A stretch of 64,000 bases of DNA from Rhizobium jaguaris (GTDB lineage Bacteria; Pseudomonadota; Alphaproteobacteria; Rhizobiales; Rhizobiaceae), in assembly GCF_003627755.1 (NCBI RefSeq), contig NZ_CP032694.1:3153501-3217500 (forward strand), given 5' to 3'. The notes under the pieces were generated by a model. It was not told where the DNA came from. It saw nothing but the letters and a program-made list of their open reading frames with translations, and made no database searches. Below are positions 1 through 64,000 of the stretch, one piece after another. Both the position numbers and the translations under genes were made by a program. Each line of letters begins with the position of its first letter. Positions within the stretch are counted from its first letter, which is position 1.

Positions 1-35
1 ACTTGAGCGGAAGAGATGATAGACATGAAACGCAT
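1..35 (-). CDS. Start of a YciI-like gene (partial, runs off left edge)
   Basis: On the minus strand an ATG at 35-33 is preceded by AAAGGAACGGTCAA, a good ribosome binding site, and opens MRFMSIISSAQ before the window ends. The MRFM(x)I opening is typical of small YciI/YCII-related proteins in rhizobia, but only 11 residues are visible, so the family call is a guess. It would be divergent from the VOC gene at 459. Confidence 0.4.
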   Translation of the reverse strand, partial: MRFMSIISSAQ

Positions 36-458
36 TTGACCGTTCCTTTCGAGGCGAGCCGCTGGCGCCATTGCCGCGGAATTGTCTCGCTCACTATGAC
101 GACGAAGCGATCCTTCGGAAATCGACAGGCAATCTGAAAAAAATGCGTGGGCGAGATTCCAACTCGATTCCGAGGATCAAGCCGATCGATCGAACGCCCC
201 GCGAAAGCCTGAAATTTTTTCTGAGCCGCAGGCACCCCACCCTATCAATTCCGCGCCTGCAGACAAGCTGCAGAACGCCGGGAACCGAGGCTTCATGCAC
301 AGGACCCGAACAGGCGCCCGGGCAGCTCTTCATTGACTTCGAACGGTCGTTGAAAGATGGTTGGAAACAACGCCATCGCCATTGGATTTGAAGGGGGCAT
401 ACCCTCAGCCTTGGCAGGCATGGAGCCGCGGAAGCGGACAAACGGAGCCCTGTATTTT
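36..458. other. Intergenic stretch without a convincing gene
   Basis: About 420 bases separate the left-edge minus-strand gene from the VOC gene. Two open frames of about 110 codons cross it on opposite strands. They are rich in Arg, Ser and Pro, lack recognisable motifs and overlap each other, so neither is called. It presumably carries the divergent promoters. No clear operator or hairpin was found. Confidence 0.5.
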
Positions 459-836
459 ATGTTCGATCACATCTCGATTGGTGTCAAAAGCGTGGAAAGA
501 GCCCGGCAATTCTATGATGCGGCACTAGCGCCGCTCGGCTATGAGCGTCTGTCGAATTTCGACGGCACGATCGGCTACGGTGCGGAGCGGGCGCAATTCT
601 GGGTCATGGAAGTGGAGCGGCCAGTTCCGGCGGATCGCGGCTCCGGACTGCATTTCTGCTTCGTCGCGCCGAGCAAGGCGGCGGTCGACGCCTTCTACGC
701 CGCCGGGCTTGCCAATGGCGGCGAAGACAATGGCAAACCGGGCATCCGGCCGGACTACAGCCAATTCTACTACGCGGCCTTCGTCATCGACCCCGACGGC
801 TATCGCCTCGAGGCCTATTTCCAGACCGGCGAGTGA
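459..836 (+). CDS. VOC (glyoxalase/bleomycin resistance-like) family protein
   Basis: A 125-residue single-domain protein. It begins MFDHISIGVKSVERARQFYD, the classic first beta strand and helix of a vicinal-oxygen-chelate module. It ends with the typical strand IDPDGYRLEAYF, which supplies the last metal-ligand Glu in this superfamily. An in-frame ATG lies upstream at 357, but the conserved domain starts exactly at 459, so that start is preferred. VOC proteins include lactoylglutathione lyases, dioxygenases and drug-binding proteins; the substrate cannot be read here. The protein is cytoplasmic and appears to be a single-gene unit. Confidence 0.8.
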   Translation: MFDHISIGVKSVERARQFYDAALAPLGYERLSNFDGTIGYGAERAQFWVMEVERPVPADRGSGLHFCFVAPSKAAVDAFYAAGLANGGEDNGKPGIRPDYSQFYYAAFVIDPDGYRLEAYFQTGE

Positions 837-865
837 CGATTAGGTCAATCGACGCGACAACGCCA

Positions 866-889
866 GGCGGGTGCATTTTGCACCGCCCG
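866..889 (+). terminator. Possible hairpin terminator after the VOC gene
   Basis: An inverted repeat of GGTGCA and TGCACC around TTT is extended by G/C pairs with a one-base bulge, 30 bases after the VOC stop. No T-tract follows, so this is weak. Confidence 0.3.
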
Positions 890-1128
890 TAGGTGCTCCG
901 TCGGCATAGCATGCCACGGGTTATCGTGTCCGACACGGCAGGTGACGGGCGCGATCCGGTCGTCGCCTCTTGAGAGGACAAACCGCGCTTCCTAAGCATT
1001 TTATGTTTCAGGTTACTGTCAGATTTCTCCCGTAATGAGCGCAACGGAGATCGTCTGCGCCCTTCAGCGGGTGGCCGATAGACCCTCCTAGCATCCCTAT
1101 ATGCGATGACGGAAAACGGCGTTTCCTG

Positions 1129-1898
1129 ATGTATGACGACTATGCTGCTTACCCAAAACGAGCGACATCGTTCGGCAAGCCGCTTGCCTGGTTCGTCGCG
1201 CTCTTTGCATTTTGGTGTTTGCTGCTTCTCCTCTTCAACAGGTTTCCCCAGATCGATCTTTCCGTCGCTCGCAGCGTCTTTACGAATGCGCCTTGTACAT
1301 CGACGGATTCGGCGGGCGAGGTCTGCGGCAAGTTTGCCTATGACAAATATCGGCTCTTCGTTTTGCTGCGCACCATCACGCTCGCCTTGCCCTATGTCGC
1401 GATCGTTGTGCTGCTCGCGGTCCCCTTTCTCTCCTGGAGGAAGCTTGGCGGATCCCATTGGCGCACGCCGAAAATCGACCAGTGCATAGTGGCGCTGTTG
1501 TCATTGGCCGTCGGCTGTGGCCTCATCGTCAACATGATACTAAAGGCATATTCCGGCCGACCGCGCCCCCGCGATACCAATCTTTTGGCGGAGCGATGGA
1601 TTTTGCTCAGGCGGGCTCGTTTGCGGGAAAATGCCTCAGGAATTGTTCCTTCATTTCTGGAGAGGCGTCATCAGCCGGATGGCTTCTCTGTCTCATCCTG
1701 CTGCTGCCGCCGCGCTGGCGTCTTCCTCTGGGAGTGCCATTAGCCGCGGTATCGATCATGATGCCGACGATGCGCGTTCTGACTGGCGCCCACTATCTGT
1801 CTGATGCGGTGCTGGGTTGGCTTTCGTCACTGGTAATTTTTGCAGCCGTATTGACTGCCTTCGAAGTCTTCAACTCCAGATCGCTGCAGCAACCTTGA
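1129..1898 (+). pseudogene. PAP2-family lipid phosphatase (LpxE/LpxF-like), frameshifted
   Basis: Two overlapping frames together encode one membrane-bound PAP2 phosphatase of about 256 residues. The first frame (from ATG 1129) carries transmembrane segments and the first phosphatase motif, KAYSGRPRPRD. The second frame, ending at 1898, carries the second motif FISGEAS and the third motif MRVLTGAHYLSD. Reading passes from one to the other if one T is added to the TTTT run at 1583-1586, giving ...DTNLFGGAMDF. So the copy is either a one-base deletion mutant or a sequencing error. LpxE/LpxF-type PAP2 enzymes remove the 1- or 4'-phosphate of lipid A on the periplasmic face. EptA lies close by on the same strand, which fits a lipid A role, but other PAP2 substrates are possible. 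Confidence 0.75.
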
Positions 1899-1920
1899 AA
1901 ACTGCACTGCTCCGCGCCGG

Positions 1921-2331
1921 TCAGCCGGTTTGGGGAAGAATGCTCGGCCGGTGTTTCCTCGATTTTCCGGCGCTTGACGATGTTATTGCTTTGCGGATGC
2001 GGGCCGTGAGTTCGCCAAGGCCGAACGGCTTTATGAGATAATCAGTCGCGCCGATGTCCATTCCGGCCATTTGATCCGATAGCTGATCATAAGCGGACAT
2101 GATAATGACAGGCGTGGAATCGCCCTTCGCCGTCATTTGTTTCAGCAGGTCCAGGCCACTTCCATCCGGCAGGCGAAGATCTAGGAGAACCACGTCATAA
2201 GCTTCGGCGACAACCGCCACCGTTGCGGACCGAAGGTCCATCGACCAATCGGCCGTCCAGCCTTCGGCAAGCAAATGATCCTGCACTGCATTGCCGATAG
2301 TGGCGTTGTCTTCGACCAGCAAAACCCTCAC
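1921..2331 (-). CDS. Receiver-only response regulator (PmrA/OmpR-type without output domain)
   Basis: A 136-residue protein opening MRVLLVEDN, with a complete receiver domain: acidic pocket near residues 7-8, phospho-acceptor Asp in VVLLDLRLPDGSG, the conserved Ser of PVIIMSA and the Lys of YLIKPF. It stops about 20 residues after the receiver (KSRKHRPSILPQTG), so the winged-helix domain of OmpR-type regulators (usual length about 220) is absent. A GTG start at 2331 follows GGAGAAATC. The gene is divergent from eptA and convergent with the PAP2 gene. It may be a truncated PmrA-like regulator or a genuine single-domain regulator. No cognate histidine kinase is in the window. Confidence 0.8.
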   Translation of the reverse strand: MRVLLVEDNATIGNAVQDHLLAEGWTADWSMDLRSATVAVVAEAYDVVLLDLRLPDGSGLDLLKQMTAKGDSTPVIIMSAYDQLSDQMAGMDIGATDYLIKPFGLGELTARIRKAITSSSAGKSRKHRPSILPQTG

Positions 2332-2591
2332 GATTTCTCCCTTATTTTAAGAGTGAAGGTATGATCGGGATTTCTGACGGCGACCTGAAATCCGTGCGGC
2401 CGCACGGCGAAAAGCGTAGATAACGGAAATTGGCTGCCAAACAACCGCCAAACAGCAGTGCAAAAGGAAGGCTCATTCAGGTAAATGTCAGGAACGGCGG
2501 ACACGGTCCCGCGCTTATTTAGTCAAAGCAGCGTCCTGCGCATGCTCCGGTTCCCGGACCCGCCTTGCAGGAAACGCCTTGGAGAAAACCT

Positions 2592-4256
2592 TTGAACAAC
2601 AATAATACTCAGCCTGGCCGACAGGGTGTCCGGCCAGCAATCGGCAGCGTTACTCTTTGCCTCATAACCACTCTTTATATCCTTCTTGTGACAAATCAGA
2701 CGTTTTGGACCAAGTCTTACGGCTATTTTGTTGCTGAGCCTGCCGCCTTCGCCGCCTTCGCCATCGGGATCTCTGCCGCGATCATGGCGCTCTTCACGTT
2801 TTTTTCCGCCAAATACGCCACAAAGCCGACTTTGATCTTCTTCGTTCTCGTGGCGTCGGTGTCCTCGTGGTTCAACGATCAGTTCGGCGTCATCATCGAC
2901 AAGGAAATGATCCGCAATGCGGCGGTATCGACGGGTGCGGAGGCAGGTCACCTGATCACGCTGCGCTTCGCAACGCATGTGCTGCTGACGGGTATTTTGC
3001 CGTCTCTGGTGATTGCCGGGGTGCGCATCGTCCATCGCCCCATCCTCAAGAAGCTTGGCTATAATACCGCTGTCATACTCTCCTGCGTCGCCATTTTCGT
3101 GGTTGCTGGCACCAGTTTCTACAAGACGTTCGCCGGTGTCGGCCGCGCGCACCCCGATCTGGTGGATATGCTCAATCCAGTCATGCCGATCACCAGCGCC
3201 GTGCGCTACGCCATCAACTCGCGAAAGGATTCAAGCATCGTCGCGCAGCCTCTGGGCACGGATGCCCACAGGGTTGGCACGGCCGACAACGGCAAGCCGC
3301 GCGTGACGATCATCGTTGCCGGCGAAACCGCGCGAGCCCAAAATTTTTCACTCGGCGGCTATGGCAAGATGACCAATCCGGAATTGGCAAAACAGAATGT
3401 CGTTTATTTCCCCAACACCAGCAGTTGCGGAACTGCGACGGCAACCTCGATTCCCTGCCTGTTCTCCGTCTATACCCGGGCGCAATATACCCATCTGAAA
3501 AGCCTGGAGACGCAGAACCTGCTCGATGTGCTGACCCACGCCAAAGTGGACGTCACCTGGCTGGACAATGATACCGGCAGCTATCACGTCACCGACCGCG
3601 TTTCCTACGCCTATCTGCCGACATCGGCCGATCCTCGCTTCTGCAAGGATGGTGAATGCCTGGATGCGATCCTGGTGGACAAGGTCGACAATTGGCTTGA
3701 TCACGTCAAAGGAGACAGCGTCCTCGTGCTGCACCAGCTTGGCAGTCACGGCCCCGCCTACTACCAGCGCTACCCCGATGAGTTCCGCCGATTCACGCCC
3801 GATTGCCGCGCCAATGATTTCGGCAGTTGCACGCCGGAAGAGATCACCAACGCCTACGACAATACGATCCTCTACACAGACCATATCGTTTCGGCGGTGA
3901 TCGACAAATTGAAGCAGCGTTCAAACTCGCTGTCCGGCGCAGTCGTGTACTTCTCGGATCATGGCGAGTCGCTCGGCGAGAATGGGATCTACCTGCATGG
4001 TACGCCCTATATCATCGCTCCGTCTCAACAAACCCATGTACCGTTCCTGGTCTGGCTGGCCGGCGATCTGGCGAAGACTGGCGGCTATGACATGGCCTGC
4101 CTGGCAAAACGTGCCGCTGACGGCACCTATTCGCACGACAACATCTTCCACAGCGTCCTCGGCCTGATGGATGTTGCAACGAAGGTCTACGATCCCAGCC
4201 TGGATGTGTTCGCCGAATGCCGTCGTCCGCTGAACAAGCTGGCCCAATTGAATTGA
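2592..4256 (+). CDS. eptA: Phosphoethanolamine-lipid A transferase (EptA family)
   Basis: This 554-residue inner-membrane enzyme transfers phosphoethanolamine to lipid A phosphates, lowering surface charge and sensitivity to cationic peptides. The N-terminal third contains about five membrane segments; the rest is a periplasmic alkaline-phosphatase-fold domain. The nucleophile Thr is in GETARAQNFS (Thr about 246), and zinc ligands are visible in FSDHGESLGENG (Asp456, His457). Cysteines in the catalytic domain match the disulfides of the family. A TTG start at 2592 is chosen because GGAGA lies 7 bases upstream; an in-frame TTG at 2565 has no such site. The gene is divergent from the receiver-only regulator, suggesting loss or change of a PmrA-like control. 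Confidence 0.92.
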   Translation: MNNNNTQPGRQGVRPAIGSVTLCLITTLYILLVTNQTFWTKSYGYFVAEPAAFAAFAIGISAAIMALFTFFSAKYATKPTLIFFVLVASVSSWFNDQFGVIIDKEMIRNAAVSTGAEAGHLITLRFATHVLLTGILPSLVIAGVRIVHRPILKKLGYNTAVILSCVAIFVVAGTSFYKTFAGVGRAHPDLVDMLNPVMPITSAVRYAINSRKDSSIVAQPLGTDAHRVGTADNGKPRVTIIVAGETARAQNFSLGGYGKMTNPELAKQNVVYFPNTSSCGTATATSIPCLFSVYTRAQYTHLKSLETQNLLDVLTHAKVDVTWLDNDTGSYHVTDRVSYAYLPTSADPRFCKDGECLDAILVDKVDNWLDHVKGDSVLVLHQLGSHGPAYYQRYPDEFRRFTPDCRANDFGSCTPEEITNAYDNTILYTDHIVSAVIDKLKQRSNSLSGAVVYFSDHGESLGENGIYLHGTPYIIAPSQQTHVPFLVWLAGDLAKTGGYDMACLAKRAADGTYSHDNIFHSVLGLMDVATKVYDPSLDVFAECRRPLNKLAQLN

Positions 4257-4276
4257 TGGCTGTCAGCCTCGAACCC

Positions 4277-4310
4277 GAATTGCGGTCTCGCCAAACCGAG
4301 ACCGCAATTC
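4277..4310. terminator. Bidirectional terminator between eptA and cupin gene
   Basis: A perfect 14-bp inverted repeat, GAATTGCGGTCTCG and its complement, surrounds a CCAAAC loop between two convergent genes. Confidence 0.75.
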
Positions 4311-4322
4311 GCCTCGTACCGC

Positions 4323-4700
4323 TCAAAGCCGAGCCGGCTGACGTATCGTCCGCTCGTTTTCCACATTGCCGGTATTGAGCGTCGTATTCCTCTCCAGCAG
4401 CAAGACCTCGCATGTCGGTTCTGCGGTCGGACAATGTTCGACGCCATGCGGCACGATGATGTATTCGCCGGGGCCCAGGATGATATCGCCACCATTCTCT
4501 TCACGTAGCTTCATGCGAAGCGTGCCTTTGACAACGAGGAACAACTCGTCCTCCTCGTCGTGATGATGCCAATGAAAAGCACCTTCGAGTTTGACGAGTT
4601 TGATCTGAAAATCATTGATGTCGCCGCCGATCCGCGGGCTCCAGGTCTCGCTGAACGCCGCAAAGGCCTTCGTGAGATTGACTTTTTTCAGCTCCGGCAT
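4323..4700 (-). CDS. Small cupin-domain protein
   Basis: A 125-residue single cupin. The metal-binding first motif is seen as HWHHHDEEDELFLVVKG (residues about 43-59), and the second as PGEYIIVPHGVEHCP. The rest of the protein is short strands as expected for a beta barrel. Cytoplasmic and probably metal-binding; members act as isomerases, dioxygenases or sensors, and nothing here fixes the substrate. It is convergent with eptA and separated from it by a terminator. Confidence 0.85.
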   Translation of the reverse strand: MPELKKVNLTKAFAAFSETWSPRIGGDINDFQIKLVKLEGAFHWHHHDEEDELFLVVKGTLRMKLREENGGDIILGPGEYIIVPHGVEHCPTAEPTCEVLLLERNTTLNTGNVENERTIRQPARL

Positions 4701-4926
4701 GCGCTTCCTCCTTCTTGCACCTGCAATCGAATGCCGGGCACACTATCGACGGCGGCCCCGCCAAACGCAACGCATCACCGCGAATTCATAGGTGCCCCTG
4801 TCTGTACTGCCACCATGGCCATATCGAATTCTTCGAACGGAACCCTAGAAACTTTGCGGGTAGTTCACATGGGAGTACGCAGATAAATGCCTGCCAAACA
4901 CAATTGCGATAGGCGATGGAAAAATC

Positions 4927-5970
4927 ATGGCGGCAGGTATTATCGAATTCGGGCTCGATACTTTCGGCGATGTCACTCACGACGAGAACGGGAAACCGGA
5001 ATCCCACGCACAGGTCATCCGCAACGTCATCGAGGAAGGCGTGCTTGCGGACCAGCTCGGGATCGATTTTTTCGGCATCGGCGAACATCATCGCCAGGAT
5101 TTCGCCGTCTCCTCTCCGGACACCGTGCTGGCGGCGATTGCAGGTCGCACGTCACACATCCATCTTGGATCGGCCGTTACCGTTCTCAGTTCCGATGATC
5201 CGATCCGCGTCTTTCAGCGTTTTTCCAGCCTGGACGCGGCGTCGAACGGGCGCGCCGAAGTGATCCTCGGCCGCGGTTCGTTCACCGAATCTTTCCCGTT
5301 GTTCGGCTTCGAGCTATCCCAATATGAAAAGCTGTTCGAGGAAAAGCTCGACCTTTTCGCCGCCCTGCTTTCCAATGAACCGGTCAACTGGAAGGGAACG
5401 ATCCGCCCACCACTCAGCAATCAACGGGTCTTTCCGACGATCGAAAAAGGCCATCTGAAAACATGGATCGGCGTCGGCGGAAGTCCGGCTTCGGTCGTCC
5501 GCGCCGCGCAATATAATCTGCCGCTGATGCTGGCGATCATCGGCGGCAGCCCCTACCGCTTTCAGCCCTATATCGATCTCTATCATAGGGCGTTCGCGCA
5601 ATTGGGCGGAACGGTTCAGCCGATCGGCATCCATTCGCCGGGTTATATAGCCGACACCGACGATCAGGCCCGCGAAGAATTGTGGCCCAGCTACAAGGCG
5701 ATGCGTGACCGCATCGGCCACGAGCGCGGCTGGCCGCCGATGACGCGCGAAGAATTCGAAACCGAGATCGAAAACGGCTCGCTCTATGTCGGCTCACCCG
5801 AAACGGTCGCCGCAAAGCTCGCGCCGGTCATCAAGACGCTCGGCGTCAGCCGCTTCCAGTTGAAATACAGCGCCGGCACGCTCAGCCATCGGAAACTAAT
5901 GCGCTGCATCGAACTTTACGGCCAGAAAGTTATCCCGGCGGTACGGGCGGAAATAAGCGGCAACGCCTGA
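4927..5970 (+). CDS. LLM-class flavin-dependent oxidoreductase (luciferase-like)
   Basis: A 347-residue bacterial-luciferase-like monooxygenase. The sequence has the N-terminal IEFGLDTFGD strand, GIDFFGIGEHHRQDFAVSSPD (the EHH stretch typical of the family), SHIHLGSAVTVLSSDDP, and the C-terminal YVGSPETVAAKL. Such enzymes use FMNH2 or F420 with O2 to oxidise diverse substrates. It is apparently a single-gene unit between the cupin gene (divergent) and msrB (convergent). The ATG at 4927 has only a weak GGAAAA site. Substrate unknown. Confidence 0.88.
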   Translation: MAAGIIEFGLDTFGDVTHDENGKPESHAQVIRNVIEEGVLADQLGIDFFGIGEHHRQDFAVSSPDTVLAAIAGRTSHIHLGSAVTVLSSDDPIRVFQRFSSLDAASNGRAEVILGRGSFTESFPLFGFELSQYEKLFEEKLDLFAALLSNEPVNWKGTIRPPLSNQRVFPTIEKGHLKTWIGVGGSPASVVRAAQYNLPLMLAIIGGSPYRFQPYIDLYHRAFAQLGGTVQPIGIHSPGYIADTDDQAREELWPSYKAMRDRIGHERGWPPMTREEFETEIENGSLYVGSPETVAAKLAPVIKTLGVSRFQLKYSAGTLSHRKLMRCIELYGQKVIPAVRAEISGNA

Positions 5971-6009
5971 GACCCAACCTTTGCGGCTGAAGGGCTCAAC
6001 TCTCAGCGA

Positions 6010-6498
6010 TCAGGCCGAGACCGGGTGGAATGTCATGGCTACGCCGTTGATGCAGTAGCGCAGGCCCGTCGGCTTTGGCCCGTCTGGAAAGACATGGCCG
6101 AGATGGCCGCCGCAGCGGCTACAATGCACCGCCGTGCGCGCCATGCCGAAGGAATGATCCTCTGTCGTACCGACCGCGTCGGCGATCGGCGCCCAAAAGC
6201 TCGGCCAGCCGGTGCCGCTGTCGAACTTAGCACTTGAAGAGAAGACATCCTGCTGGCAGCCGGCACAGGCGAAATTGCCCTTGCGTTCTTCATGCAGCAG
6301 CGCGCTGGAAAAAGGATATTCCGTACCCTCCCCGCGCAGAACGTCATATTGGTCCGACGTCAGCAGCTTGTGCCATTCTTCGTCGGTGTGAATGACGGGA
6401 AATTTCCCGGCCGCAACGGCGGGGCCCGATCCCAGACCAAGTCGAGTCGCGACCGCACCGAGCGCAGCCGCGATGAGGAATAGTCGTCTGTTCAACAT
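6010..6498 (-). CDS. msrB: Peptide-methionine (R)-S-oxide reductase, exported type
   Basis: A 162-residue MsrB that reduces the R-sulfoxide of methionine. The N-terminus NRRLFLIAAALGAVATRLG with a following AVAAG looks like a twin-arginine or Sec signal, so the enzyme is likely periplasmic. Zinc ligands are the two CxxC pairs (FACAGC at 78/81 and HCSRC at 126/129). The core GTGWPSFW is present, and the catalytic Cys149 lies in RYCINGVAM. An exported enzyme of this kind would repair oxidised envelope proteins. It is transcribed away from the RpiR gene. Confidence 0.93.
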   Translation of the reverse strand: MLNRRLFLIAAALGAVATRLGLGSGPAVAAGKFPVIHTDEEWHKLLTSDQYDVLRGEGTEYPFSSALLHEERKGNFACAGCQQDVFSSSAKFDSGTGWPSFWAPIADAVGTTEDHSFGMARTAVHCSRCGGHLGHVFPDGPKPTGLRYCINGVAMTFHPVSA

Positions 6499-6736
6499 TG
6501 CTGGAGCCTCCCATAAAGGGGACGATCACCTGTCCGATAAATAATACGGCACGGACGCGGATTTTGTTACATATGGGTGCGCGAAGCACCGAAACGTGAT
6601 CCCGAATACGGCTTCCGATATCGCCCAGGAGTCCGCGAAATCTCAGGCGCAGCAATTGTTGCATGGACCTTGCGTGGCTCGCCGATCGCGGCGGCACCAA
6701 TGGCTCGCCCGGCTGTCTCATCATTGTCATGCTGAT

Positions 6737-6778
6737 GTAACAAACATTACCTATATCGATATCGGTAGCGTTTGCTAC
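6737..6778. promoter_or_regulatory. Two related palindromes upstream of the RpiR regulator
   Basis: GTAACAAACATTAC (6737-6750) and GTAGCGTTTGCTAC (6765-6778) both have five-base arms around a four-base centre. Their centres are 28 bp apart. They lie 26 bases and more before the RpiR start in the 305-base msrB/RpiR gap. They are candidate operators for RpiR autoregulation; the rest of the gap shows nothing definite. Confidence 0.45.
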
Positions 6779-6803
6779 GTACAAATCTCAAAGGCAAACC
6801 GCC

Positions 6804-7703
6804 ATGACAACGGACACCCAGCCGCAGGCGACATTCGACGCTCAGATTCTCGCCGTGCTTGAGGACCTTGCGCCCGCTGAACAACGCGTGGCCCGTTTCT
6901 TTGTCGACCAGAAGCAGATGGTGCTGCTAAGTTCAGCCGCCCAGATCGCCCAGCTTGCCGGCGCCAGCGATGCGACCGTTGTGCGTACCGCCCGCGCGCT
7001 CGGCTTCGAAAGCCTCTCGGCGCTTCGCGCAGCCATGCTCTCGGAGCTCACCGGGACGACGTCGCCCGGCAATCGCCTGGAACGGACACTTGCCGAGACG
7101 GGCGGCGATGCCGCTGGCGCTCTTCATCACGTCATCGGCATCCACGAGAGTGTGCTGGACGTCCTGCGGCGTCCGGAGATCGCCGCGAGCTTTGAGCGCG
7201 CGATCGATATTCTGGCAGGCGCAGCGAGGCGTCATGTCTTCGGTATCGGCCCCTCCGGCGCCATGGCGGATTATTCCAGCCTGCAATTCAATCGCATCGG
7301 ACTGCCCACCAGTTCGCTCTCTGCATCAGGCGTTGCCTTGGCGGACCGTCTTCTCTGGCTCGGCAAGGGCGATGCCGTTTTGATGATGGCCTATGCGCCG
7401 CTTTATCGCGAAGTCGAGGTCGTGCTCGACCAGGCCGCCCGGCATGACGTGCCGGTGATCCTGATCAGCGACAATCTCGGCCCACTGGTCGCCGACAAGG
7501 TGGCGGAAATTATCCCTATTCCACGCGGCAAGGCCGATCATCTCGCGATGCATGGCGGTACCATGGTGCTGATCGAAGCCATGATCGTCGGACTGGCGGG
7601 TCGCTGTCAGGAAGCTGCCTTCGACAGCCTCGACCAGCTTAGCGTCTTGCGCGGCTCCATCGACAAGGCATGGAAAAAACGCGGCACGAAGAAAAAGAAA
7701 TAG
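6804..7703 (+). CDS. MurR/RpiR family transcriptional regulator
   Basis: A 299-residue regulator with an N-terminal HTH_6 domain (SSAAQIAQLAGASDATVVRTARALGF, about residues 36-61). A C-terminal SIS domain (about 130-270; HVFGIGPSGAMADYSSLQFNRIG, VILISDN) binds phosphosugars in this family. It sits 95 bases upstream of an ABC uptake operon in the same direction and is its likely regulator. Paired palindromes precede it. The Lys-rich tail (KKRGTKKKK) is unusual but short. The ligand is unknown; a phosphosugar or phosphonate is a reasonable inference. Confidence 0.9.
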   Translation: MTTDTQPQATFDAQILAVLEDLAPAEQRVARFFVDQKQMVLLSSAAQIAQLAGASDATVVRTARALGFESLSALRAAMLSELTGTTSPGNRLERTLAETGGDAAGALHHVIGIHESVLDVLRRPEIAASFERAIDILAGAARRHVFGIGPSGAMADYSSLQFNRIGLPTSSLSASGVALADRLLWLGKGDAVLMMAYAPLYREVEVVLDQAARHDVPVILISDNLGPLVADKVAEIIPIPRGKADHLAMHGGTMVLIEAMIVGLAGRCQEAAFDSLDQLSVLRGSIDKAWKKRGTKKKK

Positions 7704-7798
7704 CGAAGTAATCATCCGCATACATAAATGCTTCAAAAAAGAATTATAGTATAAAATCGCAGTAATTATATCCTCTCTAACGAGTACGGGAGAAATAA

Positions 7799-8803
7799 AT
7801 GCTTACTAAAACTATAGCTGGACTTGCGCTGAGTGTAGCGGTGACATGCGCAGCCGCCCCGGCCTTTTCCGCAGACCTGGTGCTGTACGATGCGCTCGAT
7901 TTCAGCGGCAAGGTAGCCAAGGCTTTCGAAGCCAAGACCGGCCTCAAGGTCGATGTCGTCGAGCCCGGCAGCACCGGCGAAGTGCTTGGCAAGATCGCCG
8001 CCGAAGGCAACAACCCGCAATTCGATATCGTCTGGCTGGATGGCTCGGCCGTGATGGAACGCATGGCGTCGGATCACGTCCTGCAGCCGATCCCGGGCGA
8101 TGTTTATGACAAGGCGGCCTTCACCGATTTCGGCAAGTCGCTGATCCCGGCAAGCCATGCCTTCCTGCCGACCGGCGCCAGCACCACGGCTCTCGAAGTA
8201 AACACCAAGAAGGTGCCCGCCGACAAGACGCCGAAGTCCTGGGCCGATCTTGCGCATTTCGCCGGCACCGTCGCCGCCAAGGACCCGAACCTCTCAGGTC
8301 CGGCCTACCAGTGGCTCGCAGGCTTCTTCCAGACCAACGGTCTCGATGCCGGCAAGGATCTGCTCGGCAAGGTGCTGACCGTGAAGTCGCTCTCGGGCCT
8401 CTCCAGCGGCGGTAAGGTCAATACGGCCGTGCTGACCGGCAATGCTTCCGTCGGCATCAACCAGGACAGCGCCATCTTCGCAAAGATCGCCGGCGGCGAA
8501 CCCGTGATTGCCGTTTATCCGACAGAGGGTTCGATTGCCCTGCCGCAGGGCCTCGGCATTAGCGCCAAGACGACGCATATGGATGCTGCCCGCAAGTTCA
8601 TCGATTTCGTGACGAGTGCTGAAGGCCAGGCAGCCATGCAGGACGGCGACGATACCGACTTCTTCTTCATGCCCGTCATTACCGGCGTCAAGGCGAAGCC
8701 CGGCCGTCAGACCGACGTCGCCTTCGTACACCTCGACGACAAGGTCGCTTCCGCGCACGAGACCGAATGGAAGCAATGGTATAAGGATCATTTCGTCCCA
8801 TGA
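7799..8803 (+). CDS. ABC transporter substrate-binding protein (iron/phosphonate-like class)
   Basis: A 334-residue periplasmic binding protein. It has a clear Sec signal peptide (cleavage after PAFSA, about residue 23) and the mature start DLVLYDALDF, resembling the FbpA/AfuA and 2-aminoethylphosphonate binding-protein class. A site GGGAGAAATAA precedes the ATG. It is the first gene of a three-gene importer, with the permease start 16 bases downstream. The ligand cannot be fixed: the Tyr pair that holds ferric iron in FbpA is not evident, and the RpiR regulator upstream argues for a phosphorylated or sugar-related solute. Confidence 0.88.
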   Translation: MLTKTIAGLALSVAVTCAAAPAFSADLVLYDALDFSGKVAKAFEAKTGLKVDVVEPGSTGEVLGKIAAEGNNPQFDIVWLDGSAVMERMASDHVLQPIPGDVYDKAAFTDFGKSLIPASHAFLPTGASTTALEVNTKKVPADKTPKSWADLAHFAGTVAAKDPNLSGPAYQWLAGFFQTNGLDAGKDLLGKVLTVKSLSGLSSGGKVNTAVLTGNASVGINQDSAIFAKIAGGEPVIAVYPTEGSIALPQGLGISAKTTHMDAARKFIDFVTSAEGQAAMQDGDDTDFFFMPVITGVKAKPGRQTDVAFVHLDDKVASAHETEWKQWYKDHFVP

Positions 8804-8819
8804 TCGAACGGAGCTCACG

Positions 8820-10622
8820 ATGACCGTTCTGCATCATGAAGGGGCCGCGGCATTCGCCCGCGGCTCCAACAGCAGAGGCTTGTCGCCGAATGGATTGCTG
8901 GCTTTCATTGGCCGTCTCTGCGGGCCGATGGCCATTTATGCCGTGTTCTTCCTGCTGATCGGGCTACCCCTGGCGCTTGTGCTGATCCAGTCCGTGATGC
9001 CGCGGCTGTTCGACGTTCAAGCCGGCAGCACCGCCTTTAGTCTGGAGCCGCTGGCGCATGCTTTCGCCTCGCCGCGTATTCTCCAGTCGATCCTGAATTC
9101 ATTGGAGCTGGCCGCAACGGTCGCCGTGACGACCACCGCCCTTGGCGGCGCCTTCGCTGTCCTCGTGCAGCGATGCAACGTGCCCCTGCGCGGCGTCATC
9201 GCCGTCACGCCCTGGCTGGTGTTCTTGACGCCCTCCTATCTCAAGGCGCTGGCTTGGGTGCTGCTGATGTCGTCCGGCGGCTATCTGGCGCAGCTCGGCA
9301 TTCTGCCGCAGGCCTGGAGCGATGCCTTCTTCGGGCTCGAAGGCCTGGTCTTCGTCCACACGCTCGGTCTTTTCCCCTTGGCCAGCTTCATCATCGCCAG
9401 CGCGCTTGCCGGGCTCGGCAGCGAGCTCGAAGATGCGGCGCGGCTATACGGCTCGTCTCCGCTGAGAATATGGCTGCGGATCAACGGCCCCCTGCTCGCG
9501 CCGGCCATCGCGCTCAGCATCATCGCCACCTTTGCAGAGGTGCTGTCTGATTTCGGCCTTGCCTCGACCATCGCCCGAACCTCGAACTTCGGCGTGCTGA
9601 CCTACGGCATCTATTCCGCGACCAGCGATTATCCCGTCGACTTCGCTTCGGCAGGCGCACAGGCGCTGATCCTGCTCGCTTTGGTTCTGCTTGTGGTGCT
9701 GGCCGACCGGATGCTGCGCCGCCGGGCCGATCCCCGTCTGATCTCCGGAAGAGCGCGACCCGCGCACCGATATGAGCTTGGTCTCTGGCGCTGGCCCGCG
9801 ACCATCGCTGCGCTCGCCGTCGTCTTCCTCGCACTGGTCCTGCCATTGCTCGCAGTCGCCATCCGGGCATTGAGCCAGACCCTCGGCCAGGGGCTGGACC
9901 GGAGCAACTTCACGCTGGTCAATGTCCAGACGGCTTTGAGCCTCGGCACGGCGGCAAATCAGGGCCTGCTGCGCAGTCTCGGCTATGCCGGCCTGACAGC
10001 GATCATCGCGAGCGGCATCGCCCTGCTCCTCTCCGCCCGGCTCGACCGCTCCAATTCGCTTATGCGCACGATCGCCATCGGCCTGTCGCTCGGCGCAGTC
10101 GCCATTCCCGGCATCGTGCTCGGCTTCGGCTATATTCTTGTCTGGAACCGCCTGCCCGGCTTCCGCGACTGGCCGTTCCCACACTATGGCGACGGCTCGC
10201 TGCTGGTCACCGGCTATGTCGCGGCTGCCTTGCCCTATTGCCTCGTCGTCATCCTTTCGGCCATTGGCCAGCTGGCACCAAGCCTGACCGACGCAGCGCG
10301 ACTGCAAGGCGCGGGCGCAATGCGCCGCCTGCTTGCCATCACCTTGCCGCTGGTCTTCCTGAGCGTGGTGACGGCCTTCCTCCTGACCTTCATCCGCACA
10401 GTTTTCGAACTGCCGATGTCGCAAATGCTCATTCCGCTCAGCGGCCCCGCTGCCCCGACGCTGATCCTGAAACTGTTCAGCCATGATCAGGACGGCCTCG
10501 CTTGCGCCATCGCATTGATGGCGATGGCGGTTGCCGGCGGCGGCGCGGCCGCGGCGTGGATGCTGGTACGGCGCTTCATGCCGAAACGTGGCAGCAACAC
10601 CAGAGGAGACAATGTAAAATGA
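8820..10622 (+). CDS. ABC transporter permease, two permease domains fused
   Basis: A 600-residue inner-membrane protein with two homologous halves of about six membrane segments. Each half holds a binding-protein-dependent permease loop: EDAARLYGSSPLRIWLRINGPLL in the first and TDAARLQGAGAMRRLLAITLPLV in the second. This fused layout is typical of FbpB/ThiP-type ferric or phosphonate importers. The ATG at 8820 is chosen because it follows GAACGGAGCTCACG and the upstream open frame overlaps the binding-protein gene. Its stop overlaps the ATPase start (ATGA), implying coupled translation. Confidence 0.9.
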   Translation: MTVLHHEGAAAFARGSNSRGLSPNGLLAFIGRLCGPMAIYAVFFLLIGLPLALVLIQSVMPRLFDVQAGSTAFSLEPLAHAFASPRILQSILNSLELAATVAVTTTALGGAFAVLVQRCNVPLRGVIAVTPWLVFLTPSYLKALAWVLLMSSGGYLAQLGILPQAWSDAFFGLEGLVFVHTLGLFPLASFIIASALAGLGSELEDAARLYGSSPLRIWLRINGPLLAPAIALSIIATFAEVLSDFGLASTIARTSNFGVLTYGIYSATSDYPVDFASAGAQALILLALVLLVVLADRMLRRRADPRLISGRARPAHRYELGLWRWPATIAALAVVFLALVLPLLAVAIRALSQTLGQGLDRSNFTLVNVQTALSLGTAANQGLLRSLGYAGLTAIIASGIALLLSARLDRSNSLMRTIAIGLSLGAVAIPGIVLGFGYILVWNRLPGFRDWPFPHYGDGSLLVTGYVAAALPYCLVVILSAIGQLAPSLTDAARLQGAGAMRRLLAITLPLVFLSVVTAFLLTFIRTVFELPMSQMLIPLSGPAAPTLILKLFSHDQDGLACAIALMAMAVAGGGAAAAWMLVRRFMPKRGSNTRGDNVK

Positions 10623-11662
10623 CCGCTTCGCTGGACTGTATCGGTATCTGCAAATCGCTCGGCGGCCGCCCTGTGCTCGACAATCTCGATCTGAAAATCG
10701 CTGCCGGCGAGGTCGTCTCGCTGCTCGGCGCCAGTGGATCGGGAAAAACGACGCTGCTTCGCATCATCGCCGGACTGATCAATCCGGACAGCGGCATCGT
10801 CAAGTTCGACGATACGGTCGTCTGGAGCCGACAATCCGTCGTGCCGCCGGAAAGGCGCCGCGTTGGCATGGTGTTTCAGGACTATGCCCTGTGGCCGCAT
10901 ATGACCGTATCCCAGAACCTGTCCTTCGGGCTGCAGTCACAACGCCTGTCCGAAACAGAAGTAGCGGGGCGGCTGGATCATGCCCTCGAGGTCACTCGTC
11001 TGATCGCCTATCGCAACCGCTATCCGGCGGAACTGTCCGGCGGCCAGCAGCAGCGTGTGGCAATCGCCCGCTGTCTTGCCGCCCGCCCCGCGTTGATGCT
11101 GTTCGACGAGCCGCTCAGCAATCTCGATGCCGCGCTGCGCGAGGATATGCGGGTGGAAATGATGGAGCTGGTGCGCCGCGAGGCCACAACGGTCATCTAT
11201 GTCACCCATGACCAGGCCGAGGCTATGGCCGTGTCGGATCGTATTGCGGTTATGCGCTCCGGCGTCATCGCGCAGTTCGATACGCCGCAGGCCATCTATG
11301 AGGCCCCAGCGGACGCTTTCGTTGCCAGCTTCATCGGTGGCTTCTCGATCGTTCCGGGGGAGGCCCGCGACGGTCGTTTCAAGATCGAGAATGCTCCGGC
11401 CGAAGCATTGCGCACGGGCGGTGCCCAAAGCGGCAGCGCGCTCCTGGTCGTTCGGCCGGAAGACGCGCGACCATCCGATGCCTATCCCGACAACCGGCTT
11501 CAGGGTATTGTCCAGTCCAGCGCTTTCCAAGGACGCTGCTGGCGCTTGATGATCGATATCGGACCCCATCGCGTCCGGCTCGACTGGCCGCAGGCCATGC
11601 CCACCGGCACACCGTTGGTCTTCTCCTTGCCGCCCGAACGCTGTGTGGTCCTTACCGCCTAA
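10619..11662 (+). CDS. ABC transporter ATP-binding protein
   Basis: A 347-residue ATPase with Walker A GASGSGKTT, Q-loop VFQDYALWPH, signature LSGGQQQRVAIARCLA, Walker B LMLFDEPLSNLD and the switch His in VTHDQAEA. The C-terminal 110 residues form the TOBE-type regulatory extension of the FbpC/PotA/UgpC group. The start codon overlaps the permease stop by four bases and follows AGAGGAGAC. It energises the fused permease upstream. The operon may end at the hairpin at 11664. Confidence 0.93.
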   Translation: MTASLDCIGICKSLGGRPVLDNLDLKIAAGEVVSLLGASGSGKTTLLRIIAGLINPDSGIVKFDDTVVWSRQSVVPPERRRVGMVFQDYALWPHMTVSQNLSFGLQSQRLSETEVAGRLDHALEVTRLIAYRNRYPAELSGGQQQRVAIARCLAARPALMLFDEPLSNLDAALREDMRVEMMELVRREATTVIYVTHDQAEAMAVSDRIAVMRSGVIAQFDTPQAIYEAPADAFVASFIGGFSIVPGEARDGRFKIENAPAEALRTGGAQSGSALLVVRPEDARPSDAYPDNRLQGIVQSSAFQGRCWRLMIDIGPHRVRLDWPQAMPTGTPLVFSLPPERCVVLTA

Positions 11663-11663
11663 A

Positions 11664-11711
11664 GCATGATCTTATCCGAAAGGTGCGAGAGACTTTCGGA
11701 TAAGATCATGC
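11664..11711. repeat. Palindromic intergenic element / possible terminator
   Basis: A perfect 19-bp inverted repeat (GCATGATCTTATCCGAAAG and its complement) surrounds a 10-base loop directly after the ATPase stop. Similar GCATGATCTT...CCGAAA palindromes are, from memory, frequent between genes in rhizobia, so it may be a dispersed element that also attenuates transcription into the next gene. Confidence 0.65.
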
Positions 11712-11748
11712 AATATCAAAAACCTATCCGCTACTCAGGATTCACTGC

Positions 11749-12504
11749 ATGAACAGTCTCACACCCATTCTTTCCACCATAACAGCGTCCTTCCTCGGTT
11801 CTTTCGTCGAAGTCGTGGAAGCCTTCACCATCGTCCTCGCAGTCGGGGTCACGCGGAGCTGGCGTCCGGCGCTGACGGGTGCCGTGCTGGCACTCGCCGT
11901 GCTTGCCGCCCTCGTCCTGATCTTCGGGCCGCTGCTGGCGCTGGTGCCGATCACTATACTGCAATTCGTGGTCGGCGTTCTCCTGATCCTGTTCGGCATG
12001 CGCTGGCTGCGCAAAGCCATTCTGCGGTCGCTCGGCGTCATAGCCCTGCATGACGAGGAAGCGGCCTTCTCCAAGGAGACGGCGGCGCTTCGGCAACAGT
12101 CCGGGGACCGGCGCGCCGACTATCTCGCCGGCCTTGCCTCCTTCAAGGCAGTGCTATTGGAGGGCGTTGAGGTGGTCTTCATCGTCATTGCCGTCGGCGG
12201 CGCCCATGGCTTGACGCTCTACGCCGCCCTCGGCGCGCTGGCCGCCTTCATCCTGGTTATGCTGATCGGCCTGCTGGTGCATCGTCCGCTCGCCACCGTG
12301 CCGGAAAACACACTCAAATTCGTTGTCGGCCTGATGTTGACCAGTTTCGGCATCTTCTGGACCGGCGAAGGCATCGGCGCGGACTGGCCGGGCGCAGATC
12401 TTGCGCTTATCGCGATCTTCGCGATCGTTGCCCTGGCGTCCTTCGCCATCATCCGCAGCCTGCGCGGCTCCGTCGGCAAACCCACAGCAAAGGCAGCCCA
12501 ATGA
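11749..12504 (+). CDS. Uncharacterised polytopic membrane protein (COG4280-like)
   Basis: A 251-residue protein with about six or seven membrane segments. Two acidic motifs sit in the membrane: FVEVVEAFTIVLAVG (about residues 19-33) and LLEGVEVVFIVIAVGG (about 139-154). This is an internally repeated E(V/G)VE arrangement reminiscent of cation-transporting families with Glu-rich membrane helices. It follows the ABC operon after a hairpin and overlaps the next small gene by four bases (ATGA). No function is established; a metal or cation transport role is inference from the acidic helices. Confidence 0.8.
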   Translation: MNSLTPILSTITASFLGSFVEVVEAFTIVLAVGVTRSWRPALTGAVLALAVLAALVLIFGPLLALVPITILQFVVGVLLILFGMRWLRKAILRSLGVIALHDEEAAFSKETAALRQQSGDRRADYLAGLASFKAVLLEGVEVVFIVIAVGGAHGLTLYAALGALAAFILVMLIGLLVHRPLATVPENTLKFVVGLMLTSFGIFWTGEGIGADWPGADLALIAIFAIVALASFAIIRSLRGSVGKPTAKAAQ

Positions 12505-12707
12505 ACATTATCCGTATCGCCATATCCGAACTTATCGGCATGTTCATCGACGACGGCAGCCTTGCGGCTTTCTCGCTGATCCTGGTGATCGTGGTCGCCG
12601 GCGCGGTCAAGCTTTTCGCATTGCCGCCGCTCATCGGCGGTTTGTTGTTGCTGCTGGGTTGTCTTGCCATTCTGGTGTACAGCGTTCGCCGCGCTGTGAA
12701 ACGATAA
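12501..12707 (+). CDS. Small membrane protein, translationally coupled
   Basis: A 68-residue protein with two predicted membrane helices (about 17-35 and 39-63) and an Arg/Lys-rich end (SVRRAVKR). Its ATG overlaps the stop of the preceding membrane protein, so the two probably act together. It is not recognised as a named family. A strong hairpin at 12712 closes the unit. Confidence 0.75.
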   Translation: MNIIRIAISELIGMFIDDGSLAAFSLILVIVVAGAVKLFALPPLIGGLLLLLGCLAILVYSVRRAVKR

Positions 12708-12711
12708 CATA

Positions 12712-12750
12712 AATATTTCCCTGCAAACCGCTGATTTGCGGGGGAATATT
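12712..12750. terminator. Hairpin terminator between convergent operons
   Basis: A 16-bp stem (with two G-T pairs) and a seven-base loop form from AATATTTCCCTGCAAA and TTTGCGGGGGAATATT. AT-rich ends on both sides suit bidirectional termination between convergent genes. Confidence 0.75.
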
Positions 12751-12768
12751 CACAGAATGGCGGCAGTA

Positions 12769-13737
12769 TCAGCCGCGGTCGCTTACGGGCAAGGGCGGCA
12801 AGACATGGTCGAGCAGCTTCTCCACAAAGGTGCCGAGATTTCCCTTGCCGCCGGCCTCCAGCCAGGCGTGGACCATCCGCCCTGCAAGTGCCTGATCCAC
12901 CGGCAGGCCATTCGCCCAAAGTGTCGCCGGGAACGACCGTGCGCGCGTCTCAGGATCAAATGGCAAAAAAAGCGGCGCGATAGCGGCGGGCTGGCCGAAA
13001 TAGAGCCTCGCCGCATTGCCGCCGTGGAATGCGGTGCGCTCCTCCAATGTCGGCGAGAGCCGCTCCACCCAGTCGATCGCCTCCGGCATGGTCTCCGTCC
13101 GCCAGAACATAACGGGGGCTTCAGAACCCCAGAGGATACGGCTCCATCCGGTCCGGGCGACCACTGCCTCTGCCCAGGTCAGAACGGCAGCGGCCGGAAA
13201 TCCGCCGTGCCGGGAGAAGACGACATGAAAACGGGGATGGGCGAAGAGCGCGGCAGCGGGGCCATAAGCGAGAATTCCCGGATCGCCGACACCGGCGAAA
13301 TGTCCCCCGATCACGATGGCGTCGGGATTGCGTTCGAGATTGGCGAGCACCGCCCGGGCGGTTTGGTCGGCAGATGGCCGCCCGCAGACGATAGCGATCC
13401 GACCTTCGGCGGCGAGAATATCGAGCAGCCATGGCCGCTCGATCACATCCTCATCCGTCAATCTGAGGCCGCTGAAGCCTGCCGTGAGCTGAGCGCGGAC
13501 AGCGGCCTCCATCTCCTTTCGGTCGTTGCCGAGAGGAACACCGAGACCGCGGAATTTGTCCGGCGACCGGCTGATCGCCGTGTGAATGGCGGCCAAATCC
13601 GGGCTGCTGTCGAAGGAACAGAGTACCGCGCGGCCGATCCCCGCCCGTGCCATCACGCCCTCATAATCCCCGACGCTCTGGAAACGCGGCATGCCGACAT
13701 GGGCGTAGGCATCGATCAGCAACGGATTATCGCTCAT
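12769..13737 (-). CDS. Amidohydrolase family 2 protein (TIM-barrel metal hydrolase-like)
   Basis: A 322-residue protein resembling amidohydrolase-2 enzymes: short N-terminal IDAYAHVG, central GLRLTDEDVIERPWLLDIL, VIGGHFAGVG, HVVFSRHGG and the late ILWGSEAP (the Asp or Glu position near the barrel end). The usual first metal motif is DxHxH; here it reads DAYAH, so the first His is Tyr. Metal binding may be altered. It is the last gene of a minus-strand operon with an aldo/keto reductase and a sugar importer, and may act on lactones or hydrolysis products of the imported sugar. Confidence 0.8.
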   Translation of the reverse strand: MSDNPLLIDAYAHVGMPRFQSVGDYEGVMARAGIGRAVLCSFDSSPDLAAIHTAISRSPDKFRGLGVPLGNDRKEMEAAVRAQLTAGFSGLRLTDEDVIERPWLLDILAAEGRIAIVCGRPSADQTARAVLANLERNPDAIVIGGHFAGVGDPGILAYGPAAALFAHPRFHVVFSRHGGFPAAAVLTWAEAVVARTGWSRILWGSEAPVMFWRTETMPEAIDWVERLSPTLEERTAFHGGNAARLYFGQPAAIAPLFLPFDPETRARSFPATLWANGLPVDQALAGRMVHAWLEAGGKGNLGTFVEKLLDHVLPPLPVSDRG

Positions 13738-13767
13738 GGCTGGCTCGCTATCTTTCCGGTGTCGCTG

Positions 13768-14643
13768 TCATTCCGCATCCTGCGCCCGATAGACATCGAC
13801 GGTCATGCGGGGCAGTTGCGCAAAGTCGAAAGCCGGATGGAAATCGTTGACCAGTTTGACATTGAGATCGACCTCCTCCGGCCAGCGCATCCCGACAATG
13901 GCCGAGTGGACGCGGCTATCCGACAGGACGAATTCAAGGCAGACCTGGAAAAGGTCCTTCGCTTTCTGCCAATCGGGTGCGAGATAACGCACTCCGCGCT
14001 GAAATATCCCGGAGGTCATGGTGCGCATGGTGACGACGCCGACATTTTCGGCCCTGGCCTCGTTGAGAATATGCCGCGCCGCCGATTGGTAGATGAAGTT
14101 ATAGGCGAGTTGGAAGACATCGAATTCCTTGTGTTTCAAGAATTGCCGCGCCGTCCACGGCTCTTCCGCCGTCAGTCCGATAAAGCCGATCTCGCCTTTC
14201 TCCCGCAATTCCAGTAGCCCCTCGAGCGGCCCACCCTTGACGATGTGCTCGTACTCCTCCGCCGAGAACATACCACCGTGAAACTGCACGATGTCGAGGC
14301 GGTCGGTGTTGAGGCGCTTCAGGCTGTCGCGCACGCTGGCGATGACGTCCGCCTTGCCGATGCCATCCCAACGAACTTTGGTGGCCAGCACGCATTCGTC
14401 GCGGCGGCTCTTCATCACCTCACCGATCAGCCTCTCGCTATTGCCTTCGCCATAGGCGGGAGCCGTGTCGATATAATTGATGCCGAGATCGAGGGCGCGG
14501 TTGATGGTGGCGATCGCCGATTTCCGCCCCTCTTCCGACCATGGGTCCCAGTTGTTGGCGCGGTTGAGCCCGCCGAAGGGATATCCGCCAAGCGCGATCC
14601 GCGATACCTGCAGGCCGGTTCTGCCAAGAGCTATTTTCTGCAT
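13768..14643 (-). CDS. Aldo/keto reductase
   Basis: A 291-residue NAD(P)H-dependent reductase with N-terminal IALGRTGLQVSRIALGG, catalytic Asp/Tyr in YIDTAPAYGEGNSE, Lys in LATKVRWDG and His in VQFHGG. The ATG at 14643 is preferred over one six codons upstream because TTGGAGAGATCG lies just before it. The gene lies 30 bases from the amidohydrolase and 51 from the glycosidase-like gene, in the same operon. It probably oxidises or reduces the sugar brought in by the adjacent CUT1 importer. Confidence 0.9.
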   Translation of the reverse strand: MQKIALGRTGLQVSRIALGGYPFGGLNRANNWDPWSEEGRKSAIATINRALDLGINYIDTAPAYGEGNSERLIGEVMKSRRDECVLATKVRWDGIGKADVIASVRDSLKRLNTDRLDIVQFHGGMFSAEEYEHIVKGGPLEGLLELREKGEIGFIGLTAEEPWTARQFLKHKEFDVFQLAYNFIYQSAARHILNEARAENVGVVTMRTMTSGIFQRGVRYLAPDWQKAKDLFQVCLEFVLSDSRVHSAIVGMRWPEEVDLNVKLVNDFHPAFDFAQLPRMTVDVYRAQDAE

Positions 14644-14694
14644 CGATCTCTCCAATGTCATCTGTGAGATTGTCGCCCCGAAATCCAGGCGTCG

Positions 14695-16161
14695 TCAGCC
14701 GAGTTCGGCCAGGGCAGCGCGAACGCCGGTCAAATTGTCGAGGCGCATCTCTGAATATTTTCGGCCGAGCACGACGCCGGAGGCGCCGCCTTCAAAAGCG
14801 GCAAGGACGGCCGCCTTGACCCGATCGGGCGTGGTCCGCGTCAAATCGGGTCCCAAAGTCTCGTCGGCATCGATCATGGCGGCGTCGCCAAGCACCGGCC
14901 TCGGAATCTCGCTGGCATCAGGCTGACCGACCGGAATATCGACATCGATGCCGGCATAAATGACGCAACGCCCTTCGCCGCCGACCAGTGCCCGCTTGGT
15001 TTCGCGCCTCACATAGTCGGCGGAAAAGCCGTTCTTCGGCAGGTCCTGATACGGTGCCTCGTCCAGGCCCAAAATCTTCAACATCAGCGGATAAACCTGG
15101 CCCGGATCAGCATCCCCGAAGATCGTGCGGCTGATACCGGCAATGAAGGTGTGGAAGCGCGGTCCGGCTGCGTTGTTGTAAGTCGATATCTTCAGGAAAT
15201 CGGCGATATGGCTGAGATCCGCATAATTCTGGCTGGCCCGAAAGAATGGGCTGAAGGTGATGTTCTGCGGCATATTCCAGCCGGCCTTCATCTCCGGCCG
15301 ATAGGCGCGCACGGTGCCGAAGATGTCGCGATACATCTGGTGCTGTCCGTCAGCCCAGAGCGCTTGCCAGGAAAGCAGCTCCGGATAGGTCAGCAGCAGC
15401 CGCCAGAAGGTGACGAAAGCGCCGTCAGAGGGAATGGCACCGCGGGCAATGTCGGCATTCCAGAGAACCAGCTTGCGGTAACCTTCCTGCGCGCGTCGCC
15501 AACTGATGCCGCGCTCGGCGCCGAGCGCCTTGCAGTGGCTGCAATAGCAGGTGATCAAGCCGAGACCCTGCCGCGTTGGCTCCTGGATCAGCCGATCGAG
15601 CGGGCTTGGGCGCTCCGACGACCACATAATCCCGTCAAGCTCATAGCTCTTGATGTAGTCCTCGATGATGCCGAGATGCCAATTGCGGTAGTCGGGATTG
15701 TTGAAGCAGGGCCGCCGCGCCGGCTTGTTCCAGATATCGACTTCGAGGCATTTGAGAAAATTCGGATAGCTGCGCAGATGCCGTGCATGGCTGCTTTCGT
15801 CGATCATGGCGAAGCTTTTCATCCCCCGCCGCTTCGCCTCGGGAATGACGGTCTCCAGCATGTCCCAGTCGGGATATTCAGGGGCGCGGCCCGCCGGCCC
15901 CAGGATGGTGTTGGCGTAATATTCAGGACGGATCTTGGCGTAGTTGCCGCCGCGCCAGTCAGGTTCATATTGCCGAACGCCATGGTCGGGAAACGGCCGT
16001 CCAGGCTCCGCCCGGCCGCCGGTGGCGCGGTCCCAGGTCGATGTAGCAAGGAATAGCGTATTCGCCGCTGCCCGCTCCTGCACCGTGTCCAGCACCATAC
16101 CGACACCTTCATCCATGAAAGACACGGCTCCGACCTGGATTGCCACCAAACGCTCAGTCAT
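14695..16161 (-). CDS. Glycosidase-like TIM-barrel protein with CYCxHC motif
   Basis: A 488-residue cytoplasmic protein (no signal peptide) resembling hypothetical glycosyl hydrolases of the GH42/GHL type: VQERAAANTLFLATSTWD, a DGIMWSSERPSP strand end, and CYCSHC at residues 205-210. The divergent large protein at 19638 carries CYCQHC in a comparable place, so the two are probably related. The ATG at 16161 follows GGTGGAGAAATCC; an ATG 11 codons upstream has no such site. It lies between a sugar permease and an aldo/keto reductase in one operon. Substrate and activity are not established. Confidence 0.75.
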   Translation of the reverse strand: MTERLVAIQVGAVSFMDEGVGMVLDTVQERAAANTLFLATSTWDRATGGRAEPGRPFPDHGVRQYEPDWRGGNYAKIRPEYYANTILGPAGRAPEYPDWDMLETVIPEAKRRGMKSFAMIDESSHARHLRSYPNFLKCLEVDIWNKPARRPCFNNPDYRNWHLGIIEDYIKSYELDGIMWSSERPSPLDRLIQEPTRQGLGLITCYCSHCKALGAERGISWRRAQEGYRKLVLWNADIARGAIPSDGAFVTFWRLLLTYPELLSWQALWADGQHQMYRDIFGTVRAYRPEMKAGWNMPQNITFSPFFRASQNYADLSHIADFLKISTYNNAAGPRFHTFIAGISRTIFGDADPGQVYPLMLKILGLDEAPYQDLPKNGFSADYVRRETKRALVGGEGRCVIYAGIDVDIPVGQPDASEIPRPVLGDAAMIDADETLGPDLTRTTPDRVKAAVLAAFEGGASGVVLGRKYSEMRLDNLTGVRAALAELG

Positions 16162-16200
16162 TGGATTTCTCCACCATTGCTCTTGCCATGGCAAACCACC

Positions 16201-17070
16201 TCACCCTTTAAGCCCCGTGGTTGCGATGCCTTCGACGAGGCGCTTCTGGAAAAACAGGAAGACGAGGAAAACCGGCACCAGCGACAGCGTCGTCATGGCG
16301 AACATCGAGCCCCAAGAGGATTGCCCCGACGCATCGAGGAACTGCCGAAGACCGAGCGAGACCGTGTAGTTCTTCTCGGTATTCAAATAGAGAAGCTGCG
16401 AGAAGAAGTCGTTCCAAGTCCAGATGAAGGTGAAGATCGTCGTCGTCACCAGCGCCGGCATCATCAGCGGCAGGATGATCAGCGTGAAGATCTGGAAACG
16501 ATTGCAGCCGTCAACCATTGCCGCCTGTTCGAGTTCCAACGGTATGCCGCGGATGAATTGCACCATCAGGAAGATGAAGAAGGCATCGACTGCGAAGAAC
16601 TTCGGCACGATCAGCGGCAGGAAGGTGTTGATCCAGCCGAGCCTATTGAAAATGATGTATTGCGGCACGACCGTGACATGAAACGGCAGCATCAGCGTGC
16701 CGATCATCAGGGCGAAGAGAATGCCTTTGAAGTGGAAATTGATGCGAGCGAAAGCGTAGGCCGCGAGCGAGCAGGACAGCAGATTGCCGACGATCGCACC
16801 CAGGCAGACGATGAAGGAATTGAGGAAGAAGGTCGAAAACGACGTGCCGGTGCCGAGCGTCCAACCCTTGATATAATTGGAGAAATCCAGCCTCGTCGGA
16901 ATGGGGTTGAGATTGGAGAAGATCTCTCCTTCCGGCTTGAAGGAACTGCCGATCATCCACAGCAGCGGATAGAGCATCAGGAAGGCGCCGACGATAAGCA
17001 CGACGTGCAGCAGCCATCGCCAGTCCCTGCGTCTGCGCCTTGTCTTGATCGGGCCTGCAAGGCTTGCCAT
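16201..17070 (-). CDS. Sugar ABC transporter permease (MalG type)
   Basis: A 289-residue inner-membrane protein with about six membrane segments, a positively charged N-terminus (IKTRRRRRDWRW) and the permease loop EQAAMVDGCNRFQIFTLIILPLM. It is the second permease of a CUT1 sugar importer, five bases downstream of its MalF-type partner. No ATPase gene is in this operon, so the pair must use one encoded elsewhere, for example a shared MsmK/UgpC-type ATPase. Confidence 0.93.
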   Translation of the reverse strand: MASLAGPIKTRRRRRDWRWLLHVVLIVGAFLMLYPLLWMIGSSFKPEGEIFSNLNPIPTRLDFSNYIKGWTLGTGTSFSTFFLNSFIVCLGAIVGNLLSCSLAAYAFARINFHFKGILFALMIGTLMLPFHVTVVPQYIIFNRLGWINTFLPLIVPKFFAVDAFFIFLMVQFIRGIPLELEQAAMVDGCNRFQIFTLIILPLMMPALVTTTIFTFIWTWNDFFSQLLYLNTEKNYTVSLGLRQFLDASGQSSWGSMFAMTTLSLVPVFLVFLFFQKRLVEGIATTGLKG

Positions 17071-17075
17071 CGCGA

Positions 17076-18065
17076 CTACCTCTCGTCCTCGTAGTGAACC
17101 CAGTATTTGCTGGAGAGAAATGCCAGCGCGGTGAAGGCGCCGATGATGATGAGCAAGACCCAGCCCATGGCCGATGCGTAGCCCATCCGGAAATTTCCGA
17201 ACCCCTGCAGATAAAGGTAGAGCGTGTAGAACAGCGTCGAATCGAGCGGGCCGCCGGTGCCGCCGCTGACGATGAAGGCGGGCGTGAAGGCCTGGAACGA
17301 ATTGATGATCTGCAGGATCAGGTTGAAGAAGATCACTGGCGTCAGCATCGGCACGGTAATCATCCGGAACTGCTGCCAGCGGCCGGCGCCATCGACCACC
17401 GCGGCCTCATAGAGCTCCTTGGGGATCTGCTTCAGCCCCGCGAGAAAAATAATCATCGGCGAGCCGAACTGCCAGACATGCAGCATGATCAGGGTCCACA
17501 GCGCCGAATTCGGCGAGGATACCCAGCTCGCACCCTGGACACCGAAAACCGCAAGGATCTGGCTGACGATGCCGCTCGGACCGAAAACCTGCCGCCAGAG
17601 AATGGCAATCGCCACGCTGCCGCCCAGCAGCGACGGCACGTAGTAGACAGCCCGATAAAGCCCCAGGCCCTTGATCTTGGCGTTCAGCAACATGGCGAGC
17701 GCCAGCGCGAAGGCGAGGTTCAATGGTACGGCGAAGGCAACATAGGTGAAGGTCACCCTCAGCGAGGTTAGATAGCGGCTATCCATGGTGAACAGCCGGA
17801 CATAATTCATCGCCCCGATCCATTTCGGCGGGTTCAGCAGGTTGAAGTTGGTGAAGGAGAGATAGAGCGACACCAGCGTCGGACCTGCCAAGAATAGCAG
17901 CATGCCGATGATCCAGGGCGCGAGAAAGAGGTAGCCCCAGCTGTTGTCGCCGAGCTGCCTTCGACGCCGCCGCTGGCGCTCCTTTGAAGGGGATGAGGTC
18001 AGCGCTGCAGGCGGCGCGCTGTGCCGTGCCGCTTGCATGCCGCTTTGACGTTGAGAGGACGACAT
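17076..18065 (-). CDS. Sugar ABC transporter permease (MalF type)
   Basis: A 329-residue permease with a basic N-terminal tail (KERQRRRRRQLG), about six membrane segments (first WGYLFLAPWIIGMLLFLAG) and the loop YEAAVVDGAGRWQQFRMITVPML. Its ATG overlaps the binding-protein stop by one base (TGATG), so translation is coupled. With the MalG-type protein it forms the channel for the solute delivered by the binding protein at 18065-19414. Confidence 0.93.
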   Translation of the reverse strand: MSSSQRQSGMQAARHSAPPAALTSSPSKERQRRRRRQLGDNSWGYLFLAPWIIGMLLFLAGPTLVSLYLSFTNFNLLNPPKWIGAMNYVRLFTMDSRYLTSLRVTFTYVAFAVPLNLAFALALAMLLNAKIKGLGLYRAVYYVPSLLGGSVAIAILWRQVFGPSGIVSQILAVFGVQGASWVSSPNSALWTLIMLHVWQFGSPMIIFLAGLKQIPKELYEAAVVDGAGRWQQFRMITVPMLTPVIFFNLILQIINSFQAFTPAFIVSGGTGGPLDSTLFYTLYLYLQGFGNFRMGYASAMGWVLLIIIGAFTALAFLSSKYWVHYEDER

Positions 18066-19414
18066 CAGTTCAAAATGATCCCGGCCTCACCGAAGAACTT
18101 CGTGGCAGCGTCGGCGACACTGCTTTGGCCGAAGGCAATCGCCTGATGTGAGCGCTGCATCAGGTCCTGCACCTGTCCCCCGGTCGTCGGCCAGGTGACA
18201 CCGGGAGCCGCAGAGTGGTTCTGGGTATATTTGATGACATCGGCCATGCTCTGCTCGATCGGCGAAACGGCTGGCAGGATCGATTCCGCAATCTTCGCCG
18301 ACAACGGCACGCCACGTGCCATCAAATGGACCTTCGCGGCATCGGGATCGTTGGTAACGAAATTCAGGAAATCGACCGCCAGATCTTTCTGCTTCGTGGC
18401 GGCGTTGACGAAGACCTGTAAGCTGGCATTGATGAAGGCGCCGAATGTCGGGCCGGACAGCGCCTTGCTGTTGATGCCGTTCGGGACGACCGCGCAGACG
18501 AGCTTGTTCTTGGTCAGCGCCTGCAGCGACGATGCTATCGAGCTGTTGACGGGATACATCGCCGCCTTGCCCGTGATGATCGGCGAGGTCTCGTAGCCGC
18601 CTTCGGCCGCTGTGATCTCGGCAGGCGGCACGCCGCCCGCTTTGCGCAGATCGTCCCAGAAGGTGAACCATTCCGTCAGTTCTGCCTGCTCAAAACCGAG
18701 CTGGCCATCGGTCGTGAACGTCGACTTGCCGCGCTGACGCAGGAAGAACTCGAAGGGATAGAGCGAGCGAGTGCCGGCCGGCGCCCAAATGTCGGCGGAA
18801 CCGTAGACCTTGCCGCCGCTTGCCTTGTTGATCGCTTTGGCCTTCTCCGCATATTGATCCCAGGTCCAGTCCGGGCCGGGCAAGGCGACATTGGCGTCCT
18901 GGAAGGCTTTCGTGTCGAGGAAGAAGCAGCCGCAGGCCAGCCCCCAGGGAATGCTGTAGAGCTTGCCGCCGACCTTGATGGTTTCAACGACACTCTTATT
19001 CGCATCAGCAAGATTTATCTTTCCGCTGGCGATGGCGTCGTCCAATTGCAGCAAGCGGCCCGACGCTATCAGCGCCTCGCGATTGTCGGAAATCTGCATG
19101 ATGTCGGGAGCGTTGCCGCCGGCGAACTGTGTGGAAATCTTATCCTGATAGCCGATAAGTCCGCCATATTGCGCATCCATCTTCAGACCGGGATGTTTGG
19201 ATTCGAATAGCTTCAACAACTTCAACGTCTTCTGGTGCCGGTCATCCGAACCCCACCAGGCGACCAGCATTTCGGCCGCTCCCTGTGCGCGGGCGATCTC
19301 GGGCAGCAGCCCGCTTCCGGCAAGCATTGCGGCGCCGATCAGCAGGCTGCGGCGACTAAGCTCGCCGTTCTCTGCAAATCGAGCCAAATCATCTGCGGTC
19401 TTATTCTTGGCCAT
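18065..19414 (-). CDS. Sugar ABC transporter substrate-binding protein
   Basis: A 449-residue extracellular solute-binding protein family 1 member. A likely twin-arginine signal (LSRRSLLIGAAMLAGSG, cleavage near ARAQG) is followed by MLVAWWGSDDRHQKTLKLLKLFESKHP, the usual first lobe. The ATG at 19414 follows AGAGGAGGGGACC; the longer upstream open frame has no binding site. It is the first gene of a minus-strand operon: importer, glycosidase-like protein, aldo/keto reductase, amidohydrolase. The presence of two glycosidase-like genes suggests an oligosaccharide or glycoside ligand. Confidence 0.92.
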   Translation of the reverse strand: MAKNKTADDLARFAENGELSRRSLLIGAAMLAGSGLLPEIARAQGAAEMLVAWWGSDDRHQKTLKLLKLFESKHPGLKMDAQYGGLIGYQDKISTQFAGGNAPDIMQISDNREALIASGRLLQLDDAIASGKINLADANKSVVETIKVGGKLYSIPWGLACGCFFLDTKAFQDANVALPGPDWTWDQYAEKAKAINKASGGKVYGSADIWAPAGTRSLYPFEFFLRQRGKSTFTTDGQLGFEQAELTEWFTFWDDLRKAGGVPPAEITAAEGGYETSPIITGKAAMYPVNSSIASSLQALTKNKLVCAVVPNGINSKALSGPTFGAFINASLQVFVNAATKQKDLAVDFLNFVTNDPDAAKVHLMARGVPLSAKIAESILPAVSPIEQSMADVIKYTQNHSAAPGVTWPTTGGQVQDLMQRSHQAIAFGQSSVADAATKFFGEAGIILN

Positions 19415-19637
19415 GATAGCGGTCCCCTCCTCTGGGCCGTTCAGGGTATGAGCGCCGTCTCCTCCCGCCGCCCAGCGCTGAACGCATGGGATTCTTTGAT
19501 CACATTCCCGGAGCGGTATCGAATGGTTTACGGTTGCTTTTCCGCATCGTGGAATTCTCATGTAAAGGCTGACGACTACCTCAGGATTTCCCCTAGTTTG
19601 GCGACGCAGATCAACCGAGACATGAGTGAGCGAATCC

Positions 19638-21836
19638 ATGGCATTGGAACCCTGGTACAAGACGACACTGCGCTGGGCCCAGACGAATCTCGTCGAAATC
19701 GACCCGGCGCGCTATGACGAGCAATGGTGGCGGGAACATTGGCGCAGGACGCGCATCCAGGGTGTAATCGTCAATGCCGGCGGCATCGTCGCCTATTACC
19801 CCTCCGAATTTCCGCTGCACCACCGTGCCGAAACGCTCGGCGAACGCGATCTCTATGGTGAGATCGTCAAGGCGGCCCGTGAAGAAGGGCTGAAGGTCAT
19901 CGCCCGCATGGATTCAAACCGCGTGGCCGAGGATTTCTATCGCGCCCATCCGGACTGGATCTGCATCGACATCGACGGCAAACCCTATCGCCAGGCCGAC
20001 AAATACGTCACCTGCATCAACTCGCCCTATTACAGCGAGTACCTCCCGAAAATCATGGAGGAAATCATCGGCCGCAGCCAACCAGACGGCTTTGCCGACA
20101 ACAGTTGGGCCGGCATCCCGCGCAAGAACATCTGCTATTGCCAGCACTGCACCAAGCAATTCCGGGAATGGTCAAACGTCGAACTGCCGCGCCGTCATGA
20201 CTGGGCGGACGAGAGCTATCGGCTGTGGATCCGCTGGAACTTCAAGCGGCGCACCGATCTCTGGGAGTTCAACAACAAGGTCACCACCAAGGCCGGCGGC
20301 GAACATTGCGCCTGGATGGGCATGATCAGCGGCGATGTCTTGAACAACAACAACCGGTTCATCGACCTGCCTTCGATCCTCGCCCGCAGCCCGATCGTCA
20401 TGCTCGACCACCAGCGCCGCAACACGACAGACGGCTTCGAGGACAATACTGAGGTCGGCAAGCGGCTGCATGAAGTCGGCGGCTGGGACAAGCTCATTCC
20501 GGAAAGCACGCCGCAATATCAACTCGGCTCTCCGGCCTTCCGCCTCGCGAGCATGCCGCCGGCCGAGGTGCGTCTCTGGTCGTCCGCCGGTTTCGCCGGC
20601 GGCATCCAGCCGTGGTGGCACCATATCGGCTCGCTGCATGAGGATCGGCGCCAGTACAACACCGCCGAACCGATCTTCACGTGGCATGAGGTCAATCAGG
20701 AAATCCTCGTCAACCGCAAGCCGCAGGCCGATGTCGCGGTCGTCTGGTCGCAGGGCAACCACAATTTCCACGGCCAGGATCAAGCCAACGACCGCACCAT
20801 GAATCCCTATCGCGGGACAACACGAGCCTTGGACAGAGCGGGCATCACTTATCTGCCGGTCCATGCCGACGATATCGGAAAGGCGGCCGACCGTTTCGGC
20901 GTCCTGATCCTGCCCAACCTTGCCGCAATGTCGGACTCGCAAGTTGCCGCCGTCGAAGCCTTCGCCGCTCAAGGCAGGTCGGTCATTGCCTCATCGGAAT
21001 CGAGCCTCTACGGAGAATACGGCAATAAGCGCGCCGATTTCGCCCTGGCGAAACTGTTCGGCGTCCATGCCAAGGGCGGCAGCCGCGGCGCCCAGGAGGC
21101 GGCCAATCCCGATATCGAGACCAGCTTACGCCACACCTATCTGCGTCTTTCCCCGGAACTCCGCGCCAAGGTGCATGGGCCGAGGGACAAGACCGCACCG
21201 GCCGCTGACGGCAGCCGCCATCCTGTACTTGGCGGGCTGGACGGAACCGACACCCTGCCCTTCGGCGGTTATCTGCCTGTTGTCAGCGTCGAGGACGACG
21301 TGAAGGTGCTGGCGACCTTTATCCCGGATTTCCCGATCTATCCGCCGGAAACTTCGTGGATGCGCCAGCCCTATTCGGATCTGCCGGCCATCACTGTGCG
21401 CGAGACGGCCAAAGGCGGTAAACTCGTCTGGTTCGTCGCCGACCTCGACCGCTGCTACGCGCGCGACGAACAGTTCGAACACGCCAAACTGATCGCCAAT
21501 GCCGTGCGCTGGATGCTCGGCGACAAGTCCCTTCTCAGCCTTGAAGGAACGCATGGCTTCCTGACGGCAACGCTCTACAGCCAGGACAGCAGGCAGATCA
21601 TCCACCTCAACAACCGCATCCTGACCTCGCGCGTGCCCGGCCGCCAGAACGAACTGCTGCCCATCGGCCCGGTCACCGTCCGGTTGCGTAAGCAGCCGGG
21701 CGCCAGCATTTCCGCTGACGTATCGCTTCGGGTAAGCGGTCGGAAAGCTCCGGCGAAGTCCGAAGGCAATGAACTCGTTATCGAGATCGGCGACGTCCTC
21801 GATCATGAAGTCGTCGTGGTCGATTGGAGCCGATAA
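19638..21836 (+). CDS. Large glycosidase-like protein (GHL6 / beta-galactosidase trimerisation type)
   Basis: A 732-residue cytoplasmic protein. The N-terminal barrel holds GVIVNAGGIVAYYPSEFPLHH, EGLKVIARMDSNRV, DGFADNSWAGIPRKN and CYCQHC (residues 166-171), which I associate with hypothetical glycosyl hydrolase family GHL6. The middle (about 370-600) looks like the class-I glutamine-amidotransferase-like trimerisation domain of GH42 enzymes (FGVLILPNLAAMSDSQVAAVEAF). The C-terminal part is beta-rich. ATG 19638 is chosen; an in-frame GTG four codons earlier is possible. It is divergent from the CUT1 operon, so both probably share regulation. Activity is inferred, not shown. Confidence 0.78.
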   Translation: MALEPWYKTTLRWAQTNLVEIDPARYDEQWWREHWRRTRIQGVIVNAGGIVAYYPSEFPLHHRAETLGERDLYGEIVKAAREEGLKVIARMDSNRVAEDFYRAHPDWICIDIDGKPYRQADKYVTCINSPYYSEYLPKIMEEIIGRSQPDGFADNSWAGIPRKNICYCQHCTKQFREWSNVELPRRHDWADESYRLWIRWNFKRRTDLWEFNNKVTTKAGGEHCAWMGMISGDVLNNNNRFIDLPSILARSPIVMLDHQRRNTTDGFEDNTEVGKRLHEVGGWDKLIPESTPQYQLGSPAFRLASMPPAEVRLWSSAGFAGGIQPWWHHIGSLHEDRRQYNTAEPIFTWHEVNQEILVNRKPQADVAVVWSQGNHNFHGQDQANDRTMNPYRGTTRALDRAGITYLPVHADDIGKAADRFGVLILPNLAAMSDSQVAAVEAFAAQGRSVIASSESSLYGEYGNKRADFALAKLFGVHAKGGSRGAQEAANPDIETSLRHTYLRLSPELRAKVHGPRDKTAPAADGSRHPVLGGLDGTDTLPFGGYLPVVSVEDDVKVLATFIPDFPIYPPETSWMRQPYSDLPAITVRETAKGGKLVWFVADLDRCYARDEQFEHAKLIANAVRWMLGDKSLLSLEGTHGFLTATLYSQDSRQIIHLNNRILTSRVPGRQNELLPIGPVTVRLRKQPGASISADVSLRVSGRKAPAKSEGNELVIEIGDVLDHEVVVVDWSR

Positions 21837-22165
21837 CCACAGAACCAGTCCCCTCTCCCCGCATTGCGGGGAGAGGGTCAGGGTGAGGGGCCAGGCACGA
21901 AGGCACGGCAACGGCGGCGGCGCCTGACAATCGGTAGATTATTGATTGGAAAAGAATTTTCCTTCGCGCTATCGGGAGAAGTGTCCCCCTCCCCGCTGCA
22001 CGAGAGAGGGAGTTATTGGTGCCTGCTCCACCCGGCATCGCTCCGCCAGCGTTTAATTCACGCCATCGCAAACTCCACCACCAAAATATTCATTGCAACC
22101 TTACGATGCGTCTGGCAAGGTTTGGTAATGGCATCGGTTCCTGCCAGTCCCGAAAAGAGAATGAC
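21837..22165. other. Intergenic region with GC-rich palindromes
   Basis: This 329-base gap holds the perfect hairpin annotated at 21851. About 100 bases later comes a weaker CCCTCCCCGC...GAGAGGG repeat (about 21986-22010), possibly the other end of a small dispersed element. No gene is supported. Confidence 0.5.
21851..21877. repeat. GC-rich palindromic repeat unit / terminator-like hairpin
   Basis: CCCTCTCCCCGC, ATT, GCGGGGAGAGGG form a perfect 12-bp stem with a three-base loop, followed by TCAGGGTGAGGGG. This sequence style is a common rhizobial intergenic repeat. It lies 15 bases after the glycosidase-like gene and may also end its transcript. Confidence 0.7.
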
Positions 22166-22777
22166 ATGAAAGCGGTGTTCGCGGTTACCCTGCCCAGCCT
22201 GATATTTTCGGTCCACGCGATGCACGCCGAACAGCTAGGAGCGCCGATCGACGCCGATAGTCTTAGAGGAACGCCTGGCGTCGAAGTCGAAAGCACGGGC
22301 GATGGCGATGCTAGAATCATCACTATTCGCAAAGGTGGCGTCGAAATACGCCAAGAAATCGTCAACGGTGAGATCCAGTCCTTCGGTATCGACAACAGCG
22401 GCGAAGGTGCAGTTCTTTGCGCATGGGAAATGAACATCTCAATGAGCGTGGCTGTCGATGCTTGCTATGCATCCAAATTCGCCGGTGTTCGGCAAAATCT
22501 GAACTCCCAAATCAGCCAGATCAACGATTTTATCAGCAAAAACAATCTCACTCCGATCTCAAGAGCCGAAGTCGAGGCTGTTGAAAAAGTACATGCCGGA
22601 AAAGCCCGCGCAGAGTGGGCGAGATATTCGCGAAAACAATTGAGAGAGGCATGCTCGCACTATCCGCTGCTACCTCTGGTGCAGCAGATGTCAGGTATGA
22701 AGCAGACAGACAAACAGGAAGCCTTGGATCGCCTTCTCAGAACGCCTAGGCCTCCTGTTATGAATCCGTGTCTCTAA
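22166..22777 (+). CDS. Secreted protein of unknown function
   Basis: A 203-residue protein with a short signal peptide (MKAVFAVTLPSLIFSVHAMHA). The mature part is a beta-rich segment (about 30-75, with GGVEIRQEIVNGEIQSFGIDNSG) followed by a helical half with four Cys in total (CAWEMN, DACYAS, EACSHY and the C-terminal NPCL). I do not recognise a family. It lies alone between the glycosidase-like gene and the convergent IclR gene. The conserved-looking Cys suggest a disulfide-bonded periplasmic protein. Confidence 0.6.
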   Translation: MKAVFAVTLPSLIFSVHAMHAEQLGAPIDADSLRGTPGVEVESTGDGDARIITIRKGGVEIRQEIVNGEIQSFGIDNSGEGAVLCAWEMNISMSVAVDACYASKFAGVRQNLNSQISQINDFISKNNLTPISRAEVEAVEKVHAGKARAEWARYSRKQLREACSHYPLLPLVQQMSGMKQTDKQEALDRLLRTPRPPVMNPCL

Positions 22778-22813
22778 GCCAGAAAAATAGGAAACCGGTC
22801 TAATGGCTGCGCC

Positions 22814-23596
22814 CTACCCTGGCATTGCCCCACCCAACGCCAGCGTCAGTTCCTGCGCCGTTTCGGCCACCAACCGCCCGAGCGCGGGTACCCGCTCCAT
22901 CGGAATACGCGACGGCAGCCCCGAGACTGAGATCGCGCAAACGCTCTCGCCCTGATAATTGTGCACGGCCGCCGCGACACAGCGCAGACCGGTGGTAAAC
23001 TCTTCGTCGTCAATGGCGTAGCCGTTTTCGCGAACGGTTTCGAGTTGAGCCTCCAGCGCAGAACGGCGTGTCAGCGTGTTCGCGGTGAAGCGGCGCAGGC
23101 CAGAGCGCGACAGGACAGCCGTTACGTCCTCCTGCGAATAGGATGCAAGAATAGCCTTGCCCATGCCCGAAGCCGGCATCGGCACGCGACCGCCGATGCG
23201 GTTGATGGCACGAGCGATTTCGCGGCTTTCGACCTGGTTGATCAACACCACTTCGCCATCCTCGACAACGCCGAGATTTGCCGTCTCATGCGTCTGATCG
23301 CGCAGGCGGCGTAGAAACGGCAAGGCCGGCGCTACGAAGCTGCGCTGGCGGGCGAAAGCCGAACCGATGGCAAAGGTCTGGCGGCCGATATGCCAGAGCC
23401 GGTCCGTCGGGTTGAACTGGATGAACTGACGCTGCTCGAGCGTCGTCAAAATGCGGTGCACCGTCGATGGCGCAAGACCGGTGCGGCTGACGAGATCGGT
23501 CAGCCGGTTGCCTTCGTCGTCCTCTCCCAGGACTTCCAGCAACATCATAGCCCGCTCGACGGATTGAACGCGACCGTGAAGATCCTTCTCCTCCAT
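22814..23596 (-). CDS. IclR family transcriptional regulator
   Basis: A 260-residue regulator with an N-terminal winged helix (VQSVERAMMLLEVLGE, then DLVSRTGLAPSTVHRILTTLEQRQFI) and the C-terminal IclR effector domain (IARAINRIGGRVPMPASGMGKAILA, GYAIDDEEFTTGLRCVAAAVHN). The ATG at 23596 is chosen because GGGAG lies 11 bases upstream and the family is about 250-260 residues long; in-frame starts at 23629 and further upstream are possible. IclR proteins commonly sit beside aromatic or sugar catabolic genes. The target may be the neighbouring glycoside operon. Confidence 0.88.
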   Translation of the reverse strand: MEEKDLHGRVQSVERAMMLLEVLGEDDEGNRLTDLVSRTGLAPSTVHRILTTLEQRQFIQFNPTDRLWHIGRQTFAIGSAFARQRSFVAPALPFLRRLRDQTHETANLGVVEDGEVVLINQVESREIARAINRIGGRVPMPASGMGKAILASYSQEDVTAVLSRSGLRRFTANTLTRRSALEAQLETVRENGYAIDDEEFTTGLRCVAAAVHNYQGESVCAISVSGLPSRIPMERVPALGRLVAETAQELTLALGGAMPG

Positions 23597-23773
23597 GAAT
23601 GCTACCACTCCCTTTTCGACCGAATGCATCCGGGCACGATCACAGGCTTGCGCTCGCCCTCCGGTGGCCGAGCGCCTGCAACATCCCATCGATTGAAATT
23701 TCCTCCCGAATGACAGCTTGGTCTGACATTCCTCTCAGCTTCTCAGACCACGCGGATGTGGCCCTCAACCAAG

Positions 23774-23802
23774 TTGTCATGCGACTATGGTAGCGCTACC
23801 GT
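23774..23802 (+). promoter_or_regulatory. Promoter with LacI-type operator GGTAGCGCTACC (copy A)
   Basis: TTGTCA (23774-23779), a 17-base spacer and TACCGT (23797-23802) form a promoter. A 12-bp perfect palindrome at 23789-23800 lies over the spacer and -10 region. The same arrangement occurs at 26313-26341. It points toward the transglutaminase gene about 310 bases downstream. No convincing gene lies in the rest of the 519-base gap (23597-24115); an 82-codon open frame there is not supported. Confidence 0.65.
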
Positions 23803-24115
23803 CATTGGTCGTCAACGGCTATGTTTTCAGTCGCCAAGGCAGGACCAGAGACTTTGGGGGCTGTTTCAGCGGAAAAATCGGGTCTTATGTAGCAAGTGCC
23901 ACCAATGTTCGGTGCCGGCCTCAAGCGGTTATAACGCTCTCGTGAATGTCATGCGAGAATTTGGGACTTCCGAGGTGAGCCTCGATATTGATTGGACCGG
24001 ATGACGGGATTATCAAAGAGATTTGAGCGAGGTGCCGGATCGAGCCGCTACCGACCTTGCCGATGACGTAAAAATCAACTCAGCGTGTGCTCCAATCAGT
24101 ATGATGGAGAAACAC

Positions 24116-24904
24116 ATGGAAGGCGTCGATCGCTGGGTTCCGTATAGTACGATGACCAATCCAGGTCGTCACGCCAGCGCAATCACCGCGCTTCCGACCG
24201 AGGTTGGCGCTCTAATCCAAATCATTCAAGGCGTCTTGGTTCATTCCGACTGGGTGAAGGAGTACGGCCTTGACGAGACGAAGCTGAATTCGACGGCGCG
24301 AACGACACTGCCGATCGCGGAGCGTTTAGACGACGTCTTAAGGCGAGATTCACAGCCCCTCAACGTCCAGCGGTCGGCCGACAAGCGGTCGGTAGGAACC
24401 TGCCGCGACTACGCTCTAATGCTCTGCTCCTTTCTGCGATGCAAAGGTATTCCCGCCCGTGTACGCTGTGGTTTTGCAGCTTATTTCTCCAATGGATGGG
24501 AAGATCACTGGGTATGCGAATACTGGGACTCTGGCGCTGGAGAATGGTGCCTGTGCGATCCCCAAATCGATGAGATGCTGCGGCAGAGGAGCCAAATCTC
24601 GTTCGCTCCGGCCAACGTTCCACGTCAGTCCTTTATGTCGGCGGGGGAAGCATGGCTGGAATGCCGGCGAGCGAGAGCAGATCCAGCTTCCTTCGGCCAT
24701 GGCAACGTTACTGGTCTGTGGTTCGTGAAAATCAACGTGCTGCGCGACCATTATGTGCTGAACGGTCGCGAGACTTCGAGTTGGGACCGTTGGCGGGACG
24801 CGCCAAAGCCCAAACGCGCGGTAACCGGCGGCGAATTGGAGTTACTGGACGCGTTAGCCACAAGCCCGGAGCAACCGTTGGTGGAGATTGCGCCAGACTG
24901 GTAG
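24116..24904 (+). CDS. Transglutaminase-like (papain-fold) domain protein
   Basis: A 262-residue protein with the transglutaminase-core catalytic triad visible: Cys in VGTCRDYALMLCSFLRCKGIPAR, His in DHWVCEYWDSG and Asp in CLCDPQID. No signal peptide. The ATG at 24116 is chosen for GGAGAAACAC just upstream; an open frame extends 31 codons earlier from a TTG without such a site. Members act as peptidases or amidases. It stands alone, downstream of operator copy A, so a LacI-type repressor may control it. Biological role unknown. Confidence 0.8.
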   Translation: MEGVDRWVPYSTMTNPGRHASAITALPTEVGALIQIIQGVLVHSDWVKEYGLDETKLNSTARTTLPIAERLDDVLRRDSQPLNVQRSADKRSVGTCRDYALMLCSFLRCKGIPARVRCGFAAYFSNGWEDHWVCEYWDSGAGEWCLCDPQIDEMLRQRSQISFAPANVPRQSFMSAGEAWLECRRARADPASFGHGNVTGLWFVKINVLRDHYVLNGRETSSWDRWRDAPKPKRAVTGGELELLDALATSPEQPLVEIAPDW

Positions 24905-25041
24905 ATCCGCCAAATCCAGAACTCGTTCGGCTTCGTGACATGACGCCGACTCGTGGAGAGCGAGTCTGCAAGGCATGTTTTGGCGCAAGGTTTGCCTCCA
25001 ACACCTTGGCCGCTCATGGCGCATAATCGCGCTCCACCGCT

Positions 25042-25057
25042 GGTAGCATATGCTACC
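25042..25057. promoter_or_regulatory. Variant operator-like palindrome GGTAGCATATGCTACC
   Basis: A 16-bp perfect palindrome has the same GGTAGC/GCTACC half-sites as the two LacI-type operators but with ATAT between them. It lies just after the LacI gene stop, not in an obvious promoter. It may be an auxiliary (looping) operator or chance. Confidence 0.35.
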
Positions 25058-25090
25058 GAATACCGGAAGAATCAGACGAAATACCCGATA

Positions 25091-26197
25091 TTACCACGTT
25101 CCCCGGGTGGGACTCCGGGCGAGACCTCCATGGCGATCGGTGCTGCCGCGCTTCATGACCTGGAAGCCGAGATCGACGATCGTCGGGCCGCCCTCATCGC
25201 CATCCAACCGGCGGCGCAATGCTAGCACGGCCTCATGACCGGACTCCCAACGCGGGCTACGCACGCTGCTCAGCGACGGATGCGCCGCCTCCATGATGTC
25301 GAAATCGTTGAAACCGGCAATGCCGAAGTCCTCCGGCACACGAATGCCGCGCTGCATGCATTCGAACAACACGCCGAGCGCCATGCTGTCATTGTTGCAG
25401 AAGACGGCATCCATGCGCGGATCAGCTTCCAGAAGGCCGCTCAACAGCCTGCGCGCACCGAGCGGGGTAGCGAAGCTCATTTTTTTCTCATCTCTATGTT
25501 CATGCACCGGCTGACCTGTGATGATCGGCGTAATCAGCTTTGGATTGTACATGCCCGCTTCCTTCAGCGTATCCGTCAGTCCGGCGAGACGTGCGAGCGA
25601 GCGGCCGTTCATCCAGCCGCTCAGGAAACCGATATGGCGATAACCGGCCTCGATCAGATGACGGGCAATGCCTCGACCGGCCTCGTAGTGGGAAAAACCG
25701 ATCACCGTGTCGATCGGATCATCAGTCAGATCCATGATCTGGATGACCGGGCATCCGGCCTTCTCCAGCATGCTGCGCGATCTGGGGTTCTGATCCGTAC
25801 CGGAGATGATCATGCCGGCCGGCTTCTGCCGCAGCATCTGCCCGATGAGGCGCTCCTCCTCTTCCTCGTTGTAATGGGTATTGCCGACTTGTATCTGAAG
25901 ATTGGTGCCGTCGACGCCGTCATAGACGCCTCTGAGAACGTCGGAGAAGATGTTCTGGGTCAGCGAGGGGACGAGAACGCCAACCACATCGGTTCGGATC
26001 GAAGCTAAAGCGCGGGCGTTCAAGTTTGGAACGTAGTTCAGCTCGCGGACGGCGTCGTCGATCATTCGCCTCAAGGCTTCGGAAACCTGAGTGGGATCGC
26101 GCAGTGCCCGTGATACGGTAATGGCTCCGACACCGGCGCGGCGTGCCACGTCGGCGATTGTTGGACGACCGTCGGTCCGGCGACTCCTCAAATCCAT
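25091..26197 (-). CDS. LacI family transcriptional regulator (GntR-like subgroup)
   Basis: A 368-residue repressor: N-terminal HTH TIADVARRAGVGAITVSRALRDPTQVS with hinge NYVPNLNARALAS, then a periplasmic-binding-protein-like effector domain (VGVLVPSLTQNIFSDVLRGVYDG, CNNDSMALGVLFECMQRGIRVPEDFGIAGFNDFDI). The ATG at 26197 follows GGGGGA. It is divergent from the peptide-type ABC operon, and the palindrome GGTAGCGCTACC lies in that operon's promoter, so it is the likely repressor. A second promoter/operator copy lies at 23774-23802. The inducer is probably a sugar acid or oligosaccharide, by inference from the operon. Confidence 0.92.
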   Translation of the reverse strand: MDLRSRRTDGRPTIADVARRAGVGAITVSRALRDPTQVSEALRRMIDDAVRELNYVPNLNARALASIRTDVVGVLVPSLTQNIFSDVLRGVYDGVDGTNLQIQVGNTHYNEEEEERLIGQMLRQKPAGMIISGTDQNPRSRSMLEKAGCPVIQIMDLTDDPIDTVIGFSHYEAGRGIARHLIEAGYRHIGFLSGWMNGRSLARLAGLTDTLKEAGMYNPKLITPIITGQPVHEHRDEKKMSFATPLGARRLLSGLLEADPRMDAVFCNNDSMALGVLFECMQRGIRVPEDFGIAGFNDFDIMEAAHPSLSSVRSPRWESGHEAVLALRRRLDGDEGGPTIVDLGFQVMKRGSTDRHGGLARSPTRGTW

Positions 26198-26312
26198 TCC
26201 CCCGAATGCTAGCTGCAGGTCCCCTGGTACCTGCTCGATATCTGATCGTAAGACAGGCCGGCCCGTGTTCAAAGCCGGTTTATGAAATTCGCCACAGCCA
26301 TTCGAAATGCGC

Positions 26313-26341
26313 TTGACGACCCCATTTGGTAGCGCTACCGT
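26313..26341 (+). promoter_or_regulatory. Promoter with LacI-type operator GGTAGCGCTACC (copy B)
   Basis: TTGACG (26313-26318), a 17-base spacer and TACCGT (26336-26341), with the palindrome at 26328-26339, drive the ABC operon starting at 26437. The match with copy A continues downstream (GT-A-ATTGG in both, one base different) and TCGTCAAC recurs eight bases further on. Confidence 0.7.
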
Positions 26342-26436
26342 AATTGGGCGTTGCTCGTCAACTCGCCTAAACCAATAAAAAATCAATAAAATTTGTAGGG
26401 AAGAGATGCGACGCCTCGATAGAGGAGGATTCGAGT

Positions 26437-28050
26437 GTGACATTGACCAGACGTACCTTTATGGGCCGTTCCGCCGCCATTATCGCCGGCGCCGGTTTGG
26501 CTGCCAATTTCGCAATACCAGCAGCAGCACAGAATAGCCCCGAACTCAGATTGGCCTTTGCCGCCCGCGGGCTGCGCACCATCGACCCGGCCTTTTCCAT
26601 CCAGGGCGCCGACGAATGGGCGATCATCCACATCTTCGACCAGCTCATAGACGTGCCTCTTGGTCATTTCCCCAACAGCATGGATGAGGTTCAACCAAAT
26701 CTGGCCGAAAGCTGGACCATGTCGCCGGATGCCAAGACCTGGACGTTCAAACTGCGCCAGGGTGTAAAGTGGCACAAGGGCTACGGCGAGATGACCTCGG
26801 ACGACGTGCTCTTCACGTTCCAGCGTCTGCGCGATCCCAAGCAGCTCGCCGCCAACCATGTTCTCTTCAACAACATCGCCGATGTGAAAGCCGATGGCCC
26901 CTATCAGGTCACCTTCACTCTCAATCAGCCCGATCCCTTGTTCCTCGTTGGTCCGCTCGGTCATTTCTCATCCAGCATCGTGCCCCGCAAGGCCGTGACG
27001 GAAAAAGGCAAGAATTTCGAGAAAGACCCGATCGGCACCGGTCCCTACCAGTTGGTGAGCGTCGAAAGCGACCCTTCGCAGGGCGTGAAGCTGACGGCCA
27101 ATCCAGACTATTTCGGTCCGGCGCCGCTGACGAAGGATATGCATATCCTCTACATAGCTGACACCACGGCGCGCACGCTGGCGCTGTTTTCCGGTGACGT
27201 TCACATGATCGAAGGCGTGCGCGCACCCGGCTGGGTGGCGTCCATCCAGCAGCGCGGCGCCGGATACCATTATGACGTCGCCTCGCCGGGCAGCATCTTT
27301 ACGGTTTCCTTCAATCTGAAAGTAAAGCCCTTCGACGACCCGCGCGTCCGCCAGGCCATGGCCTACCTGATCAATCGCGACGAGATCGCGGCAGCGCTTG
27401 CCCCTGTCGGATTGAGAACCTACGGCATCAACCCGCCATCCTATCTCGGCGGCTTCACCGCCGACACCATCCCAGCCGAAGTGCGTTACGACTACAGTCC
27501 CGACAAGGCGAAGAAGCTCCTTGCCGATGCCGGCCTTCCGAATGGCTTCCACTTCAAGGCCGACACCTCGCAGCGCGAGGATTATCAGTCGATCATGCTG
27601 ATCATCCAGCAGCAACTGCGCGTCGGCGGCATCGAGATGGAGCTCAATATCAAGGATCATACGGCGTTCCATGCCGATCAGGGCAAGGACACCAACACGC
27701 TCTACCAGCGTTCCGCCGCCTATCCGCCGGTGCCGACGCTCGCCATTATCGAGCAGTTGAGCAAGGACGCCGAGGTCAAGGCGGACGGCTCCGGCGGCCC
27801 GAATTTCAGCCACTATGGTGTCGTTACCCCGGGGATCGACGATATGCTGGCGAAGGCACAGGACGAGCCCGACATCAACAAGCGCATCGAACTCGTGCAC
27901 GAGATCGAGACCAAGTTCTTGAAAGACATGCCGTTGCTGCCGATTTGCGACAATGGCTACATGCTGGTTCGCGCCCCGAATGTCGATCTCGGCTACGAAC
28001 TCAAGTCGGGCTACGCCCATTGGCGCCTGACGAGGACGAAGATTACCTGA
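26437..28050 (+). CDS. Peptide/oligosaccharide ABC transporter substrate-binding protein (family 5)
   Basis: A 537-residue family 5 binding protein (DppA/OppA/GmuA-like). A twin-arginine signal (TRRTFMGRSAAIIAGAG, cleavage near AAAQ) leads into LRLAFAARGLRTIDPAF. Family features seen are LAESWTMSPDAKTWTFKLRQGVKWH, DDVLFTFQRL, VRQAMAYLINRDEI and YDYSPDKAKKLLADAG. The GTG start at 26437 follows AGGAGG by eight bases. It is the first gene of a six- or seven-gene operon behind a LacI-controlled promoter. The glycosidase next to it suggests an oligosaccharide rather than a peptide ligand. Confidence 0.93.
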   Translation: MTLTRRTFMGRSAAIIAGAGLAANFAIPAAAQNSPELRLAFAARGLRTIDPAFSIQGADEWAIIHIFDQLIDVPLGHFPNSMDEVQPNLAESWTMSPDAKTWTFKLRQGVKWHKGYGEMTSDDVLFTFQRLRDPKQLAANHVLFNNIADVKADGPYQVTFTLNQPDPLFLVGPLGHFSSSIVPRKAVTEKGKNFEKDPIGTGPYQLVSVESDPSQGVKLTANPDYFGPAPLTKDMHILYIADTTARTLALFSGDVHMIEGVRAPGWVASIQQRGAGYHYDVASPGSIFTVSFNLKVKPFDDPRVRQAMAYLINRDEIAAALAPVGLRTYGINPPSYLGGFTADTIPAEVRYDYSPDKAKKLLADAGLPNGFHFKADTSQREDYQSIMLIIQQQLRVGGIEMELNIKDHTAFHADQGKDTNTLYQRSAAYPPVPTLAIIEQLSKDAEVKADGSGGPNFSHYGVVTPGIDDMLAKAQDEPDINKRIELVHEIETKFLKDMPLLPICDNGYMLVRAPNVDLGYELKSGYAHWRLTRTKIT

Positions 28051-28225
28051 CGGTAAACCGCCGGGGGACGCTGACCCGTCCTCCGTCGCGCCCAAAATGC
28101 ACGACGCCCGGGAGCCTCGCTTTCGAGCGAATGAGTTTTCGCGCCTGTACGACCCGACACGACCGGGCCACAGGCCTCTTGTCCGCGGTGCGGAGCCTAG
28201 TCTTATCTTGCGAGGAATTCTTCAT

Positions 28226-30805
28226 ATGGGCATTTTTTCGACCATCACGATCGTCCTCTCCGGCCGTGACGATGCATCCAGGTCCGATGCCGTTCGCTGG
28301 GCGGCGGCTGAATTGAAGCGGGCGCTGGACAAACGCGATGTCGAGACAACAATCGCAGAAACAGCAGGGCCAGGATTCAATATCGAAATAGCGAGCGGCG
28401 CCCAGGGTTTCCCGCCAAAGATTTCCGCGCCTCGTCCCGACAAAGAGGAATCCTTCGCGCTCCACCGCGAAGCGGACCGGATCCTTGCCTGGGGATCGGA
28501 TGAGCGCGGCCTTGTCTATGCTCTGACGGAACTGGCGGATCGCGTTCGTTATGCCGGCGGAGAGGATCTGTTCGCCGGCACCTTCCCGCTCGTCGAGCAG
28601 CCCTCGGCGCGGGTACGCAGCATGGCGAGACTGTTCTGCAGCGAGGAAGAGGACAAGGTCTGGTTCTACGACAAGCAGCAATGGCGCGATTATCTGACCA
28701 TGCTTGCCTCGAACCGCTTCAACCGCTTCGCCCTGACGCTCGGCATGGGCTACAACTATCCCTACCACAATCCCTGGATATCGGACGTCTATTTCTATTT
28801 CCCCTACCCGTTCCTGCTGCAGGTTCCGGGCTACAAGGTGGATGTCGTCGAGCTTTCGGAGGAGGAGCGCGACACCAATCTGGAGATGCTGAAATTCATC
28901 GCCCGTGAGGCGGCGAAACGCGGGCTGGAATTCCAGCTCGCACTCTGGACGCAGCGCTATGATTTCGACGACGTACCGCACGCCAATTACACCGTCCGCG
29001 GCGTCACCAATGATAATCTCGCGCCCTATTGCCGGGATGCTCTGACGCTGCTCCTGAAGGAAGTGCCCGAGATTACCGGCCTGACCTTTCGTGTCCACGT
29101 CGAAGGCGGCATAGCCGAAGGCGATTACGGTTTCTGGCGCGAGGCTTTCGCGGGTGTCGCCGCCGCCGGCCGTCCTGTCGAGATCGACATGCACGGCAAG
29201 GGCCTCGATCACGAGATGCTGCAGATCGCCCGCCAATCCGGCATGCCCTTCGCCGCTTCTCCGAAATACCTCGCCGAGCACATGGGTCCGCCCTACCACC
29301 AGTCCGCCATCCGTAACAAGGAATATCCGCCGGAGGTGGCGCGCAGCGAGCGCGAGCAACTGAGCGAAGGCTCGCGCAAATTCCTGCGCTATAGCTATGG
29401 CGATCTCCTGACCAAGGACAAGGACTACAAGGTCATCTACCGCATCTGGGCCGGCACCCAGCGCGTGTTGCTCTGGGGTGATCCGGCCTTTGCCGCCGGC
29501 TACGGCCGCAGCTCGATGTTTGCCGGCTCCGACGGGGTGGAATGGTGCGAACCGCAGAGCTTCAAGGGGCGCATGGGTACCGGCATCCCTGGCACACGCT
29601 TCAACTACCAGAAGCAGGGCATGCCGACCCGCTACGACTGGCACAAATACGACTATCAATACCGCGTCTGGGGCCGTCTGCTCTATTATCCGGAAGCGCC
29701 GCGCGAAAGCTGGATGCGCTATCTCCAGCATGAATGCGGCGATGCGGCTGACATCTGCGAACAGGGTCTCTCCTGGGCAAGCCGCGTGTTGCCGCTCATC
29801 AGCCTGACCCACGGTCCCTCCGCCTCCAACAACCATTATTGGCCGGAGGTCTACACCAACATGCCGCTGATCGAAGGGACCGGACAGCGCGCCTATGGTT
29901 TCGACATGGAAGGGCCTGTGCGTTTCGGCAATGCTCCGACCTTCGACTCCAGCCTCTTCGCCAATCCGCGCGAATATGCCGAACTGCTGCTCACCGGCAG
30001 GGAGTCCCATCGCTACACGCCGCTTGATGTTGCCGACTGGCTTGAGAAGATGGCCGATGGCTGCGATCAGGCCGTACTCGACGCCAAGAAGACTGCGAGC
30101 TTCGGCAAAGCGGCCGTGCAGCGAATGATCGTTGATGTCCAGATCTGCGGCGGCATAGCCCGCTTCTTTGCCGAGAAATTCCGCGCCGCCTGCTGGGCCG
30201 AGCTGTTCATCGCCACCAAGGTGTCGAAGCTGATCGAGCCGGTCATCGACCATGCCCGCCGCTCGGTCATGGCCTGGCAGACGGCCGCCGACGTTTCGCG
30301 CGATCTCTATCATGACGACCTGACCTACGGACCGCAATCCTGGCTGCGTGGTTCCTGGCACTCGCGCCTGCCGGAGATCCAGGCGGAGATCCTCGATCTG
30401 GAATCACTGCGCGGCGGCAAGACGGAATCCGTGCAGCCGACGGTCGAGGTACAGGCAGCAATCGACGCCCTGGTCGGCCGTAGGCCGGTATTGACACAAA
30501 AGTTCAATATCGAAGCGCCGCTATCCTTCAAGCCTGGTAGCGCATTTACGGTCCGCGTCACCGATGCGGTGGACGAGGCACCGGTGCTGCATTATCGTCA
30601 TATCAATCAGGCGGAGCGCTGGAAGGCGATGACGATGACACGCGATGGGCAGGGTTATGCAGCCGTCGTTCCCAGCGACTACACGAACTCCAAATTTCAT
30701 CTGCAGTACTTCATCAGCGCCAAGAGAGACGGCCGCGCCGTACTGTCGCCGGGGCTGGAGGACAACCTCGCGAACGAGCCCTATTGCACAGCATTGCAGG
30801 TTTAG
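28226..30805 (+). CDS. Alpha-glucuronidase-like glycoside hydrolase (GH67/GH20-type N-domain)
   Basis: An 859-residue cytoplasmic protein. The N-terminal domain (about 1-125) has alternating strands and helices ending ILAWGSDERGLVYALTELADRV, as in the N-domain of GH67 alpha-glucuronidases and GH20 hexosaminidases. A large central barrel follows (NRFNRFALTLGMGYNYPYHNPW, GLTFRVHVEGGIAEGDYGFW, VEIDMHGKGLDHEM), and a beta-rich C-terminal portion. The ATG at 28226 follows GCGAGGAATT. Lying between the binding protein and permeases, it probably hydrolyses the imported glycoside. The exact linkage is unknown and the catalytic acids cannot be assigned with certainty. Confidence 0.72.
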   Translation: MGIFSTITIVLSGRDDASRSDAVRWAAAELKRALDKRDVETTIAETAGPGFNIEIASGAQGFPPKISAPRPDKEESFALHREADRILAWGSDERGLVYALTELADRVRYAGGEDLFAGTFPLVEQPSARVRSMARLFCSEEEDKVWFYDKQQWRDYLTMLASNRFNRFALTLGMGYNYPYHNPWISDVYFYFPYPFLLQVPGYKVDVVELSEEERDTNLEMLKFIAREAAKRGLEFQLALWTQRYDFDDVPHANYTVRGVTNDNLAPYCRDALTLLLKEVPEITGLTFRVHVEGGIAEGDYGFWREAFAGVAAAGRPVEIDMHGKGLDHEMLQIARQSGMPFAASPKYLAEHMGPPYHQSAIRNKEYPPEVARSEREQLSEGSRKFLRYSYGDLLTKDKDYKVIYRIWAGTQRVLLWGDPAFAAGYGRSSMFAGSDGVEWCEPQSFKGRMGTGIPGTRFNYQKQGMPTRYDWHKYDYQYRVWGRLLYYPEAPRESWMRYLQHECGDAADICEQGLSWASRVLPLISLTHGPSASNNHYWPEVYTNMPLIEGTGQRAYGFDMEGPVRFGNAPTFDSSLFANPREYAELLLTGRESHRYTPLDVADWLEKMADGCDQAVLDAKKTASFGKAAVQRMIVDVQICGGIARFFAEKFRAACWAELFIATKVSKLIEPVIDHARRSVMAWQTAADVSRDLYHDDLTYGPQSWLRGSWHSRLPEIQAEILDLESLRGGKTESVQPTVEVQAAIDALVGRRPVLTQKFNIEAPLSFKPGSAFTVRVTDAVDEAPVLHYRHINQAERWKAMTMTRDGQGYAAVVPSDYTNSKFHLQYFISAKRDGRAVLSPGLEDNLANEPYCTALQV

Positions 30806-30921
30806 GAGCTTACTCGAAACATCGGGGCGACTGTCGACTGCCCCGATGCCTTAGCCGTTTTGAGACCATTGATCGGAGACGGAGGGAGCCGTTTCCATCG
30901 ATGGGTGGAGGAGATGGAAAT

Positions 30922-31857
30922 ATGGCCCGATACTTATTGCTGCGGTTGCTGGACGCGATCCCGACCGTTCTGCTGGTCCTGACGCTGGTATTCATCGCCA
31001 TGCGCATCCTGCCGGGTGATCCGGCAATTGCCGCGCTAGGCGACATGGCAACCGCCGACCAGCTCGCTCAATTCCGCGCCAAGATGGGCCTCGATGCGCC
31101 GCTCTGGCTGCAATATATCCATTTCGTCCTCAGCGCCTGCACGCTCGATTTCGGCAAGTCGATGATGACCAACCAGTCCGTGCTCGGACTGATCGCCTAT
31201 AACCTGCCCTACACGATCGAGTTGACCGCCGTCGCCATGCTGATCGGCACTGCCATCGGCATCCCCTTCGGCGTCGTTGCCGCAACCCATCGCAACGGCG
31301 TGCCGGACAGCGGCATGCGCGCCTTCTCCTTGATCGGCTACGCCATCCCCGACTTCTATCTCGGAGCATTGCTGCTGATCGTCTTCGCCCTTAATCTCGG
31401 CTGGTTTCCGATCAATGGCGGCGGCAACAATTTTCTGGACAGCCTCTATCACGTCTTCCTGCCGGCACTGACGCTCGCCCTCGTCAAGGCCGCGTTTATC
31501 GGCCGATTGACGCGCACGTCGCTGCTGGAGGTGCTCGGTAAGGATTATGTGCGCACGGCCCGTGCCAAGGGCGCGGGCGAAACCCGTGTCATCTATCGTC
31601 ACGGCCTGCGCAACGCGCTGCTGCCACTGACGACAGGCATGGGTCTCAGCCTGCTCACGACGCTTTCCGGCTCGGTCGCCATCGAAATGGTCTTCAACCG
31701 GCCAGGCATCGGCAAGCTGCTGATCAACGCCATCGCCGAACGCGACTATGCCGTCATTCAGGGCGGCGTCATCGTCTTCGCCATGGTCGTCGTTCTCGTC
31801 AATCTGGTGATGGACCTGCTCTATATCGTGGTCGATCCGAGAATTAGGGTGAAGTGA
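30922..31857 (+). CDS. ABC transporter permease (DppB/OppB type)
   Basis: A 311-residue inner-membrane protein starting MARYLLLRLLDAIPTVLLVLTLVFIAMRILPGDPA, the standard DppB opening. The conserved cytoplasmic loop is LLEVLGKDYVRTARAKGAGE. The ATG at 30922 is preceded by GGTGGAGGAGATGG. It pairs with the DppC-type permease one base downstream. It belongs to the LacI-controlled importer operon. Confidence 0.95.
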   Translation: MARYLLLRLLDAIPTVLLVLTLVFIAMRILPGDPAIAALGDMATADQLAQFRAKMGLDAPLWLQYIHFVLSACTLDFGKSMMTNQSVLGLIAYNLPYTIELTAVAMLIGTAIGIPFGVVAATHRNGVPDSGMRAFSLIGYAIPDFYLGALLLIVFALNLGWFPINGGGNNFLDSLYHVFLPALTLALVKAAFIGRLTRTSLLEVLGKDYVRTARAKGAGETRVIYRHGLRNALLPLTTGMGLSLLTTLSGSVAIEMVFNRPGIGKLLINAIAERDYAVIQGGVIVFAMVVVLVNLVMDLLYIVVDPRIRVK

Positions 31858-31858
31858 G

Positions 31859-32743
31859 ATGACGCTGACCATCGATCGCGATCTCCCGGAAATCGCTCCC
31901 GCTCCGACATTCTCCTCCCATCTGCAGCATCTGCTCTTCGGCCGAGTGTCCACCATCTTCGCGCTGCTGCTGATCATCATCTTCGTCGCGGTCGCCGTCC
32001 TGGCGCCGTTGATTGCCCCCTATGATCCGCTGCAGCAAAGCTTCCTGGCGATCAATAAGGGTGCATCGGCCCAGCATTGGCTCGGTACCGATCAGTTCGG
32101 CCGCGACGTGCTGTCGCGCATGATCTACGGCTCGCGAAACTCGCTGATCTTCGGCCTCGTCTCGCCGCTCCTTGCCGCCGCCTTTGGGACTACGCTCGGA
32201 GTCACGGCAGGCTTCTTCGGTGGCACGCTTGACCGGCTGGTATCGCGGCTGATCGATATTCTCCTTGCCTTTCCGGAGCTGTTGCTGGCGATCATCATCG
32301 CCGCGGTTCTGGGCGGTGGATTCTGGAACATCGTGTCCGTCATTACCGTCGCGTTCATTCCGGGCTTCGCGCGCGTCGCCCGCGCCTCGACGCTTTCCGT
32401 CAAGCAGGAGCCCTATGTCGAAGCCGCGATTGCCGCCGGCGTGCGGACGCCCGTCATCATCTTCCGCCATGTTGTCCCCAACATCGCCGCGCCGATCGTC
32501 GTGCTGATGACATTGTGGGTGGCTTCGGCCATCCGACTGGAAGCGGCGCTGAGCTTCCTCGGCATCGGCACCCAGCCGCCGAACCCGAGCTGGGGCAACA
32601 TTATCCGTGACGGCCTCAACAACATGTTCGGTTCATCCTGGCCGATCATCAGCGCCGGCTGCGCCATCACCTGCGTCGTGCTCGCCTTCAATCTGCTCGG
32701 CGACGCCGTGCGTGACGTGCTGGACCCGGAGACCGCCTCATGA
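31859..32743 (+). CDS. ABC transporter permease (DppC/OppC type)
   Basis: A 294-residue permease with the DppC hallmarks: HWLGTDQFGRDVLSRMIYGSRNSL near the first periplasmic segment and the loop YVEAAIAAGVRTPVIIFRHVVPN. About six membrane segments. The gene starts one base after its DppB partner and overlaps the first ATPase by four bases (ATGA), indicating coupled translation. Confidence 0.95.
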   Translation: MTLTIDRDLPEIAPAPTFSSHLQHLLFGRVSTIFALLLIIIFVAVAVLAPLIAPYDPLQQSFLAINKGASAQHWLGTDQFGRDVLSRMIYGSRNSLIFGLVSPLLAAAFGTTLGVTAGFFGGTLDRLVSRLIDILLAFPELLLAIIIAAVLGGGFWNIVSVITVAFIPGFARVARASTLSVKQEPYVEAAIAAGVRTPVIIFRHVVPNIAAPIVVLMTLWVASAIRLEAALSFLGIGTQPPNPSWGNIIRDGLNNMFGSSWPIISAGCAITCVVLAFNLLGDAVRDVLDPETAS

Positions 32744-33743
32744 CACCACCACTGCTCAAGGTCAACAATCTGGCGGTGGAAATAAGCGGCAAGACAGGCA
32801 AGGTGCGTCTCATCGATGGCGTCAGCTTCGAGATCGAAGCCGGCGGCGCAGTCGGCATTGTCGGCGAATCCGGCTCGGGCAAATCGATAACGTCGCTGGC
32901 GATTATGCGGCTGATCCCGGAGCCGCCGCTGAAAATCGCCGAGGGCCGCATTGCGTTCGACGGCACCAACCTGCTGGACCTGCCACTTTCCAAAATGCCC
33001 GAGATTCGCGGCCGTGACATCGCGATGATCTTCCAGGAGCCGATGAGCTCGCTCAATCCGGTCATGACCATCGGCGACCAGATCGGCGAGGCGCTGAAGC
33101 TGCATGCTCGCGGCACCCGCAAGCAGCGCCGCGCCCGCATCATCGAGTTGCTCGGCCTTGTCGGCATTCCCAATCCGGAAGGCAGGCTCGATGCCTATCC
33201 GCACCAGTTCTCGGGCGGCATGCGTCAGCGCGTGATGATCGCCATGGCGGTCGCCTGCAATCCGAAACTCCTGATTGCGGATGAGCCGACGACAGCGCTT
33301 GATGTCACCATTCAGGCGCAGGTGCTGGAACTGATGCACAAGATCAGGAAGACGCTGAATACGGCAGTCCTCCTCATTTCCCACGATCTCGGCGTCATCG
33401 CCGATGTCTGCGACCGAGTGATCGTCATGTATGCCGGCCGTGTGGTCGAAGATGCCGACGTCCGCTCGGTTTTCCGTGCGCCGGCCCATCCCTATACCCG
33501 CGCTTTGTTGAAATCGATTCCACGCCTCGGCGGCGACCAGACGCGCCTGTTCCAGATACCGGGCTCGGTTCCGGCGGCGGGCTCGGTAAAGCAAGGCTGT
33601 CCCTTCTATGGCCGCTGTACGCTGCGGGTCGACCGCTGCGCCGCCGAAATGCCGCCGATGTTTTCCTTCGGCACTGCCCACCGCGCCGCCTGCTGGGTGA
33701 CATCGAGCAACATGTCGGCGACGTCACCTAAGGAGGTGGCAAA

Positions 33744-33747
<4 letters not shown>
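32740..33747 (+). CDS. ABC transporter ATP-binding protein (DppD/OppD type)
   Basis: A 335-residue ATPase with Walker A VGESGSGKS, signature FSGGMRQRVMIAMAVA, Walker B LLIADEPTTALDV and switch His SHDLGVIADV. The C-terminal Cys cluster CPFYGRCTLRVDRC is the usual oligopeptide-transporter C-terminal motif that holds an iron-sulfur or metal site in family members. It overlaps the DppC stop and the DppF start, four bases each. Confidence 0.95.
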
Positions 33748-34739
<992 letters not shown>

Positions 34740-34827
34740 GAGGCGTATCCTTCCGGCATGATCGTTGCCGCGGCGCTGTCGAGGACAGCCTGTCGCCGGG
34801 TGAACATTGCGAATATTGGAGGATCAA

Positions 34828-35736
34828 ATGACTCTTCAGGGAAAAATCGCCCTTGTCGCCGGCGCCACGCGCGGTGCCGGCCGCGGCATTGCCGTCGAAT
34901 TGGGAGCCGCTGGCGCGACCGTCTATGTCACCGGGCGCACGACGCGCAATCATCAATCCGATTACGCTCGCCCCGAAACCATTGAGGAAACGGCGGAATT
35001 GGTAACGGCGGCCGGCGGGTACGGCATCGCGGTGCAGACCGACCATCTCGTTGCCGACGAAGTGCGGCGACTGGTCGAGCGCATTCGTGTCGAACAGGGA
35101 CGGCTCGATATCGTCGTCAATGACATCTGGGGTGGCGAAAAACTGTTCGAATGGAACAAATCGGTATGGGAGCACAATCTGGATGCCGGCCTTCGTCTGC
35201 TGCGGCTTGGTATCGACACGCATCTGATCACCGCACATTTCGCCCTGCCGCTTCTGATCGAACGCCCCGGTGGCCTATTGGTCGAAGTGACCGACGGCAC
35301 CGCCGAATATAATGCCGACCACTACCGGCTTTCGCCCTTCTACGACCTCGTCAAGGTGGCCGCGACGCGCATGGCCTGGGCGCATTCCAAGGATCTCATG
35401 TCCTATGGTGCAACGTCCGTATCGCTGACACCTGGCTGGCTGCGGTCGGAAATGATGTTGGAGGGCTATGGCGTCAGTGAAGACAATTGGCGCGATGCCA
35501 CCGCAAAGGTTCCGCATTTCATCATCTCGGAAACCCCGCGCTTCGTCGGCCGTGCCGTCGCAGCGCTTGCCGCGGATCCGGATCGCGCCCGCTGGAACGG
35601 CCGATCGCTTTCCAGTGGCGGCCTCGCACAGATCTATGGCTTCACCGACCTCGACGGGTCCCGCCCGGATGCCTGGCGCTACGTTCCCGAGATTGAGGAT
35701 GCCGGCAAGCCGGCGGACGCGACCGGTTATCGATAG
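34828..35736 (+). CDS. Short-chain dehydrogenase/reductase
   Basis: A 302-residue SDR with the NAD(P) site AGATRGAGRGIAVELGAAGATVYVTGRTTR, the core LDIVVNDIWGG (in place of the usual NNAG) and the active-site YDLVKVAA (YxxxK). The ATG at 34828 follows GGAGGATCAA. It lies 88 bases after the importer operon on the same strand and may oxidise or reduce the imported sugar. The NDIWGG variant is seen in a subgroup of uncharacterised SDRs, so the substrate is unknown. Confidence 0.88.
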   Translation: MTLQGKIALVAGATRGAGRGIAVELGAAGATVYVTGRTTRNHQSDYARPETIEETAELVTAAGGYGIAVQTDHLVADEVRRLVERIRVEQGRLDIVVNDIWGGEKLFEWNKSVWEHNLDAGLRLLRLGIDTHLITAHFALPLLIERPGGLLVEVTDGTAEYNADHYRLSPFYDLVKVAATRMAWAHSKDLMSYGATSVSLTPGWLRSEMMLEGYGVSEDNWRDATAKVPHFIISETPRFVGRAVAALAADPDRARWNGRSLSSGGLAQIYGFTDLDGSRPDAWRYVPEIEDAGKPADATGYR

Positions 35737-35816
35737 GCTGCCGATCGTCCCTCGACAGACCGTCTCGCAGATGCGAAGAATCGCCGGGAGTTTCAGCGCG
35801 ATTGAGAGGCGTCCAA

Positions 35817-36398
35817 ATGAGCAGTTCGCATCCGGAAATCTACCTGGTTCGGCATGGACAGACGGAATGGAGCCTGTCCGGCAGACATACTGGGCGAACC
35901 GACATCCCTCTGACGGCGGCCGGTGAAGAAGCCGCCCGCAAAGTCGCCGGCCGCCTCCCCGCCATCGATTTCGCCGCGGTCTGGTCGAGCCCGTCGCAGC
36001 GCGCCAAGAGCACCAGCGCGCTGGCGGGCTTCGGCGATGCGCGTGTCATCAAGGAGGATCTGGCGGAGTGGGATTACGGCGCCTACGAGGGCGTCACCAC
36101 CAAAGAAATCCTGGCTCAGCGTCCCGGCTGGCAACTGTTTCGCGATGGATGTCCCGATGGCGAAACGGCGGCCGACGTCGGCGGGAGAGCCGACCGGATC
36201 ATCAGCGAGCTTCGGGAGGTGAACGGCAGCGCTCTGATCTTCTCCAGCGCGCATTTCCTGAGGGTCTTCGCCGCCCGCTGGCTCGGCCTGCCGCCCGAAG
36301 GCGGCGCACACTTCGTGCTCGACACCACCAGCATCAGCGTTCTCGCCTACGAACACGACCTGACCGAACCGGTCATCCGCCGCTGGAACCAGGTTTGA
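35817..36398 (+). CDS. Histidine phosphatase (phosphoglycerate mutase-like)
   Basis: A 193-residue branch-1 histidine phosphatase: catalytic His in IYLVRHGQTEWS, Arg in VWSSPSQRAKST, Glu in EDLAEWDYGAYEG, and second His in IFSSAHFLRVFAARWL. The ATG at 35817 follows GAGAGGCGTCC. As the last gene after the SDR it may remove phosphate from a sugar phosphate intermediate. True phosphoglycerate mutase function is unlikely given the context and length. Confidence 0.9.
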   Translation: MSSSHPEIYLVRHGQTEWSLSGRHTGRTDIPLTAAGEEAARKVAGRLPAIDFAAVWSSPSQRAKSTSALAGFGDARVIKEDLAEWDYGAYEGVTTKEILAQRPGWQLFRDGCPDGETAADVGGRADRIISELREVNGSALIFSSAHFLRVFAARWLGLPPEGGAHFVLDTTSISVLAYEHDLTEPVIRRWNQV

Positions 36399-36487
36399 CG
36401 GATCGTCCAGGCATCGGTTGTCGGCAGACAGAAATCGAACGGCAATAGCGCCGCTCGATCAAAGTTCCGCAACCACCTTTACCAGGA

Positions 36488-37423
36488 TTACCAGGCCGTC
36501 AGCCCCAGCAGTTTTTCGCCCAGCGGCGTCAGAACGGCCGTCGCCGCATTGCGTTTTTCCCACTCGCGGGGATCGCCGGGAAACGCCTCGCGTTTCGGAT
36601 GATCGCGCTCGCGCCACAAGCGGATGCGTTCCTCGCGCTCGGCGACATTGTCGAACTCGGCAGGATGCATCGAAATATACTGCGCCATGCGGACTCGGTT
36701 TTCCGCATGATTGGGCCGGACGCCATGGGCAAGCAATGAATTGAAGATCATCAGATCGCCGGGCTCCATGTCGATGTTGACGACCGAAAGGCTGGCCATG
36801 TCGGGGTGCATCGGGTCTCGATCCGCGGGCTGCGTCTTCTCCCATTCCTCAAAGTGCTCGAACAACGCCGGCACGCACTGAAAACCACCGACGTCGCCGT
36901 CCTGCTTCTTCAGGCTCAAGACGCCCTGAACGCCTATCGGCAGGGGACGCAGGGATGTATCGACATCCCAGTGAATGAAGCCGTTCGGATTGCCCTTGAT
37001 CTTCTTCGGCGGATTGAGATTGGCGCGATCGATCGTCACCCACATATCCTCGCGGTCCCAAATATCGACGAAGGCGCCGTAGATGCGCGGCTCCATACGA
37101 TTGTCCCAAAGATACTGATGGTTGTAGATCTCTAGCATGCCGGTGTTGTTGAGCTCTTTCATTTTGTGCTCGCGGCGCTGCGGCGCATACCAGGTCGACG
37201 GATCATTCGGGTCTTTCTCGTCGAAGGCCCAAAGCACCTCCACAAGCCGCTCGACATTGGCGGGAGGGACGGCCTGCCGCACGATCACATAGCCTTTGGT
37301 GATCCAATGCTGCCAGTCTTGCTGCGAGAGGACCCGCAGCGGCAACGTCTTCTTGATGTCCTTCAACTGCGTCATGGCCGAAGACGCGGTCGGATGTGCG
37401 TCCCGTTTCAAACCTTGTTGCAT
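36488..37423 (-). CDS. Phytanoyl-CoA dioxygenase (PhyH) family protein
   Basis: A 311-residue Fe(II)/2-oxoglutarate-dependent oxygenase-like protein. The iron-binding HxD is in GFIHWDVDTSLRP, the distal His in NSLLAHGVRPNHAENRVRMAQY, and the following Arg would bind 2-oxoglutarate. It opens with WITKGYVIVRQAVPPANVERLVE, the usual first helix. It is divergent from the AraC-type gene at 37557 with a 133-base gap, so that regulator probably controls it. The substrate is unknown: hydroxylation of a small molecule is expected. Confidence 0.88.
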   Translation of the reverse strand: MQQGLKRDAHPTASSAMTQLKDIKKTLPLRVLSQQDWQHWITKGYVIVRQAVPPANVERLVEVLWAFDEKDPNDPSTWYAPQRREHKMKELNNTGMLEIYNHQYLWDNRMEPRIYGAFVDIWDREDMWVTIDRANLNPPKKIKGNPNGFIHWDVDTSLRPLPIGVQGVLSLKKQDGDVGGFQCVPALFEHFEEWEKTQPADRDPMHPDMASLSVVNIDMEPGDLMIFNSLLAHGVRPNHAENRVRMAQYISMHPAEFDNVAEREERIRLWRERDHPKREAFPGDPREWEKRNAATAVLTPLGEKLLGLTAW

Positions 37424-37556
37424 ATACGTCTCCCATCTCGTTGATCCCCGTCACATCAGGCGATGCTCCAGCAATAGCGGGATGCAGGTCGGTCATGTTG
37501 CCTGGGTCTGGCCTTTTCTGATACTATTCTAGCTTCCGTTATCATTTAGACGCCCG

Positions 37557-38420
37557 ATGAGACCCTATCTTGAGATATTGCCACGGTCGCAGGAAACGTC
37601 GTGGAGCATGCTGAACCGGCGGCTCGACGATGTCATCCCCTTCCAATGGCATCATCATCCCGAATTCGAACTCACCCTCACACTGAACTCGGTCGGGCAG
37701 CGTTTCATCGGTGACCATAGCGGCGACTATGGCGACGGCGATCTCGTCCTCGTCGGCCCCAACCTGCCGCATACATGGGCCTCACGCGCAAAGATCGACG
37801 AGCATAAGCCGCATGTTGCCCTTGTCTTTTGGTTCCATCGCGACTGGCTGTTGCAGATGTCGGGCGGTGCAGTCGAATTTCGGCCGATCGAGGCGATGGT
37901 GATGCGGGCCGATAACGGCCTGCAATTTTCGAAAGAGATCGCTGCGGCGGTGCGGCCGGACTTCGAGGCAGTCTTCGAAAGGCGGCCTGTCGAACGTCTG
38001 CTATCGCTGTTGAGCATCCTTGTCAGGATCGCCGATGACAGGAAGGCGACGCCGCTTGCAAGCGCGCCGGGCCAATCGCAGGACCTTCGGGAGAGCCGGG
38101 AACGCATCGACCGTGTGCTGACACATATGCATCTCAACTATGCGCGCCCTATCAGCCTGGATGAATTGGCCGATATCGCCGCGCTCAGCGTTTCCGGTCT
38201 GCATCGGATGTTCCGCCGCCACACCGGCACCGCCATTTCCGATTATCTGATGCGCATGCGTATCGGCGACGCCTGCGCTCGCCTCTCGTCTACCAATCAG
38301 GCGGTCCATCAGATCAGCGATGCCGTCGGCTATAATTCCATCGCCAATTTCAACAGGCAGTTCAAAACCCTGAAGGGCATGACACCGCGAGAGTACAGAC
38401 GATTGTTCGTCAGGCCGTGA
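37557..38420 (+). CDS. AraC family transcriptional regulator with cupin sensor
   Basis: A 287-residue regulator: N-terminal cupin (FQWHHHPEFELTLTLNSVGQRFIGD, then VLVGPNLPHTWAS), linker, and a C-terminal AraC double HTH (ARPISLDELADIAALSVSGLHRMFRRHTGTAISDYLMRMRIGDACARL and INDAVGY-like segment ISDAVGYNSIANFNRQFKTLKGMTPREYRR). It is divergent from the PhyH gene, its likely target. Its 3' end overlaps the convergent MocR gene by eleven bases. Confidence 0.92.
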   Translation: MRPYLEILPRSQETSWSMLNRRLDDVIPFQWHHHPEFELTLTLNSVGQRFIGDHSGDYGDGDLVLVGPNLPHTWASRAKIDEHKPHVALVFWFHRDWLLQMSGGAVEFRPIEAMVMRADNGLQFSKEIAAAVRPDFEAVFERRPVERLLSLLSILVRIADDRKATPLASAPGQSQDLRESRERIDRVLTHMHLNYARPISLDELADIAALSVSGLHRMFRRHTGTAISDYLMRMRIGDACARLSSTNQAVHQISDAVGYNSIANFNRQFKTLKGMTPREYRRLFVRP

Positions 38421-39837
38421 CTTCTGGAAGCCGAATGAGTTTGGCAATCTTTGCCGCTGCCGCGTCCGCCGCCTCGGGCGCCATGCGTGCGATTCCGAAC
38501 AGCAGCCCCGGTCGCGGCGGCCCAAGATGCAGGGCAGACATGGGCCGAAGCGCGAAACCCTGGGCATTGATCCTCCGCACGACCGCGCGATCATCGGCCC
38601 CTGCGTCCCGGAACCACGCAGCCAGTTGCAGCCCGCCGGTGCCCTCGCCGATCGTAAGCTGATCTCCGCAATGGCGGCGCAACGCGGACACGGCGGCCGC
38701 CATCCGCTCGGCATAGACCGCATTCATATGTCTCAGATGCGCGCGAAACCGGCCCTCGCGAATGAAATCGGCAAGGGCCGCCTGGATATGGATCGGTACG
38801 ACGGCCCCTCTCAGCCGCTGCGCGGCAGCGGTCTCGGACACAAGCCGGGATGGCACGACCGCATAGGCGATGCGCAGGCCGGGCGCCAGCGTTTTCGAGA
38901 ATGTACCGAGATAGGCGACCACTTCGCCTCGATCGATGCCCTGCAGCGCTGCGATGGGGCGTGAAGCATATTGGAATTCGCTGTCGTAATCGTCTTCCAG
39001 CACCACCGAACCGTTGGCGCGCGCGAATTCGAGCAAGGCCAGGCGGCGTGGCAGGCTCATCGTCACGCCGGTCGGATATTGGTGGGAGGGCGTGACGTAT
39101 ATCAGGCGCGGTGTCGGACCGGCAGCCTTGGCAACATTGATGCCTGCCTGGTCGCACGGCACCGGCACCAGGTCCGCACCCGCCATCCGCAGCAACGCCT
39201 GCGCCGTTCCATAGCCTGGCTCCTCAATCCAGGCGACGGTCCCTTTCGGGCGATCGGGCCGCAGCAGGACGCGCGCCAAAAGATCGATGGCGGCTCCGGT
39301 CGAAGGAACGATGAGGATTTGTTCGGGACGGGCGATCACGCCGCGCGTCGCGGAGATGTGCTCGAGGATTGCCTCGCGCAACTCGCGAATGCCGCTGTGG
39401 GCACCATAGCCGAGGTCATGCACCCGCAGCGAACGGCCGCGAGCGCCAAGGCAGCGCGCCCAGGCGGCATGCGGAAAAGCTGCAACATCCGGCACGCCGG
39501 GCTCGAAGAGGCCGCCCGCGCCCATCTCGATCGCTGGCACCGGGCTGAGCGTCGTCGGTGCGGCTTGCCCCTGCAAAGGAGGCGTGGCAAAGGCGGCAAC
39601 GCGCGTCGCAGCGCCCGTCGTTGATTGCAGATAGCCCTCGGCTTTCAGCCGCTCATAGGCATTCACAACGGTGGAACGCGCGACGCCGATCGAGACCGCC
39701 AGCCACCGTGTCGACGGCAGCCGCTGCCCTGGCGGCATCTGCCCTTGGAGAATACGATCGCGCATCACTCGATACACCTGCCCCTCCAGGTCGCCTGCGG
39801 CCCGATCGAGTGCCGGCCATTGCGCAACAAATGCCAT
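38410..39837 (-). CDS. MocR/PdxR-type GntR regulator with aminotransferase domain
   Basis: A 475-residue regulator. The N-terminal GntR winged helix (VYRVMRDRILQGQMPPGQRLPSTRWLAVSIGVARSTVVNAYERLKAEGYL) is fused to a fold-type I aminotransferase domain with the PLP-binding Lys in YLGTFSKTLAPGLRIAY and VLEDDYDSEFQY. MocR proteins sense PLP or amino compounds. It is divergent from a PNPOx-fold gene, with a direct repeat between them. The ATG at 39837 gives the usual family length; an upstream extension of the open frame is non-homologous and crosses the promoter. Confidence 0.92.
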   Translation of the reverse strand: MAFVAQWPALDRAAGDLEGQVYRVMRDRILQGQMPPGQRLPSTRWLAVSIGVARSTVVNAYERLKAEGYLQSTTGAATRVAAFATPPLQGQAAPTTLSPVPAIEMGAGGLFEPGVPDVAAFPHAAWARCLGARGRSLRVHDLGYGAHSGIRELREAILEHISATRGVIARPEQILIVPSTGAAIDLLARVLLRPDRPKGTVAWIEEPGYGTAQALLRMAGADLVPVPCDQAGINVAKAAGPTPRLIYVTPSHQYPTGVTMSLPRRLALLEFARANGSVVLEDDYDSEFQYASRPIAALQGIDRGEVVAYLGTFSKTLAPGLRIAYAVVPSRLVSETAAAQRLRGAVVPIHIQAALADFIREGRFRAHLRHMNAVYAERMAAAVSALRRHCGDQLTIGEGTGGLQLAAWFRDAGADDRAVVRRINAQGFALRPMSALHLGPPRPGLLFGIARMAPEAADAAAAKIAKLIRLPEVTA

Positions 39838-39847
39838 GGCATCCCTC

Positions 39848-39877
39848 AACTGGTCTGCTGAAAATAGATAAACTGGT
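39848..39877. promoter_or_regulatory. Direct repeats AACTGGT in the MocR/PNPOx intergenic region
   Basis: AACTGGT occurs at 39848-39854 and 39871-39877, 23 bases apart (about two helical turns), between the divergent genes. MocR regulators typically bind such direct repeats. They are the likely operator for both genes. Confidence 0.55.
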
Positions 39878-39935
39878 TGTTTATAGCCTACCTGTTTGGC
39901 GGCAAGAATCAAAAAGAATACCAGCGAGGAAAACG

Positions 39936-40619
39936 ATGGCTGATCTCTACCCGCCGCAAGCCGACGACTATCCGACCACCGAACGCTCGCGCGTGCGGCG
40001 CGAACATCATCGCGGCAGCCATGCTCGTGCCGACGTTTATGCGGTTTTGGATGCCGCACCTCTCTGTCACGTCGGCTATGTCATCAATGGCGCGCCCTAT
40101 GTGACGCCGACGCTGCATTGGCGCGAAGGCGACCACGTCTATTGGCACGGCTCGGCCGCAAGCCGCTTTCTGCGTGCGGCAGAGGACATGCACGTCTGCC
40201 TCACCTGCAGCATCTTGGACGGCTATGTGCTCGCCCGCTCCGCCTTCAATCATTCGGTCAATTACCGATCCGCCATGGTTTTCGGCACGGCCCGCCTGCT
40301 GGAAGATGCCGAGGAGAAGGCCGAGGCGCTGCGCCGCTTCGTCGAGAACCTGTTCCCGGGCCGCTGGGATAGCCTGCGGCCGATGACCGGGCAGGAGGTG
40401 AAAGCCACATCCGTATTGCGGATGGAAATCGAGGAGGCGACAGCCAAGGTCCGCAACGGCCCGCCGGGCGATGCAGATGAGGCGCATTTTCCCGTCTGGG
40501 CGGGCGTCCTTCCGGTGCGGAGCCATCTGGTTTCGGCGGAACCCGCGCCTGGATTGCCCGACGGGATAGAGCTACCCGAACCGCTGGCGGCGCTGATACA
40601 ATCGGGCCGGATTCGATAG
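39936..40619 (+). CDS. Pyridoxamine 5'-phosphate oxidase-fold (flavin reductase-like) protein
   Basis: A 227-residue split-barrel protein of the FMN-binding PNPOx-like group: LCHVGYVINGAPYVTPTLHWREGDHVYWHGSAASRFLRA, then VCLTCSILDGYVLARSAFNHSVNYRSAMVFG. These short proteins bind flavin or heme and are often next to MocR genes. The ATG at 39936 follows GCGAGGAAAACG. Its divergent MocR partner suggests a role in B6 or amino-compound metabolism, but oxidation of pyridoxamine phosphate itself is not established. Confidence 0.88.
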   Translation: MADLYPPQADDYPTTERSRVRREHHRGSHARADVYAVLDAAPLCHVGYVINGAPYVTPTLHWREGDHVYWHGSAASRFLRAAEDMHVCLTCSILDGYVLARSAFNHSVNYRSAMVFGTARLLEDAEEKAEALRRFVENLFPGRWDSLRPMTGQEVKATSVLRMEIEEATAKVRNGPPGDADEAHFPVWAGVLPVRSHLVSAEPAPGLPDGIELPEPLAALIQSGRIR

Positions 40620-40653
40620 ATTGCCTTCGCATTTGATACCAAAGGATTTTGAT

Positions 40654-41316
40654 ATGGACCTCGCGAATTGGAACGGCGTGCCGCGCCCGGAACGAATCAC
40701 TCTGGAAGGCCGCTATGCCCGACTGGAGCCACTCGGTGCGGCGCGGCATGGCGCGGACCTCCTCGCTTCGGCGCAAGCGTCGGGCGCGGAGGATCGCTTC
40801 CGCTATCTGTTCGAGGAAGCGCCGGCCGATGTCGCCGCCTTCACGCCCTGGCTTGAAAAGGCCGCCGCCAGCACCGATCCCCTGTTCTTCGCCACGATCG
40901 ACAAGCGGACCGGCAAGGCCGAAGGCCGGCAGGCGCTGATGCGTATCGATCCCGTGCATGGCGTCATCGAGATCGGCAGCATTCTTTGGGGGCCCGCCAT
41001 CGCCCGCAGCCGCGTCACTACCGAAACGCTCTACCTCTTCGCGACTTACATCTTCGACACGCTCGGCTACCGCCGCTTCGAGTGGAAATGCCACAATCTC
41101 AACGAACCGTCGAAGCGCGCAGCCGAGCGTTTCGGTTTCACCTTCGAAGGCATCTTCCGCCAGCACATGGTCGCCAAGGGCAGGAATCGCGACACCGCCT
41201 GGTTCGCTATCATCGACGCCGACTGGCCGCGCCTGAAGGCCGGTTACGAGAGATGGTTGTCTCCTGAGAATTTCGACGAGGCCGGGCAGCAGAAGAGCAA
41301 GCTGACGTTCGGGTGA
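40654..41316 (+). CDS. GNAT acetyltransferase (RimJ/RimL-like)
   Basis: A 220-residue acetyltransferase. It begins GVPRPERITLEGRYARLEPL, and the acetyl-CoA-binding region includes GVIEIGSILWGPAIARS and YRRFEWKCHNLNEPSKRAAERFGFTFEGIFRQHM, typical of RimL-like N-acetyltransferases. The ATG at 40654 follows AAAGGATTTTG, 34 bases after the PNPOx-like gene, so they may be co-transcribed. The acceptor is unknown. Confidence 0.87.
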   Translation: MDLANWNGVPRPERITLEGRYARLEPLGAARHGADLLASAQASGAEDRFRYLFEEAPADVAAFTPWLEKAAASTDPLFFATIDKRTGKAEGRQALMRIDPVHGVIEIGSILWGPAIARSRVTTETLYLFATYIFDTLGYRRFEWKCHNLNEPSKRAAERFGFTFEGIFRQHMVAKGRNRDTAWFAIIDADWPRLKAGYERWLSPENFDEAGQQKSKLTFG

Positions 41317-41347
41317 AGCCTCGGCTGCTCGGCATACGTCTCTTGTC

Positions 41348-41785
41348 CTAAAGCGGCTTTCGAAAATAGACGACGCGCCCGGTTTCCTCGAAACCCAATG
41401 CAGCGTGGAATGCATGGCTTTCAACGTTGTCGAGCAGCGCGTCCGAGCCGAATTCACGGCATCCGGCAGCACGCCCCCAGGCAGCAATCGCGTGGCAGAG
41501 CGATCGAGCGACGCCCTGCCGCCTGTGCCCCGGCAATACATAGATGCCCTCCAGAAAAAGCACCGGAGACGTCTCGCAGCCGTTCACATAGTCGTGCCGA
41601 AGTGTCGCCTCCGCAAACCCCACGACCTCCGCCTGCTCGCAGGCAAGGTAGGCAATAGCACCTTCCTTCGAGAGAAATTCAGCGAGCTCGGCGCGATGAT
41701 ATTCGATCGAGCTTTCCGGCCAGAGTTCGGCACGCAGACGCGACCATGCATTCGTATGTTTGGGTTCCGCTTCCTCTATGCGCAT
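41348..41785 (-). CDS. Aminoglycoside 6'-N-acetyltransferase-like GNAT (AAC(6') family)
   Basis: A 145-residue GNAT matching the AAC(6')-I pattern throughout: W(x)RLRAELWP at 14-23, LRHDYVNGCETSPVLFLEGIYVLP, the acetyl-CoA loop GHRRQGVARSL, and ALGFEETGRVVYFRK at the end. AAC(6') enzymes acetylate the 6'-amino group of kanamycin, tobramycin and amikacin. No integron, IS or resistance cassette is nearby, so this looks like a chromosomal (intrinsic) copy. It is convergent with the RimL-like gene. Actual drug activity is not shown by sequence alone. Confidence 0.85.
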   Translation of the reverse strand: MRIEEAEPKHTNAWSRLRAELWPESSIEYHRAELAEFLSKEGAIAYLACEQAEVVGFAEATLRHDYVNGCETSPVLFLEGIYVLPGHRRQGVARSLCHAIAAWGRAAGCREFGSDALLDNVESHAFHAALGFEETGRVVYFRKPL

Positions 41786-41933
41786 GGCTTGGCCTCCAAG
41801 GATCCGAGGTCTAATTTACCAGACTCGAATCGATCACCGGAAGATTTCGCTTCCTCGTCCACAATCATCGCGGTACATATCCCGCATATTGCGCGCCACC
41901 CCACCCGACTGACGAGAATTCGAGGACAATGGC

Positions 41934-42929
41934 ATGACATTTCAAAACAGTTCGCGTCTCTACGCTGCTGTTTCATCCTTATTGTGGCCGGCCATCTTTT
42001 GCGCCGGGCTGACAGGCGCCTATTTTGCGTTTCAGTCGCATATGCCGCTCCTTTGGTTCAATGTCGTCTATCTCTCGATCGTGGCGACGATTGCGCTGTT
42101 CGAGCGGCTGATGCCCTATGAGGAGGCCTGGCTGGAACGCGACGGCGAGACGTTTAGCAATGTCGCGCACACGCTTTTGAGCAAAGGGAGCGTGCAGATC
42201 GCGGCAGCCATCGGCACGTCATTTCCGATGGCGGTGGCGACCGTAGCGCAGCCTTTTCTGAGCCACCAGGCACATATCTGGCCAGAGCAATGGCCGATGG
42301 CTTTGCAGGTCGTGCTTGGATTGGTTGTCGCCGAATTCGGCCTCTATGTCGCCCATCGCCTAGCGCATGAATACCTGTCGCTTTGGCGTTTCCATGCCTT
42401 GCATCATAGCGTCGAGCGGTTGTGGGTCATCAACACCGGGCGTTTCCACATCATCGATTCGCTGTTCAAGATCGCGCTGGGGCAGATCCCGCTCTATCTC
42501 TTAGGCTCGCCGCTGCCGGTCTTCCTGTGGATCGGCGCGGTGACGGCCTTTATCGGCCTCCTCACCCATTGCAATATCGATGTACGCACAGGCCCGCTCG
42601 ACTGGTTCCTTTCCACGCCGCGCTTGCATCGCTGGCATCACTCGAAGCTGCTGGCCGAAGGCAACACCAATTACGGCGAAAACCTCGTAATCTGGGACCA
42701 GATCCTTGGTACCTACTACAACCCACCCCGCCCCTCCTCCACCGACATCGGTATCAGCGGCAAGGTGGCAAAGGGCTTCCTTGCCCAGCTCGTGCAGCCC
42801 TTCTCCACCAAGGGACGAAAGCAAATTATTGGGAAAAAACCGAAGGAGTTGGTGGCCAAGGAAGAACTGGCTGCCAGAGCGGCTGCCGTTCGCGAACAGC
42901 CCCGCGAGTCGATCCGAAAAACGAGCTGA
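41934..42929 (+). CDS. Sterol desaturase / fatty acid hydroxylase superfamily membrane protein
   Basis: A 331-residue integral membrane di-iron oxygenase-like protein. It has several N-terminal membrane segments and the three His boxes: HRLAHE, HALHHSVERL and HRWHHSKL, with a further His in LLTHCNIDV. Members hydroxylate or desaturate lipids, sterols or carotenoids. The C-terminal 50 residues are charged and probably cytoplasmic. The secreted VOC gene follows after nine bases, so the two form an operon. Lipid substrate unknown. Confidence 0.88.
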   Translation: MTFQNSSRLYAAVSSLLWPAIFCAGLTGAYFAFQSHMPLLWFNVVYLSIVATIALFERLMPYEEAWLERDGETFSNVAHTLLSKGSVQIAAAIGTSFPMAVATVAQPFLSHQAHIWPEQWPMALQVVLGLVVAEFGLYVAHRLAHEYLSLWRFHALHHSVERLWVINTGRFHIIDSLFKIALGQIPLYLLGSPLPVFLWIGAVTAFIGLLTHCNIDVRTGPLDWFLSTPRLHRWHHSKLLAEGNTNYGENLVIWDQILGTYYNPPRPSSTDIGISGKVAKGFLAQLVQPFSTKGRKQIIGKKPKELVAKEELAARAAAVREQPRESIRKTS

Positions 42930-42938
42930 GAGACGATC

Positions 42939-43838
42939 ATGAGCGGCCTCCCTCACTTGGCGTCGAAGCGCGCAGCGTTCGCCGGCCTTTGCCTCGCACT
43001 TGGCGCCCCGTTTTCCGCTTTGGCGATGGATCAGGTCGGCGTCGGTCCGCAATATGATACGACCCACGTCTATGTCGCGCCCGACAAGGTCGATGTTTTT
43101 GCGAAAAGCTTCCTCGCCACCTTCGGCGGCACCAGCACAAAACAGGTGACGACCAAGGCGACGCCGACGCCGAGCGGCACGACATCGCAACTGTTGCAGA
43201 CGCCGGCGGGCTATGTGTCGCTCTTCGGCTTCACGACGCCGATCCCCTACCCTTTCGGCCTTGAACGCACAGGCTATCTCGTCACCGATATGGATAAGGC
43301 AGTCGCAGCGGCAAAAGCCGCCGGTGCCGACATCATCGTCGCGCCGTTCCCCGATCCGATCGGCCGCGATGCCGTCATCCAATGGCCAGGCGGTGTCAAC
43401 ATGCAGCTCTATTGGCATACGGTGGCCGCCAACTATCCGCCGCTGCAGACCGTGCCGGAAAACCGTGTCTACGTTTCGCCCGATCGCGTTGGTGTTTTCG
43501 TTGAAGATTTTATCGCCTTTTCCCATGGCAGGATCGTTTCCGATGATCCGAAAGCCCCTGGCGTCGAGATTGGCCGGCCGAACGACACCTTTCATCGCAT
43601 CCGTCTCGAATCGATTTTCGGCCGGATGACGGTGCTCGTCACCGACGGGCATCTTCCCTATCCTTACGGCCGCGAGATCACAGGCTATGAAACCACCGAC
43701 CTGAAGGATACACTTACCAAGGCGACGGCGAGCGGTGCTGCGGTGATCACAGGCCCCTATGCCAGCGACGGCCGGGAAGCCGCGGTGGTTGCGTTTCCCG
43801 GAGGGTATATCGCGGAGATTCATGCAGCGACGAAATAG
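42939..43838 (+). CDS. Exported tandem VOC-domain protein
   Basis: A 299-residue protein with a Sec signal peptide (RAAFAGLCLALGAPFSALA, cleavage near 29). Two similar VOC halves follow: each has a THVYVAPDKVDVFAKSFLATFGG or NRVYVSPDRVGVFVEDFIAFSHG opening, a LERTGYLVTD or GREITGYETTD middle and a closing strand such as VIQWPGGVNMQLYW or VVAFPGGYIAEIHA. A periplasmic location is unusual for the superfamily. It is co-transcribed with the membrane hydroxylase. Function unknown: perhaps binding or isomerising the hydroxylase product. Confidence 0.82.
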   Translation: MSGLPHLASKRAAFAGLCLALGAPFSALAMDQVGVGPQYDTTHVYVAPDKVDVFAKSFLATFGGTSTKQVTTKATPTPSGTTSQLLQTPAGYVSLFGFTTPIPYPFGLERTGYLVTDMDKAVAAAKAAGADIIVAPFPDPIGRDAVIQWPGGVNMQLYWHTVAANYPPLQTVPENRVYVSPDRVGVFVEDFIAFSHGRIVSDDPKAPGVEIGRPNDTFHRIRLESIFGRMTVLVTDGHLPYPYGREITGYETTDLKDTLTKATASGAAVITGPYASDGREAAVVAFPGGYIAEIHAATK

Positions 43839-44054
43839 GTTTTCGCCTCTTCGCGCCATCCACATTTAAGATGATACGCACAGAGATTTTTGTGTTGAAA
43901 CCAGCGCCGCTAAATTCCAGCATGCAACCAGTGCTCGGAAACCTATTTCAAATCGAGAAGATATTGTCATTTAACGTGTATTGAAAAAGCCACCCCACGG
44001 GGTTACCTATCGCACGCAAATGAATGGCCATGAAAGATTAGGAAAATTATTGAA

Positions 44055-47000
44055 ATGGAAGGGAGATTTACCACAGATCATCTCAAGCAACTCCATAGAA
44101 TATTTTTCACATCTCGTGAAATAGACCGACTTGAACGAGAATTCATCAAGCAAGGCATAGCACATTTTCACGTTTCCGGCGCGGGACATGAGTCGACGGC
44201 GCTGTTGAACGAATTCCTCCATGAAGACGACTGGTTGCATCTGCATTATCGCGACAAAGCCTTGATGCTGGCGCGCGGCATGCCCATTCGTGAGTTTTTC
44301 TCGAGCCTTCTCGCCACAAGCAACTCCCATTCCGCCGGCCGGCAGATGAGCGCGCATCTTTGCTCCCGCGCTCTCAACATCACCTCCATCGTCGGCCCCG
44401 TCGGCAACAACGCACTACATTCCGTCGGCGTTGGCGCCGCGCTGAAACACAAGGCCGGCATGCCGATCGCCATTTGTTGCGTCGGTGACGGCACCACGCA
44501 GCAGGGCGAATTCGTCGAAGCCGTGGCCGAGGCCGTGCGCAGCCAATATCCCGTCGTCTTCATCGTCGAAGACAATAGTTTCTCCATCTCGACGCGGACT
44601 ACCAAGCAGACTTTCTTCGATCTGCCGACCGGACCCGCTTCTTCTTTCTACGGCCTCGACATTATCCGTGCCGATGGCGACGATCTGCAGGCGTCACGAG
44701 AAGCTTTCCGCAAGGCGGTCCGCCACAGCCGCAACAACCGTACGCCGAGCCTCGTGGTTCTCAATATCGAGCGCCTGTCCGATCACACGAATGCCGACGA
44801 TCAGAAGACCTATCGCACCCAGGAAGAGATCGAGGCCGGCTTCATCCACGATCCGCTCACCAATCTGCGCGCCGCCCTGCACGAGGCGGGTGTCGACGCT
44901 GCCGCGCTGGAACAGATCGAGAAGGATCTGACTGCCGAGGTGCAGGCGCAAGCAGCCCTTGCCCGCAAGGAAGATGCGCCGCATGTCGAGCCCGAGGCGA
45001 AGGCGCCCTATCCGGCTTCGTTCGACAAGACTACCGAATATCGCGGCGGCAAGAGCGCTGCGACTCTGACCATGCGCGAGGCGCTGAACGGCGTGCTCGA
45101 CAAGCAGCTTGCCGACAATCCCGACGTAGTTCTTTTCGGTCAGGATATCGAAGATCCCAAGGGCGATGTCTTTGGCGTCACCCGCGGCCTCAGCACGAAA
45201 TATCCCGAGCGGGTGCTCAATGCCGCGCTCAGCGAATCGACCATCGTCGGCACAGCTGTCGGCCGCGCGCTTGCCGGTCAACGCCCCGTCGCCTTCCTGC
45301 AGTTCGCCGATTTCCTGCCGCTCGCTTATAACCAGATCGTCTCGGAAATGGGCAGCATGTACTGGCGCACCCAAGGTGCCTGGGAATCGCCCGTGATCCT
45401 CATGGTGAGCTGTGGCGGCTATAAGCCAGGCCTCGGACCGTTCCACGCGCAAAGCTTCGAGAGCATGCTGGCGCACACGCCCGGCATCGACGTCGTCATG
45501 CCCTCCAGCGCCGGCGATGCCGCGGGTCTGCTCAACGCCGCCTTCGAGTCGCGACGTCCGACCGTCTTCCTTTACCCCAAGGCCGTGCTCAACAATTCCG
45601 ACGGCCGCACCTCCACCGATCTCGACAAGCATTTCGTCCGCCCCGGCTTTTCGCGCTACGTCGCCCGCGGCCGTGACCTGACGCTGGTCACCTACGGCAA
45701 CACGGTTTCGCTCTGCGCCAAGGCGGCGAGCGCCTTCGAAGCCCAGGGATTTTCCGTGGAGGTCATCGACCTGCGCTCGATCTCGCCCTGGGACGAAAAG
45801 GAAGTGCTCGCGAGCGCCAAGCGCACCAAGCGCCTGATCGTGGTGCATGAAGACAATCGCTCTGTCGGCATGGGCGCCGAAATCGTCGCGACTGTTACCG
45901 AGAAGACCGACGTACCCGTCGTCGTCCGCCGGCTGGCCCGCTCGGATGCGCATGTGCCGTTCAATTTCCGCAACCAGTTGGAAACGCTGCCTTCCTACAG
46001 CAAGCTGGTCGATTTGATGGCTGAGGTTCTCGAATGCGAGGTCACCTGGCATGAAGAGGACAAGACTGGCCCAACCGCCGCCATCAAGGCTATCGGCTCC
46101 GGCCCTGCTGATGAAAACGTGCTGGTGACCGATCTTCTGGTCAAGCCGGGCGATACGATCGAGGTCGGCCAGCTGGTCGCCGTAGTCGAGGCGACCAAGG
46201 CCTCCGTCGAAATCTGCGCCAATATCGGCGGCGTAGTGCAAGAAGTCTTCGCCAAGATCGGCGACCAGATCGCCACCGACAGCGCGCTTTTGACCGTCGA
46301 TGCCGACCGTGACCTGAGCGAGCGCAACTTCGCGCTTGCCTCGGAGACTCACAATAAATTCGTGCTGCGCCGGCTGAAGTCGCATGCGATCCCTGCGTTG
46401 CGCCGCCACTCCGGCAATTTCTCCGAAATCGCCGTCAGCGGCATGGGTTTTGCGACGGGTGCCCGCCGCGTCAGCAACGAAGACATCATCCACAATTGGC
46501 CCAACCGGCGCGCCGAGGAAATATTTGCGCTGACCGGGATCAAGAGCCGCTTCTGGGTCGGCCCTGGCGAAGGCACATTGAGCCTCGCGACTAAGGCTGT
46601 CCGCGATCTCTTGCGCCAGACCAATATGACGATCCACGATATGGATCTCGTCATAGCCGCGACCGGCACGCCCGATATCGCCACGCCATCGCTTGCAAGC
46701 CGTGTTGCGGTCGCCGTTGCCGAAGACGGCGTGCGGCCGTCGCTTGCCGCCTATGACATGGGAGCTGCCTGCTCGGGCTACATCTACGCCCTGCAGCAGG
46801 CTTACGACTTCATCGCCCAGCAGAACGACGCCAAGGTGCTGATCGTCACCTCGGAAGTGCTTTCGCCGCTGCTCGACATGAACGATTTCTCCACCGCCAT
46901 CCTGTTCGGAGATGCCGCCACGGCCTGTCTGGTGACCAGCCGCGACATGGCGCGCAATCCGCTTTTTGCCGCCAGTCGTCCGATCATCAGCGGCCGTCCG

Positions 47001-47378
47001 GAGCCGGGCGACCTCCTTTATGTGCCACTGCCGGATGAAGGCGTTATTTCGATGAACGGCCGCTCGGTCTTCACCGAAGCGGTGCATTCCATGTCGCGCT
47101 CGATCGAGGACGCTTGCGTCGATGCCGGGCTCGAGCTCGCCAACCTTGACCTTCTGGTGCCTCACCAGGCCAATCAACGCATCATCGACACCATCGCCAA
47201 GCGCAGCGGCCGGCCGGCTCTCAGCGTCATCGAAACCTATGGCAACACTAGCTCGTCGAGCATCCCGCTCGCCATGATGCACGTCGCCAATGAACGCTCC
47301 GAACCGCTCAACCTCGGCCTCGTCGCCTTCGGCGGGGGTATGACCTCCGGCGCAGCCATCGTGCGCACGATAAAATAG
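44055..47378 (+). CDS. Fused 2-oxoacid dehydrogenase E1-alpha/E1-beta, lipoyl and KAS III protein
   Basis: One 1107-residue protein with four parts. Residues about 1-330 are E1-alpha, with thiamine-diphosphate site GDGTTQQGE (144-152) to EDN (Asn174). About 337-665 are E1-beta (LTMREALNGVLDKQLADNPDVV, GRALAGQRPVAFLQFADF). About 671-750 are a lipoyl domain, with lipoylation Lys715 in VVEATKASVEI. About 775-1107 are ketoacyl-ACP synthase III with Cys906 (GAACSGYIYA), His1037 (VPHQANQR) and Asn1064 (YGNTSSSS). No E2 acyltransferase or E3 domain is present. Decarboxylation, acylation of the lipoyl arm and condensation by KAS III in one chain is the obvious inference. The gene stands alone; the upstream gap is AT-rich. 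Confidence 0.88.
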   Translation: MEGRFTTDHLKQLHRIFFTSREIDRLEREFIKQGIAHFHVSGAGHESTALLNEFLHEDDWLHLHYRDKALMLARGMPIREFFSSLLATSNSHSAGRQMSAHLCSRALNITSIVGPVGNNALHSVGVGAALKHKAGMPIAICCVGDGTTQQGEFVEAVAEAVRSQYPVVFIVEDNSFSISTRTTKQTFFDLPTGPASSFYGLDIIRADGDDLQASREAFRKAVRHSRNNRTPSLVVLNIERLSDHTNADDQKTYRTQEEIEAGFIHDPLTNLRAALHEAGVDAAALEQIEKDLTAEVQAQAALARKEDAPHVEPEAKAPYPASFDKTTEYRGGKSAATLTMREALNGVLDKQLADNPDVVLFGQDIEDPKGDVFGVTRGLSTKYPERVLNAALSESTIVGTAVGRALAGQRPVAFLQFADFLPLAYNQIVSEMGSMYWRTQGAWESPVILMVSCGGYKPGLGPFHAQSFESMLAHTPGIDVVMPSSAGDAAGLLNAAFESRRPTVFLYPKAVLNNSDGRTSTDLDKHFVRPGFSRYVARGRDLTLVTYGNTVSLCAKAASAFEAQGFSVEVIDLRSISPWDEKEVLASAKRTKRLIVVHEDNRSVGMGAEIVATVTEKTDVPVVVRRLARSDAHVPFNFRNQLETLPSYSKLVDLMAEVLECEVTWHEEDKTGPTAAIKAIGSGPADENVLVTDLLVKPGDTIEVGQLVAVVEATKASVEICANIGGVVQEVFAKIGDQIATDSALLTVDADRDLSERNFALASETHNKFVLRRLKSHAIPALRRHSGNFSEIAVSGMGFATGARRVSNEDIIHNWPNRRAEEIFALTGIKSRFWVGPGEGTLSLATKAVRDLLRQTNMTIHDMDLVIAATGTPDIATPSLASRVAVAVAEDGVRPSLAAYDMGAACSGYIYALQQAYDFIAQQNDAKVLIVTSEVLSPLLDMNDFSTAILFGDAATACLVTSRDMARNPLFAASRPIISGRPEPGDLLYVPLPDEGVISMNGRSVFTEAVHSMSRSIEDACVDAGLELANLDLLVPHQANQRIIDTIAKRSGRPALSVIETYGNTSSSSIPLAMMHVANERSEPLNLGLVAFGGGMTSGAAIVRTIK

Positions 47379-47398
47379 TAATCTTCAAGCAGCCCGAG

Positions 47399-47421
47399 CC
47401 GCCGTCTTCAACAGACGGCGG
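47399..47421 (+). terminator. Hairpin after the E1/KAS III gene
   Basis: A perfect 9-bp stem CCGCCGTCT/AGACGGCGG with a TCAAC loop lies 21 bases after the stop. No T-tract follows directly, so it may only be a processing or weak termination hairpin. Confidence 0.5.
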
Positions 47422-47640
47422 TTCCGCGTGGACGCGGATGCTTTCTCCTGATTTTTTGTTGTTGCTGGCATGATCCAGCCACGTTCTGCCGGTTGCACTT
47501 AACCATTCGGCCGACTACGCTTAGGTAGAGTGTAGCATCAAAAAAACGCAACCTGCCTCCCCTTTCGTTCATTACAATTCATCCATGTTTGCCTGCGCGT
47601 CTTCTTGAAAAGCACCGGAGCGGTACTTTACTTATATCGC

Positions 47641-48786
47641 ATGGCAAAGACACCCGGTCCATCGCGCCAATCGCTCCTGCGTTATGAGCTTGCTCCCGAT
47701 AGCGCGGCACGGAACGCTTTGGACGAGACCTTTGCCGCATACGGGCAGATGATGGCGATTCTGACCGAGATCGTTTCGGATAAAGCCGGGGCCAATCTCG
47801 TCGTTCTTCACGATCTTGCCTATGAAACCATTCGCGAACGCACAGGTTTACCCGCACGTCTGGTGACGCTTGGCCTGCGTGATTTTGCGGCCAGTCGCGG
47901 CGGAGTGGTCGATGTCAACCGCCTGCCGCTCGATGAAAAACTCTTTGCCATCAAGGGTCCGTCGGACCTGACAATCTCGACGGTACGCGGCCGCGTCGCC
48001 GTGCCCTTCGACGTGGCCGGTTATTCCAGGGGGTGGGAGAGTGTTTTTCCTGCCTACTTGGTCGCCGATGCCGGCCACTACGAGATTCACATCGGCGTAA
48101 CGCCAAACTCCCCCCGAACGGAGGAAAACATGATGATGAACGAAGGCATTCTTTCCCGCATGGGACGGCTGATCGCCGGCCTCGCCAATGCGGCAATCGA
48201 CAAGGCGGAAGGCGCAAACAAGATCGCGGTCATCGAACAGGCACTGCGTGAGATCGACGCTGCAGCCGACGAGGCCCGCACCGATCTCGGCAAAGCGCGC
48301 GCCGAGGAATACCGTATCCAGAGCCGTCGCACTGAAATCGTCGACGACCTTGCGGCCCTCGACGAAAAGATCCGGCTTGCCGTCTCCAACGACCGCGACG
48401 ATCTCGCCAAGGCGGGTGTCGCGCGCCAGATTGATCTCGAAGCCCAGATAGCCGCGCTCGACAAGGCGCTGGCCGACGTGCGTGAGCAGATCGATGAAGG
48501 CCAGAAGGCGCTGCAAGCGGTCCTCGCCACCCGTCGCGAGGCGGAAGCCCGGTTGGTTGATTTCAAGCGGAGCGTTGTTCGTCACGCGCCGGAGGAAGCG
48601 GCCGGCAGCAAGTCCCATTCGACGCCCGGCGCCGGTGCCGCCCGCGCTGCCGCGGCAGTCTCACGCCTGACCGGCGTGCCCGCAGCGGAACCCACAACCA
48701 GCGCCGAGCTCGACGAACTCGACCGCCTTCACCGAGAACAGGCCATCGAAGCCCGCCTTGCCCGTTTCAAGGCGAACAGTCGATAA
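47641..48786 (+). CDS. PspA/IM30 protein with a TnpB-like N-terminal extension
   Basis: A 381-residue reading frame. Residues about 166-381 are PspA/IM30: NEGILSRMGRLIAGLANAAIDKAEG followed by long charged coiled coils, the membrane-binding stress protein. Residues about 10-160 are not PspA. They resemble the N-terminal part of TnpB/OrfB of IS605-type elements: a helical FAAYGQMMAILTEIV...LHDLAYETIRERTGL stretch, then the beta segment LPLDEKLFAIKG and LTISTVRGRVAVPFDVAGYSRG. No RuvC nuclease part is present. A strong ribosome site (GGAGG at 48120-48124) precedes an in-frame ATG at 48130, so a free 218-residue PspA may be the main product. It is followed by YqiJ- and flotillin-type genes. Confidence 0.75.
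   Translation: MAKTPGPSRQSLLRYELAPDSAARNALDETFAAYGQMMAILTEIVSDKAGANLVVLHDLAYETIRERTGLPARLVTLGLRDFAASRGGVVDVNRLPLDEKLFAIKGPSDLTISTVRGRVAVPFDVAGYSRGWESVFPAYLVADAGHYEIHIGVTPNSPRTEENMMMNEGILSRMGRLIAGLANAAIDKAEGANKIAVIEQALREIDAAADEARTDLGKARAEEYRIQSRRTEIVDDLAALDEKIRLAVSNDRDDLAKAGVARQIDLEAQIAALDKALADVREQIDEGQKALQAVLATRREAEARLVDFKRSVVRHAPEEAAGSKSHSTPGAGAARAAAAVSRLTGVPAAEPTTSAELDELDRLHREQAIEARLARFKANSR
48120..48132 (+). promoter_or_regulatory. Internal ribosome binding site and start for free PspA
   Basis: GGAGG at 48120-48124, five bases, then ATG at 48130-48132, in frame inside the fused gene. Initiation here gives 218 residues, close to the normal PspA length of about 220. The upstream start at 47641 has no comparable site. 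Confidence 0.6.
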
Positions 48787-48791
48787 CGACG

Positions 48792-49442
48792 ATGCACCTT
48801 TTTTTCGCGCCCGAATGCGGGCCATTTGCCATCGCGGCAATGATCCTGGTTGGCCTGACCGCTATCGAGATCCTTTCGATGCTGCTCGGCTTTTCCTTGA
48901 GCGAGTTGATCGGCAAGCCGCATTTCGAGAGCCATGACGGTTTTGTCGCCGGTCTGCTCTCCTGGATTAATGTCGGCGGCGTGCCGCTGTTGATCCTCAT
49001 CATGTTGGTGCTCGGCACCTTCGCAGTCACGGGTTTTGCCATACAGGCGGTGGCAGACATCGCCTGGGCCCCCCTGCCGGCAATCGTTGCCGTGCCTCCC
49101 GCTGCCCTCCTCGCCATTCCTTTGGTGCGAGGCTCGACTCGTACCGTCGCACGGCTCGTTCCGCGCGACGAAACCTATGCCGTCGATGCCGGCGATTTCG
49201 TCGGCTGCACCGCTGAAGTCACCATCGGCCCTTTGGACCAGGGCCTGCCCGGCCGCGTCTGCGTCAAGGACGCGCACGGCAACTGGCACCAACTGCGCGC
49301 TGGCGCCGCCAAAGGCGAGGGTCCCCTGGCAGTTGGCTCCAAAGTCCTTCTTGTCGACCGCAAGGCCGACATTTTCATCGCAGTTCCCGCCCCATCGGAC
49401 CTTATCGGTTCCGATGATCAATCCTCTACGGAGCAACACTAA
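48792..49442 (+). CDS. YqiJ/NfeD-like OB-fold membrane protein
   Basis: A 216-residue protein with about three membrane segments (MILVGLTAIEILSMLLGFSLSELIG, VGGVPLLILIMLVLGTFAVTGFAIQAV, LPAIVAVPPAALLAIPLV). A C-terminal OB-fold domain follows (about 125-205; DFVGCTAEVTIGPLDQGLPGRVCVKDAHGNWHQLR). In YqiJ/YqiK and NfeD pairs this protein partners a flotillin in the membrane. It starts five bases after the PspA gene and overlaps the flotillin start by one base, so the three form one operon. Confidence 0.88.
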   Translation: MHLFFAPECGPFAIAAMILVGLTAIEILSMLLGFSLSELIGKPHFESHDGFVAGLLSWINVGGVPLLILIMLVLGTFAVTGFAIQAVADIAWAPLPAIVAVPPAALLAIPLVRGSTRTVARLVPRDETYAVDAGDFVGCTAEVTIGPLDQGLPGRVCVKDAHGNWHQLRAGAAKGEGPLAVGSKVLLVDRKADIFIAVPAPSDLIGSDDQSSTEQH

Positions 49443-51148
49443 TGAACGGCCTATACGATCTTATTCTGCCAGCAGGCATCGGCATTGTTCTGATCCTCGG
49501 GATCGGCTTTGTTCTTGCCTCGCTTTATGTCCGATCGAGCCGAGATGAAGCCTATGTGCGCACCGGTCTCGGTGGCCAGAAAGTCGTCCTCGACGGTGGT
49601 TCCGTCGTCCTGCCGATCTTCCATTCGATCGCCCGCGTCAATCTCAAGACTTTGCGGCTGGAAGTCCACCGCGGCGAAGGTGATGCACTGATCACCAAGG
49701 ACCGTATGCGCGTCGACATCGGCGCCGAATTCTACGTCCGTGTCAAACCGGATATCTCCTCCATCGCGCTTGCTGCGCAGACGCTTGGCAGCCGCACCAA
49801 TGACACCGAGCAATTGCGCCAGTTGATTGAAGCGAAATTCGTCGACAGCCTGCGCTCTGTCGCCGCCACGATGAACCTCGATGCCCTGCAGGAGCAGCGC
49901 ATGGATTTCGTCAAGGCGGTACAGGAAGCAGTCGGAGCCGACCTGCAATCCAACGGTCTCGAACTGGAATCCGTGTCGCTGACCCGCCTCGATCAGACCG
50001 ATATCAAGCATTTCAACGCCAACAACTTCTTCGACGCCCACGGTCTGGCAGCGCTGACCCGTGTAACCGAGGCCCGCAAGAAGGAACGCAACGAAATCGT
50101 TCGCGATACCGAAGTCGCGATTGCGCAGAAGGATCTGGAGGCCCGGCAGCAATCACTGACCATCGAGCGGACGAAACGCGAGGCCGAACTCAGCCAGCAG
50201 CGCGATATTGCCAATAAATCGGCCGCGACCCGCGCCGAGACGGCGCAGCAGGAACAGGCCGCGAAACGCGCTGAGGAAGAAGCCCGCATCGCCGCCGAAC
50301 AGGCGATCGCAGAACGTGAAGCCGCCGCCAAGCAGGCGCGTGAGTCCGCCAATATCGACTCGACCCGGGCCGTACAGCAGCGTGACACACAAGCTCGCCG
50401 CGATATCCAGATCGTCGCGCAGGAAAGCGCCATTGCGGTCGCCAACAAGAGCCGCGAGGAGTCGGAAGCCAAGGCGCAGGCGGAGGCTGCGCGCGCACTC
50501 GCGATCGCCGCCGAAGAAAAGGTTGGCACGGCCAAGGCCGTCGAAATCGCCGAACGCGAAAAGCAGATCGCTGTGATCGACGCGCAAAAGCGAGCACAGA
50601 CCCAGGCGACTGCCGTCACCATCGCTGCTGAAGCGGAAAAGCAGGCGGCCATCGATCAGGCCGACGCCATTAAGACATTGGCGACCGCAGAGGCAGATGC
50701 GGCAATCATCAAGGCCAAGGGTATTCTGGAAACCGGTAAGGCGACGGCTGAGAGCGAAGCGTTGCTCAACGAAGCCCGCAACAAACTCAGCCCCGCCATC
50801 ATCGAATATGAAGTGACCCGCGAGCGCATTCGCATTGTGCCCGCAGCCCTTGCCGAGGCGGTCAAGCCGATCGAGAAGATTTCGGACATCAGGATCTTCG
50901 ACACCGGTGGCATGCTCGGCCGCAACGGCAATGGGGCGAACGTCGGCAGCGGCGTCGGCTTGGGCGAAGGTCTCGCCGGCCAGTTGCTCTCCTACCAGGC
51001 CAACAAGCCGATCCTCGACCGCCTGCTCAAGGAGGCCGGCTTCGAGGGTGACAACGCCATCGCGGCGCTGCTTGCCAATCTGGATGGCAAGAACGCTGTC
51101 GCGTCTCCGCGCGAAGAGGATGTCGAAGACATGGACGCGGATAAATAG
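49442..51148 (+). CDS. Flotillin family protein (YqiK-like)
   Basis: A 568-residue membrane-domain scaffold protein: N-terminal membrane segment (IILPAGIGIVLILGIGFVLASLY region), SPFH/PHB domain (about 30-200; VRTGLGGQKVVLDGGSVVLPIFHSI, RVDIGAEFYVRV), then a long Ala/Glu/Lys/Arg-rich coiled coil (about 200-440). The C-terminal part ends GDNAIAALLANLDGKNAVASPREEDVEDMDADK. Flotillins organise membrane microdomains and with PspA respond to envelope stress. The ATG follows GGAGCAACACTA. The operon ends at a strong terminator. Confidence 0.92.
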   Translation: MNGLYDLILPAGIGIVLILGIGFVLASLYVRSSRDEAYVRTGLGGQKVVLDGGSVVLPIFHSIARVNLKTLRLEVHRGEGDALITKDRMRVDIGAEFYVRVKPDISSIALAAQTLGSRTNDTEQLRQLIEAKFVDSLRSVAATMNLDALQEQRMDFVKAVQEAVGADLQSNGLELESVSLTRLDQTDIKHFNANNFFDAHGLAALTRVTEARKKERNEIVRDTEVAIAQKDLEARQQSLTIERTKREAELSQQRDIANKSAATRAETAQQEQAAKRAEEEARIAAEQAIAEREAAAKQARESANIDSTRAVQQRDTQARRDIQIVAQESAIAVANKSREESEAKAQAEAARALAIAAEEKVGTAKAVEIAEREKQIAVIDAQKRAQTQATAVTIAAEAEKQAAIDQADAIKTLATAEADAAIIKAKGILETGKATAESEALLNEARNKLSPAIIEYEVTRERIRIVPAALAEAVKPIEKISDIRIFDTGGMLGRNGNGANVGSGVGLGEGLAGQLLSYQANKPILDRLLKEAGFEGDNAIAALLANLDGKNAVASPREEDVEDMDADK

Positions 51149-51185
51149 CGCGGTGGAGCAGCCTCGCTAACTCGACCCTTCAAAT

Positions 51186-51220
51186 AAAACCCCGGAATCC
51201 GCAAAGGATTCCGGGGTTTT
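51186..51220. terminator. Strong bidirectional terminator
   Basis: A perfect 15-bp stem, AAAACCCCGGAATCC and its complement ending TTTT, surrounds GCAAA between the flotillin gene and the convergent LpxO-like gene. Confidence 0.9.
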
Positions 51221-51245
51221 CGATAGGGTCTGCAAGCGATGCGCC

Positions 51246-52091
51246 TTATGCCTTCGGACGGTTTCTCAGCGCTTCGGCTTCAGCGTAGAACTTCTTTTCC
51301 CATTCCTTGTGATTGTCGAGGCCTTCGCGAATGAACGGCGTGAAGATCGCCAGGTTCATCAAGGCCCAGTTGACGATGCGAGCCGGGAGCTTCAGTGGCT
51401 TGACGAAATCGACGAAGAGGACGACGCGGGTCTTGTCGGAGTGGTTCCAGGCCTCGTGCTCATAGGCGTCGTCGAAGATCAGCGCCTTGCCTTCCTGCCA
51501 GTGGCAGACCTGCTTATCGACGCGGATAGCAAGCTGGTCGTTAGGCTCCGGCACGACGAGGCCGACATGCAGGCGCAACACGCCGTTGTAGGGGCCACGA
51601 TGAGCCGGAAGGTGCTTGCCCGGTTCGAAGATCGAGAACATCGCCGTTTTCAGGCCCGGAATTTTCTGCACGGCCGCCCAGGTGTTCGGGCAGGCCTTGA
51701 TGTTCTGCTCCGACTTCACGCCAAAACCGAGAAGGAAGAAGGTCTTCCAGCGGCTGTCCGTCGAAATGGTCTTCACATCGGTGGAAATGTCCTGGAAGGT
51801 CGGCAGCTCGCTCTGGCGCAGCAGCACCTTTTCCAACTCGGCGCGGATCGCGGGATAGTCCTTCTCGATCTCGGCGGCCCAGGGAAAGGTCGCATTGTCG
51901 TAGACCGGCGGGTTGCCGAGCTTGGCGTATTTCAAATTGAGGCTTTCGGCCCAGGCGACGATGCCCATGAAAAAGCGCGTCATGGCGCTCGGACGGTCCA
52001 TCGGCGCGATGCCGGCTGTACCGAAGTTTTGTTCCGGAGCACGCGGCTCGGTGGTTGTGGGAGCTGGTGCGCTCAAAGTGCTCTCCGTCAT
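51246..52091 (-). CDS. lpxO: Aspartyl/asparaginyl beta-hydroxylase family, LpxO-like lipid A hydroxylase
   Basis: A 281-residue Fe(II)/2-oxoglutarate oxygenase. Iron ligands and the oxoglutarate Arg are visible in PAHRGPYNGVLRLHVGLVVPEP and FDDAYEHEAWNHSDKTRVVLFVDF, the motif pair of LpxO and of aspartyl beta-hydroxylases. A C-terminal hydrophobic stretch (IVNWALMNLAIFTPFIREGL) fits membrane association. LpxO hydroxylates the secondary acyl chain of lipid A, while soluble family members hydroxylate peptides. The call rests on motif and length, plus the EptA and PAP2 genes elsewhere in the window. Convergent with the flotillin operon. Confidence 0.75.
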   Translation of the reverse strand: MTESTLSAPAPTTTEPRAPEQNFGTAGIAPMDRPSAMTRFFMGIVAWAESLNLKYAKLGNPPVYDNATFPWAAEIEKDYPAIRAELEKVLLRQSELPTFQDISTDVKTISTDSRWKTFFLLGFGVKSEQNIKACPNTWAAVQKIPGLKTAMFSIFEPGKHLPAHRGPYNGVLRLHVGLVVPEPNDQLAIRVDKQVCHWQEGKALIFDDAYEHEAWNHSDKTRVVLFVDFVKPLKLPARIVNWALMNLAIFTPFIREGLDNHKEWEKKFYAEAEALRNRPKA

Positions 52092-52449
52092 ATCTGTCTG
52101 TAGGCTCTATCTGGGGGAGGAAATCTTGTCTCAGGGGAATCTGCTTCGAAATCTTGGAGAGGCAGGTCCGGCAACTTCAGTATTTGCCCGGCCTATCCCT
52201 GATCGGTGCCTGACTCCTCTGTTATGCAATAATCATAATAGGCGATTATATGAGTCCGTTAGTCGAATTTCGCAAGAGAAACCGTTCGCGAGAGCGGTGC
52301 TTTGCTGTGCATTGAAATCTCAGCGAATTCCCGAAATCTCTGCCGCAGAGCCGGCAAAAATACGGCCGGCAAAGACGCTTTTTGCCGCAGGCCGCTTCAC
52401 ATTTTCGATAGCCGGTCACTGTCGAACAATAATTGCCCGGCGAAGGGAT
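52092..52449. other. Intergenic region, nothing definite
   Basis: This 358-base gap lies between the LpxO-like start and the crcB stop, both on the minus strand. It contains AT-rich promoter-like sequence (around 52215-52250) and a small GCCGGC...GCCGGC repeat (52350-52370). No gene or RNA is supported. Confidence 0.5.
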
Positions 52450-52839
52450 TTATGCGGTCTGGCCTTGTGCGAGCAGCCGGATAATCGTGAGCCCGACGAC
52501 CAGCGCGGCCAGCGACAAGAAGAGAGACAGGGCGACATAAATCAGGGACGCTACCCATTGGCCACGCTCCCAAAGGGCGACTGCATCTAGCGAAAAGGTC
52601 GAGAATGTCGTGAAGCCGCCAAGGATTCCCGTGGTCAGGAAGAGCCGCAGTTCCTGCGACAGGCCACTGCGGAGAACGAAATATTCGGTCAACAGGCCCA
52701 TGATCAATGAGCCAACGGTATTAACCGCGAGTGTCCCAAAGGGAAATGCGAGGCCCAGCAAGCGTGCGGCGGCTTGATTGACGCCGAGACGAAAGGCGCC
52801 GCCCAATCCGGCGCCAAGAAAGACGATCAGATAGTTCAT
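52450..52839 (-). CDS. crcB: Fluoride channel CrcB/Fluc
   Basis: A 129-residue membrane protein with four membrane helices. It has the hallmark GGFTTFSTFSLDA (about 74-86) lining the fluoride path, the N-terminal GAGLGGAFRLGVNQ, and NTVGSLIMGLL with the conserved Asn. Fluc dimers export fluoride passively. A GGGGAG site precedes the ATG. It lies downstream of a CLC-F-type antiporter on the same strand, with only an 18-base gap after a small coupled frame, so the set is a fluoride-resistance operon. Confidence 0.95.
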   Translation of the reverse strand: MNYLIVFLGAGLGGAFRLGVNQAAARLLGLAFPFGTLAVNTVGSLIMGLLTEYFVLRSGLSQELRLFLTTGILGGFTTFSTFSLDAVALWERGQWVASLIYVALSLFLSLAALVVGLTIIRLLAQGQTA

Positions 52840-52857
52840 GGAACTCCCCGAATAAAA

Positions 52858-52965
52858 TCAGACAACGATATCCACTTTTAGAACTTCTTCGGTCGCACTC
52901 TCGTGACCGGCCACATTCCAATGCTTGATCTGCCCGTAAATGATGACTTTCCGCGTTAGGTTCAT
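52858..52965 (-). CDS. Small 35-residue coupled open frame between CLC-F and crcB
   Basis: The ATG at 52965-52963 overlaps the antiporter stop in an ATGA arrangement. The frame encodes 35 residues beginning [18 protein letters not shown] and ending [12 protein letters not shown]. It stops 18 bases before the crcB start. It has no membrane segment and its amphipathic ending resembles a beta strand. The exact fit between two co-transcribed genes argues that it is translated, either as a micropeptide or as a coupling device for crcB. It could also be the remnant of a longer gene. No family is recognised. Confidence 0.5.
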
Positions 52966-54365
52966 GACTTCGAACCTTCCCGTTGGGATTGTGGCGGCGC
53001 CTGGTGAACTCTCCCGATCATGTCGCCTAATGCTCTGGCGTTGAGATCAGGAACGTGACGAAGGGGGATACCAGAGGGAATGTGACTGGCCGCGGCGCTC
53101 TTCACGATACCGATACGCTGCGACGGATAGATGCTGGTATGGCCGCTGCAGATATAGGCGAGGAAGCAGGCGACGGCGAGATAGACCGTATGCGTCGCGC
53201 CGAAGAGCTCGATACCCATGATCACGCAGGCGAGCGGTGTGTTGGTGGCTCCTGCAAAGACCGCGACAAAGCCGAGCGCGGCAAAAAGATCGATCGGCGC
53301 ACCAAGGACGGCGGCAATCGCATTGCCGAGTGCGGCGCCGATGAAAAACAACGGCGTCACTTCACCCCCCTTGAAGCCGGCGCTGAGTGTCACGATCGTA
53401 AAGACCGCCTTCCAGAACCAGCTCCAATAGTCGATGCGTGCAGGATCGAAGAAACCTGGAATCGTCGCATCACCGGGATTGGGCGACCAGACACCGAGGC
53501 CAAGATATTCGCGCGTGCCAAGCACATAGACCAAGGCGATAAGCACTGCGCTGGCGATGACTGGTCTCAGCGGCGCATAGGCGCAAATCCTTTTAAAGAC
53601 TGCCGTCATCAGGTGAGAAATTTCACTGAAGCATCGCGCCATCAGTCCGAAGAGCACGCCGGCAATGCCGACCTTCGCAAGCAGCAACGCATCGAGATGG
53701 AACGTACTTGCCGGCGTGCCAGCGAGATAGGCGATACGGTACTGAATGTGCTCGATGCCCCAGGCATGGCAGGTCCAGTCGGCCGCAATCGCCGCCGCAA
53801 GAGAAGGAATCAGAGCCTCATATTGGATGCGCCCGATAGTCAGAACCTCGAGCGCAAAGACAGCACCCGCAATCGGCGTGCCAAACACAGCGCCGAAGCC
53901 GGCGGCAATGCCGGCCATCAGCAGGATACGAACCTCGGCGTCGTTCAGCCGGAAAAGCTTGGCGAAGGCGCTCGCGATGCTGCCGCCGAGCTGTACGGCC
54001 GTTCCCTCGCGCCCCGCGGAGCCGCCGACCAGATGCGTCAGCACGGTCGAGACCAGGATGAATGGCGCCATGCGCAGCGGCACACCGCCGCCGGGTTCAT
54101 GGATCTGATCGACGATCAGATTATTGCCGCCCTCCGCCCCCCGGCCGAAATGCTGATAGGCCAGCACCATCAGGAAGCCCGCGACCGGCATCAGAAAGAT
54201 TAGCCAGGGATAATCGAAACGCGCCACCGTCACCCGGTCGAGGCTCCAGAGAAACAGAGCGCAAAGCGACCCGACCACGGCTGCCATCGGCACCACCAAG
54301 ATGATCCATTTGAATATGCTTCGCAATTGCTGAAAACGATGATTAAAAAATGCAGATGCGGACAT
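52962..54365 (-). CDS. CLC-type channel/antiporter, likely fluoride/proton antiporter (CLC-F)
   Basis: A 467-residue CLC protein with about ten to twelve membrane helices. The selectivity regions read [12 protein letters not shown] (80-91, replacing the GSGIP of chloride CLCs) and [12 protein letters not shown] (114-125). These, together with [11 protein letters not shown], mark the fluoride-selective EriC-F branch. The ATG at 54365 is chosen for GCGGGAGGGACG just upstream; another ATG 20 codons earlier lacks a site. CrcB lies downstream on the same strand. The 257-base leader may hold a riboswitch. Confidence 0.85.
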
Positions 54366-54622
54366 TAGTTCGTCCCTCCCGCAAGACCAGCGGCCGGCCT
54401 GTCGGGGATAGCGATCATTGAACAAGAAAAGGGTAACAGCAGAATTATGGACACGATCCTACTCCTTCGCCCAGCGGGCGTATCGAGTAGGAGTCATTAG
54501 CATCTCTGGAATTCAGAGCAGCGGTTCGGCCACCATGGCCCGGCAGAATCCATTGCCGTTGGGTTCTCAATACAGACACGGGCGCGCGCCTGTCAATCCG
54601 GGCGTCGCAAGCTCGGCTGCCA
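54366..54622 (-). ncRNA. Structured leader upstream of the CLC-F gene, riboswitch-like
   Basis: In the transcript (minus strand) a hairpin with CUCUG/CAGAG arms precedes GCUAAUGACUCCUACU, which resembles the 3' part of crcB-motif fluoride riboswitches. CUCCUACUC is then able to pair with GAGUAGG in a downstream stem (genomic 54457-54492, inner CGCCC/GGGCG), as in an expression platform. The 5' half (GGCC-AUGGU-GGCC) is not a good match to the consensus. The call is therefore tentative. Confidence 0.4.
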
Positions 54623-55447
54623 TCAATTGGCCTTGGCGACCATTTCGATCGGAGCAATCAGCCCGCCTCCCACCGCCGCGCCGACATTACCCAGCCGCTC
54701 CGCCGCGCTCGGCCCCATCAGGGCAGCTTGGCTCAGCGCCTGCCCGCCATTTTCGGCACGGGCACGCATTTCCTGCGCCACCCGGATCGCCAGCGCGCTA
54801 CGGTCCTGCTCGAACTCCACCGTGAAGCCGGCATCTTCAAGCAGTTGTCGATAGGTCGCGGGGCTTCGCACGAAGCTCGTCTCCGGAGTCATCGCCCATG
54901 GCATCGGATAGGGCAGCTCAGCGTCGCGAACCTGCATGATCTCGTAAAGGCCGAACCGACCGCCGCGCTTCAGCACCCGCCGCACCTCAGCAAACAGCGT
55001 CGCCTTGTTTTCGATGTTCATGCCGACGTGGATCAGCGTCGCGCGCTCAAAGCTTTCATCGGCAAAAGGCAGTGCCAGTGCACTTGCCTGACGGAACGAC
55101 ACCTGCATGGCCATGCCGCACCGCTCAGTCAGGGCATTGGCGACATTGACGAATTCATCCGTCAGATCGACACCGGTGACGATACAGCCATACTCGCTGG
55201 CGATATAGCGCGCGGACCCACCAATCCCCGATCCGATGTCGATGAGCCGCATGCCATCGAGCAAATCGAGATCTTTGGCGAATTCCACCGTTGCCTCGCG
55301 CCGTCCAAGGTGAAACTCATCGATACCGGCGAGATCGTCGATGCTGAGATGATCAATATCCTTGCCACTGGCCGTGAGACCGCCAAGGATCGTCGATTCC
55401 AGCGAACCACGCGTATAGTGGCTTGCTACCTTTTCTTCGGTGGACAT
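54623..55447 (-). CDS. SAM-dependent methyltransferase (class I)
   Basis: A 274-residue class I methyltransferase with motif I LIDIGSGIGGSARYIA, the acidic post-I residue in VTGVDLTDEFV, and ATLIHVGMNIENKATLFAEVRRVLKRGGRFGLYEIM resembling ubiquinone/menaquinone or sarcosine-type enzymes. The ATG at 55447 follows GGAGGGATC. It lies upstream of the CLC-F gene on the same strand but 257 bases away, so co-transcription is uncertain. The acceptor molecule is unknown. Confidence 0.9.
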   Translation of the reverse strand: MSTEEKVASHYTRGSLESTILGGLTASGKDIDHLSIDDLAGIDEFHLGRREATVEFAKDLDLLDGMRLIDIGSGIGGSARYIASEYGCIVTGVDLTDEFVNVANALTERCGMAMQVSFRQASALALPFADESFERATLIHVGMNIENKATLFAEVRRVLKRGGRFGLYEIMQVRDAELPYPMPWAMTPETSFVRSPATYRQLLEDAGFTVEFEQDRSALAIRVAQEMRARAENGGQALSQAALMGPSAAERLGNVGAAVGGGLIAPIEMVAKAN

Positions 55448-55628
55448 GATCCCTCCTTCAATGACCTCACATTCACACGATCATGGAAGAATGCTGCGCC
55501 CGCGCCCTACTCCCGTCAAGCGATTGCAGCGATGGCATACGAGGCAGATCAGCAGAAATCGTGACGCATGCCAGTCAGTGCGCAATCGATCCACCGGATC
55601 GATTGCCCGGGCTTCGCCCAACCGCGTC

Positions 55629-56729
55629 TCACCTCATCCTGATCCCTGCCAGCAGCAGGGAGAGCTCCGGCTGCCGGTTCGTATCGGTCTTGCGGTAGAT
55701 CGATTTCAGATGGGCTCTGGCCGTCTGATAACTGACGGTGCGCTGGGTTGCGATGTCGTGCAGGGTCATGCCCTGGGCAAGCATCAGGGCGATTTCCGCC
55801 TCGGCGCGGGTCAATCCGAAAAGCTTGGTCAGCGTTGCCGGCCGCTGACGAACTTTCTCCTCGGGATCTTCAACGGTGGCAAATGCACAGGAATGGCAGA
55901 AAACATCCTGCATATCGCTATCGAGGCGCTGCATGCGCACGATCAGCGGCCGCCGGCCTTTACGGCTGAGCAGCAGGATTTCCGGCTCCGCGGACGTCAG
56001 CAGGTTGCCGTCTCCGAGTACGGCTTTAAGCCGCCGATCGAAAGCGTTTGCGTCTTCCTTGCGGATCGGGCACATCCGCCCCTGATTGATTTGCAGATCC
56101 GGACCGAGCAGCCGGCGCATCTTCTCATTGACGGTGGTCACAAGGCCCATCCGGTCGAAGAACACGCAAGCGACATTGGCCATCTCGAAGGCAGTCGCCA
56201 TGCCCTTCACTTCACTTGCGGATATGTCGCGCATAATTTTCGCCGTGATCATCAGTTTCTGACGTATGCGATGCAAACTTCTTGCTTCGTCTCGGCTGTA
56301 GGGACCGTCCTCGATCCGCCGCTGCAAGGCAAATCCGAGGAGATCGTCGCCGGACGAAAAACCTACTATTGCCGACCAGCGCAGGCCAAAACGCTCTTGC
56401 GCGCGGTAGAAATCGAGTGTCTTGAATTCGTCTTCACCCGCAAAATCCTGCTCGAGCATTACTCCCGCTTGCCGCATGATCGGGATGTGCTGCCTGCGAT
56501 AATCCTGCCTGTACCACTCTTCCGCGAAATAATTCTCCATCGCAGGAGCAAGGCTTTCCGTGACGATGAAGGTGTTAAGCAGCCGACCTTCGATCGGGGC
56601 GATGTTGGCACCGAAGGATCTTGTCGCCTCCGCGACCTTCTCCAGCACGGCCGGCCATAGCGTCGTATCCAGCGCGGCGCCAAAAAATCCGTCCGTTGCC
56701 CGGTCGAGTCCATGAAGATCGAACCGCAT
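55629..56729 (-). CDS. LuxR-type transcriptional regulator
   Basis: A 366-residue regulator with a C-terminal LuxR/GerE HTH (about 300-360; FGLTRAEAEIALMLAQGMTLHDIATQRTVSYQTARAHLKSIYRKT). A long N-terminal sensor contains a PAS-like part (FDRMGLVTTVNEKMRRLLGPDLQINQG). It is not an acyl-homoserine-lactone receptor by length. The ATG at 56729 follows GAAGAGGGGCTA. The region upstream is exceptionally AT-rich. Targets and signal are unknown; 181 bases separate its stop from the methyltransferase gene. Confidence 0.88.
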   Translation of the reverse strand: MRFDLHGLDRATDGFFGAALDTTLWPAVLEKVAEATRSFGANIAPIEGRLLNTFIVTESLAPAMENYFAEEWYRQDYRRQHIPIMRQAGVMLEQDFAGEDEFKTLDFYRAQERFGLRWSAIVGFSSGDDLLGFALQRRIEDGPYSRDEARSLHRIRQKLMITAKIMRDISASEVKGMATAFEMANVACVFFDRMGLVTTVNEKMRRLLGPDLQINQGRMCPIRKEDANAFDRRLKAVLGDGNLLTSAEPEILLLSRKGRRPLIVRMQRLDSDMQDVFCHSCAFATVEDPEEKVRQRPATLTKLFGLTRAEAEIALMLAQGMTLHDIATQRTVSYQTARAHLKSIYRKTDTNRQPELSLLLAGIRMR

Positions 56730-57029
56730 TAGCCCCTCTTCTCGGCTATATCGACTGATCCAAGCATTTCACCCATTACGTCCCCCAACGTTATGTGCGA
56801 ATCAGTTTATTGATGCAAATTCTAAATAATACAAGAAACATTTTTGGTATTAGTGACATTTTACAGAATACATTTAACATAACGCGCATCTAATATATAC
56901 AAAAATGTCAATAATATCATTAGATTACGGACAGCAATAAAAAACATGCTTTGAATTTCTACTATCTCCTAAAAGAAACGGCCGCCCAAAGGCGGCCGCT
57001 TTAAACGTCGGAGATAGAACAAGGCATTG
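56730..57029. other. AT-rich intergenic region
   Basis: Between the LuxR start and the ThuB-like stop, about 200 bases (roughly 56760-56970) are strongly AT-rich with runs such as ATAATACAAGAAACATTTTT. This contrasts with the high-GC surroundings. It carries the LuxR promoter and ends in the terminator at 56979. No gene is seen. Confidence 0.6.
56979..56998 (-). terminator. Rho-independent terminator of the thuBA-like operon
   Basis: CGGCCGCC, CAAA, GGCGGCCG form a perfect 8-bp GC stem. Read on the minus strand it is followed by TTTCTTTT, a good terminator for the ThuB-like gene 30 bases upstream of it. Confidence 0.85.
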
Positions 57030-58073
57030 TCAAACCTTCAGTTCGCGCCGCTCCTTCTCCGTGACCATCGCAAGGTCGAGCACACGCTGCAGATTGGCAG
57101 CATGGCGGAACGTTGGGTCCTGATGACTACCGGTCATGACGGCGTCCGCAAAACGCTGATAATTGGTCGGCACGGGCGGAACCTCGATAACCTTCCATGT
57201 CGCGGTTTCCGTATCCTCGCCGAGGCAGCCGCGCAATTCGGAACCGTTAGGACTATGGGAGATCTCCAGCCCGCCGCGCTCGCCATAGATACGCAGTTTC
57301 AGCTCGTTGAGATGTCCCGTTGCCCAGCGGCTCGCATGCACGACGCCGAGCGCGCCGTTGGCAAAATCGACCGACATCGAGAAGCTGTCATTCGCATCGA
57401 GCGTATATTCGCCGATGCGCTCGTCCGGCGCCTTGTTGAAGGTCTTCAGCCGGGCGAAGACATGGTCGATATCCGTCGCCGCGCCATAGGCGGCGAAGTC
57501 GAGGATATGGATGCCGATATCGCCAAGCACCCCATTCGAGCCGTGACCGGTCGACAGCCGCCACAACCACTTGGATTCGCTTCGCCAATCGCCCCAGGCC
57601 CGGGAAACGAGCCAGCTCTGCAGGTAGGACGCCTCCACATGCTTCACCGTGCCGATCTCGCCCGATATCACCATTTCGCGCGCCTTTTGCAGTTGCGCGA
57701 CATTGCGATAAGTAAGGTTGACCATATTGACAACGCCGGCCCGTTCGGCTGCCTCCGTCATTTCCAGAGCCTTGTCGTAATTCTCTGCAAGCGGTTTCTC
57801 GCAGAGAACATGCTTGCCGGCGGCAAGCAGCGGCAAAGTCGTCGGATGGTGAGCCCGGTCCGGCGTAACGTTGGTTGCCGCATCGAACTCACCCCAGGTG
57901 AGCGCTTCATCCAGCGACGAGAAGCGTTTCTTGATATCGAACATATCGCAAAAGGCGGTGAGCCTCGTCGCATCCGTATCGACGGCGCCGACGATTTCGA
58001 CGCCAGGAATGCGGGCGAAATGCTCCACATGGTTCTTCGCCATGCCGCCCGTACCAACGACTATAAGACGCAT
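57030..58073 (-). CDS. thuB: Gfo/Idh/MocA family oxidoreductase (ThuB-like)
   Basis: A 347-residue NAD(P)-dependent sugar oxidoreductase. It has the N-terminal Rossmann segment MRLIVVGTGGMAKNHVEHFARI, the conserved EKPLAENYDKALEMTEAAE and the later VKHVEASYLQSW and GNGVLGDIGIHILD-like stretch (SNGVLGDIGIHILDFAAYG). It lies eight bases downstream of a ThuA-domain gene; in Sinorhizobium thuA and thuB follow the thuEFGK trehalose/alpha-glucoside importer and oxidise disaccharides to keto forms. Here a sugar importer lies further upstream, separated by an efflux pair. The gene name is by analogy. Confidence 0.85.
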   Translation of the reverse strand: MRLIVVGTGGMAKNHVEHFARIPGVEIVGAVDTDATRLTAFCDMFDIKKRFSSLDEALTWGEFDAATNVTPDRAHHPTTLPLLAAGKHVLCEKPLAENYDKALEMTEAAERAGVVNMVNLTYRNVAQLQKAREMVISGEIGTVKHVEASYLQSWLVSRAWGDWRSESKWLWRLSTGHGSNGVLGDIGIHILDFAAYGAATDIDHVFARLKTFNKAPDERIGEYTLDANDSFSMSVDFANGALGVVHASRWATGHLNELKLRIYGERGGLEISHSPNGSELRGCLGEDTETATWKVIEVPPVPTNYQRFADAVMTGSHQDPTFRHAANLQRVLDLAMVTEKERRELKV

Positions 58074-58081
58074 ATTATACC

Positions 58082-58867
58082 TCAGCGATAACCGGCTTCG
58101 CCGGCCTGGTGCAGTTTCGGGCCACGCTCGACGATCGGCTCCAGCGCTTTTTCGACCGGGACATTCGGCGCATCATGGATATTCGCCTGGGTGCCGAGCG
58201 GATTGTGCGCCCACTTGACGCCATTGATCAGCACCTTCTGTACTGTCTCGTTGTGATAGGTCGGATAGGTCTCGTGGCCGGGGCGGAAATAGAAGATGTT
58301 GCCCGCGCCGCGACGCCAGGTCATGCCGGAGCGGAAGACTTCGCCGCCCTGGAACCAGGAAATGAACACCGTTTCCAACGGCTCTGGAACGGAGAACTGC
58401 TCGCCGTACATCTCCTCGTTTTCCAGCTCGAAATGTTCACCCAGGCCGGCTGCGATCGGGTGGCGCGGATTGATGACCCAAAGGCGCTCGCGTTCACCCG
58501 CTTCGCGCCACCTCAATGCGCAGGGTGTACCCATCAGCCGCTTGAAGATCTTTGAGAAATGACCGGAATGCAGCACCAGGAGGCCCATGCCTTCCCAGAC
58601 GCGCTTGGCGACACGCTCGACGATTTCGTCTTTCACGGCGCCGTGGTCCTTATGGCCCCACCAGACGAGAACATCCGTGTCCTTCAGCCGCGCCTCGCTC
58701 AAGCCGTGCTCTGGCTCCTGCAGCGTCGCAGTTGTCGCATTTATTCCCGTATCGGTGTTGAGTGCCTTGGCGATCGTCGTATGCATGCCCTCGGGATAAA
58801 TCCCGGCAACGACCTTGTTGGTTTGCTCATGAATATTCTCCCCCCAAACGACGGTGCGAATGGTCAT
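58082..58867 (-). CDS. thuA: ThuA-domain protein (trehalose utilisation-like)
   Basis: A 261-residue ThuA-family protein with a class-I glutamine-amidotransferase-like fold: [62 protein letters not shown] and the closing [29 protein letters not shown]. Family members act on keto-sugars with ThuB. It is the first gene of a two-gene operon with the Gfo/Idh protein. An AT-rich promoter region and 204 bases separate it from the SMR gene upstream. Confidence 0.9.
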
Positions 58868-59071
58868 CTCGGTGCTCCTCTAAAACATATTCAATTGAAT
58901 AGGTTAGCCGAAACCAAAGCGCTTTGAGAAATGGCTACTCCCAGCTCTCCTTCCGGCCTCCTGAGCAAGACATAGCCCGTCATTTGCGATTTGACAAAGG
59001 CAAAATCGCCGCGACCGAAAACGTTTTCGGTCATGTGACACAAACCGTGATGCAAACTGCGCAGCACGGTT

Positions 59072-59413
59072 CTAATGCGACACGGATTTCGAAAAGAGAT
59101 TGACCACGAGCACGCCGGCGATGATCAATGCCAGTCCGATGATCGCCGCCAGATCTAGCTTCTGGCGGAAAAACACCAGGCCGACGGCGGAGATCAGCAC
59201 GATACCGAGTGCGCTCCAGATGGCATAGGCGATGCCGACCGGGATGACACGTAGCGTCAGCGACAGGAAATAGAAGGCAGCGACGTAACACAGCACAAGC
59301 ACGATTGAGGGACCGAGGCGTGTAAACTGCTGCGACATCTGCAACGCAGTCGTACCGATCACTTCCAGCACAATCGCCACCAGCAGCATCGCATAGACAG
59401 ATGCATTCGCCAT
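59072..59413 (-). CDS. SMR family multidrug/cation efflux protein (EmrE-like)
   Basis: A 113-residue protein with four membrane helices. The essential proton/drug Glu is in LLVAIVLEVIGTTALQMS (about residue 16), and the family signature is YFLSLTLRVIPVGIAYAIWSALGIVLIS. SMR dimers export quaternary ammonium compounds or guanidinium. It is preceded at 19 bases by a TetR gene on the same strand, which probably represses the pair. Confidence 0.93.
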   Translation of the reverse strand: MANASVYAMLLVAIVLEVIGTTALQMSQQFTRLGPSIVLVLCYVAAFYFLSLTLRVIPVGIAYAIWSALGIVLISAVGLVFFRQKLDLAAIIGLALIIAGVLVVNLFSKSVSH

Positions 59414-59432
59414 TCCGGTCTTCCCCTGATTT

Positions 59433-59996
59433 CTAAAGCTGCGTGAGTTCGATCAGCCGGTCGATCAGCTTTTCGCGGGCGCCTTCATCCATCTCATGGC
59501 TGCCGAGCAAGTCGGCCAGCCAGAGCCCATCGGTCGCCAGCCGCACAATCTCAGCGTCGGCTGAAGAGTCCGTGCCGACATATTCCTCGCTGCGCTCGCG
59601 CACCCAGTCGCGCCAGCGCTGGCGCAATTGCGGTTCGCTGAGCAACACCATCGTCACTTGCGCCCAATTCCTCGCTTCCTGCGGCTGGTCGCGAAGTGCG
59701 AGGCAGGCGCGAAGATAGCCGCGGGTAAAACGCCCATGCGGCAACGGATCGGCCCGCATCGCCTCTTCGATTGCCCCATCCAGGCGCTCAAGCAGGCTGT
59801 CGAACAATGCTTCCAAAAGGGTATTTTTGTTGGGAAAATGATGCAGCAGCCCGCCCTTGCTGACACCGGACGCGCCCGAGACCGCATCCAGCGTCACCGC
59901 CGTCATCCCCTTTTCGGACGCCAGCCGCGCGGCCACCTCCAGCAACTGCTGGCGGACGAGTAAAGGCTGCTTCTTTCTGTGGTGCGCTGTGGACAT
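59433..59996 (-). CDS. TetR family transcriptional regulator
   Basis: A 187-residue repressor: N-terminal HTH LLVRQQLLEVAARLASEKGMTAVTLDAVSGASGVSKGGLLHHFPNK-type segment with a variable C-terminal ligand domain ending LLGSHEMDEGAREKLIDRLIELTQL. The start at 59996 is chosen by homology; another ATG six codons upstream is equally possible, as neither has a clear ribosome site. It is co-transcribed with the SMR efflux gene, its likely target. A palindrome lies just upstream. Confidence 0.88.
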   Translation of the reverse strand: MSTAHHRKKQPLLVRQQLLEVAARLASEKGMTAVTLDAVSGASGVSKGGLLHHFPNKNTLLEALFDSLLERLDGAIEEAMRADPLPHGRFTRGYLRACLALRDQPQEARNWAQVTMVLLSEPQLRQRWRDWVRERSEEYVGTDSSADAEIVRLATDGLWLADLLGSHEMDEGAREKLIDRLIELTQL

Positions 59997-60017
59997 GCCG
60001 ACATAACATACCAAATA

Positions 60018-60029
60018 GACGGTTTCGTC
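60018..60029. promoter_or_regulatory. Possible TetR operator
   Basis: GACGGTTTCGTC (GACG arms around GTTT) lies about 20 bases upstream of the TetR start in an AT-rich context (AAATA on one side). It resembles half-spaced TetR-type operators. Candidate only. Confidence 0.4.
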
Positions 60030-60074
60030 AATGATAAGTTTGGGGCCGGCCGCCGCCGGTAGTCGTTTTAGCCG

Positions 60075-61174
<1,100 letters not shown>

Positions 61175-61228
61175 TTTTTCCTCCTCCAGGAGAATTGAAC
61201 CTTGTCAGACCTACCCTTTTCCCTCGGT

Positions 61229-62113
61229 CTATTTGACAGCACCAACCGCTACGCCTCGCGTCAGCGTGCGTTGGAAAATCAGGAAGAAGATCACCGTCGG
61301 GGTGACGCCGAGCAAGGAAGCCGCGGCAATCGCGGTCGGATCCTGCGTATTGGCGCCCGACAACACGCCCATGGCGACGGAGACCGTCTGGTTATTGTTG
61401 GAGACCAGGAAAACCAGGGGAATCAGGAACTCGTTCCAGGTCCAGATGAAGAAGAAGGTTGCCAGCACGGCAAGTGTCGGCCGCAGCACCGGCACGATCA
61501 CCTTCCAAAGAATTTGCCATCGGCTCGCATTGTCGATTAGCGCCGCCTCGATGATCTCACGCGGGAACGTCGTCAGGACCGATGACAGAAGATAAGTGCC
61601 GAACGCGGTGTGCAAAACGCCGAAGATCAGGATCACGGCGAGCATCGAGTCGAACAGACCGATCTGTTTGGCCATGTAGTAGAGCGGATAGACCAGCGCT
61701 TCCTGCGGGGCCATGATGGAAATCAGCAAGACCACCAGCAATGCTTTGCCGCCCCGAACACGCCCGATGCCGATGGCATAGGCATTGAGCAGGCTCAGAA
61801 CCACGGCCAATATGGCTGTGCACCCACTGATCAGAATGCTGTTGAAGAGCTTGCGGGTGAAGTCGACCGTCGTCCAGAAGTTCTGGAGCGCTGTCAGGTC
61901 GAAACTATGCGGCAAGGCAAGCGGACCATTGGCCGCATAGTCCGCCGGCGTCTTGATGGCGTTCAAAGCCGCCAGCAGGAACGGAAAGAGCGTGGCAGCA
62001 AGAAAGACGAGCAGGATAGCCAGGACGATCCAGCGGGCAAAGCCTTTTTTCTGGCCATGATGCACATGCATGTCCGATACAACTTCAGTCGAAAGCGATG
62101 CCGTGGTGGTCAT
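61229..62113 (-). CDS. Sugar ABC transporter permease (MalG type)
   Basis: A 294-residue permease with about six membrane segments (ARWIVLAILLVFLAATLFPFLLAAL first) and the cytoplasmic loop IEAALIDNASRWQILWKVIVPVL. It is the second permease of a CUT1 importer and starts one base after its MalF-type partner's stop. The ATPase gene follows after 54 bases. Confidence 0.94.
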   Translation of the reverse strand: MTTTASLSTEVVSDMHVHHGQKKGFARWIVLAILLVFLAATLFPFLLAALNAIKTPADYAANGPLALPHSFDLTALQNFWTTVDFTRKLFNSILISGCTAILAVVLSLLNAYAIGIGRVRGGKALLVVLLISIMAPQEALVYPLYYMAKQIGLFDSMLAVILIFGVLHTAFGTYLLSSVLTTFPREIIEAALIDNASRWQILWKVIVPVLRPTLAVLATFFFIWTWNEFLIPLVFLVSNNNQTVSVAMGVLSGANTQDPTAIAAASLLGVTPTVIFFLIFQRTLTRGVAVGAVK

Positions 62114-62114
62114 G

Positions 62115-63017
62115 TTAGCGCCCTCCCTCTTGTTTCGACTGCATGCGCAGGAAGGCGATGCCGAGCACTATCGTCATCACGGTCTGCAGGGTCGCGATCG
62201 CCGCTGCATAGCCGACGCGGTTTGTCGTGAAGAAATGATAGTAGGACAGATAGGAAGGCACCGTCGTCGCGTTGTCGGGGCCGCCGGATGTCAGAACGTA
62301 AATCGGCGCGAAGACCTTGAGCGCCGCGATCAGCGTTGTAAGGGCGACGACAAAAATCTCGGGCATGAGCATGGGGATGGTGATGTAGCGAAACCGTCCG
62401 AACCAGCTCGCATTGTCGAGTTCGGCGGCTTCGTAGAGCGAAGGGTCCACACGCGCCAATCCGGACATGAACACGACCAGGCAATAGCCGACCTGAACCC
62501 AGACGATGACGGCCGAAACCGCCCAGAGCGCAAAGCTTGCGTCCCCCAGCCAATTCTTCGCCAAGAAATCGAGGCCAATCCCTTTCAGCACCGCGTTGAT
62601 GATACCGACCGGGTTGAGGATCCAGGCCCAGAGAACGCCGGCGGCCGTCAGCGGCAAAATCTGCGGCAGATAGAAGCCGGCGCGAAAGAAACTCGACCAG
62701 GTTTCGCTGAACTGCGCACTGATATAGTCGAACAGAACCGCCGCCAGAACCAGCCCAAGAAGAATGGGCACGATCGTCATCGAAATGATGAACAGAACCG
62801 TGTGCTGGATCGAACTCCAGAACACCGTATCGGCGAGCAGCCTCTGGTAGTTCTCGATTCCGACATAGCGCGGCGCAATGTTTCCACCTTTCCAGGTGGT
62901 GAAGCTGATCGCGAAGTTGGCGATTAACGGTACGAGCACCACCAGGATAAACCCCAGCATGCCTGGGATCATATAAAGGTAGTACCCCGCCCTCCCGGCG
63001 TTCTGAGACTTGTCCAT
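62115..63017 (-). CDS. Sugar ABC transporter permease (MalF type)
   Basis: A 300-residue permease beginning MDKSQNAGRAGYYLYMIPGM, about six membrane segments and the loop YEAAELDNASWFGRFRYITIPML. The ATG at 63017 follows CTGGAGGAACTCG; the open frame extends 18 codons upstream without a site. It partners the MalG-type protein and the binding protein that precedes it by 72 bases. Confidence 0.94.
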   Translation of the reverse strand: MDKSQNAGRAGYYLYMIPGMLGFILVVLVPLIANFAISFTTWKGGNIAPRYVGIENYQRLLADTVFWSSIQHTVLFIISMTIVPILLGLVLAAVLFDYISAQFSETWSSFFRAGFYLPQILPLTAAGVLWAWILNPVGIINAVLKGIGLDFLAKNWLGDASFALWAVSAVIVWVQVGYCLVVFMSGLARVDPSLYEAAELDNASWFGRFRYITIPMLMPEIFVVALTTLIAALKVFAPIYVLTSGGPDNATTVPSYLSYYHFFTTNRVGYAAAIATLQTVMTIVLGIAFLRMQSKQEGGR

Positions 63018-63089
63018 CGAGTTCCTCCAGTCCGATACGGCGAGGCGGCATTGAAGCCGTCCCGCCGCCATGAATCGTTGCCGATGGTT

Positions 63090-64000
63090 TTATTGCGCCG
63101 CCTGCACGTCGTCATAGGCCTTCTTCAGGCGCGCGACGAACTGGTCGGGCGTCGACGAGCCATTCACCAGACCCGTGGTCGCCTGGATGAGGAGCTCATA
63201 GTAGCCGGGTACCGGCCAATCCGGATAGAAGCCGAGGCCACCCTTGTCGGAGATCTGATTGAAGATCTCCACATTGCGCTTGCCCACCTCATCGGTAATG
63301 GCTGCCGGATCGGCGGCGATGGCGACACCGCCAAGATTTGCCTGTGCGTTCTGGTTTTCCTTGCTCAACACAAGGCCGATGAACTCTTCGGCAAGATCCT
63401 TGTTCTTGGCGCTCTTCGGCACCATGAACATGCTGCCCGTGGAGCCGGTGCTGTACTTCGGCGTCGGGAAGACGAACTGGCTCCACTTGAAGTTCTTGAT
63501 ATTGGTAGCGAAATTGCCGTTGTTCCAAGTACCGCTGACAAACATTGGCGATTTGCCGGAAGAAAACAGGTTGTCGGCACCGCCCGTGCCCTTGAGACCG
63601 GTCGAATCCTTGGAGATGTAACCCTTGTTGACCCAGTCGACGATCTTCTGAGCGGCAAACAGGAAGGGCTTGGTGTCCAGCGCAGCCTTGAGGCCCTGGT
63701 AATTCTTGACCCAGGTGTCGTCTGCCTGCGTCAGCGCCAGCGTATACAGCAGATGCTGCCCGTTGGAATCCACCGTGCCATAGGCAAGCGGCGTAATGCC
63801 CTTCTTCTTGAAGGCATCGAGAGCTGCCTCGAACTCCTCCAGAGTGGTGGGCACCTTGATGCCGTTCGCTTGGAACATGTCAACGTTATAGAAAACCGAG
63901 ACAAATTCGGCATAGGCGGGGATGCCGATCATCGGACCGGAGCCATAAATGCCATTCTGGTCGTATTTGCTGAGCTGGGTCTTGGTATCGCTCAGAATCT
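63090..64000 (-). CDS. Sugar ABC transporter substrate-binding protein (partial, runs off right edge)
   Basis: At least 303 residues of a family 1 solute-binding protein; the frame is open to the window end, so the N-terminus and signal peptide lie outside. Typical features are GIPAYAEFVSVFYNVDMFQANGIKVPTTLEEFEAALDAFKKKGITPLAYG, SGKSPMFVSGTWN and MFMVPKSAKNKDLAEEFIGLVLS. It would be the first gene of the CUT1 operon continuing with MalF, MalG and the frameshifted ATPase. By analogy with thuEFGK the solute may be trehalose or a related disaccharide, but this is inference. Confidence 0.92.
   Translation of the reverse strand, partial: ILSDTKTQLSKYDQNGIYGSGPMIGIPAYAEFVSVFYNVDMFQANGIKVPTTLEEFEAALDAFKKKGITPLAYGTVDSNGQHLLYTLALTQADDTWVKNYQGLKAALDTKPFLFAAQKIVDWVNKGYISKDSTGLKGTGGADNLFSSGKSPMFVSGTWNNGNFATNIKNFKWSQFVFPTPKYSTGSTGSMFMVPKSAKNKDLAEEFIGLVLSKENQNAQANLGGVAIAADPAAITDEVGKRNVEIFNQISDKGGLGFYPDWPVPGYYELLIQATTGLVNGSSTPDQFVARLKKAYDDVQAAQ

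Follow-up and report, generated by a model that had tools for sequence, protein, structure and literature searches.

A single-chain E1-alpha/E1-beta/lipoyl/KAS III protein of Rhizobium as a candidate starter enzyme that may bypass acyl-CoA

In Streptomyces plasmid clusters (L120-L122), which we take to be streptogramin-like, a fused 2-oxo acid dehydrogenase E1 gene adjoins a giant synthase that starts with lipoyl-E2-ACP-KS. KAS III is part of the Photorhabdus bkdABC route. There, as the available portion of the source describes, a branched-chain 2-oxo acid dehydrogenase supplies the branched acyl chains of isopropylstilbene and iso-fatty acids (PMC3838401). For the stand-alone KAS III enzyme FabH, superposed CoA-bound structures of the E. 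coli protein place the CoA adenine between Trp32 and Arg151, according to the part of the account available (PMC4606726). Here we describe a gene in a window of 64,000 nucleotides (the whole stretch of Rhizobium jaguaris DNA that was analysed) that joins E1 alpha, E1 beta, lipoyl and KAS III domains in one chain (Table 1).

Table 1 Features of the fusion gene and its surroundings, in positions of the window
Feature	Position	Strand	Details
olsE, ornithine lipid hydroxylase	41934..42929	+	NF052566, 564 bits, cut-off 475
Gene of unknown family, olsE-fusion interval	42939..43838	+	glyoxalase-like by eye only; in 3/31 loci including the window
E1-alpha/E1-beta/lipoyl/KAS III fusion gene	44055..47378	+	single open frame, 1107 aa
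E1-alpha domain	44112..44987	+	residues 20-311; ThDP motif G144-D145-G146...N174, His101, His244
E1-beta domain	45063..45980	+	residues 337-642; Glu394, His464
Lipoyl domain	46113..46295	+	residues 687-747; Lys715 codon 46197-46199
KAS III domain	46425..47375	+	residues 791-1107; Cys906 (46770), His1037 (47163), Asn1064 (47244)
KAS III changed sites	Glu822 (46518), Phe945 (46887), Thr877 (46683)	+	replace FabH Trp32, Arg151, Phe87
PspA/IM30-like protein	47605..48786	+	
YqiJ-like membrane protein	48792..49442	+	
Flotillin-like protein	49442..51148	+	
olsC, ornithine lipid ester-linked acyl 2-hydroxylase	51246..52091	-	NF052565, 536 bits, cut-off 450
CrcB-like gene, between olsC and ClC channel gene	52450-52839	-	
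ClC-type chloride channel	52962..54425	-	PF00654

The gene is one uninterrupted frame, as the original prediction had it, and a Pfam search of the protein recovers every predicted domain above its cut-off: E1_dh (residues 20-311), Transket_pyr (337-512) and Transketolase_C (535-642) in the E1 part, followed by Biotin_lipoyl (687-747), ACP_syn_III (900-967) and ACP_syn_III_C (1023-1104). All six are present in each of the 20 members of a set of fusion proteins, and the families found in these 20 chains include neither the E2 catalytic domain (PF00198) nor an E3-binding domain, which agrees with the predicted absence of E2. The fusion thus shares with 2-oxo acid dehydrogenases the ThDP-dependent E1 alpha and beta parts, with conserved active-site residues, and a lipoyl domain whose lysine, Lys715, is conserved in all rows of a 51-row alignment of fusion proteins; it lacks their E2 catalytic and E3-binding domains. 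In the same alignment Cys906 and Asn1064 are also invariant and His1037 is found in 50 of 51 rows. Third-position GC is raised in each domain of the gene, the median dN/dS, computed for each domain in comparison with ten further copies from Rhizobium, is 0.04-0.10, indicating purifying selection throughout, and full-length homologs are spread over several phyla; the fusion is therefore not due to chance, and the one-chain protein is confirmed as real. The phylum-level spread and the purifying selection also rule out a one-off architecture or an assembly join. A scan for promoters and terminators gave matches at chance level.

Among the matches listed, the full set of six Pfam domains is present in 118 of 120 fusion homologs, many of which are annotated only as '2-oxoisovalerate dehydrogenase E1 component' or 'thiamine pyrophosphate-dependent enzyme'. 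Among short lipoyl-KAS III or KAS III proteins, of which 9 of 120 were read, several resemble fragments of full-length genes. The fusion does not replace FabH, since a separate FabH-like protein is encoded in all 18 of 18 genomes. Comparison of 50 of 80 loci revealed no gene neighbourhood common to different phyla, and the recurring families are mostly confined to single lineages. In the open-access literature searched, no title or abstract start describes the fusion architecture, which represents a widespread class for which no characterisation was found in that literature.

To characterise the KAS III part, sites were counted in 99 fused rows (51 + 48) and in 22 stand-alone FabHs from the same genomes. 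Cys and Asn are present in all 99 fused rows and His in 98, in agreement with the intact triad of the original prediction. The Trp32/Arg151 adenine clamp, in contrast, is missing from every fused row: the Trp32 site holds Asp or Glu in 96 of 99 (49/51 and 47/48) and never Trp, and the Arg151 site never holds Arg, with Lys in a single row. The stand-alone FabHs carry Trp32 in 21 of 22 and Arg or Lys at 151 in 20 of 22. Of 70 positions conserved in stand-alone KAS III, 12 are replaced in nearly all fused rows, both clamp sites among them, and hence the clamp is not the sole difference from the stand-alone enzymes, of which 28, taken from a longer match list, were compared. Arg249, an ACP-docking residue, is retained in 98 of 99 fused rows and Arg36 in 47. 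The clamp sites vary in other KAS IIIs too, with Leu at 32 in one protein (L114), neither Arg nor Lys at 151 in two of the 22 FabHs, and Phe32 in PqsD, as given in the available text of PMC3734052. At the position of the Phe87 gate, 98 of 99 fused rows have Thr or Ser, which argues against acetyl as the acyl group; Thr is also seen there in two of the 22 stand-alone FabHs. The same portion of that source links change at this gate to longer acyl groups and describes mtFabH, with Thr at the gate, as accepting long ones (PMC3734052). In an unrooted tree, 27 chosen fused rows lie on one side of a 100/100 branch and 29 stand-alone rows on the other, so the fused domains do not group with stand-alone FabH. 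The KAS III parts of the fusions share a common origin, and the loss of the clamp lends independent support to the proposed bypass of CoA.

Among solved chains, a Thermus 2-oxo acid dehydrogenase (1um9) is the best match of both E1 halves. The next-best matches of E1-beta are branched-chain E1s, and the second-best match of E1-alpha is a pyruvate dehydrogenase, which makes a branched-chain 2-oxo acid the likeliest guess at the substrate and nothing firmer. LipA is encoded in all 19 fusion-bearing genomes, which is permissive only for lipoylation of Lys715. E3 is found in 18 of these 19, the remaining one (G017) giving no match at 1e-80.

The original prediction also held that the gene stands alone. 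It does not: it sits between olsE and olsC, both in the window and in nearly all Rhizobium genomes found to carry it. The fusion gene occurs in 28 of 100 Rhizobium genomes, and in 27 of these 28 olsE precedes it by no more than 1.2 kb and olsC lies on its downstream side. In these 27 genomes olsE and the fusion gene share a strand and are 225-1136 bp apart, while the genes between the fusion and olsC vary; a PspA/YqiJ/flotillin block is found in 18 of 30 related loci. In 29 Rhizobium genomes that have olsE and olsC and lack the fusion, many of them drafts, the two genes were in no case found close together. The flanking by olsE and olsC is confined to one clade of close relatives, the Rhizobium tropici/rhizogenes group. 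The R. cauense locus is sited elsewhere, as is the one divergent fusion copy (61%, G322), and neither olsE nor olsC is near the fusion in eight loci outside the clade (R. cauense, Devosia, Rhodobacterales and kin). PF13444, which we take to be the OlsB domain, occurs in only 9 of 19 fusion-bearing genomes. The ClC channel gene is on the olsC side, as is sycA in the sycA-olsC cluster of R. tropici. In R. tropici CIAT 899, insertions in that cluster impair growth at low pH, according to the available part of PMC5936775, and the accessible text of PMC9048898 treats olsC and acid tolerance without mention of the fusion gene.

This position may reflect a stress island that the genomes share, or genes brought together by chance and passed down in one clade, with an enzyme unrelated to ornithine lipid. 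All 27 genomes are close relatives from one group, the PspA/YqiJ/flotillin genes and the ClC channel gene occupy the same stretch, and the 61% copy and the R. cauense locus lie elsewhere, all of which fit such an origin. The steady, same-strand spacing from olsE beside a changing set of genes towards olsC, as well as the failure to find olsE and olsC close together in any of the 29 fusion-less genomes, argues against it, and we regard it as possible though doubtful. In this group, the place of the fusion gene between olsE and olsC makes ornithine lipid, or a membrane lipid akin to it, the probable destination of the product.

We then propose a model, to which we give about an even chance, in which the protein is a single-chain starter enzyme that converts a 2-oxo acid into a 3-oxoacyl-ACP, without CoA or E2, and so feeds a membrane lipid in the Rhizobium tropici/rhizogenes group. 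The fused E1 alpha and beta parts with ThDP would decarboxylate a 2-oxo acid, for which a branched-chain compound is the likeliest candidate, and reductively acylate the lipoyl group on Lys715. The lipoyl arm would then hand the acyl group straight to Cys906, with neither an E2 catalytic domain nor free acyl-CoA between them, and the KAS III domain would condense it with malonyl-ACP through Cys906-His1037-Asn1064 to yield 3-oxoacyl-ACP. E3 borrowed from the ordinary complexes of the cell would re-oxidise the dihydrolipoyl group, and the product might be reduced to 3-hydroxyacyl-ACP for ornithine lipid. A direct-transfer machine bypassing acyl-CoA had been predicted originally; the architecture, the active-site residues and the loss of the CoA clamp speak for it, while lipoylation, decarboxylation and lipoyl-to-Cys transfer, like all steps of catalysis and the identity of substrate and product, are what we infer from the sequence. 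A wider reading, which we offer only tentatively, is that transfer from lipoyl arm to ketosynthase without E2 or CoA holds across the class, and that in the Rhizobium tropici group the gene is an unrecognised ornithine-lipid gene, which would determine the acyl chain alongside the hydroxylations by OlsE and OlsC that are linked to acid tolerance.

An E2 acting in trans, or CoA, might instead carry the acyl group, with KAS III taking acyl-CoA like an ordinary FabH and the fusion serving only for channelling. Separate E2 proteins (PF00198) are encoded in all 19 fusion-bearing genomes, so that a genome with the fusion and without E2, sought as a clean test, was not found among them, and this leaves room for such an E2. 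An E2-like gene also lies two genes upstream of the fusion in one Planctomycete locus (L035), and in all three of the Streptomyces relatives studied an E2 catalytic domain separates the lipoyl domain from the ACP. However, the clamp residues are gone from all 99 fused rows and the three E2 matches of the window genome are all far from the fusion gene, and we consider this alternative unlikely.

KAS III relatives such as PqsD, CerJ and DarB have other roles, and the fused domain could be an acyltransferase or condense with another partner (a beta-keto acid or a small molecule) to make a signal or specialised metabolite in place of a membrane lipid. Weak DarB-type matches, a short-chain reductase family that follows the gene in 6 of 14 spirochaete loci, and the lack of a recognised lipid gene nearby in most of the loci listed, as read by eye, are consistent with such a role. 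Against it stand Cys-His-Asn and Arg249, each retained in 98 of 99 fused rows, and the olsE/olsC position in the Rhizobium clade, which make it quite improbable. An alpha-oxidation-like salvage, in which acyl chains 2-hydroxylated by OlsC become 2-oxo acids that are decarboxylated and re-extended by KAS III, would suit the olsC neighbourhood and the Thr877 gate described for mtFabH and its long acyl groups, but is very unlikely, because the E1 sequence resembles enzymes of short 2-oxo acids, olsC is not near the fusion in the eight loci outside the clade, and we know of no E1 of the 2-oxo acid dehydrogenase family that takes long chains.

If the single-chain starter model is true, a fatty acid or polyketide chain would be started directly from a keto acid without a CoA thioester, with the lipoyl arm as the carrier from decarboxylase to ketosynthase. 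The fusion would then offer a compact part for engineering branched starters, and a function would be assigned to a family in which many proteins now bear only generic E1 or ThDP enzyme names. The olsE/olsC position makes the lipid question directly testable in the laboratory symbiont R. tropici CIAT 899.

Among known systems, the Thermus and branched-chain 2-oxo acid dehydrogenase E1s (1um9, 2bp7, 1qs0, 1dtw) have the same alpha and beta families and active-site motifs, whereas in the fusion a single chain unites both with lipoyl and KAS III domains and lacks E2 catalytic and E3-binding domains. FabH has the domain family and the Cys-His-Asn triad of the fused KAS III, which differs in lacking Trp32 and Arg151, in having Thr for Phe87, in being attached to its own acyl supplier and in lying across the 100/100 branch. 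The Streptomyces clusters likewise wire a 2-oxo acid E1 and a lipoyl domain into an assembly line, and the E1 of the fusion is 36.6-38.6% identical to five Streptomyces plasmid matches; two rows of that comparison, meant for the own-genome E1s, had matched beta subunits and were left out. Unlike the fusion, they have an E2 catalytic domain, an ACP and a PKS-type KS on a separate protein; the E2 catalytic domain and ACP that follow the lipoyl domain in streptogramin-type loading are absent from the fusion. Photorhabdus bkdABC, finally, is an operon of separate genes giving isovalerate-CoA, as far as the available portion of the source describes it (PMC3838401), whereas the fusion gathers its E1, lipoyl and KAS III domains in one chain.

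The fused protein represents a real, conserved enzyme family. Its open frame is uninterrupted over 1107 codons, and its six Pfam domains recur as an identical set in 20/20 aligned relatives, with E2 catalytic and E3-binding domains absent among the 14 families that Pfam reports for these relatives. The originally predicted E1-alpha/E1-beta/lipoyl/KAS III chain lacking an E2 domain is thus borne out. Among the best 25 of 41 NCBIfam matches to the fused protein, none is above its own cut-off.

Features at the fusion locus (positions in the window)
Feature	Position	Strand	Evidence and occurrence
olsE (OlsE)	41934-42929	same as fusion	NF052566 equivalog, 564 bits (cut-off 475)
299-aa gene between olsE and fusion	42939-43838		0 Pfam/NCBIfam matches; only in the window, L002 and L034 (3/31 loci)
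Fusion gene	44055-47378	+	Pfam order: E1_dh, Transket_pyr, Transketolase_C, Biotin_lipoyl, two KAS III domains; all above cut-off
PspA-like, YqiJ-like, flotillin block	47605-51148		between fusion and olsC; 18/30 related loci
olsC (OlsC)	51246-52091	convergent to fusion	NF052565, 536 bits (cut-off 450)

To analyze the distribution of the fusion, we searched 5.8 billion proteins, scoring 7996 candidates and obtaining 2028 matches at E ≤ 1e-3. The original prediction had proposed such a survey, and by our reading of the domain tables all six domains occur in 118 of the 120 matches listed; the other two (P0095 and P0102) are shorter proteins without the final domain. A relative is encoded in 336 of 355 candidate stretches in GTDB genomes, and the best 80 loci span Rhizobium, Devosia, Rhodobacterales, Planctomycetes, Lentisphaerae, Verrucomicrobia, Spirochaetes, one cyanobacterial MAG and one Accumulibacter MAG. 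The window's genome (Rhizobium-type, 8.0 Mb) encodes a protein 97% identical to copies in R. leucaenae and two further Rhizobium species. The fusion was found in 28/100 genomes of the genus (E ≤ 1e-200), and in 1/297 and 1/385 genomes of family- and class-level samples, in both cases the window's own. The distribution is therefore broad yet patchy.

The predicted catalytic residues are conserved: Lys715, Cys906 and Asn1064 are invariant across an alignment of 51 fused proteins, as are His244, Glu394 and the ThDP motif Gly144/Gly146/Asn174, while His1037, Asp145, His101 and His464 are each retained in at least 90% of rows. Against ten Rhizobium copies, median dN/dS is 0.10 for E1-alpha, 0.06 for E1-beta, 0.04 for the lipoyl domain, 0.09 for the linker and 0.05 for KAS III. 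Over the 51 rows, distances between protein pairs in the E1 part track those in the KAS III part (correlation 0.94), and a 100/100 branch sets 27 selected KAS III domains of fused proteins apart from 29 stand-alone counterparts, which fits inheritance of the two parts as one unit.

In superposed CoA-bound structures of E. coli FabH, Trp32 and Arg151 are reported to sandwich the adenine, and Arg36 and two Asn to hold the pantetheine arm (PMC4606726). We aligned E. coli FabH with 28 stand-alone KAS IIIs, a subset of the matches from the window's genome and 18 others (22 FabH-like at ≥ 37% identity to E. coli FabH, and 6 others), and 99 fused rows (the 51 above plus 48 loci, two of them identical to one of the 51 over the last 300 residues). 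Trp32 is retained in 21/22 FabHs, 5/6 other stand-alone enzymes and 0/99 fused rows, where the site is Asp/Glu in 49/51 and 47/48. The Arg151 site is Arg/Lys in 20/22 FabHs and Arg in 6/6 others; among the 99 fused rows it is Arg in none, Lys in 1 and Phe in 73. Loss of Arg36 (Leu826 in the window) is no family trait, since Arg persists in 15/51 and 32/48 fused rows. In FabH numbering, Cys112 and Asn274 are retained in 99/99 fused rows and His244, Asn247 and Arg249 in 98/99. Of 70 positions conserved at ≥ 80% in the stand-alone set, the median is kept in 93% of fused rows and 12, Trp32 and Arg151 included, in fewer than 5%; nine of the remaining ten are Gly/Ala/Ser/Pro in the stand-alone set, and the tenth changes from Phe to Tyr. 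We read this pattern as an apparent loss of CoA binding with retention of the catalytic core. It fits a donor other than acyl-CoA, the most obvious candidate being the lipoyl arm of the same chain.

The loss of the clamp residues raises our confidence in direct, CoA-free acyl transfer from the lipoyl arm to KAS III, the best reading of the sequence, to which we give an even chance. As the fused chain has no E3-binding domain, re-oxidation of the lipoyl arm would depend on an E3 encoded by another gene. In the genomes surveyed, LipA is present in 19/19, E3 in 18/19, E2 in 19/19 and a separate FabH-like protein in 18/18.

At FabH position 87, occupied by Phe in the E. coli enzyme, Phe is reported to accompany acetyl and Thr longer chains (PMC3734052). 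This site (Thr877 in the window) is Thr/Ser in 98/99 fused rows; the 22 stand-alone FabHs have 14 Phe and 2 Thr. The best solved-structure match of both E1 halves is a Thermus 2-oxo acid dehydrogenase, followed by branched-chain enzymes for E1-beta and pyruvate dehydrogenase for E1-alpha. Only five records of the plasmid collection match at E ≤ 1e-100, all Streptomyces (36.6-38.6% identity). In each of the three examined (L120, 17956-35091; L121; L122), a fused E1 gene adjoins a giant synthase starting lipoyl-E2-ACP-KS, within clusters containing pabB, chorismate mutase, ornithine cyclodeaminase and ScbR/ScbA, which we take from this gene content to be streptogramin-like. These E1s share the F-H, HYRD and GR(Q/N)M..H motifs. 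The streptogramin A starter is isobutyryl. Together, the residue-87 change, the E1 structure matches and the Streptomyces kinship weakly suggest a branched-chain 2-oxo acid substrate.

The most useful new lead is the position of the fusion between olsE and olsC; contrary to the original prediction, the gene does not stand alone. OlsE and OlsC are reported to hydroxylate the ornithine and the ester-linked acyl chain of ornithine lipids, respectively (PMC3972451), and the sycA-olsC cluster of R. tropici CIAT 899 is described for acid tolerance (PMC5936775). A CrcB-like gene and then a ClC channel lie beyond olsC. Of 30 loci of the R. tropici/rhizogenes clade, 30 have olsE upstream of the fusion and 28 have olsC inside the flank that was retrieved. 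Among the 100 genus genomes, many of them draft assemblies, olsE occurs in 58 and olsC in 57, and both in 28/28 fusion-positive genomes (Fisher p 3e-9, not 28 independent events because the genomes are related). The three genes cluster in 27/28; in the remaining genome (G322), the fusion copy is divergent (61%) and lies away from the ols genes. In the 27, olsE precedes the fusion on the same strand at a distance of 225-1136 bp; three genomes (the window's included) have about 1.13 kb, with space for the extra 299-aa gene. Convergent olsC is 93-197 bp away in 11 genomes, 3.85-3.97 kb in 15 and 19 kb in one. The 29 genomes with both ols genes and no fusion found have them on separate contigs (27) or > 1.1 Mb apart (2). 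One of these is G317, an 82% complete assembly in 1320 contigs whose ols genes are 88-94% identical; here the absence may be an assembly gap. The putative lipid link would be a clade-specific recruitment and not the ancestral role of the fusion, since no ols gene lies close to it in any of eight non-clade loci compared (R. cauense; Devosia and its kin; Rhodobacterales) and PF13444, presumably the OlsB domain, is present in 9/19 genomes. Outside the window, the best match of its genome to an OlsB-like acyltransferase (PF13444; L135, G000:C1:600562-600890) is split over two frames, either a genuine lesion or an assembly indel.

The PspA/YqiJ/flotillin block is a variably present membrane-stress module. 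Elsewhere, one planctomycete locus (L035:5289-9642) has, 5' of the fusion, an AMP ligase, an ACP-like protein (by eye), an E2-like catalytic domain (PF00198) and LPG_synthase_C. Another (L066:3976-11240) has, 3' and by eye, NAD-epimerase/3-beta-HSD, FabF, ACP, two phytoene-desaturase-like oxidoreductases, FabZ and FabI. In 6/14 spirochaete loci (L049, L051, L054, L057, L067, L079), a gene of the short-chain dehydrogenase family lies 3' of the fusion and is a candidate reductase for the fusion product.

We found no characterisation of this family, and no title or abstract opening returned by our open-access literature searches describes an E1-lipoyl-KAS III architecture. As far as PMC3838401 and PMC9002308 describe it, Photorhabdus bkdABC offers the nearest logic to the fused enzyme.
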